A DNA stretch of 52,854 bases, taken from Bacteroidaceae bacterium (GTDB lineage Bacteria; Bacteroidota; Bacteroidia; Bacteroidales; Bacteroidaceae). The position numbers were made by a program, and so were the translations under genes. The stretch spans positions 1-52,854 of the forward strand of contig JAFSNB010000017.1 of NCBI GenBank assembly GCA_017447625.1. Direction: 5' to 3'. Below, one piece after another: positions 1 through 52,854 of this stretch. The notes under the pieces were generated by a model. The model was not told the DNA's origin and ran no database searches. It saw nothing but the letters and a program-made list of their open reading frames with translations. The number at the start of each line of letters is the position of its first letter. Within the stretch, counting starts at the first letter, position 1.

Positions 1-98
1 TATTTTCTGCTTATTGCACTTTTTGACAAGTCGCTTGTCAGATAATCACGAAGAATCTCCAGACTTTCTTCACGAGTTTTCTTTACATTTCTAATCAT
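1..98 (-). CDS. Partial IS3-like transposase OrfA (N-terminus), runs off the left end
   Basis: The minus strand encodes the first 32 residues of a protein beginning MIRNVKKTREESLEI and continuing with a Leu-Thr-Ser-Asp-Leu-Ser-Lys-Ser-Ala-Ile-Ser stretch that resembles the N-terminal helix-turn-helix of IS3-family OrfA proteins. The sequence stops at the contig edge. The start codon lies 36 bp inside the putative IS end (TGTACTGAATAAGTTGAC read inwards), the spacing expected for an IS3/IS150-type leader. The same 98 bases recur at 52757-52854 in the opposite orientation. Family assignment is by eye and rests on a short fragment. Confidence 0.55.
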   Translation of the reverse strand, partial: MIRNVKKTREESLEILRDYLTSDLSKSAISRK

Positions 99-134
99 AA
101 GTTGATTTCAATTTTTGTCAACTTATTCAGTACA
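1..134 (-). mobile_element. Left-edge IS fragment (5' end of an IS3/IS150-like element)
   Basis: Read on the minus strand, the element begins at base 134 with TGTACTGAATAAGTTGAC, like the left terminal repeat of IS150-group elements, followed after 36 bp by the transposase start codon. Bases 1-141 are a perfect inverted copy of 52714-52854, so both contig ends enter the same multicopy element. The rest of the IS is outside the window. Confidence 0.55.
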
Positions 135-141
135 CTACAAA

Positions 142-560
142 AAACCAACTTAGCATGATGTTTGGGCAACCTTCATCATTTCTGGCCTAAATGCCTGATT
201 TGTAGCAAACCATTTCAAAACAAACCTACATCAAACCTACACTAAACCTACATAATTATCGGTCGCATACTCCGCTAACGTGATGAATGTAGGATCTATG
301 TAGGTTTAATGTAGGTTTATTTTGGCGCAACCTATTACTATTCATTGGTTTAAGCAGAAAATGATGAAGGTTGCATTAATATGTAAAATGTAGAATGTAA
401 AATTTAGGATTTAAGAATCTTGTGATTTGTATTGGCCCCCCATGTCCCCACAACTGGGGATTGGGGGGGGCCAAAAATTGATGCAGGTCCAACTGCATTC
501 TGATGCTGTACGAATGGTGGTTTGATGCTGTACGAATAGCCCTTCGATGCTGAACAATTT
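142..560. repeat. Left copy of a hairpin plus 22-bp iteron repeat
   Basis: This stretch has no convincing gene. It contains a 16-bp perfect inverted repeat, GCAACCTTCATCATTT at 166-181 and its complement at 358-373. Inside lie direct copies of AAACCTACAT (about 222-257) facing inverted copies TGTAGGTTT (about 300-320), so a long stem could form. At 502-555 three GATGCTGTAC units repeat with a strict 22-bp period (502, 524, 546; the last has one mismatch). A diverged inverted copy of the same arrangement occupies 52341-52720. Confidence 0.7.
434..472. repeat. GC-rich palindromic element, intergenic copy
   Basis: The pattern is GGCCCCC, a spacer, a CCCC/GGGG inner hairpin, a spacer, and GGGGGGGGCC. 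It belongs to the same family as copies at 8693, 9438, 9651, 9714, 17924, 27248, 28489, 31723 and 47882. It lies inside the left hairpin/iteron region and interrupts no gene. Confidence 0.6.
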
Positions 561-733
561 TCAGAGGTATAGGTGTGCGATGGTGATTTATTTTTCTTCC
601 GAAGATTATTACTACCTTTGCCAACGAGTTCTCCTAACTAACATGATCTGAAAGAAAAAAATGAAGAATTATTTGGAGGTATTGAAAATAATTCCTTCTT
701 TTGCAGCAACAAACTTACAAATTACCCTATATT

Positions 734-973
734 ATGCCCGAAGTATTCAGATTTTTTGGATTTTCGTTCTTCTTTTATAGCAGAGAACATGAGCCAGTTC
801 ACATTCATGTGGAAGGTAATGACGGAATTGCTAAATTCGAATGGAATGGAAAAGAATTCATACTTACAGAGAGGCAAGGCATCAAAACAAATGACTTCAA
901 GAAAATAAAGAAAGTGATAGACGATAATGCAGACATTATCATAAAACGATGGAACGAACACTTTAAATTATAA
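734..973 (+). CDS. DUF4160 domain protein
   Basis: A 79-residue protein starting MPEVFRFFGF, with FFFYSREHEPVHIHVE and a C-terminal helix ending KRWNEHFKL; this is the DUF4160 pattern, in which a His-rich strand follows the aromatic one. The ATG at 734 is chosen over an upstream in-frame TTG at 701 because DUF4160 proteins usually begin this way. It sits 12 bp before the DUF2442-like gene. Such pairs are common in bacteria and are often suspected to be toxin-antitoxin modules, but no function is shown here. Confidence 0.75.
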   Translation: MPEVFRFFGFSFFFYSREHEPVHIHVEGNDGIAKFEWNGKEFILTERQGIKTNDFKKIKKVIDDNADIIIKRWNEHFKL

Positions 974-985
974 GGAGGATTGGAT

Positions 986-1387
986 ATGAAGATTGTAGAA
1001 ATATGGTTTGATGCAAACTATTTATACGGGAAGGATGCAGACGGGCGTGAGTATCGCCAGTCTTTATTATGGTATCCGCGGTTAAGGATGGCTACAGAAG
1101 AAGAGCGCCAGAGGTATTCGTTTGGTTTTAGCGGGATTCATTGGCGTGAGCTTGATGAAGATGTCAGCTTTGAAAGTTTTGCATACGATGATGCCGAGCC
1201 TTCTTCTTTGCAACGTTTCTTCTTGACACACAAGGAGATTAATGTGGCTGAGTTTGCACGTTCCCTTGGAATTAATCCTACATTACTGCGTAATTACATT
1301 AATGGTTTTAAGACACCATCAAAGAAACGCGAAATGGAAATCTTGGATCATATTCACAGACTGGGCGAAGAAATGATTGCAGCTTAA
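986..1387 (+). CDS. DUF2442-like protein with C-terminal helix-turn-helix
   Basis: A 133-residue protein. Residues 1-60 resemble DUF2442 (VEIWFDANYLYGKDADGRE, then LLWYPRL). Residues 75-130 carry a predicted helix-turn-helix (INVAEFARSLGINPTLLRNYINGFKTPSKK), suggesting a DNA-binding antitoxin or autoregulator. AGGAGG overlapping the end of the upstream gene sits at a good distance from the ATG at 986 and decides this start over a TTG six bases earlier. It is probably co-transcribed with the DUF4160 gene and ends in a 4-bp convergent overlap with the MBL gene. Confidence 0.75.
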   Translation: MKIVEIWFDANYLYGKDADGREYRQSLLWYPRLRMATEEERQRYSFGFSGIHWRELDEDVSFESFAYDDAEPSSLQRFFLTHKEINVAEFARSLGINPTLLRNYINGFKTPSKKREMEILDHIHRLGEEMIAA

Positions 1388-2637
1388 ACAGGCCTATCAC
1401 CGGACAGTGTTACTGATTCGCCGTCATTGAGGACGGTGATGGTGTATTCATAGCTGAAGAGGTTGGCAAAGGCCTCGGGTTCTTCCGTATGAATTGGGAT
1501 AATCGACATGGGGCTGAGTAAGTGGAAGAGCTCGCGCAGACTCTTCATGTCGCAATGTCCGCTGGTGTGTAAATACTCATAGTCTGTGCCTAACGAACTG
1601 GCAAGTCTGGGATTATAAGCCTCGCGACCTACCTCGACATAGCCTTTCCACATGGACAGATACTTATGTTTATCGCCAGGAAGTCGCTCAATGAAGTTAT
1701 CGAAGCGATCATTGGCACGGGCAATCAGCACATAGCCTTTCTGCTCCAAGAGGTAGCGGAATTTGTCGTTCAAACGGAACTCATTGTCCTCATATTGGAG
1801 AGTCATTGGAGGATATGTCTTATCATATTGATAGAGTTCTGATTTTCCCCAGATATGGTCTCGCTTTGTGACTGCATCCATCATTCGTCGCTGATAAGCA
1901 TCTACAATAAACGGGCGGTCGGCCTTGCGAGCAGCGTGGTAGAGGCCGAACAGGCGGTCGATGTTTGATGAGGACAGGTAGATGACGTTACACTTGTGTT
2001 CTCGAAACCTGGACGCATACTGTTTCTGCAACTCCGGTTCAGAAACGCTGGTCGCATCCGGTCTGTGAACATTTGTGCCTTCACATACCACATAATCCAC
2101 TTTGCCGATGTATTTCTTGATAACCTTCGGAAGTGTACCGCTTCGGAAACCGTGAGTGCGGAAGTCACCTGTATGGAAGACTCTCTGCTGTGCCGTTATC
2201 TTAAAGGCGCAGGCTTCGAAAGCGGAGTGATCAACGATTATGGGCATAATCGAGAACGGCCCGAACGCGAATTTCGCTCCTGGCTTGAACGTATTGACCT
2301 TTTGCAATTTGTCCAGCATCTTTTGCTGCACATTATCCACAGATTTAAGATGGTCTGAAAGAACCAGCTGGATCTCACGTCCCATCTCACTCATATATAT
2401 GGGCAACTCTTCCGGCAGTTCTGTTATGCAGCCGATATGGTCGCCATGATAATGGGTAATGAGCAGAGCACTCTTCGTCAGGTCGCCATGAGTCAGCCCC
2501 TCCACTTTCAGCGTCCCGGACTTTGGCCCACCTTGCAACTCCTCCCCGTAATCGACGAACAGCCTCCAGCCCTCACTCTCATATTCCGTCACGCAGCCAC
2601 CAATCTGGTGCGTGCCGCGATGAATGGTAATTTTCAT
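1384..2637 (-). CDS. Beta-CASP / metallo-beta-lactamase fold hydrolase (RNase J-like)
   Basis: A 417-residue protein. THYHGDHIG near residue 61 is the HxHxDH zinc motif of the metallo-beta-lactamase fold; HTGDF supplies the downstream His/Asp, and a late SGHCD plus PIHTEEP resemble the C-terminal beta-CASP motifs of RNase J and CPSF-like nucleases. The expected activity is metal-dependent cleavage of RNA or DNA, which is family inference. Its ATG overlaps the stop of the upstream PD-(D/E)XK gene by 4 bp, so the two are probably translationally coupled. It is the last gene of the six-gene operon beginning with the sigma factor. Confidence 0.8.
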   Translation of the reverse strand: MKITIHRGTHQIGGCVTEYESEGWRLFVDYGEELQGGPKSGTLKVEGLTHGDLTKSALLITHYHGDHIGCITELPEELPIYMSEMGREIQLVLSDHLKSVDNVQQKMLDKLQKVNTFKPGAKFAFGPFSIMPIIVDHSAFEACAFKITAQQRVFHTGDFRTHGFRSGTLPKVIKKYIGKVDYVVCEGTNVHRPDATSVSEPELQKQYASRFREHKCNVIYLSSSNIDRLFGLYHAARKADRPFIVDAYQRRMMDAVTKRDHIWGKSELYQYDKTYPPMTLQYEDNEFRLNDKFRYLLEQKGYVLIARANDRFDNFIERLPGDKHKYLSMWKGYVEVGREAYNPRLASSLGTDYEYLHTSGHCDMKSLRELFHLLSPMSIIPIHTEEPEAFANLFSYEYTITVLNDGESVTLSGDRPV

Positions 2638-3518
2638 AAACGATTGTAATCAGTTAGTACTTCATCGATATTTGAGTATAAGCCTTCACATACTTCCTTG
2701 ATTGTTTTCAGGCGTTTGTCTCTTCCTGTTGACTTCTTTGTATATGTCTGTTTTATTAGGAGAAAGACCTTATCATGTACAGTTACTGGTTTGGCAGATG
2801 TACGCTGAACTCCTATCTTCTCCATGATTTCCAACACAGTAGTATAATACTCTACCAAGATAGGCTTACCTGTTTTTCCTTTCAACTTATCAGCCTCAGC
2901 AATGAACTTCTCATAATTCTCCATCTGTGTTCTTATCTCTGCACGCTCTCCCCTTGAAGGATAAAGTCGTTGGTCATCAATTAGTTTCAGTTCCACAAAA
3001 CAGATTTCTCCACTATCGGACATCTTTACCAAATCAATCCTAATATCTGTACCGTCATCCAATCTTAGAGCAAATTCCGTATCGAAGTAATGGCTATCGT
3101 TCATATAGATTTGTGATTGAACATACTTTTCACTGGAATAGATGTTTCCTTCCTTTCCTTCATCTTCTATACAAGTTGTGTATTTTTTGTTTGCCTCAAC
3201 TCGTTTCTTTATCATTGGAAGTCTGCAAACAAGTTCTTCAGGGCACTCCTTCACGTTCCCGTATTTTATGCCTAAGGCCGTACATGTATCCTTATCGTAC
3301 CCTAAGTAGTAGTTGTGTATTTCAGCTGTCACTTTGCCTTCATTATAGCTAAGGCTCATAATAGAAGCTCCACGATAGTAAACATTTATTCTGTTGTCCT
3401 TTCTTACATTTATATACAAATCCCTGTCCTCTAAAAGCATTCTCCACCACAAAGGCTTATGAGACAAGAACTCAAAGAGTCCTGCATCCTTATTTAATCT
3501 GAAGTATTTCTTATCCAT
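2634..3518 (-). CDS. Hypothetical protein with PD-(D/E)XK nuclease-like core
   Basis: A 294-residue protein I cannot name. Around residues 150-185 it has DIRIDLVKMSDSGEICFVELK, in pieces an Asp on one strand and E-x-K on the next after a short hairpin, the hallmark of PD-(D/E)XK nucleases. The flanking parts look alpha-helical and Lys-rich. It is more AT-rich than the metabolic genes further right, which fits acquisition by transfer. It follows the small membrane peptide gene by 7 bp and overlaps the MBL gene by 4 bp. Nuclease activity is inference. Confidence 0.6.
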   Translation of the reverse strand: MDKKYFRLNKDAGLFEFLSHKPLWWRMLLEDRDLYINVRKDNRINVYYRGASIMSLSYNEGKVTAEIHNYYLGYDKDTCTALGIKYGNVKECPEELVCRLPMIKKRVEANKKYTTCIEDEGKEGNIYSSEKYVQSQIYMNDSHYFDTEFALRLDDGTDIRIDLVKMSDSGEICFVELKLIDDQRLYPSRGERAEIRTQMENYEKFIAEADKLKGKTGKPILVEYYTTVLEIMEKIGVQRTSAKPVTVHDKVFLLIKQTYTKKSTGRDKRLKTIKEVCEGLYSNIDEVLTDYNRL

Positions 3519-3525
3519 AATATTA

Positions 3526-3627
3526 TCAATTTATTTCCTCAAACTCTGAGTTGGACTCGCGGAAGGCCCAAATGAGATAGAGGCCTGCGAACCATAAAAC
3601 GGAAACGATTATAACTGTGAACATCAT
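3526..3627 (-). CDS. Small single-pass membrane peptide (33 aa)
   Basis: A short reading frame starting with two Met codons encodes a hydrophobic stretch (VIIVSVLWFAGLYLIWAF) followed by a charged tail (RESNSEFEE), so it looks like a single-pass membrane peptide with N-terminus in or near the membrane. It exactly fills the space between the DnaE-like gene (8 bp upstream) and the PD-(D/E)XK gene (7 bp downstream), spacing typical of a real operon member. Coding status rests on that fit and composition, with no family recognised. Confidence 0.55.
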   Translation of the reverse strand: MMFTVIIVSVLWFAGLYLIWAFRESNSEFEEIN

Positions 3628-3635
3628 GCTATAGT

Positions 3636-4487
3636 TTAGAATTCATACTTATACGATGCCAACACGCGACTGACGGCGTGGGCTTTCAGAAAAGCGCGAG
3701 GGTTGCTGGTGAGACGTTGCCAGGCGGCTCTGGCTTTGGCTGGAGTGAGCCCTTTGAGGTCAGAGAAGAGTTCCTGCTTGTAGGCTTCCACTTGTTCAGC
3801 GTCTCCCCGCTGAATGCTCAGGCGGATTTGGTTGGCCTTGATGCTGGAGACACGAAATGTCTGGCGAAGGATGTCCAACATCTCCTCCTGATAGATGAGG
3901 AGGTCGCTCTGGGGATTCTGAACATAAGCGTCGTACAAATCCATCGTGTCAGGAAAGCTGAGGGCGTAACGCGCCAGCTCGTCGTCGATGTTCTCAGGCA
4001 GAGGCCGTTCACGCTTCCGGCTCAGATACTCCATAGGCGTCAGGTTCTTGAGGCGCTGCAACATTCTCTCGCGAATGGCCTCGATGCCGTAACCCTCTGC
4101 TGCACTGGCCTGCAACACATCCTCTGCCATCTTCATGAACTCATCGTAGCGCGAAGCCTCGATGTCGAACTGGAACTTCGGCAGTTCGTCGTTGACGAAG
4201 CGGACGGAGTGAAGACCGTACTCGATTGGGTCTATCTCCGTGAGGCCCAAGCAGTAGCAGACTACAGACGAGGGCACAGCGCCACGCGCCCAGTAGCCGA
4301 TTCCCGCCGAGGCGGCATTGTGACGGAAGATAGTGAATGCCATGAGATAGTAATCCACGAAACCAGCATCCATAATGTGCTTTTTCTCCCATAGACAGCG
4401 CAGTATTGCTGCCTTGCTGGGCTTGTCGCCGTAGCGCATTTTCATGCCTGCGGCCACAAGTCCGTGAAATATTTCCAAAAGTGTCAT
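3636..4487 (-). CDS. Truncated DNA polymerase III alpha (DnaE)-like protein, probably catalytically altered
   Basis: A 283-residue protein aligning by eye with the DnaE palm. GYWARGAVPSSVVCYCLG and LTEIDPIEYGLHSVRFVN correspond to DnaE's GPGRGSAAGSLVAYALG and ITDIDPLKYGLLFERFLN. FQFDIEA stands where DnaE has PDFDIDF, so one catalytic Asp looks kept and its partner is Glu. A later IYQEEMLDILRQTFRVSS matches the finger region VYQEQVM, ending AFLKAHAVSRVLASYKYEF like FNKSHAAAYA. The PHP domain, the region with the third catalytic Asp and the beta-binding tail are absent. I chose ATG 4487, two bases after the upstream stop; a longer in-frame extension overlaps that gene and reads as low-complexity shadow. 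Confidence 0.75.
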   Translation of the reverse strand: MTLLEIFHGLVAAGMKMRYGDKPSKAAILRCLWEKKHIMDAGFVDYYLMAFTIFRHNAASAGIGYWARGAVPSSVVCYCLGLTEIDPIEYGLHSVRFVNDELPKFQFDIEASRYDEFMKMAEDVLQASAAEGYGIEAIRERMLQRLKNLTPMEYLSRKRERPLPENIDDELARYALSFPDTMDLYDAYVQNPQSDLLIYQEEMLDILRQTFRVSSIKANQIRLSIQRGDAEQVEAYKQELFSDLKGLTPAKARAAWQRLTSNPRAFLKAHAVSRVLASYKYEF

Positions 4488-4489
4488 GT

Positions 4490-4990
4490 CTAAGCTTTTA
4501 CTACTCTTTTGAATTCGACAACCATGTTTTGCAGCTTCAGGATGGGCTGCCCCAGCCTTGTCTTTACTCCTTCGTGATGTGCCTTCACCCAATCCACGAC
4601 TCGGTTCCGAATCTCGTTGTCGTAGGCGATAACGACCTGCAAGGGCTTCTGCGTGGCGAGGAGCCCTGAAACATGGTTGGCGCTGTCGGGGCGGACACTG
4701 GTAATGCCGAGAATGTAGGGAACAAGGGATCCGTTTAGCGAGCACAGATTACCCTCCTGCTCAAAGCCGAGCTCCTGCTGAACGCCCTCCACAATCTTGG
4801 CCAGCGTGAAAAGGTCGTCGGTGAGGCCGTTTTGGCAGATGGCGTCCAGTTCAGCATCCAGCGCCTGCTCCATTCCCATGATGTCGATGCCCTTTTGTTT
4901 CCTCATATATTCCACCTGAAAGCGGAACGATTCATTCTTGGCTCGTGTGGCCAACTGCGCCTTGCGCTTCTGATCTCTATTCTTACTCAT
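4490..4990 (-). CDS. DnaE palm-like protein, degenerate paralogue of the next gene
   Basis: A 166-residue protein. Residues 1-40 are Lys/Arg-rich. Then ELDAICQNGLTDDLFTLAKIV resembles, in part, the DnaE helix before the active site; GSLVPYILGITSVRP matches GSLVAYALGITDIDP; and PLQVVIAYDNEIRNRVVDWV matches the PDFDIDF..RRDEVIxYV segment with the catalytic aspartates replaced. It therefore looks like a second, inactive copy of the same palm region carried by the next gene, 2 bp downstream. Alignment is by eye and remote. A structural or regulatory role in a complex with the larger copy is inference. Confidence 0.55.
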   Translation of the reverse strand: MSKNRDQKRKAQLATRAKNESFRFQVEYMRKQKGIDIMGMEQALDAELDAICQNGLTDDLFTLAKIVEGVQQELGFEQEGNLCSLNGSLVPYILGITSVRPDSANHVSGLLATQKPLQVVIAYDNEIRNRVVDWVKAHHEGVKTRLGQPILKLQNMVVEFKRVVKA

Positions 4991-5006
4991 TGTTCAGTTT
5001 TTATGT

Positions 5007-5417
5007 TTATACGTGATTGATTTTTCTCAGTGCATTTTCTTTGATTTGCCTCAGTCGCTCCACTGTGAGCCTGCGGTCGGCTGCGATTTGTTCCAGGCTC
5101 TCGCCATTTGCGATGTCGCGCAGGATGCCACGTTCGCGAACCGTCAGTACGGGATGCCATTGGTCTATCGGTTCGCCATTCTCAGTAGATGCCAAGGCTT
5201 CGAGGATGCTCTGCCGAATCCACCATACGGCGTAGGACAAGAACTTGAAGCCTTTGCTGGGGTCGAACCGCTCGTCTGCCTTCACCAGCCCCTTGTTTCC
5301 CTCTTCGATAAGTTGCTCCATGGTGAGCCCACGGTTCTTGTACTGCTTTGCCACAGCCTCAACTATGCGACGGTTTTCGGCAATAAGGTTTTCAATCTTC
5401 ATTTTGTTGTTCATCAT
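5007..5417 (-). CDS. Minimal RpoD-like sigma-70 factor
   Basis: A 136-residue protein. Residues 10-70 match sigma region 2 of Bacteroidetes RpoD, including [26 protein letters not shown] and [19 protein letters not shown], which contacts core RNA polymerase and the -10 element. Residues 88-134 match region 4 ([12 protein letters not shown], then the helix-turn-helix [20 protein letters not shown]). Region 1 and nearly all of region 3 are missing, so it is about half the length of a primary sigma factor. It is the first gene of the six-gene operon, 16 bp before the DnaE-like gene. A role directing transcription to the operon or to a mobile element is inference. Confidence 0.8.
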
Positions 5418-5476
5418 AACATTTTTTTAATTAAGAGGAATAGCCCCCCATTATATTAATACGATTGAAAATGCAC

Positions 5477-5514
5477 AAAAAAGGTGTTTTTGCCGTTTGA
5501 TATGCAAAAACGCC
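5477..5514 (-). terminator. Rho-independent terminator downstream of the DUF6946-like gene
   Basis: An 11-bp near-perfect stem (GGTGTTTTTGC at 5483-5493, GCAAAAACGCC at 5504-5514; one mismatch) is followed on the minus strand by six T. It lies about 30 bp after the stop of the gene at 5546 and separates that unit from the sigma-factor operon. Confidence 0.75.
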
Positions 5515-5545
5515 GCAGAAGGGAGGTGAGATTTTTGCTAAACTC

Positions 5546-6250
5546 TTATGTGAATGAGTAATCTGTGCCTATTTCAACTTCTATCTTCTTTATCCAACAT
5601 TTAATTCTTTTGCCTAAAATATTTCGAATGATATAACCATCTTGGACATTTATGAATTCGCAGAAACGATTAAAGTCTTTGTCATTTTCCCTGCATTTAT
5701 CATCATAGTTAGATTCCTTACAAACATTTCCTTTAAAAACTATGAATAGCGCAATACAAACATCTTTTCCTGCATCGATAGCAGCTTTCATCGTTCCATA
5801 AGTAGCTGTGAATAGCTGATAACCAATATCCTTGTAGTTGGCACTATTATTATCACTTAAAACATGTGCTAACTTTTCCGAACGTTCAATTTTCCCTGGT
5901 TCTTTTATTTTTTTTATTTTTTCATCAAAAGATTCAGAAACTTTAGCTTCAATACCTATCACCATCTTCTCTCCTATCATCAACATATCATGAACTCGTG
6001 GCCCCCCTTTACACATACCTTTGCCCAAAGAAGTTTTATATTCTGGATAGCAATCAAAGTACATAGGTTCAAATCCACAATCGCAAAGAACTGAATTTAT
6101 CAATGAAGAGAAATCGGCTCTATTGAGTACAAATTTTGCCAATTCCATAGCACTTCGTCCGCATTTCCATTGTTTGGATGCTTTCGGCGCAGGCCATTTA
6201 TCAAATCCATTAATTGCACACTTATTGTTGTCTATGATTGCAAATTCCAT
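5546..6250 (-). CDS. DUF6946-like PD-(D/E)XK protein
   Basis: A 234-residue protein. The centre, HDMLMIGEKMVIGIEAKVSE, has the Asp, then E-x-K arrangement of a PD-(D/E)XK nuclease core, and the N-terminal WKCGRSAMELAKF resembles the opening of DUF6946 proteins, which share the EAKVSESF signature. It is AT-rich compared with the window's metabolic genes. It lies 34 bp behind the WYL regulator gene on the same strand and ends at a strong terminator, so the two form a unit. Function unknown; a defence role is plausible from the WYL neighbour but unproven. Confidence 0.6.
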   Translation of the reverse strand: MEFAIIDNNKCAINGFDKWPAPKASKQWKCGRSAMELAKFVLNRADFSSLINSVLCDCGFEPMYFDCYPEYKTSLGKGMCKGGPRVHDMLMIGEKMVIGIEAKVSESFDEKIKKIKEPGKIERSEKLAHVLSDNNSANYKDIGYQLFTATYGTMKAAIDAGKDVCIALFIVFKGNVCKESNYDDKCRENDKDFNRFCEFINVQDGYIIRNILGKRIKCWIKKIEVEIGTDYSFT

Positions 6251-6284
6251 ATCAAATAAGAATTTAAGTTAGAAAAACTTTTGT

Positions 6285-7193
6285 TCACACGTATCTCTTC
6301 CCCATCTTACTCACCTCTTCTTTCATCCTCTCCCTCAACGTTTCTGGTTCAAGTACCTCTACCCTATCCCCCATAGCCAGCAGCTGGCTGAAGAGTTCAG
6401 GAGTCTCGCAGAGGCGATAGGTGAATTCTGCAAACTCGCCATGTTTGGATCGGCCTTCTGTTTGACTTTTGTGAAGCGGCGTAGAACGAAGGTACTCAGC
6501 CTGCACACCGTAAGCGCGAATCTTTACGTTCACAACGGGGAGGTTTGGACTTGCATAAATACCCACAACATCAGCGAAGTGCTTGCGAGCATCGAAATCC
6601 TCGGGCATGGAGAACTTTTTTGTAAGCACCTTCAAGGCGAGGATGCGGTCAAGGGCTATCGTGCGCAGACCGTTCTGTTCCTTCAGAAATCCCAGCAGAT
6701 ACCAACGGCGGTTATACACCTTCAGGGCGTAGGGCTGAATGTGGAATGTCTGCAGGTGCTCTTCCTGTTCATGTTCATAGCGCTGATAGTCTATCCGCAG
6801 CTCCACATTCAACTGCATCGCCTCAATGATAGAATCCAGAAACGCCTGACCCAGCGGTATCTCCTCCAACAGGATACGATCCCTCATGCGATTGAAAGTC
6901 ACGAAGTCCTGCGGGATACTGTACTTGCGCAGCAGCCACTGAGCCAAGCGGTTCTCGTCAAGCACCTCCGGGTTCTTGACAAAATAGGAGTTCTTCTTGC
7001 GGTCGCAATCAATCACCACCCCGAACATCTCCTCAATGCCTTTGCGATACTCATGGAAGGTACGCTTTGCCAGCGGCCCATCGCACACAGGATTCATCTC
7101 CCACATCACGCAGATGTCTTCAAACGTGAGCGGTTCACTGTTGAGCAACAAATCCAGCAACCAAATATACTTATAATAAGTCTTGCTAATCAT
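6285..7193 (-). CDS. WYL-domain transcriptional regulator
   Basis: A 302-residue protein with an N-terminal winged-helix part (MISKTYYKYIWLLDLLLNS), a central WYL domain (IQPYALKVYNRRWYLLGF, then LRTIALDRI) and a C-terminal WCX-type extension. WYL proteins sense ligands, often nucleotides or nucleic acid, and commonly control phage-defence genes. The start codon is inside a 33-bp direct repeat whose other copy covers the 3' end of the flavodoxin gene, so its upstream region was rearranged. It probably regulates itself and the DUF6946-like gene 34 bp downstream. Confidence 0.85.
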   Translation of the reverse strand: MISKTYYKYIWLLDLLLNSEPLTFEDICVMWEMNPVCDGPLAKRTFHEYRKGIEEMFGVVIDCDRKKNSYFVKNPEVLDENRLAQWLLRKYSIPQDFVTFNRMRDRILLEEIPLGQAFLDSIIEAMQLNVELRIDYQRYEHEQEEHLQTFHIQPYALKVYNRRWYLLGFLKEQNGLRTIALDRILALKVLTKKFSMPEDFDARKHFADVVGIYASPNLPVVNVKIRAYGVQAEYLRSTPLHKSQTEGRSKHGEFAEFTYRLCETPELFSQLLAMGDRVEVLEPETLRERMKEEVSKMGKRYV

Positions 7194-7218
7194 CTATCTC
7201 ACCACTTCGGTGAATTCG
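7186..7218. repeat. 33-bp direct repeat, copy A (WYL gene start)
   Basis: Bases 7186-7218 are identical to 7875-7907. This copy contains the first codon of the WYL gene and, in front of it, a vestige of the flavodoxin C-terminal codons (Glu-Phe-Thr-Glu-Val-Val-Arg-stop). Confidence 0.9.
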
Positions 7219-7300
7219 TATAATTCCCAAATTATCAGAAACAAAAATCAGAAGTTGACGTACAGTTTTGATTATACATTATTTTATTATTCTATTGTTC

Positions 7301-7678
7301 TTAGAATATCGCAGCAATGCGGCGAATAGATTTTAGCTTCTCCATGAAAGATTCATTGCGTTCGGCCATCAGCATGTCGTACTCGTTCTGCATGGCCAGC
7401 AGAGGAGCGGCATCTATACCAAGGGCGGCCTCCATCATCATTGCCAACTCGGGATTAAGGGCGCGTTTGGCATTTAGAACTTCGTTGAGGGCTGAATAGG
7501 AAATTCCCATTTCCTTTGCCAGTCCACGCTGTGAAATGCCACGGTATTCCAGTTCGTCCTTCAGCACCTCGCCTGGATGTGTGGGCTTGTAGGGCTTCAG
7601 GTTGTTGGCAATCATCTTTGGGTCCACTCCTTCTATCGTAATCATATCGGTCGATATGTAACTGTCATACAATTGCAA
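7301..7678 (-). CDS. HigA-like antitoxin with XRE helix-turn-helix, no toxin partner seen
   Basis: A 125-residue protein carrying the HigA signature (PYKPTHPGEVLKDELEYRG, then ISQRGLAKEMGISYSALNEV). HigA antitoxins bind their own promoter and neutralise a HigB ribosome-dependent mRNA interferase. No HigB-like frame is visible on either side, so this is an orphan. The gene lies between the two 33-bp direct repeats. The start could be Met codons at 7645 or further in; the longest form is given. Confidence 0.75.
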   Translation of the reverse strand: MQLYDSYISTDMITIEGVDPKMIANNLKPYKPTHPGEVLKDELEYRGISQRGLAKEMGISYSALNEVLNAKRALNPELAMMMEAALGIDAAPLLAMQNEYDMLMAERNESFMEKLKSIRRIAAIF

Positions 7679-7812
7679 AGTTAGTAAGATTATCCGATGT
7701 TCGCAAATTTAAGAACAATTATTTATGAGAAAAGGGGGAAAATGACTACTTTTTATATGTTTTCCCCTATTTTCCCCTGTATTTTCGGCCAGAAGCGGTC
7801 GGGGAAAGATAC

Positions 7813-7847
7813 AAAAAAGGCGGATAGAGCCGAGTTACCCTATCCGC
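7813..7847 (-). terminator. Rho-independent terminator of the sialic acid/flavodoxin operon
   Basis: The perfect 8-bp stem GCGGATAG (7820-7827) / CTATCCGC (7840-7847) is followed on the minus strand by CC and six T, 36 bp past the flavodoxin stop codon. The remaining bases 7679-7812 show no gene, only a run with several CCCC tracts. Confidence 0.8.
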
Positions 7848-7874
7848 TTGATGAATCAAAGGCCCCTACTGTTA

Positions 7875-7907
7875 CTAATCATCTATCTCACCACTTCGGT
7901 GAATTCG
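7875..7907. repeat. 33-bp direct repeat, copy B (flavodoxin 3' end)
   Basis: Identical to 7186-7218. This copy encodes the last seven residues and stop codon of the flavodoxin and runs a few bases beyond, where ATGATTAG follows the stop directly. Confidence 0.9.
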
Positions 7908-8686
7908 GGTTGTGAGCCTTCGGCCTTGCCTACGGTGACGAAGATTATGGAGGTGGTTTCTGCGCCGCTCATGTCACGGCTCTGGACAGTGAATTTATAG
8001 TCGGTGCTCTCATCGGTCTCGCGACTGCCCACGGTGAGCGGGGTGCCGAGGGGGAACTGGTAGTCGGAGCAGGCGGCATTGAAGATGGCAACGTCGGCCT
8101 CGATGACGGGCTGTTGAGGACTGTAGTCGGGCAGTGGGGTGACCGTGCCTTCCTTGTAGCCGTTCTCGATGAGGAAGCGGTCGAGCTCCTTGGGGGCTGC
8201 TGTCATGCGGGCTTCACGCACGCCGTAGCCCTGACGGATGTCAGCCTTGGGAAGGGCTTTCCGGAGGGCGTCGGTGGAGGTGTTCAGTCCGCCGCTGCCG
8301 AAGGTGCAGAAGGGGACTACGGTCTTGCCCTCGAAGGTGTTCTCTGCGACGAGCGTGGCTACGGGCATAGCGTAGGTGCCGAACCACACGGGGAAGCCGA
8401 TGAAGATGAGGTCGTAGTCGGCCAGGTTCACCTTCAGGGGCTGGATAGCGGGCAGTTCGCCGCTTTTCATCTCGGCTCCGCTACGCTCTATGGTGGCTTG
8501 GAAGTCGCCGTCGTAGGGGTTCACGGCCTCGATGCGCTCGATGTCGGCTCCGAGCTGACGCTGTAGTTCTTCGGCCACGGCCTGTGTCGTTCCTGTCTGT
8601 GAATAATAGAGCACCAGCGTTTTCTGCTGTGTGCACGCTGTTGTGACTGCTAATGTCATAATCAAGGAAAAAAGAGATGGTTTCAT
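7883..8686 (-). CDS. Exported flavodoxin-domain lipoprotein
   Basis: A 267-residue protein. Residues 1-18 form a lipoprotein-like signal (LAVTTAC). Residues 22-160 are a flavodoxin domain: LVLYYSQTGTTQAVAEEL is the FMN phosphate loop, followed by LIFIGFPVWFGTYAMP and FCTFGSGG. The C-terminal 80 residues are an unassigned beta-rich extension. FMN-dependent electron transfer in the periplasm is the likely role; the link to sialic acid use is positional only. It is the last gene of the nan-like operon, and its final codons lie in a duplicated 33-bp repeat. Confidence 0.8.
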   Translation of the reverse strand: MKPSLFSLIMTLAVTTACTQQKTLVLYYSQTGTTQAVAEELQRQLGADIERIEAVNPYDGDFQATIERSGAEMKSGELPAIQPLKVNLADYDLIFIGFPVWFGTYAMPVATLVAENTFEGKTVVPFCTFGSGGLNTSTDALRKALPKADIRQGYGVREARMTAAPKELDRFLIENGYKEGTVTPLPDYSPQQPVIEADVAIFNAACSDYQFPLGTPLTVGSRETDESTDYKFTVQSRDMSGAETTSIIFVTVGKAEGSQPEFTEVVR

Positions 8687-8692
8687 AATAGT

Positions 8693-8729
8693 GGCCCCCC
8701 GTATCCCCCCGGAGGGGGGAGTTAGGGGG
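8693..8729. repeat. GC-rich palindromic element, intergenic copy, followed by a 9-bp-type tandem tract
   Basis: GGCCCCCC, TCCCCCC, GGAGGGGGGA and a further G run form the same palindrome seen inside several genes. It is followed at 8730-8767 by TTTAAGAG/TTTAAGGAG units like those encoding the Lys-Pro-Leu tract at 47579-47800. Confidence 0.7.
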
Positions 8730-8767
8730 TTAAAGGGTTTAAGAGTTTAAGGAGTTTAAGAGGTTAA

Positions 8768-8824
8768 GCGGCCAAAGTTTCCGAATAATTGTTTAATCGT
8801 TTAATCGAATAATCGAGAGGCCGC
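8768..8824. repeat. GCGGCC/GGCCGC-bounded AT-rich element
   Basis: A 57-bp unit begins GCGGCC and ends GGCCGC, with an AT-rich centre of TTTAATCG/AATAATCG units. Close relatives of 57-58 bp lie at 10200, 28402 and 49976, always between same-strand genes. Confidence 0.75.
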
Positions 8825-8828
8825 ATAA

Positions 8829-10148
8829 TTATGAATTTTGAATTGCTTCAAGGATTTTCCAGACGTTGAGGAGGCCGCGGGGAACATGGAAGCAGCCTTT
8901 CCACTTGCCGCCCTTGAGGGGCAGAAGCACTTCGCCCTGACGGTTGAGGTAACCGTACCACTCGGGGTAGTCGGGGTCGCGGAAGTGGCTCCATGTGTAG
9001 TCGTGGACGCGCTGGAACCAGGTGAGGCAACGCTCGTCGCCGGTGAGCTGGTAGCCTTTGATCAGAGAGATGAGGGTCTCGAGATGTACCCACCAGAGCT
9101 TCTGGTCCCACTCGAGCTCGTGGCGCGGTTTGCCGAGACGGTCCATGAAGTAGAAGATGCCGCCGTACTCCTTGTCCCAGCCGTACTCTACCTCCTGCAG
9201 GCAGATTTCCACCGCTTTCTGGATGAGTTCGGGACGACCGAGACGCTTGCCGAGATCCATGACGAACCACATGGCTTCGATGGCGTGGCCCGGGTTGAGC
9301 TTACGGCCGTCGAAGCAATCGACGAGGTTGCCGTCCTTGCCCAGCGCCTCTACGATGAGACCGAGCTCGGGACGGTAGAAGACGTCCATGACTTCGTGCA
9401 GGCAGTCGTCGATAAAGCCTTGAATGTTGAAAGTGGTGGCCCCCCCTACGGCCCCCGAGGGGGCTTCTGATGTCAAAATTGGCTCTATTTCGAGGGCTAC
9501 GTTGCAAAGGATCATCGGGAGGTCGAAGGTCTTCATGGCACGTGCGCCGGGAGAGGCTTTCGACCAGCGGCCCTTCGGGTTGTCGGTCTTGGAGAGGACG
9601 ATGTCGAAGGTGCGCTTGGCGATGGAGGCATATAGGTCAGAGAGAGAGGCGGCCCCTCCTACGGCCCCCGAGGGGGCTTCTATAGTTTTGAGCACAGAGG
9701 ACAAGACACTTGTGTCCCCCTCGGGGGACGAAAGGGGGGCTTTACGCAGGGCGATGGAGAGCTGTCCGAAAGCGATGGTGGCGAAGGTGTAGGAGAAGAT
9801 GTTGTAGGGCTCGACGAGGGGGTGGCCTTCGCGGTCGAGGGCGAAGTACCAGTTGAGGTTGCCGTCGTGGCCGTACTTGCGCAGGAACTCAGCGCCCTGG
9901 ATGGCGGCATCGAGCCACTCCTGACGCGGCTCCACGGTGTTGTAGAGTTTGGAGAACATCCACACTTCGCGGCCTTGCAGCCAGATGAATTTGTCGGTGT
10001 CATAGACGGAGCCGTCGCGGTCGAGACAGGTGAAATAACCGCCGAACTCTGTGTCCTGGGATTTATTGATCCAGAAGGGGATTACGCGATCCAATAATTC
10101 TGAACGATACAGTTCCGCTAATTGGCGAAAATTAATAATTTGAGACAT
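8829..10148 (-). CDS. nanE: N-acylglucosamine 2-epimerase (ManNAc to GlcNAc), carries palindrome-derived inserts
   Basis: A 439-residue (alpha/alpha)6-barrel epimerase of the AGE/RenBP family: FWINKSQDTEFGGYFTCLDR, FIWLQGREVWMFSKLYN, GHAIEAMWFVMD and KLWWVHLETL are typical. In Bacteroidetes this enzyme converts N-acetylmannosamine released by the lyase to N-acetylglucosamine. It is about 40-50 residues longer than usual because of inserts at residues 137-166 (APLSSPEGD and EAPSGAVGGA) and 229-238 (EAPSGAVGGA). These coincide with GC-rich palindromes of 27 bp at 9714, 9651 and 9438 that are otherwise intergenic, and the frame stays open. Confidence 0.85.
   Translation of the reverse strand: MSQIINFRQLAELYRSELLDRVIPFWINKSQDTEFGGYFTCLDRDGSVYDTDKFIWLQGREVWMFSKLYNTVEPRQEWLDAAIQGAEFLRKYGHDGNLNWYFALDREGHPLVEPYNIFSYTFATIAFGQLSIALRKAPLSSPEGDTSVLSSVLKTIEAPSGAVGGAASLSDLYASIAKRTFDIVLSKTDNPKGRWSKASPGARAMKTFDLPMILCNVALEIEPILTSEAPSGAVGGATTFNIQGFIDDCLHEVMDVFYRPELGLIVEALGKDGNLVDCFDGRKLNPGHAIEAMWFVMDLGKRLGRPELIQKAVEICLQEVEYGWDKEYGGIFYFMDRLGKPRHELEWDQKLWWVHLETLISLIKGYQLTGDERCLTWFQRVHDYTWSHFRDPDYPEWYGYLNRQGEVLLPLKGGKWKGCFHVPRGLLNVWKILEAIQNS
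9438..9464. repeat. GC-rich palindrome inside the epimerase gene (27 bp)
   Basis: GGCCCCCCC, TACGG, CCCCC, GA, GGGGGC. It is exactly nine codons long and read in frame as Glu-Ala-Pro-Ser-Gly-Ala-Val-Gly-Gly-Ala with its edge codons. Confidence 0.8.
9651..9677. repeat. GC-rich palindrome inside the epimerase gene (27 bp, second copy)
   Basis: It differs from the copy at 9438 at one base and is read in the same frame, giving the same peptide, EAPSGAVGGA. Confidence 0.8.
9714..9740. repeat. GC-rich palindrome inside the epimerase gene (27 bp, inverted copy)
   Basis: GTCCCCC, TC, GGGGG, ACGAAA, GGGGGGC: the same family in reverse orientation, giving a different peptide (APLSSPEGD) while keeping the frame open. 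Confidence 0.75.
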
Positions 10149-10199
10149 ATAAATTATTTTTCGATTAAACGATTATTCGACTAAACGATTAAACGAGAT

Positions 10200-10257
10200 G
10201 CGGCCATTTTTTGACGTTATTCCGTTATAACGTTATACCGTTATTCCGCCGGGCCGC
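10200..10257. repeat. GCGGCC/GGCCGC-bounded AT-rich element
   Basis: It is bounded like the elements at 8768, 28402 and 49976, but the centre is made of CGTTAT-type units (GACGTTATTCCGTTATAACG). The TTAAACGA-type units lie just outside at 10160-10199. Confidence 0.7.
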
Positions 10258-10260
10258 TTC

Positions 10261-13020
10261 TTATTTTAATGTTTTCCACGTGAGGCCGGCCTGGGGCTCC
10301 CGCTGGGGCCAGATGAGGCTGAGGAGGAGGGCAACGATGACGCTGACGAGCATCGAGACGAAGCCGAAGAGGAGGAAGTTGGCATCAGTGTAGAAATTCA
10401 TGTAGAACACCGTGGCGGTGCCGCAGATGAAGCCGAGCAGGGCTGCACGCGAACCTATGCGCGGGAAGAATATTCCCATCATGAACAGGCCGCCGATGGC
10501 GCCCGAGAGAAGGCCGAGGATGGTGTTGAAGTAGTCGAGCAGCGACTGGATGTCAACCATCGCCATCAGGATGGCTATGAACATACCTGTGAGGCCGGCG
10601 CATACGCCTGCATAACGGGCGGTCTTGACTTTGCCCGTATCTGAGGTGTTGCGGAAGCGGCTCCAGAGATCCACCGTGAAGGCGGTGGAGATGGAGTTGA
10701 TGTTCGAGGCTATGGTGCTCATGGTGGCTGCGAATACGGCAGCGATAAGGAGTCCGGCGAGACCTGCGGGCAGCTGGCTCATCATGAAGAAGGGGAAGAT
10801 GGCATCGCCCTTGGCCATGGTGAAGTCCAGTTCTGCGGGATGTGTCTTGAAGAAGGTGTAGAGCCCCGTGCCTATGGTGAAGAAGGCTATGGTGACGATG
10901 ACACTCATCAGACCGTTGGTCAGGATGCCGCGTGCCGCGCTCTTCTCGTCGCTGGTGGTCATATAACGCTGGATAACGGTCTGATCGCTGGTGTAGGAGA
11001 TGAGGTTGTTGCCCAGTCCGCCGAGGATAACCACCCAGAAAGTGGCGCTCTTCCAGTCGAGACTCCACACGAACATGCGGAACTTGTGGTTGTCGGTGGC
11101 TATCTGCCAGAAGTCCGAAGCGCCGTTATCGCCCGTATTAATAATAAGGTATGCGGCAGCGAGGATGGCTCCGCCCACGAGGATTATGCCCTGAATAACA
11201 TCGCCCCAGACCACGGCCTCAACTCCGCCCATGGTGCAATAGAGGATGGTGATGAGGGCCATCAAGACGATGCACAGGTAGATGTTGATGCCTGTCACGG
11301 CCGTCATGGCCAGAGAGGGCAGGAAGATGACCAAAGCCGTGCGTGCCACCATGAAGACGATGAACAAGAGAGAGGCCATCAGACGTGTGGCGTAGTTGAA
11401 GCGGCGTTCGAGATACTCGTAGGCTGTGGTCACTTTCAGTCGCACGAAGAAGGGCAGATAATATCTGATTACGGGGAAAGAGACTAACAGGATACAGATC
11501 TGCATCGGATAGTAAGTCCAGTCGGTGGCGTATGCCTTGGCGGGTATGCTCATATAGGTGATGGCAGAGAGCATAGTGGCAAAGATGCTTATACCGGCAG
11601 CCCACCACGGGATGCGTCCGCCGCCCTTGAAGAAGTCGTCGCTGGAGTTGTTTGCCCGCCGCATGAAGTAGTAGCCGAGATATACCATTCCGAGCAGGTA
11701 GATGATGAGCACGCACCAGTTGAGCCAACCGAAACGGGCGGTGTAGCTCATCTCGATGGCGGTGACGTCGGTGGAGCGGATGCCCGGTTTCTCCTCGCCG
11801 CCTATGAGCAGCCACGAGGTCTGACCCGTAACACTCTTGTAAGGCACCACGACGGCTCCGGCGCGAGCCAGAAGCGGGCTATAGAAGGTGCGCACCCAGG
11901 TGTCGGTGACGGTGTGGTAGATGAGCAGCTGGTCGTTGAACTGATACCACGATGCGGGCTGGTTCATGTAGGAGTGGGCTTCGAACAACAGGAGATCTCG
12001 TTCGGCTTGCGTCAAAGTTGTGTCCGCAAGCTGTTTGTTTTGCATAAGAGCCCGCTCGAACACCTCCATGTTCACGCCGCCGAAACAGACTATATGTGCC
12101 GCTCCGGAGGCCACGCAGGTTGCTCCGACGAGTGTCATCAGACGCTCTGTGCCATAGGGGTGGATTAGGTCCACGGGCATCCACTCGCCGCGACGCGGGT
12201 CAAAGTAAATGCCGTTGGTCTGCGCCGACTCATAATAGGGGTCGTAGCCGCCGAGGAGGTAGAAATTAGGCCCGATGCTGGCGTTCTGCACTACGGCCGT
12301 GGGCTGCACACGTGCGCCGCCGACAAAGTCGGGCAGCGGTTCCCACTCGGTGCCGCCGCTCCATTTCAGACGGAACGCTTTCTTCGAGGCTTCACCATTG
12401 GACTGGCCGCCTGCCACCCAGATATAACCGGCTCCGTAGGCTGCGCCGAAATTGTCGAGACCTATGGGCAGAGGGGGCAGCTGCGTGATTTGCGACGTGT
12501 TCTGATCCTTAAAGGAAATCAGGAACACAGCCGACTCACTGGTTTTGCCGTCGGACGTGCCGCCTATGCATACGAGGCCTTCAGGCACGGTGACGGCGAC
12601 ACCATAGGCCAGGGGCTTCGGGAGAACGCCTATCATCTCCCACTGGCCGCCCTTGAGCGGGTCGCTCATGGCGTAGATGTCGCGGTAGAACACTTTCTCG
12701 CCGCCGTCGGCTGCCGGCTCGTTGGGAAAGTTGCAGCCTCCGGCCACGATGACTTTCCCGTCGATAAGTCCTGCGAAATGGCCGCTCACACCCATCGAAT
12801 TGGCATATTGGAACGGCGCAATCGGCGTGAACGCGATGTTGTTGAAGCGGTGCTGAACGGGGTTCTCCTTCGCCGCACGCTCTTCCCTCGCGATACGCTC
12901 ATTTATCTCCAACAGTTCTTCCGGGCTTATGACATCTGCCATCACCGCAGGCGCGATTATGTCCGCAACAGCAGGCAGGGCGAAGAAGCAGAAGAGGAGG
13001 AGGAGGACTTTTGTTCGCAT
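10261..13020 (-). CDS. Kelch mutarotase (NanM-like) fused to a sodium:solute symporter
   Basis: A 919-residue protein. Residues 1-20 form a signal peptide (MRTKVLLLLFCFFALPAVA). Residues 40-420 have repeated Kelch blades (VIVAGGCNFP, LVCIGGTSDG, YIWVAGGQSN, FYLLGGYDPY, HIVCFGGVN, WLLIGGEE), matching cyclically permuted mutarotases such as NanM, which interconvert sialic acid anomers. Residues 430-919 form a sodium:solute symporter with about 13 membrane segments (LNWCVLIIYLLGMVYLGYYF onward, SIFATMLSAITYMSIPAKAY). Symporters of this fold have a periplasmic N-terminus, which fits a periplasmic propeller feeding the channel. I chose Met at 13020 for the signal peptide; longer starts at 13038 and 13044 exist. 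Confidence 0.85.
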   Translation of the reverse strand: MRTKVLLLLFCFFALPAVADIIAPAVMADVISPEELLEINERIAREERAAKENPVQHRFNNIAFTPIAPFQYANSMGVSGHFAGLIDGKVIVAGGCNFPNEPAADGGEKVFYRDIYAMSDPLKGGQWEMIGVLPKPLAYGVAVTVPEGLVCIGGTSDGKTSESAVFLISFKDQNTSQITQLPPLPIGLDNFGAAYGAGYIWVAGGQSNGEASKKAFRLKWSGGTEWEPLPDFVGGARVQPTAVVQNASIGPNFYLLGGYDPYYESAQTNGIYFDPRRGEWMPVDLIHPYGTERLMTLVGATCVASGAAHIVCFGGVNMEVFERALMQNKQLADTTLTQAERDLLLFEAHSYMNQPASWYQFNDQLLIYHTVTDTWVRTFYSPLLARAGAVVVPYKSVTGQTSWLLIGGEEKPGIRSTDVTAIEMSYTARFGWLNWCVLIIYLLGMVYLGYYFMRRANNSSDDFFKGGGRIPWWAAGISIFATMLSAITYMSIPAKAYATDWTYYPMQICILLVSFPVIRYYLPFFVRLKVTTAYEYLERRFNYATRLMASLLFIVFMVARTALVIFLPSLAMTAVTGINIYLCIVLMALITILYCTMGGVEAVVWGDVIQGIILVGGAILAAAYLIINTGDNGASDFWQIATDNHKFRMFVWSLDWKSATFWVVILGGLGNNLISYTSDQTVIQRYMTTSDEKSAARGILTNGLMSVIVTIAFFTIGTGLYTFFKTHPAELDFTMAKGDAIFPFFMMSQLPAGLAGLLIAAVFAATMSTIASNINSISTAFTVDLWSRFRNTSDTGKVKTARYAGVCAGLTGMFIAILMAMVDIQSLLDYFNTILGLLSGAIGGLFMMGIFFPRIGSRAALLGFICGTATVFYMNFYTDANFLLFGFVSMLVSVIVALLLSLIWPQREPQAGLTWKTLK

Positions 13021-13079
13021 ATTTATCTCAAGTTTCATTATCATAACATTTTATATTATCGCAAAGATTTTTATCAACG

Positions 13080-13322
13080 TATTTAGACTCAACGAATTGT
13101 ACGAATTGTACGAATATAGCTGGCGCGATGCTTTTTCAGAACAACGGATTTCACGGATTTGACGGATTTGACGGATTAGGCTGGCGCGATGCATTGGATT
13201 TTTCACATATAATTACCATAAATGAATCCATATAATTATTCATTAATGATAAATTAACGGGGTAATTAATGGCTATTAATGTTGAAGAATAAATCCGTTA
13301 AATCCGTGTAATCCGTTGTTTG
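13080..13322. repeat. Inverted array of GGATTTGAC-type units between two nan genes
   Basis: This gap carries no gene. It holds CGAATTGTA twice (13093-13110), AACGGATTTCACGGATTTGA and further GACGGATTT units (13142-13177), and the reverse complement of that array at 13291-13320 (AATCCGTTAAATCCGTG). GCTGGCGCGATGC occurs twice (near 13119 and 13180). The array could form a long stem, but within a likely polycistronic unit its role is unclear. Confidence 0.6.
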
Positions 13323-13340
13323 ATAAATAATTCGTTGCGT

Positions 13341-14261
13341 TTATTTATTGCATTGGTTGAGGAAGTCGATGGCGTCGAGCTCGGCCTTCAGGCGCTGCTC
13401 CTCCTCGGGGGTGATGTTCTGGAAGGGTGTGCGGTTCGGGCCCATGTCCAGTCCGAGGAACTTCATTATGCGCTTGCCGCCAACGATGTTGCCGCGGAAA
13501 TGGCAGATGACATCGATGACGTCCTGAGCGTAGTTCTGCAGCTCGCGGGCTTTCTCCAAGTCGCCTGCGGCCCACGCCTCCTGAATGCCCACAAGACAAC
13601 GACCGTTGTAGTTCGTTGTGCCGCCTATGCCGCCCTGAGCTCCGCCCATGGCGAGACAAGGCAGGATGGTCTCGTCCTGACCATGCAGCATGTCGAACTT
13701 ACCGTCCTTGTAGCGGCGGCAGCGGTTATACTCATACATGCTCTCGAAGGTGTATTTGATGCCTGCGAAGTTGGGGATGCGGCCATCTACGGCGCAGAGG
13801 AAATCGTACATGGAGAGGAACGCGCCGTTGAAGGCGGGGATGTGATAATAATAGAAAGGCAATTGGGGAGCGCCACTGGCTATCTCCTCGCAGTATTTCA
13901 CAAGTTCCTCAACGCGCCCGATCTTCGGGAACGGGGGAGCCATGGCTCCGATGCCCCAGGCGCCTACGGCCTGCGCGTGCTCTGCCAAACGGTGGCTCTG
14001 GCGCACGCAGCAGCTGCCCACGTGTACGATTACCTTGAAACCGGGTTTGTCCTTGGCGGCTGCCATCCAAGCCTCGGCAATCTGCATACGCTCATCTTCG
14101 GTAAGCATATAGCCCTCGCCGCTGGAACCGTTGATGAATACGCCTTTGAGCCCGTTGCGTGCGAGCATGTCTGCGTAAGCGGGAATAATGTCCAGATTGA
14201 TGTCTCCGTTGGGGTGCATCGGCGTGAAGGGCGCGTCGATGAGTCCTTTGATCTTTTCCAT
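13341..14261 (-). CDS. nanA: N-acetylneuraminate lyase
   Basis: A 306-residue DHDPS/NAL-family TIM barrel. GVFINGSSGEGYMLTEDER holds the carboxylate-binding GSSGEG; YYYYHIPAF has the catalytic Tyr; and FAGIKYTFES has the Schiff-base Lys. It cleaves sialic acid to N-acetylmannosamine and pyruvate in the cytoplasm. I start at Met 14261 (MEKIKGLIDAPFTP), because the longer frame to 14306 runs into the promoter box TATCTTTG at 14304-14311. It is the first gene of the operon with the mutarotase-symporter and epimerase. Confidence 0.92.
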   Translation of the reverse strand: MEKIKGLIDAPFTPMHPNGDINLDIIPAYADMLARNGLKGVFINGSSGEGYMLTEDERMQIAEAWMAAAKDKPGFKVIVHVGSCCVRQSHRLAEHAQAVGAWGIGAMAPPFPKIGRVEELVKYCEEIASGAPQLPFYYYHIPAFNGAFLSMYDFLCAVDGRIPNFAGIKYTFESMYEYNRCRRYKDGKFDMLHGQDETILPCLAMGGAQGGIGGTTNYNGRCLVGIQEAWAAGDLEKARELQNYAQDVIDVICHFRGNIVGGKRIMKFLGLDMGPNRTPFQNITPEEEQRLKAELDAIDFLNQCNK

Positions 14262-14303
14262 GATGATAATATCTTTAGTTAGTTTTTGTTGTTGATTGCG
14301 CGG

Positions 14304-14333
14304 CAAAGATACAATTAATTCACAATTCGCAAT
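14304..14333 (-). promoter_or_regulatory. Putative promoter of the sialic acid operon
   Basis: The minus strand reads ATTG, 18 bp, TATCTTTG. The downstream box matches the Bacteroidetes consensus TAnnTTTG exactly; the upstream box differs at one base. It lies about 45 bp before the nanA start. Confidence 0.5.
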
Positions 14334-14431
14334 TCATAATTCATGTTTTTTTCCCCTTTTCTCTCACATTTTACATTAAACATTCTACATTTTACATTAT
14401 TATAGGAACTGATTAACACCAAGTAAGCACT

Positions 14432-14954
14432 ATGAAATCTACTATGATGAGAAAACTGACTATATTTGCCATTGTATCTCTTTTCTGCACGATATCCTAC
14501 GCACAACGCCCCGGACTGAAAGGTCTTAGCGTGGGGCTCGGGATACCCATTGAATTCACCGACCTGGAGGCCGCCGGTCTTGGCTTCATGTTGGTTTCGA
14601 CCGTACATACCCAATATCAGACCGCTTCGCCCTGGGCTTTTATATCAGCGGTGGCAGTAGTTTTCTGGCCGCTTTCCACCGTATAACGAATACGACCGCT
14701 TCTATTATAATATAAAGGTGTCGGCCGGTTTCCTCATGGAAGTGGGTGATCTGAACAAAAAGCCCTTTATTATAGGCGTTGGTCCATGTACCGGCTTTGG
14801 TCTGTTGGACATGGATCTGGTCTTGCCCATAGAGGTGCGCTTCGGCCGTGTCCTTGGCCGCTGGTATATGATGGGAGAACTCACATACGGCTATTCGCTG
14901 GCAGGCGAGACCGTATGTTTTGAGCCCTCAGTCCGCGTAGGCTACAGGTTCTAA
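14432..14954 (+). pseudogene. Frame-broken outer-membrane beta-barrel-like protein
   Basis: The first part encodes a signal peptide (MRKLTIFAIVSLFCTISYAQ) and a GLSVGLGIPIEF strand in one frame to about 14620. Sensible sequence then continues in another frame (DRFALGFYISGGSSF, about 14620-14663) and in a third from about 14661 (FSGRFPPYNEYDRFYYNIKV, then VSAGFLMEVGDL to SVRVGYRF*). The alternating hydrophobic pattern and terminal Phe fit a small beta-barrel. Two single-base shifts would restore one gene, so it is either a pseudogene or affected by base-calling errors. Confidence 0.6.
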
Positions 14955-14955
14955 T

Positions 14956-15020
14956 TTTTCCCTATAACCTATAACCTATAACCTTTTAACTTTTAACCTC
15001 TTAACCTTTTAACCTCTTAA
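14956..15020. repeat. Tandem CCTATAAC / CTTTTAAC tract running into queC
   Basis: CCTATAACCTATAACC and then TTTTAACCTCTTAACC-like units occupy the end of the pseudogene spacer and overlap the last codons and stop of queC (from 15001), so the repeat supplies the queC C-terminus (RYLKRLKG). Confidence 0.65.
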
Positions 15021-15669
15021 GGTATCTCTCCAGTCCCTCGCGGCGCAGGGTGCAGGCAGGACAGTGGCCGCAGCCGTCGCCCGCGATGCCGTTGTAGCAG
15101 GTCAGAGTATCGTTGCGCACCAAATCCAGCACGCCCAGCTTGTCGGCCATCTCCCACGTCTGCTCTTTGTCTATCCACATCAGAGGGGTGTGAATGACGA
15201 ACTGCTCCTCCATGCCGAGATTGAGGGTCACGTTGAGGCTTTTGATGAACGCGTCGCGGCAGTCGGGATAACCGCTGAAATCGGTCTGCGACACGCCTGT
15301 GACGAGGTGGTTGATGCCGCGTTCGCGTGCGAAAACGGCGGCTATGCTCAGAAAGAAGAGGTTGCGGCCGGGAACGAAGGTGTTTGGCGGGCCGTCGGCG
15401 GGCTTCTCCTGATCCATGACTATGGAGCTGTCGGTAAGAGAGTTGCGCCCCAGCTTACCGATGAACGACACATCCATGTGGTGCCAGGGAACATCAGCCT
15501 TGCGCGCTATCTTCTCTGCCATCTGCACCTCTACGGCATGTCGCTGTCCGTAGGTGAAGGTCAGAGCCTCAACGCTGCGGAAATGTTTCTTTGCCCAAAA
15601 CAGGCAAGTTGTACTGTCCTGTCCGCCACTGAACACTATGAGGGCGGTCTCTTTATTCATTGGTTTCAT
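15001..15669 (-). CDS. queC: 7-cyano-7-deazaguanine synthase
   Basis: A 222-residue PP-loop ATPase with [12 protein letters not shown] near the N-terminus and a four-Cys zinc site in [16 protein letters not shown] near the C-terminus. It converts carboxy-deazaguanine to preQ0 in queuosine synthesis. Its start overlaps the stop of the precursor transporter gene by 4 bp, so both are coupled and share the riboswitch-bearing leader at 16349-16404. Confidence 0.95.
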
Positions 15670-16340
15670 ATTACGCTGTATTTAAGTCCCTCGTCATAAA
15701 CATCTGTGCCCTCGATACGCTTCAGCCACCCCACGACACGGATTGTGAGTGGCAAAACCAAGACCTCGTAGAGAGTCTTCACCACCACCTGACTGACTAT
15801 CATCAGAGCGAGGTTGCGGGTGGGCACGATGCCGCCGAGAGCTACGGGGAAGAAGATGAGCGAGTCGGAGAGTTCGCCGGCTACGGTGCTTGCCACCGCA
15901 CGCAGAGAGAAATGCTTGCCTTTGTGACGGATTTTCATTCGGCTCATCACGTAGGCGTTGAGAAGCGAACCGACCACAAAGGCGGCAAACGAAGCCAGAG
16001 CCACACGCGGAGCCAGTCCGAACAGGGCGTGGAAGCCCTCCTGATTAGTCCAGTAGGGTGCGCCGGGGATAAGGTCGGCGAGCCAGGCCAGCAGCACGAA
16101 GGCGAAGTTCATCACGAAACCCGTCCAGATGATGAGTTTAGCACGGCGGTAGCCCCACACCTCGGTGATACAGTCGTTCACCACGTAGGAGATGGGGAAC
16201 ACCAACACGCCTGCGGTGAGGTTCAGAGGGCCGAACTGAATTTGTTTTGTAGCAAGCAGGTTTGCCAAAATGAGGCAAACGCAGAAGGTGACGCCCAAAA
16301 GCATAAACGTCACGCTAACGTTTTCGTTCTTGAATGACAT
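15666..16340 (-). CDS. Queuosine precursor transporter, YhhQ family
   Basis: A 224-residue membrane protein with about six hydrophobic segments. [20 protein letters not shown] and [24 protein letters not shown] are characteristic of the YhhQ/VUT-1 family (preQ0/preQ1 or queuine-type import). It overlaps queC by 4 bp. The leader has a Bacteroidetes promoter and a preQ1-I-like aptamer, so uptake and synthesis would both be reduced when preQ1 is plentiful (inference from the motif). Confidence 0.9.
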
Positions 16341-16348
16341 AAATAATT

Positions 16349-16404
16349 CTTGTTTTGTTAAAGGGGGTGGCGGGGTGTTTTACCCCAGCTTCACAAGTAC
16401 CCCT
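16349..16404 (-). promoter_or_regulatory. preQ1-I-like riboswitch with an extra loop hairpin
   Basis: On the minus-strand RNA, AGGGG (16404-16400) pairs with CCCCU (16366-16362) to form a 5-bp P1. Loop CUUGU (16397-16393) can pair with ACAAG at the tail end (16353-16349) as the pseudoknot. The tail UUAACAAAACAAG matches the A-rich tail of the Thermoanaerobacter tengcongensis class I aptamer, and an A-C pair sits directly before P1's 3' strand where the preQ1-binding C lies. Unusually, loop 2 contains an added hairpin (GGGG 16386-16383, CCCC 16375-16372). The tail ends 8 nt before the AUG, suggesting translational control. Confidence 0.75.
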
Positions 16405-16419
16405 GCTGTTTTGCGGCGG

Positions 16420-16450
16420 CAAAGGTACGAATAAGCGAGCGAAATACAAA
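16420..16450 (-). promoter_or_regulatory. Promoter of the queuosine transporter-queC unit
   Basis: TTTG (16450-16447), 19 bp, TACCTTTG (16427-16420) is a full match to the Bacteroidetes consensus. Transcription would start close to 16413, placing the riboswitch near the very 5' end of a leader of about 70 nt. Confidence 0.75.
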
Positions 16451-16606
16451 AGAAAATCGTTTTTCTTTTTATTTCCGAGCGAGAGTACCTTCGACCGATA
16501 GGTCAAAGTTATATATTTTTATGTAAAATGTAGAATGTAGAATGTAAAATATGAGAGAAAAAGAGAAATAATTACGAATTATGAATTGTGGATTATGAAT
16601 TAATTG

Positions 16607-16614
16607 TACCTTTG
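16607..16614 (+). promoter_or_regulatory. Putative -7 box for the DUF3089 gene
   Basis: TACCTTTG matches TAnnTTTG; a weak ATTG lies 18 bp upstream (16585-16588). It is 26 bp before the start codon. Confidence 0.45.
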
Positions 16615-16639
16615 TGCCGAAAATAGAATGTCTTAGCTT

Positions 16640-17740
16640 ATGAAGTACTGGAAACATATTCTGCTCGCAGCTGTCGTGGCGCTGCCTCTGCTAACGGCCT
16701 GCTCCGTGGAAACGATTGAGGCGGACGCAACAGGCGAGGAGACTCAATGGAGACGGAACAGCGAGGTGGTGACTGATCCGGACACTCTCGCTCTGGACAG
16801 TCTGGACTGGGGAGCCATAAATATGCCGCCGGAACCGAATTATGCCGAGGAGTCTCAATGGCTTATCCAGGAGGCGCAGACGGGGATGGCAAAGGCTGAC
16901 GTGTTCTATGTGTTGCCGACATATATCATCACCGACTACGTACAGAACTTCCGCACCTACGGTCACATGAATACCTACGATGATAACCAGCGCAAGGAGG
17001 TGACGCACGAATGGAACTGTGCTCGCGGAGCCTTCGGCGTAACCACGAACATCTATGCGCCGTTCTACAGGGAGATGACGCTGCAGTCGTTCATCAGTGA
17101 GGAGACTGTGGCCAAGCGATTCCCATACGCCCTGCAAGACCTGAAGCGGGCATTCAACTACTATCTGGAACATTATAACCAAGGACGGCCGTTCATCATT
17201 GCCGGATTCAGTCAGGGTGGCAAAGGCACGGTTGAACTAGTGAAGAGCCTCTCTCCCACCCTGATGCGACGGTTGGTATGCGCATACGTAATTGGTTACA
17301 AAGTGACCCCGGACGATCTGGTTCAGTATCCCGACAACCTGAGACCTGCTCAGGGCTCGACGGACACAGGTGTCACCTGTTGTTTCTCCAGCGTAGGCGA
17401 CGAGAGCTCGATGTGGTCGATAATCCAAAAGCCCGTGGCCTGCTGCATTAACCCCATCACCTGGAGCACGGGCTACGAAGAAGTGGAGGTTCCCGGAATC
17501 GTGGGCGTGAACGAAGGACCGGTGACGGTGAGGATTCACCCGGAACACAGAATCCTCTTTGTTTCCAACTACGGCACAAACGACCTCGGTTTCTACCCCG
17601 CCACATGGGTTATGGACAAACAGAACTACCACACCAAGGAGTTCGTCCTCTACACCTCCTCAATAGTCCAAAATGTCTATGACCGCGTCAAGGCATACAT
17701 GGACGGAACCACAGGGATAAAGCCAGTGTGGGCGAAGTAG
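16640..17740 (+). CDS. DUF3089 alpha/beta-hydrolase lipoprotein
   Basis: A 366-residue protein with a lipobox signal (LPLLTAC at residues 15-21). ADVFYVLPTYI, and the nucleophile elbow FIIAGFSQGG near residue 197 (G-x-S-x-G), are typical of DUF3089 alpha/beta hydrolases; HPEHR near residue 303 may supply the catalytic His. The substrate is not known; an ester or acyl substrate at the cell surface is inferred from the fold. It stands alone with its own promoter box. Confidence 0.8.
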   Translation: MKYWKHILLAAVVALPLLTACSVETIEADATGEETQWRRNSEVVTDPDTLALDSLDWGAINMPPEPNYAEESQWLIQEAQTGMAKADVFYVLPTYIITDYVQNFRTYGHMNTYDDNQRKEVTHEWNCARGAFGVTTNIYAPFYREMTLQSFISEETVAKRFPYALQDLKRAFNYYLEHYNQGRPFIIAGFSQGGKGTVELVKSLSPTLMRRLVCAYVIGYKVTPDDLVQYPDNLRPAQGSTDTGVTCCFSSVGDESSMWSIIQKPVACCINPITWSTGYEEVEVPGIVGVNEGPVTVRIHPEHRILFVSNYGTNDLGFYPATWVMDKQNYHTKEFVLYTSSIVQNVYDRVKAYMDGTTGIKPVWAK

Positions 17741-17790
17741 GAAAGATTAAAGATTAAAGATTAGAGATAAAAGATTAGAGAGTCTTAGCA

Positions 17791-18423
17791 GTGTTACCCA
17801 GAATAGCAATCATAGACGAGAACACGCTGGAGGCCGTGGGCCTGAAGACGATGTTAGACACCATTGTCCCGATGGTGGAAGTGAGTGTGTTCTCATCGTT
17901 CGAAGTATTTCAGGCTGAGATTCTTCCCCCACCGGGGGAATCGAAGGGGGCCATTTTTGTCCACTTCTTCGTGTCGCCGCGCATCCTGATGGCAAACAGC
18001 CAGTTCTTCATTGAGCGACAGCGGCAGACCATTGTCTTGACTTCCAAGGAGGTGTCAAGCCCCAGTCTCGGACATTATATCACTCTCGACACCTCACAAT
18101 CTGAGCACGACTTGGTGAAAGCGATGCTTACATTGCACAAGCGCGGACACGCCAATCCGGACGGAAACGGCTTTCACCACCCGGGGTTGGAAGAGCGTAA
18201 CATACTTGGCGCAGGCATACCCATTAGCAAGCGCGAAGCCGAAGTGTTGGCTCTCGTGGCCCGCGGATTCATAAACAAGGAGATAGCCGACAGCCTCTGC
18301 ATCTCGCTCGCAACTGTGATTTCACACCGCAAGAACATCTGCGAGAAGCTTCACCTGCATTCTGTCTCCGCACTTACCATCTATGCCGTGACCCACGGCC
18401 TTGTTCGAGTAGAAGAAATCTGA
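17791..18423 (+). CDS. LuxR-type regulator with atypical receiver
   Basis: A 210-residue protein from a GTG start. Residues 5-95 look like a response-regulator receiver (RIAIIDENTLEAVGLKTML), but the strand that normally ends in the phosphorylated Asp reads GAIFVHFFVSPRIL and has none. Residues 142-205 are a LuxR helix-turn-helix (ISKREAEVLALVARGFINKE and a recognition helix with ATVISHRKNICEKL). Residues 46-56 (LPPPGESKGA) come from a GC-rich palindrome inserted in frame. A tract of AAAGATTA/AGATTAG units precedes the gene at 17741-17788. Confidence 0.8.
   Translation: MLPRIAIIDENTLEAVGLKTMLDTIVPMVEVSVFSSFEVFQAEILPPPGESKGAIFVHFFVSPRILMANSQFFIERQRQTIVLTSKEVSSPSLGHYITLDTSQSEHDLVKAMLTLHKRGHANPDGNGFHHPGLEERNILGAGIPISKREAEVLALVARGFINKEIADSLCISLATVISHRKNICEKLHLHSVSALTIYAVTHGLVRVEEI
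17924..17952. repeat. GC-rich palindrome inside the LuxR-type gene
   Basis: TTCCCCCACCGGGGGAA followed by TCGAAGGGGGCC is the palindromic family in reverse orientation, read in frame as LPPPGESKGA in the receiver domain just before the strand where the phospho-Asp would be. Confidence 0.75.
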
Positions 18424-18481
18424 CAATATTGTCGTTTTATATCACAATATTGACATCTTCTTCATTTTTATTTGTTTTCTT

Positions 18482-18512
18482 TTTGCAGATTTGCCGAGGC
18501 TTATTAACTTTG
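18482..18512 (+). promoter_or_regulatory. Promoter of the GH29 gene
   Basis: TTTG (18482-18485), 19 bp, TAACTTTG (18505-18512) is a full match to the Bacteroidetes promoter, 43 bp before the start codon. Confidence 0.75.
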
Positions 18513-18555
18513 GCACCGAATTCATTCAATTATAAACTAAAAAACTTAATAACAC

Positions 18556-20166
18556 ATGAAGAAGATACTCTTTTCGCTAATGTTTATGTCGGCAGTTGCC
18601 GCTTATTCGCAACCTAAGGACGAGCCCGTTATGTCGGGACAATATGAACCCAACTGGGAGAACCTCGCTGCATGGGATTGCCCCGACTGGTTCCGCGATG
18701 CCAAGTTCGGAATCTGGGCGCACTGGGATCCCCAGTGTCAGGCAGAGGCTGGCGACTGGTATGCTCGCGAGATGTATTACCCCGGCTGGAAACAGGATCA
18801 CCACAGAAAGAATTTCGGCGACCCGAAGGAATACGGCTACAAAGAGCTGTGCCGCGACTGGAAGGCTGACAAATGGGATCCGGAAGAGCTGATTCGTCTC
18901 TACAAGAGCGCCGGCGCACGTTACTTCATGGCAATGGGTAACCACCACGACAACTTCGACTGTTGGGATAGCCCCTATCAGGAGTGGAACAGTATGCGCA
19001 TGGGGCCGATGAAGGATATCGTGGGCGGATGGGCCAAGATGTGCGAGAAGTATGGTTTGAAGCTCGGTGTCTCCTTCCACGCAAGTCACACTTGGACTTG
19101 GATGGAGCCATCAACAAAATTTGATGGTAATCTGACACGTGAGGACGGCTACACGAAGAACGAGGACGGTTCATATAAATACTGGTGGCACGGCCTCGAC
19201 CCCCAGGAATTATATGCCCAAAATCACCCGCACAGCGATGGATGGGAGAAGAGCGGCTCAATACACCGCGAGTGGGGCTGGCAAAACGGTGCCGCACAAC
19301 CCTCGGAACACTTTAAACGAAAGTTCCAGAACCGCGTCCTGCAGTGCATCAACGCCTACAACCCAGCTATCATCTACTTTGATGATACCGTACTACCATT
19401 CTGGGGCTGCGACGAGAGTATAGGCCTCAACATTCTGACTCACTACTATAATCACAGCGCAGCCAAAGACGGCACAGGCAAGGCAGAAGTGGTTGTGACC
19501 GGCAAAATCCTAGAAGATAAGCACAAGAAAGCCTTTATGTGGGATGTGGAACGCGGTGTTCCCGACCGCTGTCAGGACCTCCCCTGGCAGACATGCACCT
19601 GTTTGGGCAACTGGCACTACGAGCGCGGCATATACAACCGCAACGCCTACAAGAGCGCCGATCACGTGGTCCGTATGCTGGTGGATATAGTGTCGAAGAA
19701 CGGCAACCTGCTGCTCTCCGTGCCTGTACGCGGCAACGGTGAAATCGACGAACGTGAGCGAGAATGCGTTCTTGGCATTAAGGCATGGATGGACATAAAT
19801 GGCGAGAGCATCTATGGCACACGGCCCTGGAAGGTCTATGGCGAAGGCCCCCTCTTCGAGAGTGCCAACCCGCTCAACGCCCAGGGCTTCAACGAGGGCA
19901 TTAAGTACTCAGCCGCCGACGTGCGCTACGTGCAGAAAGGCAACACCATCTACGCCACTATAATGGCTTGGCCGCAGGACACGAAATTCACCTTCAAGGC
20001 TCTCGGACAGAAAGCCACCACGAACCCAGGCAAGATCAAGAACGTCAAGCTGCTTGGCGGCGCAAAGGTTCCCTTCAAACAGAGCAAGGACGGCCTCACC
20101 GTGACCCTCCCCGCCACGCACCCCAACGAGATTGCTCCCGTTCTGGCCATCGAACTGAAGAAATAA
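18556..20166 (+). CDS. Exported alpha-L-fucosidase, GH29
   Basis: A 536-residue protein with a signal peptide (MKKILFSLMFMSAVAAYSQ). WFRDAKFGIWAHWDPQCQ, YFMAMGNHHDNFDCWDS and IIYFDDTVLPFWG follow the GH29 barrel; FDD is where the catalytic nucleophile Asp normally lies. The C-terminal 90 residues form a beta-sandwich. It releases alpha-linked L-fucose (or a related sugar) from host or dietary glycans, probably in the periplasm. NhaC follows 4 bp downstream and is probably co-transcribed. Confidence 0.88.
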   Translation: MKKILFSLMFMSAVAAYSQPKDEPVMSGQYEPNWENLAAWDCPDWFRDAKFGIWAHWDPQCQAEAGDWYAREMYYPGWKQDHHRKNFGDPKEYGYKELCRDWKADKWDPEELIRLYKSAGARYFMAMGNHHDNFDCWDSPYQEWNSMRMGPMKDIVGGWAKMCEKYGLKLGVSFHASHTWTWMEPSTKFDGNLTREDGYTKNEDGSYKYWWHGLDPQELYAQNHPHSDGWEKSGSIHREWGWQNGAAQPSEHFKRKFQNRVLQCINAYNPAIIYFDDTVLPFWGCDESIGLNILTHYYNHSAAKDGTGKAEVVVTGKILEDKHKKAFMWDVERGVPDRCQDLPWQTCTCLGNWHYERGIYNRNAYKSADHVVRMLVDIVSKNGNLLLSVPVRGNGEIDERERECVLGIKAWMDINGESIYGTRPWKVYGEGPLFESANPLNAQGFNEGIKYSAADVRYVQKGNTIYATIMAWPQDTKFTFKALGQKATTNPGKIKNVKLLGGAKVPFKQSKDGLTVTLPATHPNEIAPVLAIELKK

Positions 20167-20170
20167 AACC

Positions 20171-21577
20171 GTGTCTCGTATTCTCTCCCTTGTTCCCTTC
20201 GTTGCGCTGATAGCGCTTATCGCCACCTGTGTGTCCGTGTTCGGAACCGACGCATTGGATGGCGCTACACAGGTGTCGCTGCTTATCGCGTCGGCGATAT
20301 GCGTCTTCGTCGGTTTTCTGATGGGCCGAGTCAAGTGGGAAGCGCTTGAGCAGGAGATGACAGCCAAGATAGCCAGTTGTATGCCAAGCATCATTATCCT
20401 GTTGCTCATCGGAGCTATAGGCGGCACATGGATAATCTCAGGCATCGTTCCGACTATGATCTATTATGGCGTTCAGGTGCTGCGTCCCGAGTGGTTCTTG
20501 GTCAGTAGCAGTCTCTTCTGCGCCCTCGTGAGTGTGATGGTCGGTTCGTCTTGGACCACCGTAGCCACTATAGGCGTGGCGCTTATGGGAATTGGGCGAG
20601 CCCACGGATTCGATGACGGCTGGGTGGCCGGAAGTATTATTACCGGCGCCTATTTCGGCGACAAACTCTCACCGCTCTCTGACACTACGGTGCTGGCCTC
20701 CAGCGTGTCCGGCACCCCGCTGTTCACACATATCCGCTACATGATGACTACCACGATTCCCACATTCAGCGTCTCGCTGCTTATCTTCATCGTGGCAGGT
20801 CTCATGATGGATGTCTCCGGCAGCAGTGAAATGAATTTTCTTAGTCAGTTGGACTCCACATTCATGATTTCGCCGTGGCTCCTACTCGTGCCGGTGATCA
20901 CTGGCATAATGATAGCTCGTCGCTGGCCTGCTATGGTAGTTCTTTTCCTTGCAGCTATGATGGCAGCCATTGTCGCCGTAGTCTGGCAGCCTGCTCTGGT
21001 AGCTCAAATCACGGAAAACAGCTGGTACGAGGGCATAATGCGGGTGATCTACGGCTCTACACAGATACAGACGGGGGCCGAGCAGCTCGACCAACTCGTC
21101 CACACACGAGGAATGGCCGGCATGATGCCAACTGTCTGGCTCATCATCTGCGCTCAGGTGTTCGGCGGAGTGGTCACCGCCACCGGTATACTGCGTGACG
21201 TTATGCAGATGCTGCTCCGGTTCGTGCACGGCACAGCCTCACTCGTGGCCTCAACCGTCTTCACCGGCATCTTCTGCAACATCGCCCTTGCCGACCAGTT
21301 CCTTAGCATAATCCTTTCCAGTTCCATGTTCAAGGATGTCTATCGTGAGCGCGGTTACGAGTCTCGTCTCCTCAGCCGCACATGCGAGGACGGAGCCACC
21401 GTCACTAGCGTCCTTGTTCCTTGGAACACCTGCGGTCTCGTGCAAAGCACCGTTCTCGGCGTGGCCACCCTCACCTATCTTCCCTATTGTTTCTTCAACC
21501 TCCTCTCTCCCCTCACCAGCATCATCTTCGCCGGCACAAGATTCGTCCATCCGAAGCCACTCAAGGAAGAACAGTAA
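20171..21577 (+). CDS. nhaC: NhaC-family Na+/H+ antiporter
   Basis: A 468-residue membrane protein from a GTG start with about 11-12 hydrophobic segments. IIILLLIGAIGGTWIISG, SSWTTVATIGVALMGIG and GAYFGDKLSPLSDTTVLASS are hallmarks of NhaC. It exchanges Na+ for H+ across the inner membrane. Only 4 bp separate it from the fucosidase, so they may share a transcript, though a functional link is not evident; malate/lactate antiporters of this family are an alternative. Confidence 0.88.
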   Translation: MSRILSLVPFVALIALIATCVSVFGTDALDGATQVSLLIASAICVFVGFLMGRVKWEALEQEMTAKIASCMPSIIILLLIGAIGGTWIISGIVPTMIYYGVQVLRPEWFLVSSSLFCALVSVMVGSSWTTVATIGVALMGIGRAHGFDDGWVAGSIITGAYFGDKLSPLSDTTVLASSVSGTPLFTHIRYMMTTTIPTFSVSLLIFIVAGLMMDVSGSSEMNFLSQLDSTFMISPWLLLVPVITGIMIARRWPAMVVLFLAAMMAAIVAVVWQPALVAQITENSWYEGIMRVIYGSTQIQTGAEQLDQLVHTRGMAGMMPTVWLIICAQVFGGVVTATGILRDVMQMLLRFVHGTASLVASTVFTGIFCNIALADQFLSIILSSSMFKDVYRERGYESRLLSRTCEDGATVTSVLVPWNTCGLVQSTVLGVATLTYLPYCFFNLLSPLTSIIFAGTRFVHPKPLKEEQ

Positions 21578-21630
21578 AGGATGTGTACTAAACCTGAACC
21601 TGAATCCTGAAAACTGAAACCAGATTCCTT

Positions 21631-21942
21631 ATGAACAAAGTAAGAATTACGGCGGTGCGCCAGACGATCTATGAGGATCTTATGGCGAAGTACGAAAATC
21701 CGATTGAGCACACGTGTGACGTGAAGATTGGGCAGGAGTGGATTTCCATAGATGGGCAACGACCCGAAGGGATGTGCCCGTCGGCTTGGTCGTCGATGCG
21801 TGAGTTTGTGGAAGCGCTGGCTCGCGGCGAAGGGAACTTCTTCGACGGTTGGATGCAGAACCCGATGAGTGCGATGATTAGCTGTAACGACGGTTTCCGT
21901 CCCGTCAGCTTCTACCTAGAAGCAATTAAACAAACTGCGTAG
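21631..21942 (+). CDS. TIGR04076-family small protein
   Basis: A 103-residue protein with the features of TIGR04076: an N-terminal VRITAVRQTIYEDLMAKY, CDVKIGQEW, MCPSAWSSMREFV and a late CNDGFRPVSFYLE. Cysteines at about 29, 49 and 89 are conserved-looking. Its function is unknown in the family. Its 3' end overlaps the converging ispF by 31 bp. Confidence 0.75.
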   Translation: MNKVRITAVRQTIYEDLMAKYENPIEHTCDVKIGQEWISIDGQRPEGMCPSAWSSMREFVEALARGEGNFFDGWMQNPMSAMISCNDGFRPVSFYLEAIKQTA

Positions 21943-22388
21943 GCGGAGATGCCTTCTTCGCGTCCAGTGAAGCCGAGGCGTTCGGTGGTGGTGGCTTTGA
22001 TGCTGATGCAGTCGGGATCTATGCCAATAACGTCGGCAAGACATTGCTGCATAGCGGGGATGTGAGGATTGATTTTCGGGCGTTCGGCTGCCACTGTCGC
22101 GTCAATATTGCCAACGGTGTAGCCTTTGGTGGCGATGAGTTCGACCGTCCGTTTCAACAGGATTTTGCTGTCTATACCCTCGAATTCTGCCCCTGTGTCG
22201 GGAAAGTGGTAGCCAATGTCACGCATATTGGCAGCTCCAAGCAGAGCGTCACAGATGGCGTGGATAAGCACATCGGCATCCGAGTGCCCTAACAGACCCA
22301 GAGTATGTTCTATCTTTATACCGCCGAGCCACAAATCGCGGCCTTCAACCAAGCGGTGTACGTCGAAACCAAAACCTATGCGAAACAC
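21912..22388 (-). CDS. ispF: 2-C-methyl-D-erythritol 2,4-cyclodiphosphate synthase
   Basis: A 158-residue protein, normal for IspF. GFGFDVHRLVEG carries metal ligands Asp and His, LLGHSDADVLIHAICDALLG the third metal His, and ATTTERLGFTGREEGI the C-terminal signature. It makes the cyclic diphosphate intermediate of the MEP isoprenoid pathway. Confidence 0.95.
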   Translation of the reverse strand: MFRIGFGFDVHRLVEGRDLWLGGIKIEHTLGLLGHSDADVLIHAICDALLGAANMRDIGYHFPDTGAEFEGIDSKILLKRTVELIATKGYTVGNIDATVAAERPKINPHIPAMQQCLADVIGIDPDCISIKATTTERLGFTGREEGISAYAVCLIASR

Positions 22389-22631
22389 GGTTATATTTTA
22401 CGATTTAAAGATTTTACAATTTTACGATTTTAAAGCTAGCGCAATGTTTGCTTTTATTTCTAAGGAATTTAGGAATCAAGGAAGCTGCGCTTGGCTTTTC
22501 CTTAAAATCCCTGGTTCCTTAGACTCTTAGATTGCTGCAGAATTAGGAATCTGGGAATATTTTTCCTTAGTTCCTTGGTTCCTTAGAGAACATAAACTCT
22601 GCGCAGCTTAATGGTCAATGTTCAATGGTGT
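22389..22631. repeat. Gene-free spacer with inverted TTCCTTAG units
   Basis: There is no gene. It contains TTTTACGATTT units (22395-22430), then CTAAGGAATTTAGGAATC (about 22461) facing TTCCTTAGTTCCTTGG and a further TTCCTTAG (about 22562-22585), and repeated AGCTGCGC/CTGCGCAGC motifs. It could fold into long stems downstream of porV. Confidence 0.5.
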
Positions 22632-23831
22632 TCATCTTTTCTTCTTTCCAAACAGGTCGCGAATACCGTCGAGGTCGAAACCGAGGGTGAAGCGCATTGT
22701 CTGGTCGAGAGGGTTGCTCTGTGAGGTAGAAAAGACGTAGGAGGCGTCGAGCGAGAAGATGCTCATGTGGAAACCAGCACCGGCGGTGATGTATTTGCGG
22801 TTACCCTTGTTGGCAGCCTCGTGATGATAACCGGCGCGCAGGAAGAAACGGTCGTTGTAGTTATACTCCAGACCGGCGCTGACCTGAATCTCCTGCATCT
22901 CCTCCTTGAAGCCGCCCGGTGCGTCGTGAAAGCTCTTGAAGATACCGGAGATAGGTGACACGTCGTAGTACTCGCGCTGCACACGCTGGGTGTAGTCCTC
23001 GGGGGTCTCGTCACCGCCCTGACGTGGATAGGTCGGAACGAGAAGCTTATTGGCATCAACTGCCAGAGAAAGACGGTTGTATTCGTTGAAAGGGAATGAG
23101 AAATTGATACCCAGACGCAAATTAGTGGGGATAAAATCGGCGTTCTCGTCGCCGCCGTAGCTGATCTTTGATCCGATGTTGGAGATGTTCACTCCGAGGC
23201 CGAAGCCACACTCGCGGTTCCCCAACATGAAGTAATCGTTATAGTACATGGCGATGTCGGCGGCGAAGGCCTTACCCGGACTGCTCTCGGCTGAATAGTC
23301 GTACTGCAGGTCGGAGAAGATGAATCGCAGGCCGACACCCATGGAGAACTTCTGTGACAGCATACGCGAATAGGCCACATCCGCGGAGAGCTCATAGGGA
23401 CGAATCGTCATGCCGTCCATCGGGCTGACGCTGTAGCCGTAGTCCGAGGCGGTGGCAAGGGTCACCTCGCCCAGGGTGAAGTAGCGCAGCGAGGCGCTGA
23501 TGGCCGAGTAGTCGCCTATGCGGTAGAAGCCGGCCACGTTAGCCAGGTTGATGTCGCTGACGAGCTTACGCAGCCACGGGGTGTAGGAGATGGCCAGACC
23601 TGCACGCGCGATGCAGAATGGGTATTTGGCCGGATTCCAGTACTGCGAACTGATGTCGGGTTCGGTAGCAGCTCCCACTTCACCCAAACCACCGCTACGT
23701 GCATCGGGGGCGATGCTCATAGAGATGACGCCGGTGGTCACGGGGTTGTAGCGGTCCTCCACGTCCTCTGCCATCGCACCTGTAGTGGCAATGGCGAGCA
23801 ACATAAGCAGGCTTATTTTTTTATAATTCAT
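22632..23831 (-). CDS. porV: Type IX secretion outer-membrane protein PorV
   Basis: A 399-residue barrel with signal peptide (MLLAIATTGAMAEDVED). GVISMSIAPDARSGGLGEVG and SQYWNPAKYPF are typical of PorV/LptO in the FadL-like barrel family, and the protein ends ...LFGKKKR. PorV shuttles type IX cargo to the PorU attachment complex on the cell surface. It lies 78 bp after porU on the same strand, as in other Bacteroidetes. Confidence 0.9.
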   Translation of the reverse strand: MNYKKISLLMLLAIATTGAMAEDVEDRYNPVTTGVISMSIAPDARSGGLGEVGAATEPDISSQYWNPAKYPFCIARAGLAISYTPWLRKLVSDINLANVAGFYRIGDYSAISASLRYFTLGEVTLATASDYGYSVSPMDGMTIRPYELSADVAYSRMLSQKFSMGVGLRFIFSDLQYDYSAESSPGKAFAADIAMYYNDYFMLGNRECGFGLGVNISNIGSKISYGGDENADFIPTNLRLGINFSFPFNEYNRLSLAVDANKLLVPTYPRQGGDETPEDYTQRVQREYYDVSPISGIFKSFHDAPGGFKEEMQEIQVSAGLEYNYNDRFFLRAGYHHEAANKGNRKYITAGAGFHMSIFSLDASYVFSTSQSNPLDQTMRFTLGFDLDGIRDLFGKKKR

Positions 23832-23909
23832 AGTTTATTCAATTCTTAATGCATAATTCACAATGCATAATTGGCTGCGCGCAGCTTTTTACATTTCACA
23901 TTATACATT

Positions 23910-26900
23910 TTATTTATAAATAATGATTTTCTGTGTCTTGGATACCTCTTCGCTCTTGTCGCTCTTCACACGTGCGCGGTAGAGATATATGCCGGCGCCG
24001 AGCGGGAAGCCTGTGCTGGTGCAGAGTCCCCAAGGCACGGCGTAGGTGCCGGTTGAGGAAGCTCCGGAGGCTGTGTGCGTCCAAAGCAGATGGCCAGAGA
24101 AGTCGAACACCTCGAGGGTGAACGTACACTCGCTGCCCGGGCGGTCGTAAGAGAGGATAAATGAGGTTATTGTCGAAGCGGGATTCTGAGTGGCTGCGAG
24201 CTGCAGGATGCTGACTGGCAGCTTTGAATCTACGCGGAAACGCAGGGTGGTCGTGGAAGTGTTATTCAGGTTATCCCAGGCGCGGAAGCGCAGGGTGTGT
24301 TCGCCGTCGGTGAGCATCGGGATAGAGAAGGCCACTGTGCCACGGGTGTAGTCACCGAAATCCGCTGTGAAATAGTCGTTCAGGTTATAAGTCATCGAGG
24401 CGGAGTTGTCTATAATCAGCTCGAGGTCGTGACCGAGGCCGTTGCCGTCGGCGTTTATGCCGCTCTCGTCCTCAAGTCGAGCCACGAAATAAGGCGTGGA
24501 GCTCACGATGTCGCCGTCGGTGAAGTTCTCGTCTGTAAGCCAGGCGGTGATTGAAGGACCTGTTTTATCGCTGAGCGAAGGCTCTGTGCCGCCAATGAGG
24601 AAGATGTCTGCATAGCCATTGGCCTCGGTGTGTCCGTCGCTGCTTATAGCATAGAACTGCAATCTGCCGAAGTCATCCGAGTAGTTAATGTCAATTGGCA
24701 CGGGGCAGTTGATCGAGAAGCGTCCGGCACGTATGCTGTCAGAGCCGTTGTACAGGATCTTGTTGTAGGCGTTGAACTTGAAGGTGCTGTCGGCATTTGC
24801 CTGATTGTAGCAGGTGACATAATTCTGGCTGTCATAAAGACGGGCAGAGAGGATGCCGTCGAAGTCGTTGATCGGAGTTCCGTCGGCTGCATTTACGTGA
24901 CCGCTGAAACGAGCCTTGCCGCCAGCGTGAAGAGTGAATCCGTCGGGCAGGGCGTTCAGGGCGATGCCGTTTATGGAGTCGAGCACCACGGTGTTCGGAG
25001 CGGTGTTGAAGGAGAGGGCGGGGTCGCCGAGCAGCACGAACTGCAATTTATTTTCGGCGTTCACATCGCGCCCGTTGGTGATAACGTTTACTTTTGCCAT
25101 GCGCACGGCGTCGCCCACTCGGGCCCAGCGGCCGCTCTCGTCACGTCCATAGAGAGCACGGCTGAAGGCGCGGTTCATCAGCAGGTTGCTGCCTGCATAC
25201 ACGGTGCGGGTAGTTCCGAAGAAGGCAATGGCTCCTCCGTTGGGGTTCAGAACGGCAGTCTCGCCCAGGTTGTCCTGAGTGCCGTCGAAGGGCTGAATGT
25301 CGCAGGCTGCGGTTACCCACAACGGTATGCGCGGCGAAGAGAACTCAGCGAAGTCATTAAGCTGCAGGACAAACTCATGCGAGAGGCAGTAGGTGCCGCC
25401 GTGACCGGTATAGTTCATTACCAGCGCGCCCTCTTCCATCTGGTTCTTGATGATTTTCTCCACCTGCGGATAGCGGTTGCCGTTGGCCAGAGTCTCGCGT
25501 TTGTAGGCGTCCCACATCACTTTGCGGACTTCCAAGCTGGGGTAGTTCACAGAAATCAGGTTGGCAACATCGTCGGCTTTCAGCATGTGATCGTTATTGT
25601 CACCGTCGTCGCCCATTATGCACACGACGTTGCGCCAGGCTCCGGCTTCGCTCTTCTCCATGTAGGCGATGGTCTTATCAACCATTATCTTGGCTTCGGA
25701 AACAGAGCGCACGGGGAAGCGGCCGACGCCGATGTCGGTCTTGTCATTGGTCAGATTGCCGCCCTCGCCATCGTCCAAGAGTCCGAAATACTCTTCCATG
25801 ACGTAACTGCGGGTGTCGCTGACGGAGTTCTGGCTCTCGAAGCAGAGCAGGAAATTGTCGGGATTATAGCTCAGCCAGGCGGGGGTTACCATTCGATTGT
25901 CCCAGGCGCCGTCGCCAAAGAGCAACAGATAACGCGGTGAAACGCCCTCCTCGCCTGCGCGGTCGTAGAGCATCTTCAAGAGCAGACGATAGGCCGTGGC
26001 ATCGGGTGTGCCGGAAGAGAATTCGTTGTAAGCCTGATCTGCACGAACCACAGCCACGCTCAGCCCGTCGATGGAGCGGTGGGCTTCTGCGAGGCGCTCT
26101 GCCTGTGTGTCGAAGATGCCCGATGCGGGAGTGATAATGACCATATCTATGGAATCCAGGGCGTGCAGGTCCTGATTCTCTATTGTCTGTCCAAGTGTCG
26201 GTGATGGATAGTCAGCTGCGGCATCGAAGATGGCATATCGGCGGTCGGCAGCGACATAATCCAGCGGCACCTCATAAAGATGATGTACGGTGCCGGAGCC
26301 GTCTGTGCTGTCGCGCTGTGTGCCGGGGATATTCACAGCCGGAGTGTTCTGGGTGTCGAGGAGCCAGCACTGGGGGCGCATACCATCGGCATACTCGATA
26401 CAGAGCTGCTGAGCTACGGAGTCGGCAGGCATATAGACCTCGATGTACGGGTGTGCGGCGCTGAGACGCAGGCTGCCGGTATATGCCATCTCGAAATAAT
26501 TCAAACGGGCGTGGGTGGCGGCTGTGGTGGTGAAACGTATGGTGTTGGTTGCCAAAGCCGGCAGGTCGCTATCGTTGTGTGAGTGGGTTATGATCGAAGC
26601 CTTAGTGTAGTCGTCTGGCATACTGGAAATGTTGAACGTACCGAGCGATGTGCCGTTTACGGTGGGTGTCACCTGCGTCTGCTCGTTGGCTGAGAACGAG
26701 AATGTGAAAGTGGCAGTAGCCGATTCAGGCAGTTCGCTTACTGCCTTGAGAGAGTAGTTCTTGGCGTTGCCGCTGTAATAGTCATAATTCTCGAAGAACT
26801 GGCGTCCGCCGTGATACCAGGAATAAGCCTGCGGATTGTGAACCAAGTAGGCTGTGTAGGTGCTGAGGACAGTTGTGCTGTCGTTTGTTCCGGTCGGAGA

Positions 26901-27743
26901 AACGCTCTCGACATCCTCAGCCGGAGAGTCTTCCTCAGTTACGAAATAGGTGGCTTTGAGTGCATAGTGGTTCACCACGTGATGGCCACCACGCCATGTA
27001 ACAAGTCCGTTGGCGTGGAAGAGGAAGCGATCGGACAGGCGCAGAGTACTCACGGGCAGCAGGTCGTCTGCGTGTGTGTCTTCGCCCACAACTTCGGGCA
27101 GCAGATGTCCGCCCTGGCCGTAGATACGGCAGTTGGCGGGTGTCGAGAAGCCCATACTACGCAGGTCGTTGTCGGTAAGCTGATATATGCCGTCCTCGGT
27201 GATGCTGATTGTCACCCAGCGGCCAGAGGCGAGAACAGAGTGGGAGCGGCCCCCCCTACTGCCCCCGAGACCAAGGCCCCCCTGTTCGCCCCCCGAGGGG
27301 GGCACAATAGCCTTGCCCAAAAGTATCGAAGGCTTCTTGGCTTTGGCCTTCGGGTGGGCCGTGATAACAATCTTTCCTGAAATCAACTTCTGATAAGTCT
27401 TCCCTGTGCGGACGATAGGCACGAAAGCGATATCCAACATCCCTTGGCGGCGACTGACACCCACGGTGGCACTTATCTCCAACGTGTCAGCAATCTCCGA
27501 GGCAAAACGGAGGTCGAGGACCTCACGCTCGCGCGCGCTGACAGGCTTCCACTCGGGAAACTCCACAGAAACGGTGTATGTGTTGCTGCGATAGTCGGTC
27601 TCCAACGGCACGACCTCTGTGTAGAGGGGCAGAACGGAGTCTATGGGCAGACGTTCCCAGTCTATGAATGTCAGGTCGCCCGTGTCGGCGGCAGCTGCGT
27701 TCATAGAGAGTAGGGCAAGAATTATAGAGAAGAGATATTTCAT
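23910..27743 (-). CDS. porU: Type IX secretion sortase PorU (C25 family)
   Basis: A 1277-residue protein with signal peptide (MKYLFSIILALLSMNAAAA). The gingipain-like C25 domain has its catalytic His near residue 781 (NYTGHGGTYC) and Cys near 814 (VTAACDIQPFDG). A C-terminal type A-like sorting domain ends KTQKIIIYK. PorU removes cargo CTDs and links cargo to A-LPS. I chose Met 27743, 5 bp after the FAH gene, over a longer frame inside that gene. Residues 147-166 (VPPSGGEQGGLGLGGSRGG) derive from a double GC-rich palindrome. Confidence 0.92.
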   Translation of the reverse strand: MKYLFSIILALLSMNAAAADTGDLTFIDWERLPIDSVLPLYTEVVPLETDYRSNTYTVSVEFPEWKPVSAREREVLDLRFASEIADTLEISATVGVSRRQGMLDIAFVPIVRTGKTYQKLISGKIVITAHPKAKAKKPSILLGKAIVPPSGGEQGGLGLGGSRGGRSHSVLASGRWVTISITEDGIYQLTDNDLRSMGFSTPANCRIYGQGGHLLPEVVGEDTHADDLLPVSTLRLSDRFLFHANGLVTWRGGHHVVNHYALKATYFVTEEDSPAEDVESVSPTGTNDSTTVLSTYTAYLVHNPQAYSWYHGGRQFFENYDYYSGNAKNYSLKAVSELPESATATFTFSFSANEQTQVTPTVNGTSLGTFNISSMPDDYTKASIITHSHNDSDLPALATNTIRFTTTAATHARLNYFEMAYTGSLRLSAAHPYIEVYMPADSVAQQLCIEYADGMRPQCWLLDTQNTPAVNIPGTQRDSTDGSGTVHHLYEVPLDYVAADRRYAIFDAAADYPSPTLGQTIENQDLHALDSIDMVIITPASGIFDTQAERLAEAHRSIDGLSVAVVRADQAYNEFSSGTPDATAYRLLLKMLYDRAGEEGVSPRYLLLFGDGAWDNRMVTPAWLSYNPDNFLLCFESQNSVSDTRSYVMEEYFGLLDDGEGGNLTNDKTDIGVGRFPVRSVSEAKIMVDKTIAYMEKSEAGAWRNVVCIMGDDGDNNDHMLKADDVANLISVNYPSLEVRKVMWDAYKRETLANGNRYPQVEKIIKNQMEEGALVMNYTGHGGTYCLSHEFVLQLNDFAEFSSPRIPLWVTAACDIQPFDGTQDNLGETAVLNPNGGAIAFFGTTRTVYAGSNLLMNRAFSRALYGRDESGRWARVGDAVRMAKVNVITNGRDVNAENKLQFVLLGDPALSFNTAPNTVVLDSINGIALNALPDGFTLHAGGKARFSGHVNAADGTPINDFDGILSARLYDSQNYVTCYNQANADSTFKFNAYNKILYNGSDSIRAGRFSINCPVPIDINYSDDFGRLQFYAISSDGHTEANGYADIFLIGGTEPSLSDKTGPSITAWLTDENFTDGDIVSSTPYFVARLEDESGINADGNGLGHDLELIIDNSASMTYNLNDYFTADFGDYTRGTVAFSIPMLTDGEHTLRFRAWDNLNNTSTTTLRFRVDSKLPVSILQLAATQNPASTITSFILSYDRPGSECTFTLEVFDFSGHLLWTHTASGASSTGTYAVPWGLCTSTGFPLGAGIYLYRARVKSDKSEEVSKTQKIIIYK
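27248..27303. repeat. GC-rich palindrome (half plus full copy) inside porU
   Basis: GGCCCCCCCTACTGCCCCCGAG (27248-27269) is a half copy almost identical to the epimerase copy; 27275-27303 is a full 29-bp copy ending CGAGGGGGGC. Both are translated in frame into a Gly/Pro-rich loop. Confidence 0.75.
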
Positions 27744-27748
27744 TTGTC

Positions 27749-28369
27749 TTATTTTACGTTGAAGGAAAGGAGTCGGCGCTCTTCGAGCCACCCGTCGAGA
27801 TGGTCGTCGATGTGGACTGGTCCTACGCCTGCCGGAGTTCCGGTGAATATCAAGTCGCCCGTGCGGAGAGTGAAGAAGCGGCTGATATAAGCCACCAGTT
27901 CATCTACAGAGTGAATCATGTCTGCGCTGTGTCCGCGCTGCACGGTCTGGCCGTTGATGTCCAGATGGAAATGCACATCTTGTATGCCGCCGGGCAGCTC
28001 GCTTACGGGGAGCCATTCGCCAATGGCCGCGCTGCCGTCGAAACCCTTGCAGATGTCCCAGGGAAGCCCTTTGGCCCGCAGCCGCTGCTGCAAGTCGCGT
28101 GCGGTGAAGTCTATTCCTACTGTTACCGCGTCGTAATAGCGGTGGGCGAACCGCACGGGAATACTGCGTCCAAGACGGCAGATGCGCACAACCAGTTCGG
28201 TCTCGTAATCGCACCTCTCCGTGAAATCGGGCAGGAAGAACGGCCGTCCGCGAGTGAGGAGAGCCGAGTCCGCCTTGGTGAAAATTACGGGGTCGTCTGT
28301 TATATATAACGCGCCTTCGAGCTCTTTATTGTGCTCGACGTAATTCATTCCTGTACCAAATATCTTCAT
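27749..28369 (-). CDS. Fumarylacetoacetate hydrolase family protein
   Basis: A 206-residue protein. IFTKADSALLTRGRPFFLPD, then DYETELVVRI (metal-binding E-x-E type region), GIDFTARDLQ and GDLIFTGTPAGVGPV match the FAH/HpcE family, which hydrolyses or decarboxylates acylpyruvates and related oxo-acids with Mg2+. Its exact substrate is not evident. It lies 5 bp before porU and is probably in its transcript. Confidence 0.88.
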   Translation of the reverse strand: MKIFGTGMNYVEHNKELEGALYITDDPVIFTKADSALLTRGRPFFLPDFTERCDYETELVVRICRLGRSIPVRFAHRYYDAVTVGIDFTARDLQQRLRAKGLPWDICKGFDGSAAIGEWLPVSELPGGIQDVHFHLDINGQTVQRGHSADMIHSVDELVAYISRFFTLRTGDLIFTGTPAGVGPVHIDDHLDGWLEERRLLSFNVK

Positions 28370-28401
28370 TTTAGTAAAAGACCCTCTATATTTACGATTT
28401 T

Positions 28402-28459
28402 GCGGCCTCTAAATCCCGAATAATCGTTTTATCGTTTAATCGAATAACCGAAAGGCCGC
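28402..28459. repeat. GCGGCC/GGCCGC-bounded AT-rich element
   Basis: A 58-bp unit with centre CCCGAATAATCG and TTTAATCGAATAACCG, close to the copies at 8768 and 49976. Confidence 0.75.
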
Positions 28460-28488
28460 TTAAACTTTTTCTCTTTTCTTTTTTCTCT

Positions 28489-28522
28489 CCCCTTATCCCC
28501 CGCCGGGGGATTACAGAGGGCC
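28489..28522. repeat. GC-rich palindrome at the 3' end of the CotH gene
   Basis: TATCCCCCGCCGGGGGATTACAGAGGGCC belongs to the palindrome family (quoted pattern: TATCCCCC, GCC, GGGGGATTA, GGGCC). Its edge touches the stop codon of the CotH gene at 28522. Confidence 0.65.
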
Positions 28523-30501
28523 TACCACCACCAGCCGCCTTGAATACTGAAACTTACTCTCACGTTTACGGCGGAGGCTGTGGCTGCGTGCCGGTATTGC
28601 ATAGTCACGGTGCAGTCATCGCAGCTCCAGCTGTTGTTCGGGTGGCAGCCGCAATGCCAAGAGAAGAGGTCGTTGCTCTCGAGATAAACGTATGGGTAGC
28701 CGCTATTGAAGTTCGTGGTGTTACCGTCGTCGTCGAACCAGGCGCCGTAGGTTCCAGCGGCTGTGTTGCTGCCCTCGGAGCCGTCGGCATTGAGGGGCAC
28801 GAGCGCGAGCGTTGCAGGGGTGAGCTCAGAGGCATCTGTACCGAGCAGGGCTGCGACCTCGTCTTTATCTATCTCAACCTTGAAGTTCTGACTGTAGCCG
28901 CCGGACTGCTGCATCGTATATGCCTTGGTTATTGTGCCGCTGATCTTGTAGCTTGTGGGCAGGTCGGGGATGTCGGGGTCTTCCCGCTCCTCGGGCAGGG
29001 GGATTACATCGATGAGCGAATTTATGTATGTGAGGCGGTTTTTCAGCCATTTCTTCATCTTGAGCCGCTCGTTCGAAGGCGTGAAACCGCTGATAGGCCA
29101 GCGTTTGTCCTCACGCCCCTGGGGCGATGTATAACTGCCGTCGGACAGTCTAATCGCGTCGTCCAACCCGTTGATATACAGCTGAGTCTCTGCCCACGGT
29201 TTTAGGAAAAGGCTGTCGGCATACGAGGCCCACTGTGTCTTGAACTGCTCCGTGAACTTGCGGTTCTGGAACAAATCGGAGAAGAAGTGGTTGAGCCCGC
29301 CGCGTGAGCCCGTGCGTTTGTACGGGTCAGTGCCGAGCAGCGAGGTCTGGTAACTGCGGAAATAGGTGTGGCCTGTGTACATGTCGCTCCAGCTGAAATC
29401 GAAGCCTGCATCCCAGTCCCACGCGGGCCCCCACGTCCATTTGCCGCCTTTGTCGCGGAAGAGGAAGAGGCTTCGTGGCGCCTCCAGTTCTACGTTGTAG
29501 GCCAGTTCCTGCAGTTGCAGCATGGCTATGAACGAAGGCAGATCCATCAGCGAGTCGGCGGCTGAGTAGCTGCCGTAGGATATGGCTTGTTCAAGACGGG
29601 CGAAGTCGGCTTTTATCGAATCCAGCTGCTCGCGTGTCAAGTCTTTCGGGTATTTCACACAAACGGGCAGGCGATAGACGGCCGACCAGAAGTTATCCCC
29701 GCTGTTCGGGCTCAGGTTCGGCCCGTCGTCAGCATCCAGCGTGAGCAGAATGCCCTGCTCCTCGTCGATATCCACGCGGTTCTTTCCCACCTCCACCTGC
29801 TCTGCCACCTGATAGAGGCCTCGGTATTCGCCGTTGATGAAGAGTTCGGCAAAGCGTATCGGTGTGGTGAAGGGCAGTCCCATGTAGTCGGCTGCCAGGG
29901 AGCAGTAGGTGTTCATCACTTTGGTCACGTCGCGCCAGTTGGCCAGCAGCACCCAGTCCTTGTTCTTGGCTATGCCGAGGAGTTTGTTGCCTGTGTCGAA
30001 TTTGATGCGGTAGGGCTTTTTCTCGTACCACTCCCACGTGCTGTTGCCGCGCCCGCGGATACGTCCCGAAACGCCGAGCTGCGGGTACTGACCGCGCGTG
30101 TCCACGGACACAAAACACGGTATGTAATTCTCCTTGGAAGTGATTTCGGCGCCGTCCTCGGTGGTCACATGGATAGCAAACACCTTGTATTTGTCGCGCC
30201 CCCAGTCGGCGAGCGAGTCCTCCACAGTGATACTGTCCAGCCCCACAGCCCAGTTCGCTGTGGCATAACCGGCGCGGAGATAGGGCACCTCGATCGTGCG
30301 CTGATCCTCGGTGCCGACAATCACGGTCTGGTGGTCATCGCTTACGGTCACGCCCGTAACGTTCCTGGTCGGAATCGGGAACGCCCAGGGGTAGCCGCCC
30401 TGACTCACATGCATCTGCATCCAGTCGGTCTGCGCCAAGACTAATGAGGGCAGGAGCGCCAAGAAACAGCCCAAAAGACACTTACAGTATATCTTTGCCA
30501 T
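28522..30501 (-). CDS. Exported CotH-kinase family protein with DUF4859-like tail
   Basis: A 659-residue protein with a signal peptide (CFLALLPSLVLAQ). GRIRGRGNSTWEWYEKKPYR, then LLANWRDVTKVMN and WTWGPAWDWDAGFDF match CotH, whose relatives are atypical protein kinases. Residues 510-650 resemble DUF4859 (a beta-domain with Trp/Cys-rich SWHCGCHPNNSWSCDDC). A short hydrophobic GGWWW ends the protein. In Bacteroidetes these are surface or periplasmic proteins of unclear substrate. Confidence 0.8.
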   Translation of the reverse strand: MAKIYCKCLLGCFLALLPSLVLAQTDWMQMHVSQGGYPWAFPIPTRNVTGVTVSDDHQTVIVGTEDQRTIEVPYLRAGYATANWAVGLDSITVEDSLADWGRDKYKVFAIHVTTEDGAEITSKENYIPCFVSVDTRGQYPQLGVSGRIRGRGNSTWEWYEKKPYRIKFDTGNKLLGIAKNKDWVLLANWRDVTKVMNTYCSLAADYMGLPFTTPIRFAELFINGEYRGLYQVAEQVEVGKNRVDIDEEQGILLTLDADDGPNLSPNSGDNFWSAVYRLPVCVKYPKDLTREQLDSIKADFARLEQAISYGSYSAADSLMDLPSFIAMLQLQELAYNVELEAPRSLFLFRDKGGKWTWGPAWDWDAGFDFSWSDMYTGHTYFRSYQTSLLGTDPYKRTGSRGGLNHFFSDLFQNRKFTEQFKTQWASYADSLFLKPWAETQLYINGLDDAIRLSDGSYTSPQGREDKRWPISGFTPSNERLKMKKWLKNRLTYINSLIDVIPLPEEREDPDIPDLPTSYKISGTITKAYTMQQSGGYSQNFKVEIDKDEVAALLGTDASELTPATLALVPLNADGSEGSNTAAGTYGAWFDDDGNTTNFNSGYPYVYLESNDLFSWHCGCHPNNSWSCDDCTVTMQYRHAATASAVNVRVSFSIQGGWWW

Positions 30502-30502
30502 G

Positions 30503-30556
30503 CTTAAACTTCTTAAACTCTTAAACTTCTTAAACTCTTAAACTTCTTAAACTCTT
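30503..30556. repeat. AAACTTCTT/AAACTCTT tandem tract upstream of the CotH gene
   Basis: At least six alternating 8- and 9-bp units (CTTAAACTTCTTAAACTC) of the same kind as the AAGAGGTTT tract. A possible -7 box TATTTTTG lies on the minus strand at 30574-30567, just upstream. Confidence 0.65.
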
Positions 30557-30621
30557 TATTTGCGCGCAAAAATACGAAAAAAACGCTTTACTGCGTTTTT
30601 CTTTACACATATTTAAGAAAA

Positions 30622-30656
30622 TAAGAAAAAGGGGCCGTGCCACGTGGCACAGCCCC
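30622..30656 (-). terminator. Rho-independent terminator after tsf
   Basis: Stem GGGGCCGTGCCAC / GTGGCACAGCCCC (30631-30656) with one mismatch, then TTTTTCTTAT on the minus strand, 50 bp beyond the tsf stop. Confidence 0.85.
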
Positions 30657-30705
30657 ATAGGGATTCTTGTATCTTTAAGTCCTTACTGACCTAAAGTATA
30701 ACCTA

Positions 30706-31701
30706 TTACTCAGCGCGGAGAGTGAAGCGCTTGAAGGCGGTAACGGTGAGACCCTTCTCCACCTCGTTGAGGTACTGAGCAACGGTCTTGGTCTTGTCCC
30801 AGATGTATTCCTGGTCGAGGAGGCAGACCTCCTTGAGGAACTTCTTGAGACGGCCCTGAGCGATGTTCTGAATCATCTGCTCGGGCAGGCTTGCAGCCTT
30901 CTCCTCGCTCACCTTGGCGATGATCTCCTTGGCGCGGGCAACGTCCTCAGCTGTGATCCAGCCCTTGGTCATGTTGCTCTCCATGTGATCCTCGCTATCC
31001 ACGTGTGCGGGGTTGATGCCAGCCTTCTTCAGAGCTGCCTCAACAGCCTTGTGAACCTGCTCTTCCTTGGTCTTCTCGATAGCTACGCGCAGCTCGGCGT
31101 CCTTAGTCTCCTGAGGAACGCTGCTCTCGTCGATAGCGACGGGGCTTGCGCTGGCCACCTGCATAGCGATGTTCTTGCCCACGGTAGCGTCTGCAACCTT
31201 CTGGCTCAGAGCAACCATAGTGCAGAGCACGTTCTTCTGCTGGTGGTTGTAGATGGAGATCTCCTCACCCTCTATGGTGCTGTAACCGTCCAGCTCCATC
31301 TTTTCACCGGTGATACCGCTACGTGCAACAACTGCATCCTGCACGGTGCCTTCGCCCATGGGCAGAGCCTTCACCTCGTCGAGAGTCTTGCAACGAGCAG
31401 CCACAGCTGCGTCGAGAATCTCCTGAGTAAGCTTCACGAAGTCAGCGTTGTTAGCCACGAAGTCGGTCTCGCACTTGAGGGCAATCATTGCGGCAAATGT
31501 GCCGTCAACCTTCACCAGTACGCAACCTTCAGCTGCCTCGCGGTCGCTGCGCTTTGCAGCCACAGCCTGACCCTTCTTGCGGATAATCTCGATAGCGGGA
31601 TCAATCTCACCGCCGGTCTCTTCGAGTGCTTTCTTACAATCTGCCAGACCTGCGCCAGTCATTTCGCGCAGTTTCTGGATATCTTTGATAGATACTGCCA
31701 T
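30706..31701 (-). CDS. tsf: Elongation factor Ts
   Basis: A 331-residue protein with MTGAGLADCKKALEETGG, IIRKKGQAVAAKRSDREAAE and LKCETDFVANN, which are invariant-type EF-Ts motifs that contact EF-Tu. It exchanges GDP for GTP on EF-Tu. The length is normal for Bacteroidetes, which have a longer core than Escherichia coli. It is the last gene of the rplM-rpsI-rpsB-tsf block. Confidence 0.97.
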   Translation of the reverse strand: MAVSIKDIQKLREMTGAGLADCKKALEETGGEIDPAIEIIRKKGQAVAAKRSDREAAEGCVLVKVDGTFAAMIALKCETDFVANNADFVKLTQEILDAAVAARCKTLDEVKALPMGEGTVQDAVVARSGITGEKMELDGYSTIEGEEISIYNHQQKNVLCTMVALSQKVADATVGKNIAMQVASASPVAIDESSVPQETKDAELRVAIEKTKEEQVHKAVEAALKKAGINPAHVDSEDHMESNMTKGWITAEDVARAKEIIAKVSEEKAASLPEQMIQNIAQGRLKKFLKEVCLLDQEYIWDKTKTVAQYLNEVEKGLTVTAFKRFTLRAE

Positions 31702-31722
31702 TTGGTAGTTTAATGTTTAAAG

Positions 31723-31754
31723 GGCCCCCGTGTCCCCCCAAGGGGGGAGGTAGG
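31723..31754. repeat. GC-rich palindrome between rpsB and tsf
   Basis: GGGCCCCCGTGT, CCCCCC, AA, GGGGGGAGGTAGGG; an intergenic copy of the palindrome family. Confidence 0.7.
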
Positions 31755-31780
31755 GCTTGGGGTTTAATGATTATGGTTTA

Positions 31781-32596
31781 TTAGTCTTCGGCGGGAGCTT
31801 CAGCGGCCTCTTCAGCTGCTTCTTCAGCCTCTTCTTCCTCCTCGTCCTCAACGCGAGCGCTCTTTGCACCGCCATCCTTGGCAGCGGTCTCAGCGTCAAC
31901 GCGCTCAGCCTTGCGCTCTTCCAGACCTTCAGCGATGGCACCGCAGCAAGCGTCCAGGATAACCTCGATGCTCTTGGTGGCGTCGTCGTTAGCGGGGATT
32001 ACGAAGTCCACGTTGTCGGGATCAGAGTTGGTATCAACGATAGCGAACACGGGGATGCCCAGACGGTTAGCCTCGCGCACGGCAATCTGCTCCTTCAGCA
32101 CGTCAACCACGAAGAGAGCTGACGGCAGACGGGTCAGGTCTGCGATGCTGCCGAGGTTCTTCTCCAGCTTTGCACGCTGACGTGTGATTTGGAGAATCTC
32201 GCGCTTAGAGAGGTTAGCGTATGTGCCGTCGGCGGTGAGCTTGTCGATCTGAGCCATCTTCTTCACAGCCTTGCGGATAGTGGGGAAGTTGGTGAGCATA
32301 CCGCCCGGCCATCGCTCGATAACGTATGGCATATTGATGGAAGTAGCCTTCTCAGCCACAACCTGTTTGGCCTGCTTTTTGGTAGCAACAAATAAAATCT
32401 TGCGGCCGCTCTTGGCGATGTTCTTCAGAGCCTCTGCAGCCTCGTCGATCTTCACAACAGTCTTGTGGAGGTCGAGGATATGAATGCCATTTTTCTCCAT
32501 GAAGATGTAAGGAGCCATGGCGGGGTTCCACTTGCGCTTGAGGTGACCGAAATGACAACCGGCCTCAAGGAGTGTGTCGAAATTTGTTCTTGACAT
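31781..32596 (-). CDS. rpsB: 30S ribosomal protein S2
   Basis: A 271-residue protein. LLEAGCHFGHLKRKWNPAM, IHILDLHKTV, RWPGGMLTNFPTIRK and VVDVLKEQIAVREANRLGIP are S2 signatures. The C-terminal tail is acidic and Glu/Ala-rich (about 25 residues), typical of the phylum. Confidence 0.97.
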   Translation of the reverse strand: MSRTNFDTLLEAGCHFGHLKRKWNPAMAPYIFMEKNGIHILDLHKTVVKIDEAAEALKNIAKSGRKILFVATKKQAKQVVAEKATSINMPYVIERWPGGMLTNFPTIRKAVKKMAQIDKLTADGTYANLSKREILQITRQRAKLEKNLGSIADLTRLPSALFVVDVLKEQIAVREANRLGIPVFAIVDTNSDPDNVDFVIPANDDATKSIEVILDACCGAIAEGLEERKAERVDAETAAKDGGAKSARVEDEEEEEAEEAAEEAAEAPAED

Positions 32597-32647
32597 AAAT
32601 GTGTTTAATTTAATTTGTTTACTTTCTTTTTGGTTAATCTAACCAAC

Positions 32648-32676
32648 CGCAGAGTAACTGACTGGAGGTCTCTGCG
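32648..32676 (-). promoter_or_regulatory. Possible hairpin in the rpsB leader
   Basis: CGCAGAG (32648-32654) and CTCTGCG (32670-32676) form a perfect 7-bp stem with a 15-nt loop about 50 nt upstream of rpsB. The rest of the 189-bp spacer (to 32785) is AATTCATAATT-type repeat. Autoregulation by S2 is possible but only inferred. Confidence 0.3.
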
Positions 32677-32785
32677 ATTTAGATACTAAACTTCCGTTAA
32701 TTCATAATCCAATAATTCATAATTCATAATTTTAAGCCGCCGAAGCCCAATTATGCATTGTGAATTGAGAATTATGCATTGAATA

Positions 32786-33172
32786 TCAGCGCTTGCTGAA
32801 CTGGAAGCGACGACGTGCCTTGGGCTGACCGGGCTTCTTGCGCTCAACAGCGCGCGGATCGCGGGTCATGAAGCCTTCTGCACGAAGGGCCTTCTTGTCC
32901 TCAGCATTGATTTTCACGAGTGCGCGGGCGATAGCGAGGCGGAGAGCCTGACTCTGGCCGGTGAAGCCACCTCCGTAGAGGTTCACCTTGATATCGTACT
33001 TCTCAGCCACGTCAAGGAGGTTGAGGGGCTGCTTAACCACGAACTGCAGGATTGAGCTGGGGAAGTATTCGGTAAGATCCTTCTTGTTGATGGTAATCTT
33101 ACCCTGGCCCTCTGTCACATAAACTCGGGCAACGGCGCTCTTGCGGCGTCCTAATGCATTTACAACTGCCAT
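32786..33172 (-). CDS. rpsI: 30S ribosomal protein S9
   Basis: A 128-residue protein: NALGRRKSAVARVYV, GGGFTGQSQALRLAIARALV and the basic C-terminal PGQPKARRRFQFSKR that reaches the P-site tRNA. It follows rplM by 6 bp. Confidence 0.98.
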   Translation of the reverse strand: MAVVNALGRRKSAVARVYVTEGQGKITINKKDLTEYFPSSILQFVVKQPLNLLDVAEKYDIKVNLYGGGFTGQSQALRLAIARALVKINAEDKKALRAEGFMTRDPRAVERKKPGQPKARRRFQFSKR

Positions 33173-33178
33173 TTCTGT

Positions 33179-33640
33179 TTACTTTAAGAGGTTAATATCG
33201 ATTGATTTAGGCTGCTGAGCCTCGTGAGCGTGCTCGGCACCCTCATAGACGTGGAGGTTCAGGATGATGCGGCTGGCCAGCTTGGTCTTAGGCAGCATAC
33301 CCTTGACAACGCGGCGGATGAGCTTCTCGTAGCCACCCTTCTTGGCGAGGATCTCAGCGGGAGTGGTCTTCTTCTGACCGCCGGGATAACCGCTATAGGA
33401 GAGATATACGTGGTCGGTCATCTTCTTACCGGTAAGCTGGATCTTGTCAGCGTTGATGATGATAACGTTGTCACCACAATCGACATGAGGTGTGAAATTG
33501 GGCTTGTACTTGCCGCGCAACAGCTTGGCGACCTTCGAAGCCAGACGACCCAGGACCTGGTCAGTGGCGTCCACCACAACCCATTCCTTAGTCACAGTTG
33601 CCTTGTTGGCAGAAATGGTCTTAAACGATAAAGTGTCCAT
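33179..33640 (-). CDS. rplM: 50S ribosomal protein L13
   Basis: A 153-residue protein with WVVVDATDQVLGRLASKVA, GDNVIIINADKIQLTGKK and RVVKGMLPKTKLASRI, all L13 signatures. It is the first gene of the operon and has a leader of about 175 nt. Confidence 0.98.
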   Translation of the reverse strand: MDTLSFKTISANKATVTKEWVVVDATDQVLGRLASKVAKLLRGKYKPNFTPHVDCGDNVIIINADKIQLTGKKMTDHVYLSYSGYPGGQKKTTPAEILAKKGGYEKLIRRVVKGMLPKTKLASRIILNLHVYEGAEHAHEAQQPKSIDINLLK

Positions 33641-33816
33641 TCTTCGTTCTGTTTGTCATTTTAATGTTACTACCTGCGGGCTTTTTGCACCCGCTTTTTT
33701 CTCTTTTGGGGATTAATCACCCTTTTTCTGCGATTCACTAACCGTCACTCCAGGCCAATGAAATGACTATTAACACGCAGATTGTGAGCCCATTAGAGGT
33801 CTCACTGATAATAATC
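33641..33816 (-). promoter_or_regulatory. Long rplM leader, candidate ribosomal-protein leader RNA
   Basis: Between the promoter and rplM lie about 175 untranslated nt with a GCGGG/CCCGC hairpin (33676-33693, loop UGCAAAAAG on the minus strand) and further possible pairing. The length and structure suggest autogenous control by L13 or S9. Leaders of this type have been proposed for L13 in Bacteroidia, but I cannot confirm a match to a covariance model. Confidence 0.45.
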
Positions 33817-33822
33817 GGCTTG

Positions 33823-33854
33823 CAAAGGTACGTTTTTCCGCCATTTCTGCCAAA
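33823..33854 (-). promoter_or_regulatory. Promoter of the ribosomal protein operon
   Basis: TTTG (33854-33851), 20 bp, TACCTTTG (33830-33823): a full match to the Bacteroidetes consensus. Confidence 0.75.
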
Positions 33855-33894
33855 TTTTCCTCTAGTTTTTTATTATAAAAAAGATTCGGTTTTT

Positions 33895-33926
33895 CTTGGA
33901 GTTCAGCACAAAAGCCATTACTTTTG
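33895..33926 (+). promoter_or_regulatory. Promoter of gdhA
   Basis: CTTG (33895-33898), 20 bp, TACTTTTG (33919-33926). The -7 box matches TAnnTTTG; the upstream box has one mismatch. It gives a leader of about 65 nt. Confidence 0.6.
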
Positions 33927-33999
33927 CAGTTGCAAAGACAAATTTCGACCTTAAAACCTCATAACCTACGAACCTTACAACCTAACATTAATTAATATT

Positions 34000-35337
34000 A
34001 TGAAGATTGAAACCATCATGGCCAACCTGGAGGCCAAGCATCCAGGTGAGAAAGAATACCTGCAGGCAGTCCGCGAAGTGCTCATGAGCATCGAGGAGGT
34101 CTATAACCAGCACCCGGAGTTCGAGCGCGCCAAACTGATTGAGCGCCTCGTTGAGCCGGAACGCATCATCACCTTCCGCGTTCCCTGGGTCGATGACAAA
34201 GGCGAGGTGCAGGTGAATCTTGGCTACCGCGTCCAGTTCAACAGCGCCATAGGCCCCTACAAGGGCGGCCTTCGCTTCCACGCCTCAGTGAACCTCTCTA
34301 TCCTCAAGTTCCTCGGCTTCGAGCAGACATTCAAGAACGCCCTCACCACTCTGCCTATGGGCGGCGGCAAGGGCGGCAGCGACTTCTCCATCCGCGGCAA
34401 GAGTGATGCCGAGGTGATGCGCTTCTGCCAGGCGTTCATGAACGAGCTCTACCGCTACATCGGCCCCGAGGTGGATGTACCCGCAGGCGACATCGGAGTG
34501 GGCGCACGCGAGATAGGCTACCTCTTCGGACAGTACAAGAAACTAACACGCGACTGGAGCGGCGTGCTCACAGGCAAGGGTCTGGAATACGGCGGCTCGC
34601 TCGTGCGCCCGGAGGCCACAGGCTTCGGCGGACTTTATTTCGTCAACCAGATGCTGCAGACCAAAGGCATTGACATCAAGGGCAAGACCGTGGCCATCAG
34701 CGGCTTCGGCAACGTAGCGTGGGGAGCTGCCACTAAAGCCACACAACTCGGAGCCAAAGTCATCACCATAAGCGGCCCCGACGGATACATCTGCGATCCC
34801 GAAGGCATCAGCGGCGAGAAGATTGACTACCTGCTCGAGCTGCGCGCTTCCGGCAACGACATCTGCGAACCATACGCCGAAGAGTTCCCCTCAGCCACCT
34901 TCGTTCCCGGCAAACGCCCGTGGGAAGTGAAGTGCGACATCGCCCTGCCCTGCGCCACGCAGAACGAGCTGAACGGCGACGATGCCCGTCAACTCATAAC
35001 CAATGGTGTCACCTGCGTAGGCGAGATTTCCAACATGGGCTGCACGCCCGAGGCCATTGATGCATTTGTGGATGCACACCTGCTCTTTGCCCCCGGCAAG
35101 GCAGTCAACGCGGGCGGTGTGGCCACAAGCGGTCTTGAGATGAGCCAGAACGCCATGCACATCAGTTGGAGCGCCGAGGAAGTCGATAAGCGTCTGCACG
35201 GCATCATGCACGCCATCCACGCCCAATGCGTCAAGTACGGCACCGAGCCCGACGGCTACGTCAACTACGTGAAAGGAGCCAACATCGCCGGCTTCATGAA
35301 AGTAGCCAAAGCGATGATGGCTCAGGGAATAGTCTGA
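34000..35337 (+). CDS. gdhA: NADP-type glutamate dehydrogenase
   Basis: A 445-residue protein. PYKGGLRFHASVNLSILKFL with its catalytic-site partner LPMGGGKGGSDF, DVPAGDIGVGAREIGYLFG, and the Rossmann loop AISGFGNVAWGAA define the hexameric GDH. It assimilates ammonia by aminating 2-oxoglutarate. Confidence 0.96.
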   Translation: MKIETIMANLEAKHPGEKEYLQAVREVLMSIEEVYNQHPEFERAKLIERLVEPERIITFRVPWVDDKGEVQVNLGYRVQFNSAIGPYKGGLRFHASVNLSILKFLGFEQTFKNALTTLPMGGGKGGSDFSIRGKSDAEVMRFCQAFMNELYRYIGPEVDVPAGDIGVGAREIGYLFGQYKKLTRDWSGVLTGKGLEYGGSLVRPEATGFGGLYFVNQMLQTKGIDIKGKTVAISGFGNVAWGAATKATQLGAKVITISGPDGYICDPEGISGEKIDYLLELRASGNDICEPYAEEFPSATFVPGKRPWEVKCDIALPCATQNELNGDDARQLITNGVTCVGEISNMGCTPEAIDAFVDAHLLFAPGKAVNAGGVATSGLEMSQNAMHISWSAEEVDKRLHGIMHAIHAQCVKYGTEPDGYVNYVKGANIAGFMKVAKAMMAQGIV

Positions 35338-35355
35338 ATCCGCTTTTTCTCCGGT

Positions 35356-35380
35356 TAGGCCGTCAAATAAAGGCGGCCTA
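35356..35380. terminator. Possible bidirectional hairpin between gdhA and the alcohol dehydrogenase gene
   Basis: TAGGCCG and CGGCCTA form a perfect 7-bp stem with an 11-nt loop between converging genes; it overlaps the minus-strand stop codon. There is no clear T tract, so termination is uncertain. Confidence 0.35.
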
Positions 35381-36562
35381 CCCTCTTGCCATGCGGTAGA
35401 TGGCTTCCATGTCCTCTGCAGCGAGGACGCGGAACTGGCCGCAGGTGGCTTTGTAGTTGCGGCTGCACTTACGGGTCATCTCGCGGATTTCATCGTCGGT
35501 GATGTCACGGCCGATGAGCTCACGGATGTTGATGGGCATTCCGATGGCGTGGTAGAAACGTTCCATGGCTTCGATGCCGCGCAGGGCGGTGCCCTCGGGG
35601 TCGGTGAAATCGTTGGGAACACCCATAACGTTCACGGCGAAACGGACAAAGCGTGAGATGTTCGTGTGCATCACGTAACGCGCCCAACTGGGCCACATTG
35701 CGGCGAGTCCTGCGCCGTGGGTCACGTCGAACATTCCGCTCAGTTCATGTTCCAGCTGATGGGTTGCCCAGTCGCCCTGGGAGCGGCTGCCAGTGATGTC
35801 GTTGTGAGCCAGACTGCCTCCCCACATAATCTGTGAGCGGTTGCGGTAGTCCTCGGGATTCTTCAGCACCTCAAACACACACTCCTTCATCGTACGCATC
35901 AGCGCCTCCGCAATCTCATCCTTCAGCGTCTGGTCGCACTCCGTGTTGAAATAGCGTTCCATGGTGTGCATCATGATGTCGGTGACGCCGGCAGCCGTCT
36001 GATAGGGCGGCAGGGTGAAGGTGCGACGGGGATTCATGATGGCGAAACGCGGACGGGAGAGGTCGTTGGAATAACCCAGTTTCACGTCGCCATCCTCGTT
36101 GGTGATGACGCTGGCCTCGCTCATTTCGCTGCCTGCTGCGGGTATTGTGAGGACGCAGGCGACTGGCAACATTTCTTTCGGCTTCGTCTTACCGAGATAA
36201 ATATCCCACACGTCTCCGTCTAAGCAGACTCCGTAGGCGATACACTTGGAGGAGTCTATGACGCTGCCGCCACCCACAGCCAGAATGAAGTCTATGCCCT
36301 CTTTACGGCACAGCTCGATTCCTCTCTTGGCAAGTGAGAGGCGCGGATTAGGCACTACTCCGCCGAGCTTGACGAAATCTATGCCATCGGCTGCCAGCAG
36401 ACCGCATATCTTGTCCAACAGACCTGAACGGACGGCGCTCTGTCCGCCATAATGAACCAGCACTTTCGTGCCTCCGTATTTTCTGACCAGACGAGCCACC
36501 TGCTCCTCTGACTGTTCACCGAACACGACTTCGGTCGGTGCATAGAAATTGAAATCTTTCAT
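35378..36562 (-). CDS. Iron-containing alcohol dehydrogenase (butanol dehydrogenase/YqhD type)
   Basis: A 394-residue protein starting MKDFNFYAPTEVVFGE. AVGGGSVIDSSKCIA is the nucleotide-binding GGGS, and HQLEHELSGMFDVTHGAGLAAMWP holds the metal-binding histidines. It is most like NAD(P)H-dependent aldehyde reductases of the butanol dehydrogenase group. The physiological substrate is not evident. Confidence 0.9.
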   Translation of the reverse strand: MKDFNFYAPTEVVFGEQSEEQVARLVRKYGGTKVLVHYGGQSAVRSGLLDKICGLLAADGIDFVKLGGVVPNPRLSLAKRGIELCRKEGIDFILAVGGGSVIDSSKCIAYGVCLDGDVWDIYLGKTKPKEMLPVACVLTIPAAGSEMSEASVITNEDGDVKLGYSNDLSRPRFAIMNPRRTFTLPPYQTAAGVTDIMMHTMERYFNTECDQTLKDEIAEALMRTMKECVFEVLKNPEDYRNRSQIMWGGSLAHNDITGSRSQGDWATHQLEHELSGMFDVTHGAGLAAMWPSWARYVMHTNISRFVRFAVNVMGVPNDFTDPEGTALRGIEAMERFYHAIGMPINIRELIGRDITDDEIREMTRKCSRNYKATCGQFRVLAAEDMEAIYRMARG

Positions 36563-36691
36563 ATTGAGTGAAGTTAAAAGGTTAATGGGTTGGGCTACAA
36601 AGATAGGGAGGAAAATTCAGAACATCGTTGTTTAAAAGACAAATACAACCTCTTTTAACAATATTCTTTTTTTAATTACACGAAATGTCGC

Positions 36692-36699
36692 TAACTTTG
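36692..36699 (+). promoter_or_regulatory. -7 box of the GH43 gene
   Basis: TAACTTTG with a TTTT in the expected upstream position (36669-36672). It lies inside a longer reading frame, which argues that translation starts later, at 36724. Confidence 0.6.
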
Positions 36700-36723
36700 T
36701 ACCCAAAATCAATAAAATCACTT

Positions 36724-39700
36724 ATGAAATTCCCCAAATTTGCCACCGCGCTCTCGTGCGCCTTTTTCATGGCTATAGCCGCTCCGAACAACGCATCTGC
36801 AACGGACGAGAGTGAGTGTTCACGTTACCTGTTTGCCTATTTCGAAGGCTCGGGCGAAGGGCGTCTGCAGGAGCACCTGCGATTTGCCATCAGCCGCGAT
36901 GCCGTGAACTGGCGTGCGCTGAACGACAACCTGCCGGTGATCGCCTCGGACTCTATAGCCAAGACCAAAGGCATTCGCGACCCGCATATACTGCGAGGGG
37001 AGAACGGCGACTACTACATCGTGGCCACGGACATGAACACAATCCGCGACGGATGGAGCGAGAACCCGGGTATAGTGCTGATGCGCAGCACAGATCTCGT
37101 ACATTGGACACACTCGTACATAGATCTGCCACGTAAATATTCGGCGTTCAGCGACGCCTACTGGGTCTGGGCTCCACAGGTGATATATGATAAATCAGCA
37201 GGCAAGTACATGATCTACTTCACCCTGCAGCGCACAGGCGACGGACGCTCCACTCTCATCACGTATTACGCCTATGCAAACGCCGCCTTCACAGCCTTTG
37301 AGCAAGCCCCCAAGCAGCTCTTTGCAGCCAAATACGGCAGCATTGACAACGACATCATCCAGGGTCCAGACGGACGCTGGCATCTGTTCTACAAAGGCAA
37401 TACAAAGGATTCTGGCGGAAAGGAAATCAAAAATGGTATTCAGCAGGCTGTAAGTGAGAACCTGACAGGTCCCTACACCGAAGACTTCATTTATTTGGAC
37501 GCATACGCCAACAATTCCACAGTTGTGGAGGGGTCCAGCACCTTCAAGCTTATCGGTCAGCAGAAATATATATTAATGTACGACCTCTACAGCGCCGGGC
37601 GCTATGAATACCAGACATCAACGGACCTGATGTCTTGGACGCAGACGCCGCGCTCGTTCACCAAGGACTTTATGCCGCGCCACGGCAGCGTAATCCCAAT
37701 AACTCTGGACGAAGCCAAGCGTCTGGCAGAAGCATTCCCCTCGACCGACATAGACAGTCTGCTGACGGACGGCCCCTGGGTTGAGCCCGAGGACACGAGC
37801 GGCGAGCTTCTGGTAAGTTACAGTTTCGACCGCGACGGCGACGACAGCGGCACCTACGCAGCCACGCTGAAAGGCTCGGCTCAGTTTGTAACGCTCGACG
37901 GCGGCAACCGTGTGCTCTCCACCGGCAACGATGCAGGCTATCTGGATCTCGGTACCTCGATGGCACGTAATGTGCTGGGGCAGCTCACCAACAATTACAC
38001 CATCTCCATAGACATCAAGGTCGGCCCACGTAACTCTCTCAGCAGTTACTGCTGGGCTTGGGCCATGGGCAACGGCACGGGGCAGTACTCCGCACTCGTG
38101 AACCGCGCCGGAAACGCCGACTGGTACTACGAGGTAAAGAACTCCACCGCCTACGTGGCCTCGTCTGCCAAGGGGCTTGACGAAGACGAGTGGCACACCG
38201 TTACGGCTGTGCAGAAGGGCAACACGTGCGCCATATACATCGACGGCGAGAAGCGCGGCACATGCATCACCACCCTGCGCCCGGCCGACTTCGCCGCCAG
38301 CGTCACACAGAGCTGGCTTGGACGCTCGCCCTACAGCGCCGACGCATACATGACAAACACGCTGATGGACAACTTCCGCATCTACAGCAAAGCGCTCACC
38401 GCAGCTCAGGTTAAGGAGCTGTATAACTCACGCCCGCAGCAGGAGGAGCGGGCACAGACGTTTCCCGTAATCTTCGATTTCACAACAGAGAAAGACACGC
38501 AGGGGCAGTTCACCGGCACGCTGGAGAACGGAGCCACCCTGACCACCTTCGCCTCGACACCCGTGCTGGACCTTGGCCAGACGGACGGTTACTTCGACTT
38601 CGGCCCCGAATTCAGCCAGGTGGTGAACAGTATGGACGACCAGTTCACCATAAGCACCACGCTCTATATCCCGCAGACAACATCAATCAGCGGCGCAGGC
38701 AACTTCATCTGGTGTTTCGCCAAGAGTTCCAGTCAGGGCTATATATTTCTGAGCGCCAAGGACACGCGCTACGCCATAACCCAAACCAGCTATGGCAACG
38801 AGTCCAGCGTGAGCCCCCACGAGCCGCTGCAGCAGGGGCGATGGGTGAACGTCACCTACATACAGAACGGCTCAACCGGCACCCTTTATGTCGATGGCGA
38901 GGTGAAGCGGCAGAAGGACAATATCGAGCTGCATCCGGCTGCTCTGAGCAAGCTCGTGAACAACTGGCTCGGACGCAGCTGCTACTCGGGCGACGTATAT
39001 CTCAAGGACGCGCTCTACGCCGACTTCCGGATATATAACACAGCCATCACCTCGACCCAACTGGCCGAACTGACGGCACAGGCCGACGCCCTGAATAACT
39101 TGCCTGCAGATGAGTCAATACGTCTGGACCTCGATGCCCTCAGTCTGCCAAACAGCATCAACAACCTATACGAGGGCGTCACCCTGCCCACTCAAGGCAC
39201 CTACGGCTCCGCCATCAGCTGGAAATCATCTGACCCGACACTTCTCTCGGACGAGGGCAAAGTGGTAGGCACACCCACAGAGACACGTCAGCACGTTACC
39301 CTGACAGCGACACTCAGCGCCACCGCCACCGGAGGTGAAGGGGCTGACCCGCTCACCGCCACCAAGACCTTCGACGTGTATGTCCACAAGAAGGACAGCC
39401 CCTACTCTCATTACCTCTTTACGTTCTTCCCCAGCAACAGCAACGAGAACATCTACTATGCAGTCTCTGACAATGGTTACGACTATACAACAATAAACGA
39501 GGGACAGCCCGTGGTGAAGGCGGCAGATATCACCGTTATGGGCGGACTGCGCGACCCGCATATCCTGCGCGGCGAGGACGGACGCTTTTATATGGTGGCA
39601 ACGGACATGCGCTCTGCATTGGGGTGGTCCAGCAACCGCGGGATGGTGTTGATGCGCTCCGACGACCTCATCAACTGGCAGACCAGCGCCGTACACTTCC

Positions 39701-40479
39701 CCACCCGATACGCCGGCACTTATTTCGCCAATGTCACCCGCGTGTGGGCTCCGGAGACTATCTACGACCCCGTGGCCGGAAAGTACATGATTTACTTCTC
39801 CATTCTGACGAACGACGGGAAAGTGCCCTACGACAAGGTGTTCTACGCCTACGCCAACGAGGACTTCACCGACCTCGAAGGCACCCCGACCTATTTCTAC
39901 GACCGCGGTTCTGCAACAATAGACATGAATATCGTCTATAACGAGAACGACAGCCTCTACCACGCCGTTTATAAGAACGAAGGCTCTGGCGGAATCTGCC
40001 AGGTGACTGCCACCACGCTGACGCCTCCCGATGGAGCGCCCGAAGGCAGCCAATGGAGCGCCCCGAGCGGCACTCTGCAGCAGACCACCGAGGCCGTGGA
40101 GGGCGCCGGAATATTCCGACTGATTGACAGCGACGACTGGATTTTAATGTACGACTGTTATTCAAACGGTCACTACCAGTTCTGCTCCTCGCCCGACCTC
40201 GTGAACTTCACCTTCAGGAAGAACACAGCAACCAGCGGCTCCTTCACTCCGCGCCACGGCACCGTTATTCCAATCACCGAGAGCGAATACCAGCTTCTTC
40301 TCAAACTCCCCTACACCACTGGAATAAACGACCTTCCCAACGCCCGCAGCAAAGCTGCCTGTTCAGATCAGTCAGCCTCTTCTTACAACAAAGTCCTCCA
40401 CGGCTCACAGATTGTTATCACGCCCGCACACGGCTCATCTGCTGCGGCCTACGACATCAGCGGAAGAAGGATAAAATGA
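36724..40479 (+). CDS. Exported multidomain glycosidase: GH43, LamG, LamG, Ig-like, GH43
   Basis: A 1251-residue protein with a signal peptide (MKFPKFATALSCAFFMAIAAP). Residues 34-342 form the first GH43-like propeller (GIRDPHILRGENGDYYIVAT; VVEGSSTFKL). LamG-like sandwiches span about 361-569 and 579-788 (each with NWLGRS or SWLGRS). An Ig-like module follows at about 797-889, and a second GH43-like propeller at 892-1195 (GLRDPHILRGEDGRFYMVAT; AVEGAGIFRLI). Both propellers keep the RDP Asp and a V-E-G Glu; the usual N-terminal catalytic Asp is not obvious. The tail ends AYDISGRRIK. Arabinan or arabinoxylan is the likely target (inference). Confidence 0.85.
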   Translation: MKFPKFATALSCAFFMAIAAPNNASATDESECSRYLFAYFEGSGEGRLQEHLRFAISRDAVNWRALNDNLPVIASDSIAKTKGIRDPHILRGENGDYYIVATDMNTIRDGWSENPGIVLMRSTDLVHWTHSYIDLPRKYSAFSDAYWVWAPQVIYDKSAGKYMIYFTLQRTGDGRSTLITYYAYANAAFTAFEQAPKQLFAAKYGSIDNDIIQGPDGRWHLFYKGNTKDSGGKEIKNGIQQAVSENLTGPYTEDFIYLDAYANNSTVVEGSSTFKLIGQQKYILMYDLYSAGRYEYQTSTDLMSWTQTPRSFTKDFMPRHGSVIPITLDEAKRLAEAFPSTDIDSLLTDGPWVEPEDTSGELLVSYSFDRDGDDSGTYAATLKGSAQFVTLDGGNRVLSTGNDAGYLDLGTSMARNVLGQLTNNYTISIDIKVGPRNSLSSYCWAWAMGNGTGQYSALVNRAGNADWYYEVKNSTAYVASSAKGLDEDEWHTVTAVQKGNTCAIYIDGEKRGTCITTLRPADFAASVTQSWLGRSPYSADAYMTNTLMDNFRIYSKALTAAQVKELYNSRPQQEERAQTFPVIFDFTTEKDTQGQFTGTLENGATLTTFASTPVLDLGQTDGYFDFGPEFSQVVNSMDDQFTISTTLYIPQTTSISGAGNFIWCFAKSSSQGYIFLSAKDTRYAITQTSYGNESSVSPHEPLQQGRWVNVTYIQNGSTGTLYVDGEVKRQKDNIELHPAALSKLVNNWLGRSCYSGDVYLKDALYADFRIYNTAITSTQLAELTAQADALNNLPADESIRLDLDALSLPNSINNLYEGVTLPTQGTYGSAISWKSSDPTLLSDEGKVVGTPTETRQHVTLTATLSATATGGEGADPLTATKTFDVYVHKKDSPYSHYLFTFFPSNSNENIYYAVSDNGYDYTTINEGQPVVKAADITVMGGLRDPHILRGEDGRFYMVATDMRSALGWSSNRGMVLMRSDDLINWQTSAVHFPTRYAGTYFANVTRVWAPETIYDPVAGKYMIYFSILTNDGKVPYDKVFYAYANEDFTDLEGTPTYFYDRGSATIDMNIVYNENDSLYHAVYKNEGSGGICQVTATTLTPPDGAPEGSQWSAPSGTLQQTTEAVEGAGIFRLIDSDDWILMYDCYSNGHYQFCSSPDLVNFTFRKNTATSGSFTPRHGTVIPITESEYQLLLKLPYTTGINDLPNARSKAACSDQSASSYNKVLHGSQIVITPAHGSSAAAYDISGRRIK

Positions 40480-40495
40480 AGTTTTGCTTTTGCTC

Positions 40496-40540
40496 AACTT
40501 CTTTAACTTCTGACTTCTTAACTACTTCTGAAATTTGAAT
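40496..40540. repeat. 45-bp direct repeat, copy 1 (3' end of purN)
   Basis: It matches 41230-41274 at 43 of 45 bases (AACTTCTTTAACTTCTGA, then TTCTTAACTACTTCTGAA). This copy supplies the last residues and stop codon of purN. Confidence 0.85.
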
Positions 40541-41099
40541 CAGATATTAAATCGGCCAGAACTTCGGGGAAGTGGCGCATTTCCAGAGCATGAACCTTGT
40601 CGGCGATGGTCTCCGGCGTATCCTCAGGGGAAAGAGCCGTGCGGAACTGCGCAATAATCTCACCTGAGTCGCAGACAGGCGTCACGTAATGAATGGTTAT
40701 TCCGGTCTCAGTCTCCCCAGCAGCCTTCACAGCCTCGTGAACATGGTGTCCCCACATTCCTTTGCCCCCGTATTTGGGTAGCAAGGCGGGGTGGATATTG
40801 ACGATACGACGCGGGAAGGCATCTATCAGGAAATCTGGCACAAGAGGCAGGAATCCCGCCAGCACGATGAAACCGATGTCGTAACGGCGCATAAGCGGGA
40901 GCATCACCTCCGGGTCGTTCAACTGCGCCTTCGGGACTACGGCTGTAGGCACGCCAAGTTTCTCAGCTCTGACTAAAGCGTAAGCATCCGGGCGGTTGCT
41001 AACCACGAGCGCAACGCTTACGGAATCCGAGCCGCTGAAGTAGCGGATTATATTTTCACAGTTTGTGCCGCTTCCGGACACGAAAATCGCGAGGTTCAT
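40518..41099 (-). CDS. purN: Phosphoribosylglycinamide formyltransferase
   Basis: A 193-residue protein with IFVSGSGTNCENI at the start, NIHPALLPKYGGKGMWGHHV (the catalytic Asn-His) and VTPVCDSGEIIAQ (catalytic Asp). It formylates GAR in purine synthesis. Its C-terminal Asn-Phe-Arg-Ser-Ser is encoded by a 45-bp repeat that recurs upstream of the gene at 41230-41274. Confidence 0.95.
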   Translation of the reverse strand: MNLAIFVSGSGTNCENIIRYFSGSDSVSVALVVSNRPDAYALVRAEKLGVPTAVVPKAQLNDPEVMLPLMRRYDIGFIVLAGFLPLVPDFLIDAFPRRIVNIHPALLPKYGGKGMWGHHVHEAVKAAGETETGITIHYVTPVCDSGEIIAQFRTALSPEDTPETIADKVHALEMRHFPEVLADLISDSNFRSS

Positions 41100-41229
41100 A
41101 ATAGTTTAATTACAAGCTCATATACTTGGTAGTTATGAAGTTAAGTAGTTATCGCTTCGCTCGCCCTTCGGGCTGTAGTTAAGCCGTTACTCTTGCGGCT
41201 GATTTCTGCTGCTCTTTGACTATTGGCTT

Positions 41230-41274
41230 AACTTCTTTAACTTCTGAATTCTTAACTACTTCTGAATTTTGAAT
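41230..41274. repeat. 45-bp direct repeat, copy 2 (upstream of purN)
   Basis: The partner of 40496-40540. The rest of the 41100-41392 spacer has AGTTAAGTAGTT-type units and a GCTCGCCCTTCGGGC hairpin but no gene. Confidence 0.85.
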
Positions 41275-41351
41275 TAATGATTTTAAGGGTTATTTTGGGT
41301 GCAAAAGTAGAGATTTTCTTTCTAATTATAATAATATATGCAATAAAATCG

Positions 41352-41359
41352 TACATTTG
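41352..41359 (+). promoter_or_regulatory. -7 box of the GH27 gene
   Basis: TACATTTG, a match to TAnnTTTG, 33 bp before the start codon. No good upstream TTTG is visible at 19-21 bp. Confidence 0.5.
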
Positions 41360-41392
41360 CACCATCAAAAACCTTGTAAACAGTAATTCCCT

Positions 41393-42988
41393 ATGCGTAA
41401 GAAAGTCTTTCTTTTGCTGTTGACCCTGCCTTTTGCTGCACAGGCACAGCGGACTCCGACAATGGGTTGGAGCTCCTGGAACACATTTGCCCTGAACATC
41501 AACGAAGAGGTTATCTGCTCGCAGGCCGATGCGATGCACTCGAGCGGTCTGCAGGCCGCCGGATACCAGTACATAAACATCGATGACGGATACTTCTACG
41601 GGCGCGACGAGAACGGACGCCTGCGCATCCATCCGCAGAAGTTCCCGCGCGGACTGACTCCCGTGGTCGAGCATATACACAAACTGGGCCTGAAAGCGGG
41701 CATATACAGCGACGCAGGACAGAACACCTGCGGAAGTATAAACAACCCCGACCGCTCAGGCGCCGGCGTCGGATTCTACGGGCACGACCAGCAGGATGCC
41801 GACTTCTTCTTCAAGGAGCACGACTTCGATTTCATCAAGATCGATTACTGCGGCGGCGAGACTTGGGGCAACGAGTGGAAGATGAAGATGGACGAGCGCG
41901 AACGCTACACCGCCATAGTCCACGCCCTGCAGAACACCGGCCGCAAGAACATAGTCTTCAACATGTGCCGCTGGGCGTTCCCCGGAACGTGGGGAGCCGA
42001 CATCGTGGATTCGTGGCGCACTACGGGCGACATCTTCGACGCCTGGCGCAGCGTGCGCGGCATTCTGGCTGAGAACCTGTATCTGAGTGCCTACTGTCAC
42101 GACGGGCACTACAACGACATGGATATGCTCGAAGTGGGACGCTCTATGACCCAGACCGAGGACGAGACTCATTTCGGAATGTGGTGCGTCATGGCCTCGC
42201 CGCTGCTCATCGGCTGCGACATGACAAAACTGCGCCCGGAGACCCTGCGGCTGCTCACGAACAAAGACCTTATAGCGCTGAACCAGGACCGTCTGCATCT
42301 GCAAGCCTATCTCGCAGAGCGTCAGGGCGAGTGTTTCATCATGGTCAAAGACATAAACAAACTCTATGGCAAGGAGCGTGCCGTGGCCGTTTATAACCCG
42401 TCGGACACGGCGCAGAGCGTGAGCCTCAGCTTCAGGACAATAGACCTCGGCGGCAACGTGAGTCTCTACGACTGCTTCAGCCAAAGCGACTTCGGCACAT
42501 ACGCCGGCAGTGTGCAGCTGACGATTCCGGCCCACGGCACCAAGATATTCCGGGCCACGGGCGAGACACGTCTGGACCGCACAGTCTATGAGGCCGAATG
42601 TGCCTATCTGCCATCCTATCAGGAGCTGCGCAACAACCAGACTGAGCCGTCGGCCATCTATACGGCAGACGATAACGCCAAAGGCGGCTACAAAGTAGGT
42701 TGGTTAGGCAAGAGCCCAGATAATGATATAAAATGGCGCGGTGTCCGCGTGCAGAAAACGGGGCGCTATATGCTGACGCTGACCTATTTCTGCGGCGAAG
42801 ACCGCGACATTTCATTGGAGATAAACGGCAAGGGCATCGGCACCTTCACCACTCACTCACGCAACTGGAAGAAACCGGCAACGATGAAACTGCCCATTGC
42901 GCTCAAGAAGGGTGACAACATCATCCGTCTTTACAACGCCGGCAACTGGATGCCAGACATCGACCGCATGGAGCTGCAGCCTCAGTGA
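41393..42988 (+). CDS. Exported alpha-galactosidase, GH27, with C-terminal CBM35-like domain
   Basis: A 531-residue protein with signal peptide (VFLLLLTLPFAAQA). TPTMGWSSWNTFALNINEE, YQYINIDDGYF, FDFIKIDYCGG (nucleophile Asp) and IVDSWRTTGDIFDAW (acid/base Asp) define GH27. Residues 398-531 (YEAECAYLPSYQEL to WMPDIDRMEL) look like a CBM35/CBM6-type module. It releases terminal alpha-galactose and, with the neighbouring GH43 and GH51 genes, suggests plant cell-wall side-chain breakdown. Confidence 0.92.
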   Translation: MRKKVFLLLLTLPFAAQAQRTPTMGWSSWNTFALNINEEVICSQADAMHSSGLQAAGYQYINIDDGYFYGRDENGRLRIHPQKFPRGLTPVVEHIHKLGLKAGIYSDAGQNTCGSINNPDRSGAGVGFYGHDQQDADFFFKEHDFDFIKIDYCGGETWGNEWKMKMDERERYTAIVHALQNTGRKNIVFNMCRWAFPGTWGADIVDSWRTTGDIFDAWRSVRGILAENLYLSAYCHDGHYNDMDMLEVGRSMTQTEDETHFGMWCVMASPLLIGCDMTKLRPETLRLLTNKDLIALNQDRLHLQAYLAERQGECFIMVKDINKLYGKERAVAVYNPSDTAQSVSLSFRTIDLGGNVSLYDCFSQSDFGTYAGSVQLTIPAHGTKIFRATGETRLDRTVYEAECAYLPSYQELRNNQTEPSAIYTADDNAKGGYKVGWLGKSPDNDIKWRGVRVQKTGRYMLTLTYFCGEDRDISLEINGKGIGTFTTHSRNWKKPATMKLPIALKKGDNIIRLYNAGNWMPDIDRMELQPQ

Positions 42989-43004
42989 AGCCGCAGCTAA
43001 TACC

Positions 43005-45044
43005 TTATTCCGCCCGCTGAATCTTGTAGATGCAGAACGAGCGGGCAGGAACAGTCACCTCGAATGACGTGACCTTGTCTGCGGCGACGGGCATCGTTGT
43101 GGTGACGGGCTTCACACGCTCGGGATCGTCGGGGGTGTTGTCTGCGTCGTAGTCGCTTAGATCCAGAGTGATGACAGTAGCCTTCGGAGCGAGTTTCTTC
43201 ACGCCCTTGACGTAGATGTTTGCCGTCTGAGCAGACTCCCGGGTGTTTACTGCTTTGATGATTATCTCGTTCGTATTCTTATCCAGAACGGCAGATGCGA
43301 AGAGACCGTCCTCACCGCTCGGAACGGGATTCACAGACGGTTTGCCGCCGTTGATGCTCAGAGTCGTTGGAAGCACGTTCGTTCCCTTGTTCTGGGCATA
43401 GAGAGCCTGCACGTGGTAGGCTGTGGTGCGGGCTGACTTGAGGTTATCGAACCAGATTGCATCGGGACGCCACTGCCAGCCCTCGACATGAGCGAAGAGA
43501 GGCGCGTATGTGGCCATGTGAACGAGGTCGGCGTTGCGCTCGATATTAATCATGAAGGCTGCCTCGTAAAGGCTGGCTGCAGAATGATTCCATTTCTTGC
43601 CGCTGTCGTGGCAGGCATATTCGCCGGCGAAGACGCGCGGCCCCTTCTTCGTGTAGAACTTACGGTCGTCGTAGCGGTTCATCTGCTTCTTGTACCACTC
43701 GATGCTGCGATAGAAGTGTTCATCAACGAGGTCGGCCTTCAGCTCAGTCATAGCTTTCCAGCCGTTGTAGAAATGCTGGTCCTCGGCGTTCGGGCCGCTG
43801 GTGCCGATAATCTTGATTTCGGGGTGAGCCTTACGCACTTCGGGAGCGATTATGGCGAGGCGGTCGAAATAGGGAGCCTCCCACTGCTCGTTACCGATGC
43901 CGAGGAACTTGAGATTGAAGGGAGCGGGGTGACCCATGTCTGCACGCAGCTTGGCCCACTGGTTCTTGGCGGGGTCGCCGTTGGCAAACTCAATGAGGTC
44001 GATGCAGTCGTCGATGAACTGTTGCAGGCCTTCCTTAGTGCAGGGGGCGTGGGCCGCATCCTTGTTGTTCTGGAACTGGCACGCCATGCCGACATTGAGC
44101 ACCGGCAGCGGCTCTGCGCCGATTTCCTCGGAGAGCTGGAAATACTCGAAGAAGCCGAGGCCGTAGCTCTGGAAGTAGTTGGGGAAATAGCGCTGAGTGA
44201 AGGTGTAATGCCAGCGGTTCTCGTTGAGCGGACGGTTCTCCACCGGACCCACGGTGTTCTTCCACTGGTAGCGTGTCTCCAGGTCAGTACCTTCCACGAT
44301 GCATCCGCCGGGGAAACGGAACACACCCGGGCGCAGGTCTTCGAGGGCCTGGGCGAGATCCTGGCGCATGCCGTTCTCGTGGCCGCGGTAGGTCTTCACG
44401 GGGAAGAGGCTGATATGTTCAACATCAGTGGTCACCTTACCGTCGCCCCACACGCGGAGGTGGGCTTTGGCAAATGTCCTTTTCGGCTTGAGGATAGCGG
44501 TGTATTTCTTCCATTCCTTGCCGCTGATATCCACGCCGGCGTTGCCCAACTTCTGGTCTTCGTCCATAGTGGCGTTATCCACGAGGTCGATCCACAGCTT
44601 TGCGTTGCCGCCGTCGGGGACACGCGCCCAGAGTGAGAAGCGGTATTCCTCACCGCCCTTAACACCGATGCCGAAGAATCCGTGGTTCTCAATCATCGTG
44701 TGCTTGTCGCTGTGGCCGGAGGGAGCCAGACGCACATAATGAGGATTGCGGTCGAAGGGGCCGTCGTTCTTCAGTGACACCTTGCCGGAGATATCCCAAC
44801 CGGCAAACGGGTTCGGGAACTCGAACGAGCGATTAATCAGCAGTTCGGCATACAGACCGCCGTCGGCTGCATAGTTGATGTCCTCAAAGAAGATGCCGTA
44901 CATCGTTGGTTGTACGTCGGCGCCAGGTTTCTTAGCGTCCACGGTGATTACATTGTTGTCCGTAACCACAACGACTGGGTTGGCTGCCACGGGAGCCGCC
45001 ATGAGCATGAGCGAAGCACATGCGAGCAGTTGTTTTCTAAACAT
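43005..45044 (-). CDS. Exported alpha-L-arabinofuranosidase, GH51
   Basis: A 679-residue protein with signal peptide (LLACASLMLMAAPVAA). MYGIFFEDINYAADGGLYAE, an N-terminal carbohydrate-binding-like insert (residues 75-220), LGIGNEQWEAPYF (acid/base Glu) and VFAGEYACHD (nucleophile Glu) place it in GH51. It removes arabinofuranose side chains from arabinan or arabinoxylan. It converges with the GH27 gene. Confidence 0.92.
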   Translation of the reverse strand: MFRKQLLACASLMLMAAPVAANPVVVVTDNNVITVDAKKPGADVQPTMYGIFFEDINYAADGGLYAELLINRSFEFPNPFAGWDISGKVSLKNDGPFDRNPHYVRLAPSGHSDKHTMIENHGFFGIGVKGGEEYRFSLWARVPDGGNAKLWIDLVDNATMDEDQKLGNAGVDISGKEWKKYTAILKPKRTFAKAHLRVWGDGKVTTDVEHISLFPVKTYRGHENGMRQDLAQALEDLRPGVFRFPGGCIVEGTDLETRYQWKNTVGPVENRPLNENRWHYTFTQRYFPNYFQSYGLGFFEYFQLSEEIGAEPLPVLNVGMACQFQNNKDAAHAPCTKEGLQQFIDDCIDLIEFANGDPAKNQWAKLRADMGHPAPFNLKFLGIGNEQWEAPYFDRLAIIAPEVRKAHPEIKIIGTSGPNAEDQHFYNGWKAMTELKADLVDEHFYRSIEWYKKQMNRYDDRKFYTKKGPRVFAGEYACHDSGKKWNHSAASLYEAAFMINIERNADLVHMATYAPLFAHVEGWQWRPDAIWFDNLKSARTTAYHVQALYAQNKGTNVLPTTLSINGGKPSVNPVPSGEDGLFASAVLDKNTNEIIIKAVNTRESAQTANIYVKGVKKLAPKATVITLDLSDYDADNTPDDPERVKPVTTTMPVAADKVTSFEVTVPARSFCIYKIQRAE

Positions 45045-45117
45045 GACTTTAATTTACGATTAGACGATTTACTATTAACTATTTATCTACTATTGGATTT
45101 ATTTACGATTTAGTTTT

Positions 45118-45184
45118 TGGGGCAAGACTATCGTCCTTTAACTTCCCTTTAACTTCCTTATAACTTCCCTTTAACTTCCTTTTC
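45118..45184. repeat. CTTTAACTTCC tandem tract upstream of the GH51 gene
   Basis: Four CCTTTAACTTCC-like units, one of them TATAACTTCC, in the spacer between the diverging GH51 and purF-like genes. The rest of 45045-45263 shows no gene. Confidence 0.6.
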
Positions 45185-45263
45185 AAAATTGAGATTAATT
45201 ATTATTTGCGCCACAAAGTTATAAAAAATAGTTATCGGATGCACGTTTTTTGGGAATTAATTG

Positions 45264-45271
45264 TACTTTTG
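45264..45271 (+). promoter_or_regulatory. -7 box of the purF-like gene
   Basis: TACTTTTG matches TAnnTTTG and lies inside the longest reading frame, so the real start is the ATG at 45300, 28 bp further on. Confidence 0.6.
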
Positions 45272-45299
45272 CGGCCTCAAAACAAAAAAACACTCGATT

Positions 45300-46706
45300 A
45301 TGGGCGGCTTTTTCGGAACTATCAGCACGCGACCCTGTGCCACCGACCTCTTTTACGGTACGGACTATAACTCTCACCTTGGAACTCGACGCGGCGGTTT
45401 GGCCACACTCAGTGCCGAAAAGGGTTTCTTCCGCATAATCCACAACCTTGAGAACGCTTATTTCCGCACCCGCTTCGAGGAGCAGCTGGGGAAATTCGAA
45501 GGCAACTCAGGCATCGGAGTAATCTCAGATACAGACCCACAGCCTATTCTCATGCGCTCGCATCTGGGGCGAATGGCAATAGTCACCGTTGCAAAGATAA
45601 ACAACATCGAGGAGATTGCCAACGAACTGCTCGAAGAGGGAGGCCATTTCTCCGAAATGTCTTCGGGTAAGACCAACCCCACAGAACTGGTGGCGCATCT
45701 CATCACTCGGGGCAAGGACTGGGTGAGCGGCATCGAGAACGTATATAATAAGGTAGAGGGCTCCTGCTCCATGTTGATTCTCACCGACGATGGCATTATA
45801 GCAGCCCGCGACCGCTACGGACGCACCCCCATAATCATCGGAAAGAAAGACGGCGCGTGGGCCGCTTCGAGCGAAAGCACCGCGTTCCCGAACCTCGGTT
45901 TCGAAGTGGAACATTTCGTAGGCCCGGGCGAGATTGTCCTACTCACGGCCGACGGCATAAAGCAGATGCGTGCACCCGAGAAGAAGATGCAGGTGTGCTC
46001 GTTCCTTTGGGTCTATTACGGCTTCCCCACATCTACCTACGAGGGTCGCAACGTCGAGGATATGCGTCACCAATGCGGTCTGGACATGGCCCGTGAGGAC
46101 GACGTGGAGGTGGATAGCGTAAGCGGCATCCCCGACAGCGGAGTCGGCATGGCTACTGGCTATGCCGAAGGTCTTGGAGTCCCGTTCCGCCGCGCTATAT
46201 CCAAATACACCCCCACCTGGCCCCGCAGTTTTATGCCCTCGAATCAGGAGACACGCAACCTGGTGGCCAAGATGAAGCTCATCGCAAACCGCGATATGCT
46301 CGACGGCAAGCGCTGCCTCTTCTGCGACGACTCAATCGTGCGCGGCACTCAGCTGCGCGACAACGTGCGCGGCCTCTTCGACCTCGGCGCACGCGAGGTG
46401 CACATGCGCATAGCCTGTCCGCCGCTGATCTACGGCTGTCCCTTCCTCAACTTCTCGGCTTCCAAGAGCGACCTAGAACTTATCACCCGCCGCGTCATTG
46501 CTGATTTAGAGGGCGATCCGAACAAGGACCTTGCAGAGTATGCCCGCACCGACTCGCCCAAGTACCGCGCTATGGTGCAGGAGATAGGCAACCGTCTCGG
46601 ACTTACAAGCCTGAAGTTCAACACTCTGGAAATTCTCATCCGCGCCATCGGACTGCCGAAGGAACAGGTCTGCACCTATTGCTTCGACGGCTGTCGGGGA
46701 GAATAA
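45300..46706 (+). CDS. Amidophosphoribosyltransferase-like protein without the N-terminal Cys
   Basis: A 468-residue protein starting MGGFFGTISTRPCATDLFYG. The glutaminase-like half keeps LGTRRGGLATLS but begins with Gly where PurF has its Cys nucleophile, so glutamine hydrolysis is doubtful. The phosphoribosyltransferase half is intact (LFCDDSIVRGTQLRDNVRG). It ends TYCFDGCRGE, with three Cys. This fits a PurF-related group in Bacteroidetes and clostridia. It may use ammonia, or do something else; purN is 4 kb away. Confidence 0.75.
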   Translation: MGGFFGTISTRPCATDLFYGTDYNSHLGTRRGGLATLSAEKGFFRIIHNLENAYFRTRFEEQLGKFEGNSGIGVISDTDPQPILMRSHLGRMAIVTVAKINNIEEIANELLEEGGHFSEMSSGKTNPTELVAHLITRGKDWVSGIENVYNKVEGSCSMLILTDDGIIAARDRYGRTPIIIGKKDGAWAASSESTAFPNLGFEVEHFVGPGEIVLLTADGIKQMRAPEKKMQVCSFLWVYYGFPTSTYEGRNVEDMRHQCGLDMAREDDVEVDSVSGIPDSGVGMATGYAEGLGVPFRRAISKYTPTWPRSFMPSNQETRNLVAKMKLIANRDMLDGKRCLFCDDSIVRGTQLRDNVRGLFDLGAREVHMRIACPPLIYGCPFLNFSASKSDLELITRRVIADLEGDPNKDLAEYARTDSPKYRAMVQEIGNRLGLTSLKFNTLEILIRAIGLPKEQVCTYCFDGCRGE

Positions 46707-46711
46707 CTTCT

Positions 46712-47860
46712 CTAACTTTCCTTTATATCCGCCACGAGCGGCAAATGGTCGCTCACGCCCCCGTTGTATCTCGGCCCGATAAAGGTGCGGTGGGGCTGCT
46801 CCTCCCCTCCCCCTTCTTCTCGCTCCAGGAGCCAGGGCTGCACAAACACACGTGCGCTTCCGCTCAGAGTCTCTGAAAGAAGAATGTGGTCTATGAATTC
46901 CCAAGTTCCCTGGAAACAATATGTGCCGCGCTTGCCCGTCGGTTTCAGACGTTGCAGCTGACAGCTCTTGAACACCTGCTCCTTCTCCGTAGCGTTGAAA
47001 TCCCCCATTACCAGCACATTTGTGCCGCCGCACTCACGCACGCTATCCACACTGTGCCACAGCGTCTTAGCGGCCAGCGAGCGGTGACGGTTAGCATCGG
47101 CTCCGCCCAGTTTCGACGGCAGATGAACCACGAACATATGCAGAGTGTCCTTCAGCGCAGTCGCGAGTCCCTTTACATATAATATATCGCGCGTAGGCTT
47201 GAGATTGAGCTGCTCCGACGGGATTCTTATGGACGTCTTCGCACAGAGGCGGAAACGCCCCGCAAGCCACATCAGCGCGACATCGATTCCGCGGCGGTCG
47301 CGGCTTTCGGTCATCACATATTCATAGTGCAGCGCGCGAAGCATACTGCGGTGGCAGAGGTCGTGAAGGCAGCTGTCATTCTCAACCTCACACAGCCCGA
47401 TGATATCAGGCAACTGCTCGTCTGCCATACTCGCCACCACCTTTCCGATATCCGTCAGCTTGCGCCAATAGCGCTTGCGATTCCATCGCCGCTCGCCCTT
47501 AGGCAGGAACTCCTCGTCCGCCTTCCCCTCGTCATCATTGCAGTCAAACAGGTTCTCAACATTCCACTCCATGACCCGGAGAGGTTTAGGAGGTTCGATG
47601 GGTTTAAGAGGTTTAAGAGGTTTAAGGAGTTTAAGAGGTTCAAGGGGTTTAATGGGTTTAAGGGGTTTAAGAGGTTTAAGGAGTTTAAGAGGTTCAAGGG
47701 GTTTAATGGGTTTAAGAGGTTTAAGGAGTTTAAGAGGTTTAAGGAGTTTAAGAGGTTCAAGGGGTTTAAGGGGTTTAAAGGGTTTAAAGGGTTTAAGAGG
47801 CTCCGCAAAGCCCATTAACCCCATCAGACCCACAAGCCCTATCAACCTTAAAAACCTCAT
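46712..47860 (-). CDS. Endonuclease/exonuclease/phosphatase family protein with a Lys-Pro-Leu repeat linker
   Basis: A 382-residue protein. Residues 1-19 are a signal-like hydrophobic stretch made of GLVGLMGLMG. Residues 23-94 are 24 triplets of the type (K/E)(P/L)(L/I/F). From residue 97 the catalytic domain follows: MEWNVENLFD, IIGLCEVEN, VVHLPSKLGG, VMGDFNATEK and VSDHLPLVADI, i.e. the Asn, Glu, His, Asp-x-Asn and Ser-Asp-His set of the EEP phosphodiesterases. The linker DNA is a 9-bp tandem repeat of intergenic type, so its length may vary without breaking the frame. Substrate unknown. Confidence 0.85.
   Translation of the reverse strand: MRFLRLIGLVGLMGLMGFAEPLKPFKPFKPLKPLEPLKLLKPLKLLKPLKPIKPLEPLKLLKPLKPLKPIKPLEPLKLLKPLKPLKPIEPPKPLRVMEWNVENLFDCNDDEGKADEEFLPKGERRWNRKRYWRKLTDIGKVVASMADEQLPDIIGLCEVENDSCLHDLCHRSMLRALHYEYVMTESRDRRGIDVALMWLAGRFRLCAKTSIRIPSEQLNLKPTRDILYVKGLATALKDTLHMFVVHLPSKLGGADANRHRSLAAKTLWHSVDSVRECGGTNVLVMGDFNATEKEQVFKSCQLQRLKPTGKRGTYCFQGTWEFIDHILLSETLSGSARVFVQPWLLEREEGGGEEQPHRTFIGPRYNGGVSDHLPLVADIKES
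47579..47800. repeat. 9-bp tandem repeat (AAGAGGTTT type) inside a coding region
   Basis: About 24 units such as AAGAGGTTT, AAGGAGTTT, AAGGGGTTT, AATGGGTTT and AAGAGGTTC. Nine bases are three codons, giving Lys-Pro-Leu, Lys-Leu-Leu and Glu-Pro-Leu on the minus strand. Related units are intergenic at 8730-8767 and 30503-30556. Confidence 0.9.
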
Positions 47861-47881
47861 AACCTTTAACCCTTTCTCTTC

Positions 47882-47990
47882 CTTTATCCCCCTCCGGGGG
47901 ATTATAGGGGGCCCCTAACCTTTCTCTTCCTTTATCCCCCTCCGGGGGATTATAGGGGGCCCCCCCGCCGGGGGATTATAGGGGGCCCCT
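47882..47990. repeat. Three tandem GC-rich palindromes between the EEP and GH97 genes
   Basis: Three copies of TATCCCCCTCCGGGGGATTA (the third GC-richer, CCCCCGCCGGGGGATTA), each followed by TAGGGGGCCCC. The last touches the GH97 stop codon. Confidence 0.75.
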
Positions 47991-49932
47991 AACCTTTCAC
48001 CATCACCGCCGCCCCTCCGCCGGAGGCCAGCCTTATCGTCTTTTTTGTCTCTGAGGTGACGGGGAAAGACTCAATCTTATAGTCCTCGGCATTGCGGTCG
48101 GCATTCAGCCCGTCGCAGCACAGAGTCGCCGTGAATGTTTTGCCGGCCGGCAGGAAATCGAACGAGATGGTTATGTCGCGCGCTTCCCAGTTAGTCATTG
48201 CGCCCACGGCCCACGAGCCGTCAGCGTATCTGCGTGCGGTTACTATGCTCTCGCCCATTCGTCCCTGCAGGATGCGCGTCTCCCGGACCACATCCGGAAT
48301 CGAGGCTATGAAGCGCGTCACCTCCGGCTCAAGGAGATAGGCAGACGGCGCGTCCGCCAACATCGTCAGCGGCGAATCGTGCACTACGTATGTGGCCACC
48401 TGATGAGCGCGCGTGCCCATAGACATCGGCTGGTTATAAACTGCCTTGAAGGTCTTTTGCGTGCCGTTGCGCATTGCCCCGGGTGTGTAATCCACTGGCC
48501 CCGTCATCATCCTGATAAAGGGGAAAGTCACGTCATAAAGCGGCATATCGGTTCCTGGCGCAGCCCATTTCACTTCTTCCATCCCGAACAGACTCTCTAC
48601 ATTAATAATATTAGGGAAGGTGCGGTCGTAGCCCGACGGAGGATAAGTGCCGTGAAGGTCCAGTGTCAGATGGTATCGGGCAGCGGTCTCGGCAATGCGG
48701 TAAATCATTTCCGAAGCCGTCTGGTCGTTTCGGTCCAGGAAATCCACCTTGAAGCCCTTGACGCCCATAGCAGAGTACTTGGCGCAGGCCTCATCAAGAT
48801 GCTCGTCCAGAACGTTGAACACAGTCCAGAGTATTATCCCCACGCCTTTCTGCTTTCCGTAGGCAATGAGTTCCGGGAGATTAACCTCGGGAATAGGGTT
48901 CATCAGGTCGGCTTTGTTGCTGTCGTACCAGCCCTCGTCGAGGATTATATACGGCAGTCCGAACTGCGCCGCGAAGTCAATCATATAATGGTAGGTGGCG
49001 GTGTTGATGCCAGCCTCGAAATCCACGCCGCGAATGTTCCAATCGTTCCACCAGTCCCACGATACCTTGCCCCACTTGACCCACGACGCATCGCCTATGC
49101 GCGAGGGGGCAGCCAGCGCATAAACCAGATTGCACACGGGCATCTGACGGTCGTCCGTGGTTATTGCCATAACGCGCCAGGGGAACGAACGCGGCGCCGA
49201 AGTCTTGGCTATATAATCCTCTCGCTCGCTGACAAACGACATCCCGCGCCATGGGTGCTTGCCCATCTCTTTCGGATATGCGGCGAAGTTAGCCTTGAGC
49301 TTCGAGCCGTCTTTGCAGACGAAAACACCCGGATATGCCTCCACGTCGGCTTCCAGGATAGTCATCTTTGCTGCGCCGAGGTCTATGGTGACAGGCAGGA
49401 AGGCCATTTCCGACGGCTGTTCGCCAAACGGCTTAGCCGAATAGACATTCTGGAAGGCCATCTCAAAGGGCTTCTTCTTGTTCGTGGAGAAAGCCATCCA
49501 CGTCGGGGCCGTCTCCGGCAGTTCCCACTGAGCCGTCTCGTCCTTGATAATCAGGTTTTTCTTGCTGGTCTCGAAGCGGTAGGCAAGGCCGTCGTTGAAC
49601 ATCCGGAAAGTGACTGCGAGGCCGTCGCCCAGCGTGGCTCGCATCTCTTTCCACTCGGCGGTGAACTCCGCCTGACGGTAGTGCGGGGCCGTAATCACCT
49701 CGCGTTTCGATGTCACGCGGCTGAATTTCGGTTTGGCCGCTTTCCCGCCACAGTTGAGGGTGGCACGCCCCTCTTCCAGCAGGGTCTGCCCGTTCATCTG
49801 AATGCTGTAACAAATGCAGCCGTCTTTCAGTTGTACGTTGGCCGTAAGGCGTCCGTCGGGCGAGCTCAGCGTCTGTGCGCCTGCGACCATCGCCATCGCC
49901 GCAACGCATAAAACCATGAATATCTTTCGCAT
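47989..49932 (-). CDS. Exported GH97 glycosidase (alpha-glucosidase or alpha-galactosidase)
   Basis: A 647-residue protein with signal peptide (MRKIFMVLCVAAMAMVAGAQ); I chose Met 49932 over an upstream in-frame start in repeat DNA. VSWDWWNDWNIRGVDFEAGI, YIILDEGWYDSNKADL and GVKGFKVDFLDRNDQ match the GH97 barrel. The Asp in VDF.D suggests the retaining, galactosidase-like branch rather than the SusB-type inverting one, but this is inference. It fits the neighbouring GH27 alpha-galactosidase. Confidence 0.88.
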   Translation of the reverse strand: MRKIFMVLCVAAMAMVAGAQTLSSPDGRLTANVQLKDGCICYSIQMNGQTLLEEGRATLNCGGKAAKPKFSRVTSKREVITAPHYRQAEFTAEWKEMRATLGDGLAVTFRMFNDGLAYRFETSKKNLIIKDETAQWELPETAPTWMAFSTNKKKPFEMAFQNVYSAKPFGEQPSEMAFLPVTIDLGAAKMTILEADVEAYPGVFVCKDGSKLKANFAAYPKEMGKHPWRGMSFVSEREDYIAKTSAPRSFPWRVMAITTDDRQMPVCNLVYALAAPSRIGDASWVKWGKVSWDWWNDWNIRGVDFEAGINTATYHYMIDFAAQFGLPYIILDEGWYDSNKADLMNPIPEVNLPELIAYGKQKGVGIILWTVFNVLDEHLDEACAKYSAMGVKGFKVDFLDRNDQTASEMIYRIAETAARYHLTLDLHGTYPPSGYDRTFPNIINVESLFGMEEVKWAAPGTDMPLYDVTFPFIRMMTGPVDYTPGAMRNGTQKTFKAVYNQPMSMGTRAHQVATYVVHDSPLTMLADAPSAYLLEPEVTRFIASIPDVVRETRILQGRMGESIVTARRYADGSWAVGAMTNWEARDITISFDFLPAGKTFTATLCCDGLNADRNAEDYKIESFPVTSETKKTIRLASGGGAAVMVKG

Positions 49933-49975
49933 AATTATGTTAATTGACAGTTGATAATTGACAGTTGACAATATT

Positions 49976-50033
49976 GCGGCCATAAAACTTCGATTATTCG
50001 AATAAACGGTTAAACGATTAAACGAAGGGCCGC
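49976..50033. repeat. GCGGCC/GGCCGC-bounded AT-rich element
   Basis: 58 bp with centre CGATTATTCGAATAAACGG and TTAAACGATTAAACGA, the reverse orientation of the copies at 8768 and 28402. Confidence 0.75.
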
Positions 50034-50073
50034 TTAAATTCCTTTTTAATTATTACTTCCGAATTTTTACTTT

Positions 50074-51519
50074 TTACTTTTTAATTTTTACTTTGACTCG
50101 GTATTTGTGTACCGGAGTTTCTGCTTTGTCGCCAAAACCGACGTGGCTGTGCTCGGCAGGCGCCCCCATAACCACAAGATAGAGGCGTTTGTAACCTTGC
50201 GGCATAAAGCTGAGAGAGCCCTTTGCCGCGCTCTGCATCGGCGGATAGGAGCAGCGGCCGTTGGCATCCACAGCCACAAAACCGTAGCGCCAGCCGCTCC
50301 CCTTCTGTTTGGTGTCGCCGACGAAACGGACGCTCACCTCCTTCACTCCGTTGATGTCTATTGGGATAACGTTGAAGCCGTAGTTCTCCGGCATCTCGTC
50401 TGCCACGGGCTGCAGCCAGCCGCTCTGCACCGTAGTCACCAGCGTTACGGTGTCCTTCTTTTCCGTAACCATTCGGGCTGCGAAATCCGGGTGATTAGGC
50501 CTGTCGCCCACATACGGGCGCGTCTCGGCGTAGGCGTGACGGAAATCGAGCCAAACCGTGTGGCGGTTCGTCTCAAATGTCTCGTCGCAGAACGCCGACT
50601 GCGAGATGCCCGTAAGTCGTTTGTAAGCATCCACGGGGTCTTCTCTGTGGAAGCCCTCGCGGAATATGCGGCTCATGATTGTCAGGCCGTGCTTCTGACT
50701 CCAGCCCTCCAGAACGTAAGGGGCGTGATATACATTTGCCCACGAGAGGAATGCCTTGTGCGGCTGACGTCGGTAGGCATCCCAATGGTAAAGCTCGTCG
50801 CGCACCCAATAGGGATTCACGTGCCAGAGCATCCACTGCGCCGCCATCTCGTATATGCCGCCGCCCCCGATTCCGGGCAGGTCGCCGGGCTTGGGTTTAT
50901 CGCCGGGAGCAGGCGTGTCGCCCTTCGGACGGTTCGGCTCCTCGGCCTCACGCTGAGCCGCCTCCAGACTGTCCAGCGTGATTGGCGCGATGCCAAGCGC
51001 AGTCCTCACGTCAATGCCCGCCTGCGATTGAAACGAATGTCCAAGCTCGTGTGCCACGCAGTTCAGAGCCTTGTCTTTCAGACGGTTCGGAGCGGCCCAA
51101 AACGCGCCGATGACACCGTCATAGTCACCGCCGTAGGCCGTACCCTCAAGAGAGTAGTTAATCATCACCATCATTCTGTAGCGCTCGGCGTTTGACCCGC
51201 TGCGGATGAATCGCAGAGTGTCGCGGTAGAAGGCGTAGAATCTCTCCAACCGCGCTTTCAGGTTCTCGAGATCCACGCTCATATCCCGCCCCTCCAAGGC
51301 AGGCGGGTTGCTCAGACTCTCGCCGAAGCCCTTCTGCCAGAATATAGCGAAGTTCGGCGTGAGCACCATCCGCTGGTAACTCCACTCCGACTCCGCATCC
51401 TCCAGATTCATGCTCCGCAAATCCTTCGGCACATAAATCTCCTTGCCCTCAAAGCGCTGTGCATACGCGCCCAGCGCGATGCCGCCCCACAGACATAAAA
51501 CCGTGAATAACTTTCTCAT
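50074..51519 (-). CDS. Exported DUF6055-like protein with HExxH motif
   Basis: A 481-residue protein with signal peptide (LFTVLCLWGGIALGAYAQ). VAHELGHSFQSQAG carries a zinc-protease-type HELGH, and the region FAIFWQKGFGE with the spacing afterwards resembles DUF6055. About residue 195-225 there is a linker of PGD repeats (GDTPAPGDKPKPGDLPGIG). Beta-rich C-terminus. It may be a metallopeptidase or an inactive relative; I cannot name its substrate. Confidence 0.65.
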   Translation of the reverse strand: MRKLFTVLCLWGGIALGAYAQRFEGKEIYVPKDLRSMNLEDAESEWSYQRMVLTPNFAIFWQKGFGESLSNPPALEGRDMSVDLENLKARLERFYAFYRDTLRFIRSGSNAERYRMMVMINYSLEGTAYGGDYDGVIGAFWAAPNRLKDKALNCVAHELGHSFQSQAGIDVRTALGIAPITLDSLEAAQREAEEPNRPKGDTPAPGDKPKPGDLPGIGGGGIYEMAAQWMLWHVNPYWVRDELYHWDAYRRQPHKAFLSWANVYHAPYVLEGWSQKHGLTIMSRIFREGFHREDPVDAYKRLTGISQSAFCDETFETNRHTVWLDFRHAYAETRPYVGDRPNHPDFAARMVTEKKDTVTLVTTVQSGWLQPVADEMPENYGFNVIPIDINGVKEVSVRFVGDTKQKGSGWRYGFVAVDANGRCSYPPMQSAAKGSLSFMPQGYKRLYLVVMGAPAEHSHVGFGDKAETPVHKYRVKVKIKK

Positions 51520-51604
51520 AATTCATTCATTTCTCTGAAATCGTGCCCAAAGTTAGGCATTTATTTCCTTTCAAGAGCAATGAATGAGGAAAAAAATACA
51601 ATCC

Positions 51605-52222
51605 TCAGAAGAATTTCACAATCTCATCCAATTCACGGTGACGCGGGGTGCGCGGCTCCTCAGCTCTGTAGCCCAAAGCGATAACCGCCATTACGGTCTC
51701 GTTCTCAGGAATGTTGAACAGAGTCCTGAGCTTGTCCGCCTCACGCATACCCATGATGAGCGTGTCGAAGCCCATAGCGCGGGCCTGCAAGATAAGATAG
51801 CAGTTGCTCAGCCCGTTGTCGTAAGCTCCCCAGCCGTCGCCGATCTCATTGGTCTTCTCGCCCCGGAAGAAACCGGACTTGCCGCGCTCGTATGTTGAGA
51901 CGATAAGCACGGGCGCGTTCTTAATGCGCTCCTTGTTGCCGCCCACAAGATCCTGCACAGCTTTCAGTTTCTTGTCGCTGATAGCCACATAATACTTTGT
52001 CGGCTGCTGGTTTGCCCACGACGGCGCATTCTGAGCGGCACGAATCAGCGTGCGCACCTCTGCCTCACTTATCTTTTTCGTTGCGTCATAGTTACGAACG
52101 CTGCGGCGCGATGTCAGCACTTTGTCGAACGTTGGGGAAGTAGTTGCCTGTGCGCCGACCTGCAGCGTCACTACACTCAGCACAGCGATTAGTGCCATTT
52201 GTTTGAAAGCCTTCATTTTCAT
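51605..52222 (-). CDS. Nitroreductase family protein with a signal peptide
   Basis: A 205-residue protein. Residues 1-25 form a signal peptide (MALIAVLSVVTLQVGAQ). LTSRRSVRNYDATKKISEAE, AAQNAPSWANQQPTKYYV and GLSNCYLILQARAMGFDTL are the FMN-binding motifs of the nitroreductase family. Most family members are cytoplasmic, so export (and the source of NAD(P)H or another electron donor in the periplasm) is unusual. Confidence 0.85.
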   Translation of the reverse strand: MKMKAFKQMALIAVLSVVTLQVGAQATTSPTFDKVLTSRRSVRNYDATKKISEAEVRTLIRAAQNAPSWANQQPTKYYVAISDKKLKAVQDLVGGNKERIKNAPVLIVSTYERGKSGFFRGEKTNEIGDGWGAYDNGLSNCYLILQARAMGFDTLIMGMREADKLRTLFNIPENETVMAVIALGYRAEEPRTPRHRELDEIVKFF

Positions 52223-52340
52223 TTCAGTTTTTTCGTTTACACAATTATAATCCTTTAGACCCCTCCCACCCGAAAAAGTTTAAAAGGCGGATGAACATTG
52301 ACAATTGAACATTAAGGCAAGGACCTTATACCATTGATTA

Positions 52341-52720
52341 TTGGCTCAAGATAAAATTGTACAGCATCGAACTGCCTTTCGTACAGCATCAAACCACCAT
52401 TCGTACAGCATCAGAATGCTGTTGGACCTGCATCAATTTTCAGGCTACACATCCTACATTTTACATTCTAATGACAACCTTCATCATTTCCTATTTAAAT
52501 CTCTGATTGATAACATATTGCATTAAAACAAACCTACATCAAACCTACATGGATTATACATTTTTCGATTTTCGATTATAATGTAGGTATAATGTAGGTT
52601 TGATGTAGGTTTGATGTAGGTTTGATGTAGCTTTATTTTGAGGTAGCTTCTTACTAATCAAGCGATTAGACTATAAATGATGAAGGTTGCCATAACATCA
52701 TGCTACGCTGGTGTTTGTAG
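52341..52720. repeat. Right copy of the hairpin plus 22-bp iteron repeat
   Basis: It is the inverted relative of 142-560. GTACAGCATC repeats at 52359, 52381 and 52403 with a 22-bp period. CAACCTTCATCATTT (52475-52489) faces its complement AAATGATGAAGGTTG (52675-52689), with several AAACCTACAT and ATGTAGGTTT units between. The spacer 52223-52340 shows no gene. Confidence 0.7.
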
Positions 52721-52854
52721 TGTACTGAATAAGTTGACAAAAATTGAAATCAACTTATGATTAGAAATGTAAAGAAAACTCGTGAAGAAAGTCTGGAGAT
52801 TCTTCGTGATTATCTGACAAGCGACTTGTCAAAAAGTGCAATAAGCAGAAAATA
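52721..52854 (+). mobile_element. Right-edge IS fragment (5' end of an IS3/IS150-like element)
   Basis: Begins TGTACTGAATAAGTTGAC and leads into a truncated transposase gene. It is an exact inverted copy of bases 1-134. Confidence 0.55.
52757..52854 (+). CDS. Partial IS3-like transposase OrfA (N-terminus), runs off the right end
   Basis: It encodes the same 32 residues as the fragment at 1-98, in the opposite direction, and is cut by the contig end. Confidence 0.55.
   Translation, partial: MIRNVKKTREESLEILRDYLTSDLSKSAISRK

Follow-up and report, generated by a model that had tools for sequence, protein, structure and literature searches.

Six-gene locus of the window and its protein families

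The window, the whole stretch of 52,854 nucleotides analysed from the genome of a gut bacterium of the Bacteroidaceae, carries six minus-strand open reading frames at positions 1384-5417, with spacings of 16, 2, 8, 7 and -4 bp, all as the sequence-only reading had described them; its list of parts was also correct, including the altered polymerase catalytic residues. From this spacing we infer a single transcript for the six genes. A promoter and terminator scan of positions 1300-7300, using a sigma-70-type promoter pattern not designed for Bacteroidetes, returned no more sites than in shuffled sequence. The start of P1 was placed at the ATG at 4487 in preference to a longer GTG frame, as its relatives begin there, and the membrane peptide is kept in L040, the nearest relative locus, and was not seen in the corresponding interval of L051.

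Table 1. Genes of the locus and of the adjoining slot and regulator
Feature	Position	Strand	Basis
Mini sigma factor, 136 aa, region 2 and weak region 4	5007..5417	-	Pfam and TIGR matches
P2, 166 aa, thumb-less DnaE palm without catalytic aspartates	4490..4990	-	Pfam, family profile, model alignment
P1, 283 aa, DnaE palm and fingers, no thumb, catalytic aspartates replaced	3636..4487	-	
Membrane peptide, 33 aa	3526..3627	-	Relative in L040
PD-(D/E)XK-like protein, 294 aa (putative)	2634..3518	-	Motif by eye; homologues in Alphaproteobacteria
Beta-CASP metallo-beta-lactamase-fold hydrolase, 417 aa	1384..2637	-	Pfam, TIGR and PDB sequence matches
DUF6946 protein, nuclease-like by motif, slot adjoining WYL	5546..6250	-	PF22187, 7.9e-21
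WYL-WCX transcription regulator	6285..7193	-	Family match; near P1 in 24 of 35 loci

By its profile matches, the mini sigma is a true relative of the primary sigma factor, with Sigma70_r2 (PF04542) at 6e-17 and 61.6 bits against a cut-off of 24, TIGR02937 at 68 bits against 42.9, and a region 4 match of 3.6e-4 that lies under its cut-off. In common with RpoD-type and ECF sigma factors it has region 2 and, more weakly, region 4; their regions 1.2 and 3 are missing, and six sibling-locus sigmas consist of region 2 alone. Residues were counted, in sigma-70 numbering, in 25 of 33 sigmas, with eight set aside (long forms, with L042 and the 225-aa copy in L043). F427 is kept in all 25, Y430 in 23, W433 in 23 (lost in L147 and L148) and R436 in 24, positions which we take to be the promoter-melting residues. 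Region 2.2 is relaxed, with D403 kept in 8/25 and E407 in 14/25, both presumably core-binding; as to core RNA polymerase binding and transcription, the residue pattern is mixed. Furthermore, L041 and L042 hold near-identical copies of the rpoD of their own genome, and L043 holds a copy at 89% that is broken into two frames. When the copies were compared with 24 genomes (no complete rpoD was found for L056), the own rpoD ranked first of 24 for each of the three, and the tree gives at least two independent captures.

P1 and P2 are, judged from profiles and alignments, true relatives of the replicative polymerase DnaE (polymerase III alpha). P1 matches PF07733 at 1e-16 and the finger domain at 0.0015, under the cut-off; P2 matches PF07733 at 0.0027, also under the cut-off. 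A search of the PDB with the profile of the P2 family recovers DnaE chains at 2.7e-7, and the P2 model can be aligned with the palm of DnaE. The palm is thus shared by both proteins and the fingers by P1, whereas both proteins, at 166-283 aa in the window, lack the PHP domain, the thumb and the catalytic aspartates of DnaE; the matches begin at the PHP-palm junction and omit residues 433-643 of M. tuberculosis DnaE1. The PDxDxD catalytic motif has its first two aspartates replaced in 27/27 aligned P1 copies, and in P2 the first position is replaced in 9/9 and the second in 8/9, L066 retaining D. The conserved residues of P1 fall in polymerase motifs which we take to line the nucleotide pocket. 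In the tree, P1 is monophyletic with support of 100 and forms a long branch outside the Bacteroidaceae DnaE, for which long-branch attraction is possible; P1 may be of host or of phage origin.

Upon examining the nuclease-like part, we found no Pfam match for the 294-aa protein, and its PD-(D/E)XK label, read from the motif by eye, is putative; its homologues adjoin metallo-beta-lactamase (MBL) genes in Alphaproteobacteria. The 417-aa hydrolase scores over the cut-offs for Lactamase_B_2 (PF12706) and RMMBL (PF07521), domains that it shares with RNase J and other beta-CASP hydrolases, and RNase J structures are its nearest PDB sequences. It falls outside RNase J proper in that it reaches 57.6 bits against the TIGR00649 cut-off of 400, is 417 aa in length and is paired with a nuclease-like gene. 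In the slot adjoining the WYL gene, relatives of the DUF6946 protein occupy the same place in L051 and L060. The nuclease-like genes exchange between loci and appear to be mostly PD-(D/E)XK-like; four of ten slot proteins scanned match REase-ARP (PDDEXK_13 in Pfam) over its cut-off, the remaining ones are without matches, and the pair of slot genes of the window lies outside this family.

Recurrence in Bacteroidales and miniature relatives of essential proteins

The 35 P1 loci that we located all belong to Bacteroidales, and 22 of 139 genomes of the genus of the window have such a locus. Gene order is shuffled and the partners persist, with sigma in 30/35, WYL in 24/35 and the beta-CASP hydrolase in 18/35; the set recurs in other genomes. 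The loci without sigma are L045, L062 and L151, in which the contig ends at most 0.8 kb from P1, L065, in which a contig end cuts P1, and L149, a lone P1 fragment without partners. Of the 34 other loci, 18 combine P1 with at least two members of the group sigma, P2, MBL and window-type nuclease; the gene set is therefore not a chance grouping, and the objection that no genome keeps three or more of the genes together is countered. Additionally, dN/dS is 0.055-0.42 where computable, which points to purifying selection on the locus genes and makes decay unlikely, and scans of viral contigs gave no confirmed relative of P1, P2 or the mid protein described below, nor of MBL, searched with a single-protein query. 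The other doubt raised beforehand, that the order reflects a decayed phage or plasmid module, is unsupported on both counts.

The P1 locus lies near a GlcNAc 2-epimerase gene in the window, L034/L051, L049 and L058. A defence hotspot at this gene was considered and rejected: after three of 12 downstream stretches were left out at contig ends, nine other genomes were readable, all without a P1 locus there and with differing flanks.

When the contents of the loci were compared, 17/35 were found to carry shrunken relatives of further essential proteins, namely the GyrA C-gate region (nine loci), the C-terminal half of FtsZ (seven) and the DnaB core (three), none of which is present in the window. 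The GyrA-like minis are homologous to the C-gate region, matching PF00521 at 2e-7 to 5e-7 in 3/3 with scores of 29.4-30.5 against a cut-off of 31; hhalign against GyrA gave 30% only, and a genus-wide GyrA search recovered only GyrA-length frames and minis. They have P or S in 5/5 where the DMRL motif of the host GyrA has R, which is presumably the CcdB contact, and this speaks against their being bait for a CcdB-type toxin. A short frame of 115 aa (G223:C42) covers N-terminal GyrA positions 1-78 and is not a C-gate mini.

The FtsZ-like minis gave 95 and 97% in hhalign (controls at most 1.8%), and their profile recovers FtsZ-length frames genus-wide; they are homologous to the C-terminal half of FtsZ and retain the T7 loop as well as that half. 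A scan of 13 genomes with the Pfam FtsZ_C model detected no mini. Such minis also occur without P1 in L232, L233 and, more weakly, L234. The DnaB-like minis are homologous to the C-terminal domain of DnaB, with a PF03796 match at 1e-48 in L064 and 41% identity to a DnaB of the same genus. The DnaB-like minis retain the Walker motifs, so not all of the minis are plainly dead.

A mid protein of ~150 aa substitutes for P2 between sigma and P1. It gave 14 hits in the 139 genomes, 13 of which adjoin P1; the remaining one (G152:C46) neighbours a sigma gene where the contig ends. A by-eye likeness of mid to FtsZ was rejected, since its hhalign values were 0.0-0.2% whether the comparison was with FtsZ, with the FtsZ-like minis or with the two combined. 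Further small proteins include a 67-aa family and a 173-aa protein in L044 and L150.

Comparison with known defence systems

The sequence-only reading had not recognised the combination of parts, and indeed no such system was found in PADLOC 2.0 or in the literature searched. Among ten window proteins, PADLOC 2.0 gave matches for just two, the WYL protein (to WYL models and one Cas3c model) and the sigma (to MzaA); among ten proteins of sibling loci and flanks, it matched YhcG only, apart from weak ATPase matches of the DnaB-like protein. The likeness to the MZA system is confined to residues 9-77 of the mini sigma, which align to 432-500 of MzaA; it reflects general sigma region 2, and no Mza model matched any of the other nine window proteins. 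BREX with BrxR is a WYL-regulated defence locus, and loci of that type resemble the window locus in placing a WYL regulator beside nucleic-acid enzymes, but the proteins scanned gave no match to a core protein of BREX, of CRISPR or of any other PADLOC system. Among the types of locus described so far, we are aware of none that joins minis of five essential proteins with exchangeable nuclease-like genes. The earlier suggestion of a role in defence or element control is in keeping with the WYL regulator and with nuclease-like genes that are exchanged between loci, but no known defence system matched.

A possible conflict cassette and its alternatives

Our leading, still tentative reading is that the locus may be a conflict cassette built of modules, most likely directed against phage and abortive in type, with mimics as bait. 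A first module would consist of the WYL regulator and an exchangeable nuclease-like gene. A second would hold miniature and for the most part inactive relatives of essential proteins of the cell itself. The DnaE-like core is always among them, since it defines the set; sigma region 2 is present in nearly every case, a second DnaE palm or mid is frequent, and sibling loci add the GyrA C-gate, the FtsZ C-terminal half or the DnaB core. The third would be the pair of PD-(D/E)XK-like protein and beta-CASP hydrolase. The enzymes of the cluster probably cut DNA and RNA. The mimics would act as intracellular bait for invader proteins aimed at sigma, replicase, helicase, gyrase and FtsZ, binding of such a protein to a mimic would release the nucleases, and WYL would control expression of the cassette.

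This reading has its observed basis in the identity of the parts, their co-recurrence across 35 loci with persistent partners in shuffled order, the minis in 17/35, the exchange of nuclease-like genes which, with WYL, stand beside a constant core, the loss of catalytic residues common to 27/27 P1 copies, and the low dN/dS. Since sibling loci carry FtsZ, GyrA and DnaB minis, the sigma and the DnaE-like proteins seem to belong to a wider set of self-mimics. The copies of own rpoD favour a mimic, because one that tracks the host needs them and a promoter-specific regulator would not. Against the bait reading stand the split rpoD of L043, the lack of a PADLOC match, the lack of GyrA, FtsZ and DnaB minis in the window, the FtsZ minis without P1, the absence of FtsZ_C matches to minis in 13 genomes, the GyrA-like scores just under the Pfam cut-off and their low hhalign value, the changed DMRL motif and the Walker motifs of the DnaB minis. 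If it is true, bacteria could sense host takeover itself, without recognising each virus. It is possible, and on balance somewhat doubtful, that the loci form a self-mimic immune system, a panel of shrunken copies of the host proteins most often attacked (sigma, replicase, helicase, gyrase, FtsZ), refreshed by recapture (as of rpoD) and coupled to nucleases as a trap, which an invader protein would set off when it tries to take over the genuine machinery. Such a system would correspond in bacteria to integrated-decoy immunity.

The minis could instead be poison subunits that enter RNA polymerase, replisome, gyrase, helicase ring and FtsZ filament and stall them. They would then form a switch into dormancy or an abortive response, with the WYL regulator releasing it. 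The retained fragments are indeed assembly pieces (the T7 loop and C-terminal half of FtsZ, the GyrA C-gate, the RecA core of DnaB with its Walker motifs, sigma region 2), but complete, near-identical rpoD copies such as those of L041 and L042 would not poison, and region 2.2 is relaxed in the mini sigmas; we regard the idea as doubtful. Were it right, nature would have supplied, in the minis, inhibitors of sigma, replicase, helicase, gyrase and FtsZ.

A regulatory role, in which the mini sigma works as an ECF-like sigma for the locus and the DnaE-like proteins act as sensors of nucleotides or DNA ends, with the nucleases under their control, we regard as unlikely. The window sigma has regions 2 and 4 and exceeds the TIGR02937 cut-off, the promoter-melting positions are retained in most of the 25 mini sigmas, and the conserved P1 residues lie in the presumed pocket motifs; six loci, however, have region 2 only, W433 is lost in two, sites of the sigma-70-type pattern, which is not one for Bacteroidetes, are not in excess at the locus, and the FtsZ-, GyrA- and DnaB-like minis are left unexplained. 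Decay, with the genes as remnants of phage, plasmid or duplicated host genes, was already disfavoured and is very improbable, for the truncated proteins, the lone fragment of L149, the split L043 copy and the DnaE encoded in phage and plasmid records are outweighed by the dN/dS range, the identical replacements throughout P1, its well-supported monophyly and the lack of a confirmed viral-contig relative for P1, P2, mid or, with its single-protein query, MBL.

Finally, the pair of nuclease-like and beta-CASP genes seen in the window also occurs on Alphaproteobacterial plasmids, and across these and Bacteroidota it represents a separate candidate system.

Composition and distribution of the P1 loci

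The six reading frames and spacings that the sequence-only reading had assigned to the window operon were borne out when its minus-strand frames were read. They encode a sigma factor, P1 (a DnaE palm and fingers lacking the thumb, catalytic aspartates replaced), P2 (a thumb-less DnaE palm), a membrane peptide, a nuclease-like protein and a beta-CASP hydrolase (MBL). The genome has its own dnaE (contig C43, a 1267-aa frame) and rpoD (contig C35), and the sigma, P1 and P2 genes are therefore extra genes. The stretch separating the DUF6946 gene from sigma contains a hairpin and, after it, a T run; its folding exceeds that of shuffled sequences by only a modest margin (z -1.5; 13 of 200 shuffles as good). 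At 701-1387 (+), convergent with the operon end, lies a DUF4160 and DUF2442-HTH gene pair, the former weakly matching the toxin DhiT model; such a pair also comes after the locus in L058. Near the contig start (216-324) there is a 38-nt inverted repeat of AAACCTACAT-like units, 84% complementary.

Coordinates of features in the window, in other loci and on plasmids
Feature	Location	Strand	Remarks
Six-gene set	window 5417 down to 1384	-	spacings 16, 2, 8, 7, -4
Sigma	window set, gene 1	-	136 aa
P2	window set, gene 2	-	166 aa
P1	window set, gene 3	-	283 aa
Membrane peptide	window set, gene 4	-	33 aa
PD-(D/E)XK-like protein	window set, gene 5	-	294 aa
Beta-CASP hydrolase	window set, gene 6	-	417 aa
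DUF6946 gene and WYL-WCX regulator	upstream of sigma	-	same strand
67-70 aa protein	L064:12733-12936, L050:11576-11779, L047:1804-2007, L046:10893-11105
FtsZ C-terminal-half-like small proteins	L232:7423-8253, L233:6649-7092, L234:212-658		loci without P1
MBL adjoining nuclease-like partner	plasmids NZ_CP013575, CP061774, NZ_CP047896		outside Bacteroidota
MBL adjoining WYL and hypothetical gene	plasmid NC_014390		outside Bacteroidota

Close P1 relatives (E <= 2.7e-19, counted among the matches listed) are present in six of the 201 family genomes; the other listed matches resemble DnaE, either in long frames or in frames that a contig end truncates. Of the 139 genus genomes, 22 have a relative, which is a fragment in three; a sample of 392 further genomes from the order had none at E 1e-25. 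A GTDB pattern scan yielded 27 P1 loci; their record titles give Bacteroidales, Bacteroidaceae or Prevotella(ceae), and many of them mention ruminants or the rumen. Decay of a known phage or plasmid module, which the earlier reading had allowed for, found no backing: in viral contigs, no relative was confirmed for P1, P2 or mid (a protein of about 150 aa taking the place of P2) and MBL had no pattern match. No match in phage and plasmid records spans 80% of P1, those listed being mostly annotated DnaE.

Across 35 P1 loci (the window, L040-L066 and L145-L151; two genomes hold two each), partners within 8 kb of P1 at E 1e-5 were sigma (30), WYL (24), MBL (18), mid (16), P2 (11) and the window-type nuclease (5). 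P2 or mid accompanies P1 in 26 loci, and only L044 has the two together. The partners recur, and gene order, whose recurrence the earlier reading had suggested checking, differs among loci: sigma-P2-P1 in the window and L147, P1-sigma-P2 in L066, and mini sigma-P2-P1-GyrA-like-RpoD copy in L041. The P1 locus is modular and shuffled. Eight of the 35 loci have a conserved 67-70 aa protein close to P1, and two have a 173-aa protein with a 66-68 aa partner (L044:7594-8115 (-); L150, oriented 3134-3655). Genome G223 (5.0 Mb) may be mixed or hold several such loci: it shows 11 matches to sigma, and its L064 stretch ends in a DnaE-like frame.

By the Nei-Gojobori method, every dN/dS ratio computed for locus genes was well below 1: P1 0.09-0.37 (8 pairs), P2 0.055-0.12 (3; a fourth saturated), nuclease 0.07 (1), sigma 0.16-0.30 (3), GyrA-like 0.25-0.42 (3), DnaB-like 0.28-0.36 (2), FtsZ-like 0.26-0.39 (2) and mid 0.07-0.17 (2; two more saturated).

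Shrunken relatives of host proteins

Sigma factors in P1 loci are of RpoD length (286-307 aa), intermediate (132-210 aa) or, in six loci, region 2 alone (93-116 aa). Among 25 mini sigmas, residues that we take to act in promoter melting are retained better than those we take to bind core polymerase. Three loci carry copies of the genome's own rpoD, which ranked first of 24 for each: L041 (97% aa, 92% DNA), L042 (98%, 87%) and L043 (89%, 83%, split in two frames). Because the L042 copy (support 96) and the L041 and L043 copies (support 86) group separately with their own rpoDs in the tree, rpoD was captured more than once.

At least one GyrA-, FtsZ- or DnaB-like mini is present in 17 of 35 loci (union of the counts and the L060 fusion), and none in the window. 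DnaB-like minis occur in three; that of L064 (233 aa, PF03796 1e-48, 41% identical to same-genus DnaB) retains the Walker motifs and is missing the N-terminal domain and internal pieces. GyrA minis cover the C-gate region (9 loci; PF00521 2e-7 to 5e-7 in three proteins). In ten P1-bearing genomes all seven sub-cut-off GyrA matches below 1e-4 fall in P1 loci, as do all six short matches in 139 genomes at E 1e-6, the other listed ones being frames of 550-889 aa. FtsZ-like minis span the T7 loop and C-terminal half (7 loci, including the L060 fusion to P1), and match FtsZ by hhalign at 95 and 97% (E 3.5e-8 and 8.7e-11), against at most 1.8% for four control families. Their profile matches in 115 of 139 genomes, and in most of these it picks out FtsZ-length frames. 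L233, a locus without P1, has in addition a gene for a PLD-like protein similar to the one that follows P1 in L060. In genomes G201, G207, G209 and G211 two FtsZ-like frames exceed the Pfam cut-off, the usual one and another of 413-487 aa. The P1 C-termini of L052, L053, L054 and L064, read from the alignment, carry WG-type repeats.

Exchanged nuclease-like genes and proposed working

The slots adjoining WYL and preceding MBL hold many different proteins, most of them PD-(D/E)XK-like as judged by motif. REase-ARP was at or above the Pfam cut-off in 4 of 10 scanned, and L059 has a metallophosphoesterase, 64% identical to the L063 slot protein. Directly upstream of WYL, L046:3681-7686 encodes a 986-aa PPDK_N-domain protein and a YhcG-type PD-(D/E)XK nuclease.

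Dead or partial copies of host machine parts make up the constant core, and nuclease-like genes the variable part. We infer a resemblance to conflict systems, which pair a constant sensor with exchanged effectors. We favour the reading that the minis are bait: takeover proteins aimed at sigma, replicase, helicase, gyrase or FtsZ would bind them, and this binding would trigger the nucleases. The main rival, which we consider less probable, makes the minis poison subunits by which the host is stalled. That the kept fragments are assembly-type pieces speaks for poison subunits, and the captures of rpoD speak for bait.

A PADLOC scan (2023 release, from which newer systems could be absent) matched the window proteins scanned only to WYL-containing models and, for sigma, to the sigma region of MzaA, and the sibling-locus proteins scanned only to YhcG and, weakly, to ATPases. 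The literature searched, in which subscription papers were thinly covered and a recent description could be missed, showed nothing like the P1 loci.

The MBL pair on plasmids

Alphaproteobacterial plasmids likewise carry the nuclease-like and MBL pair, which is a candidate separate system. The MBL partners of Rhizobium and Ochrobactrum each singly match the window nuclease family, and together with a likely Sphingomonas partner they match it as a group (hhalign 98.6%, 1e-15). A Butyrivibrio plasmid carries WYL, a hypothetical protein with no match to the window nuclease family, and MBL. On a Prevotella plasmid, WYL, a 3'-5' exonuclease and two DUF262 genes lie divergent from an MBL-metallophosphatase pair, whose MBL is 65% identical to that of the window.
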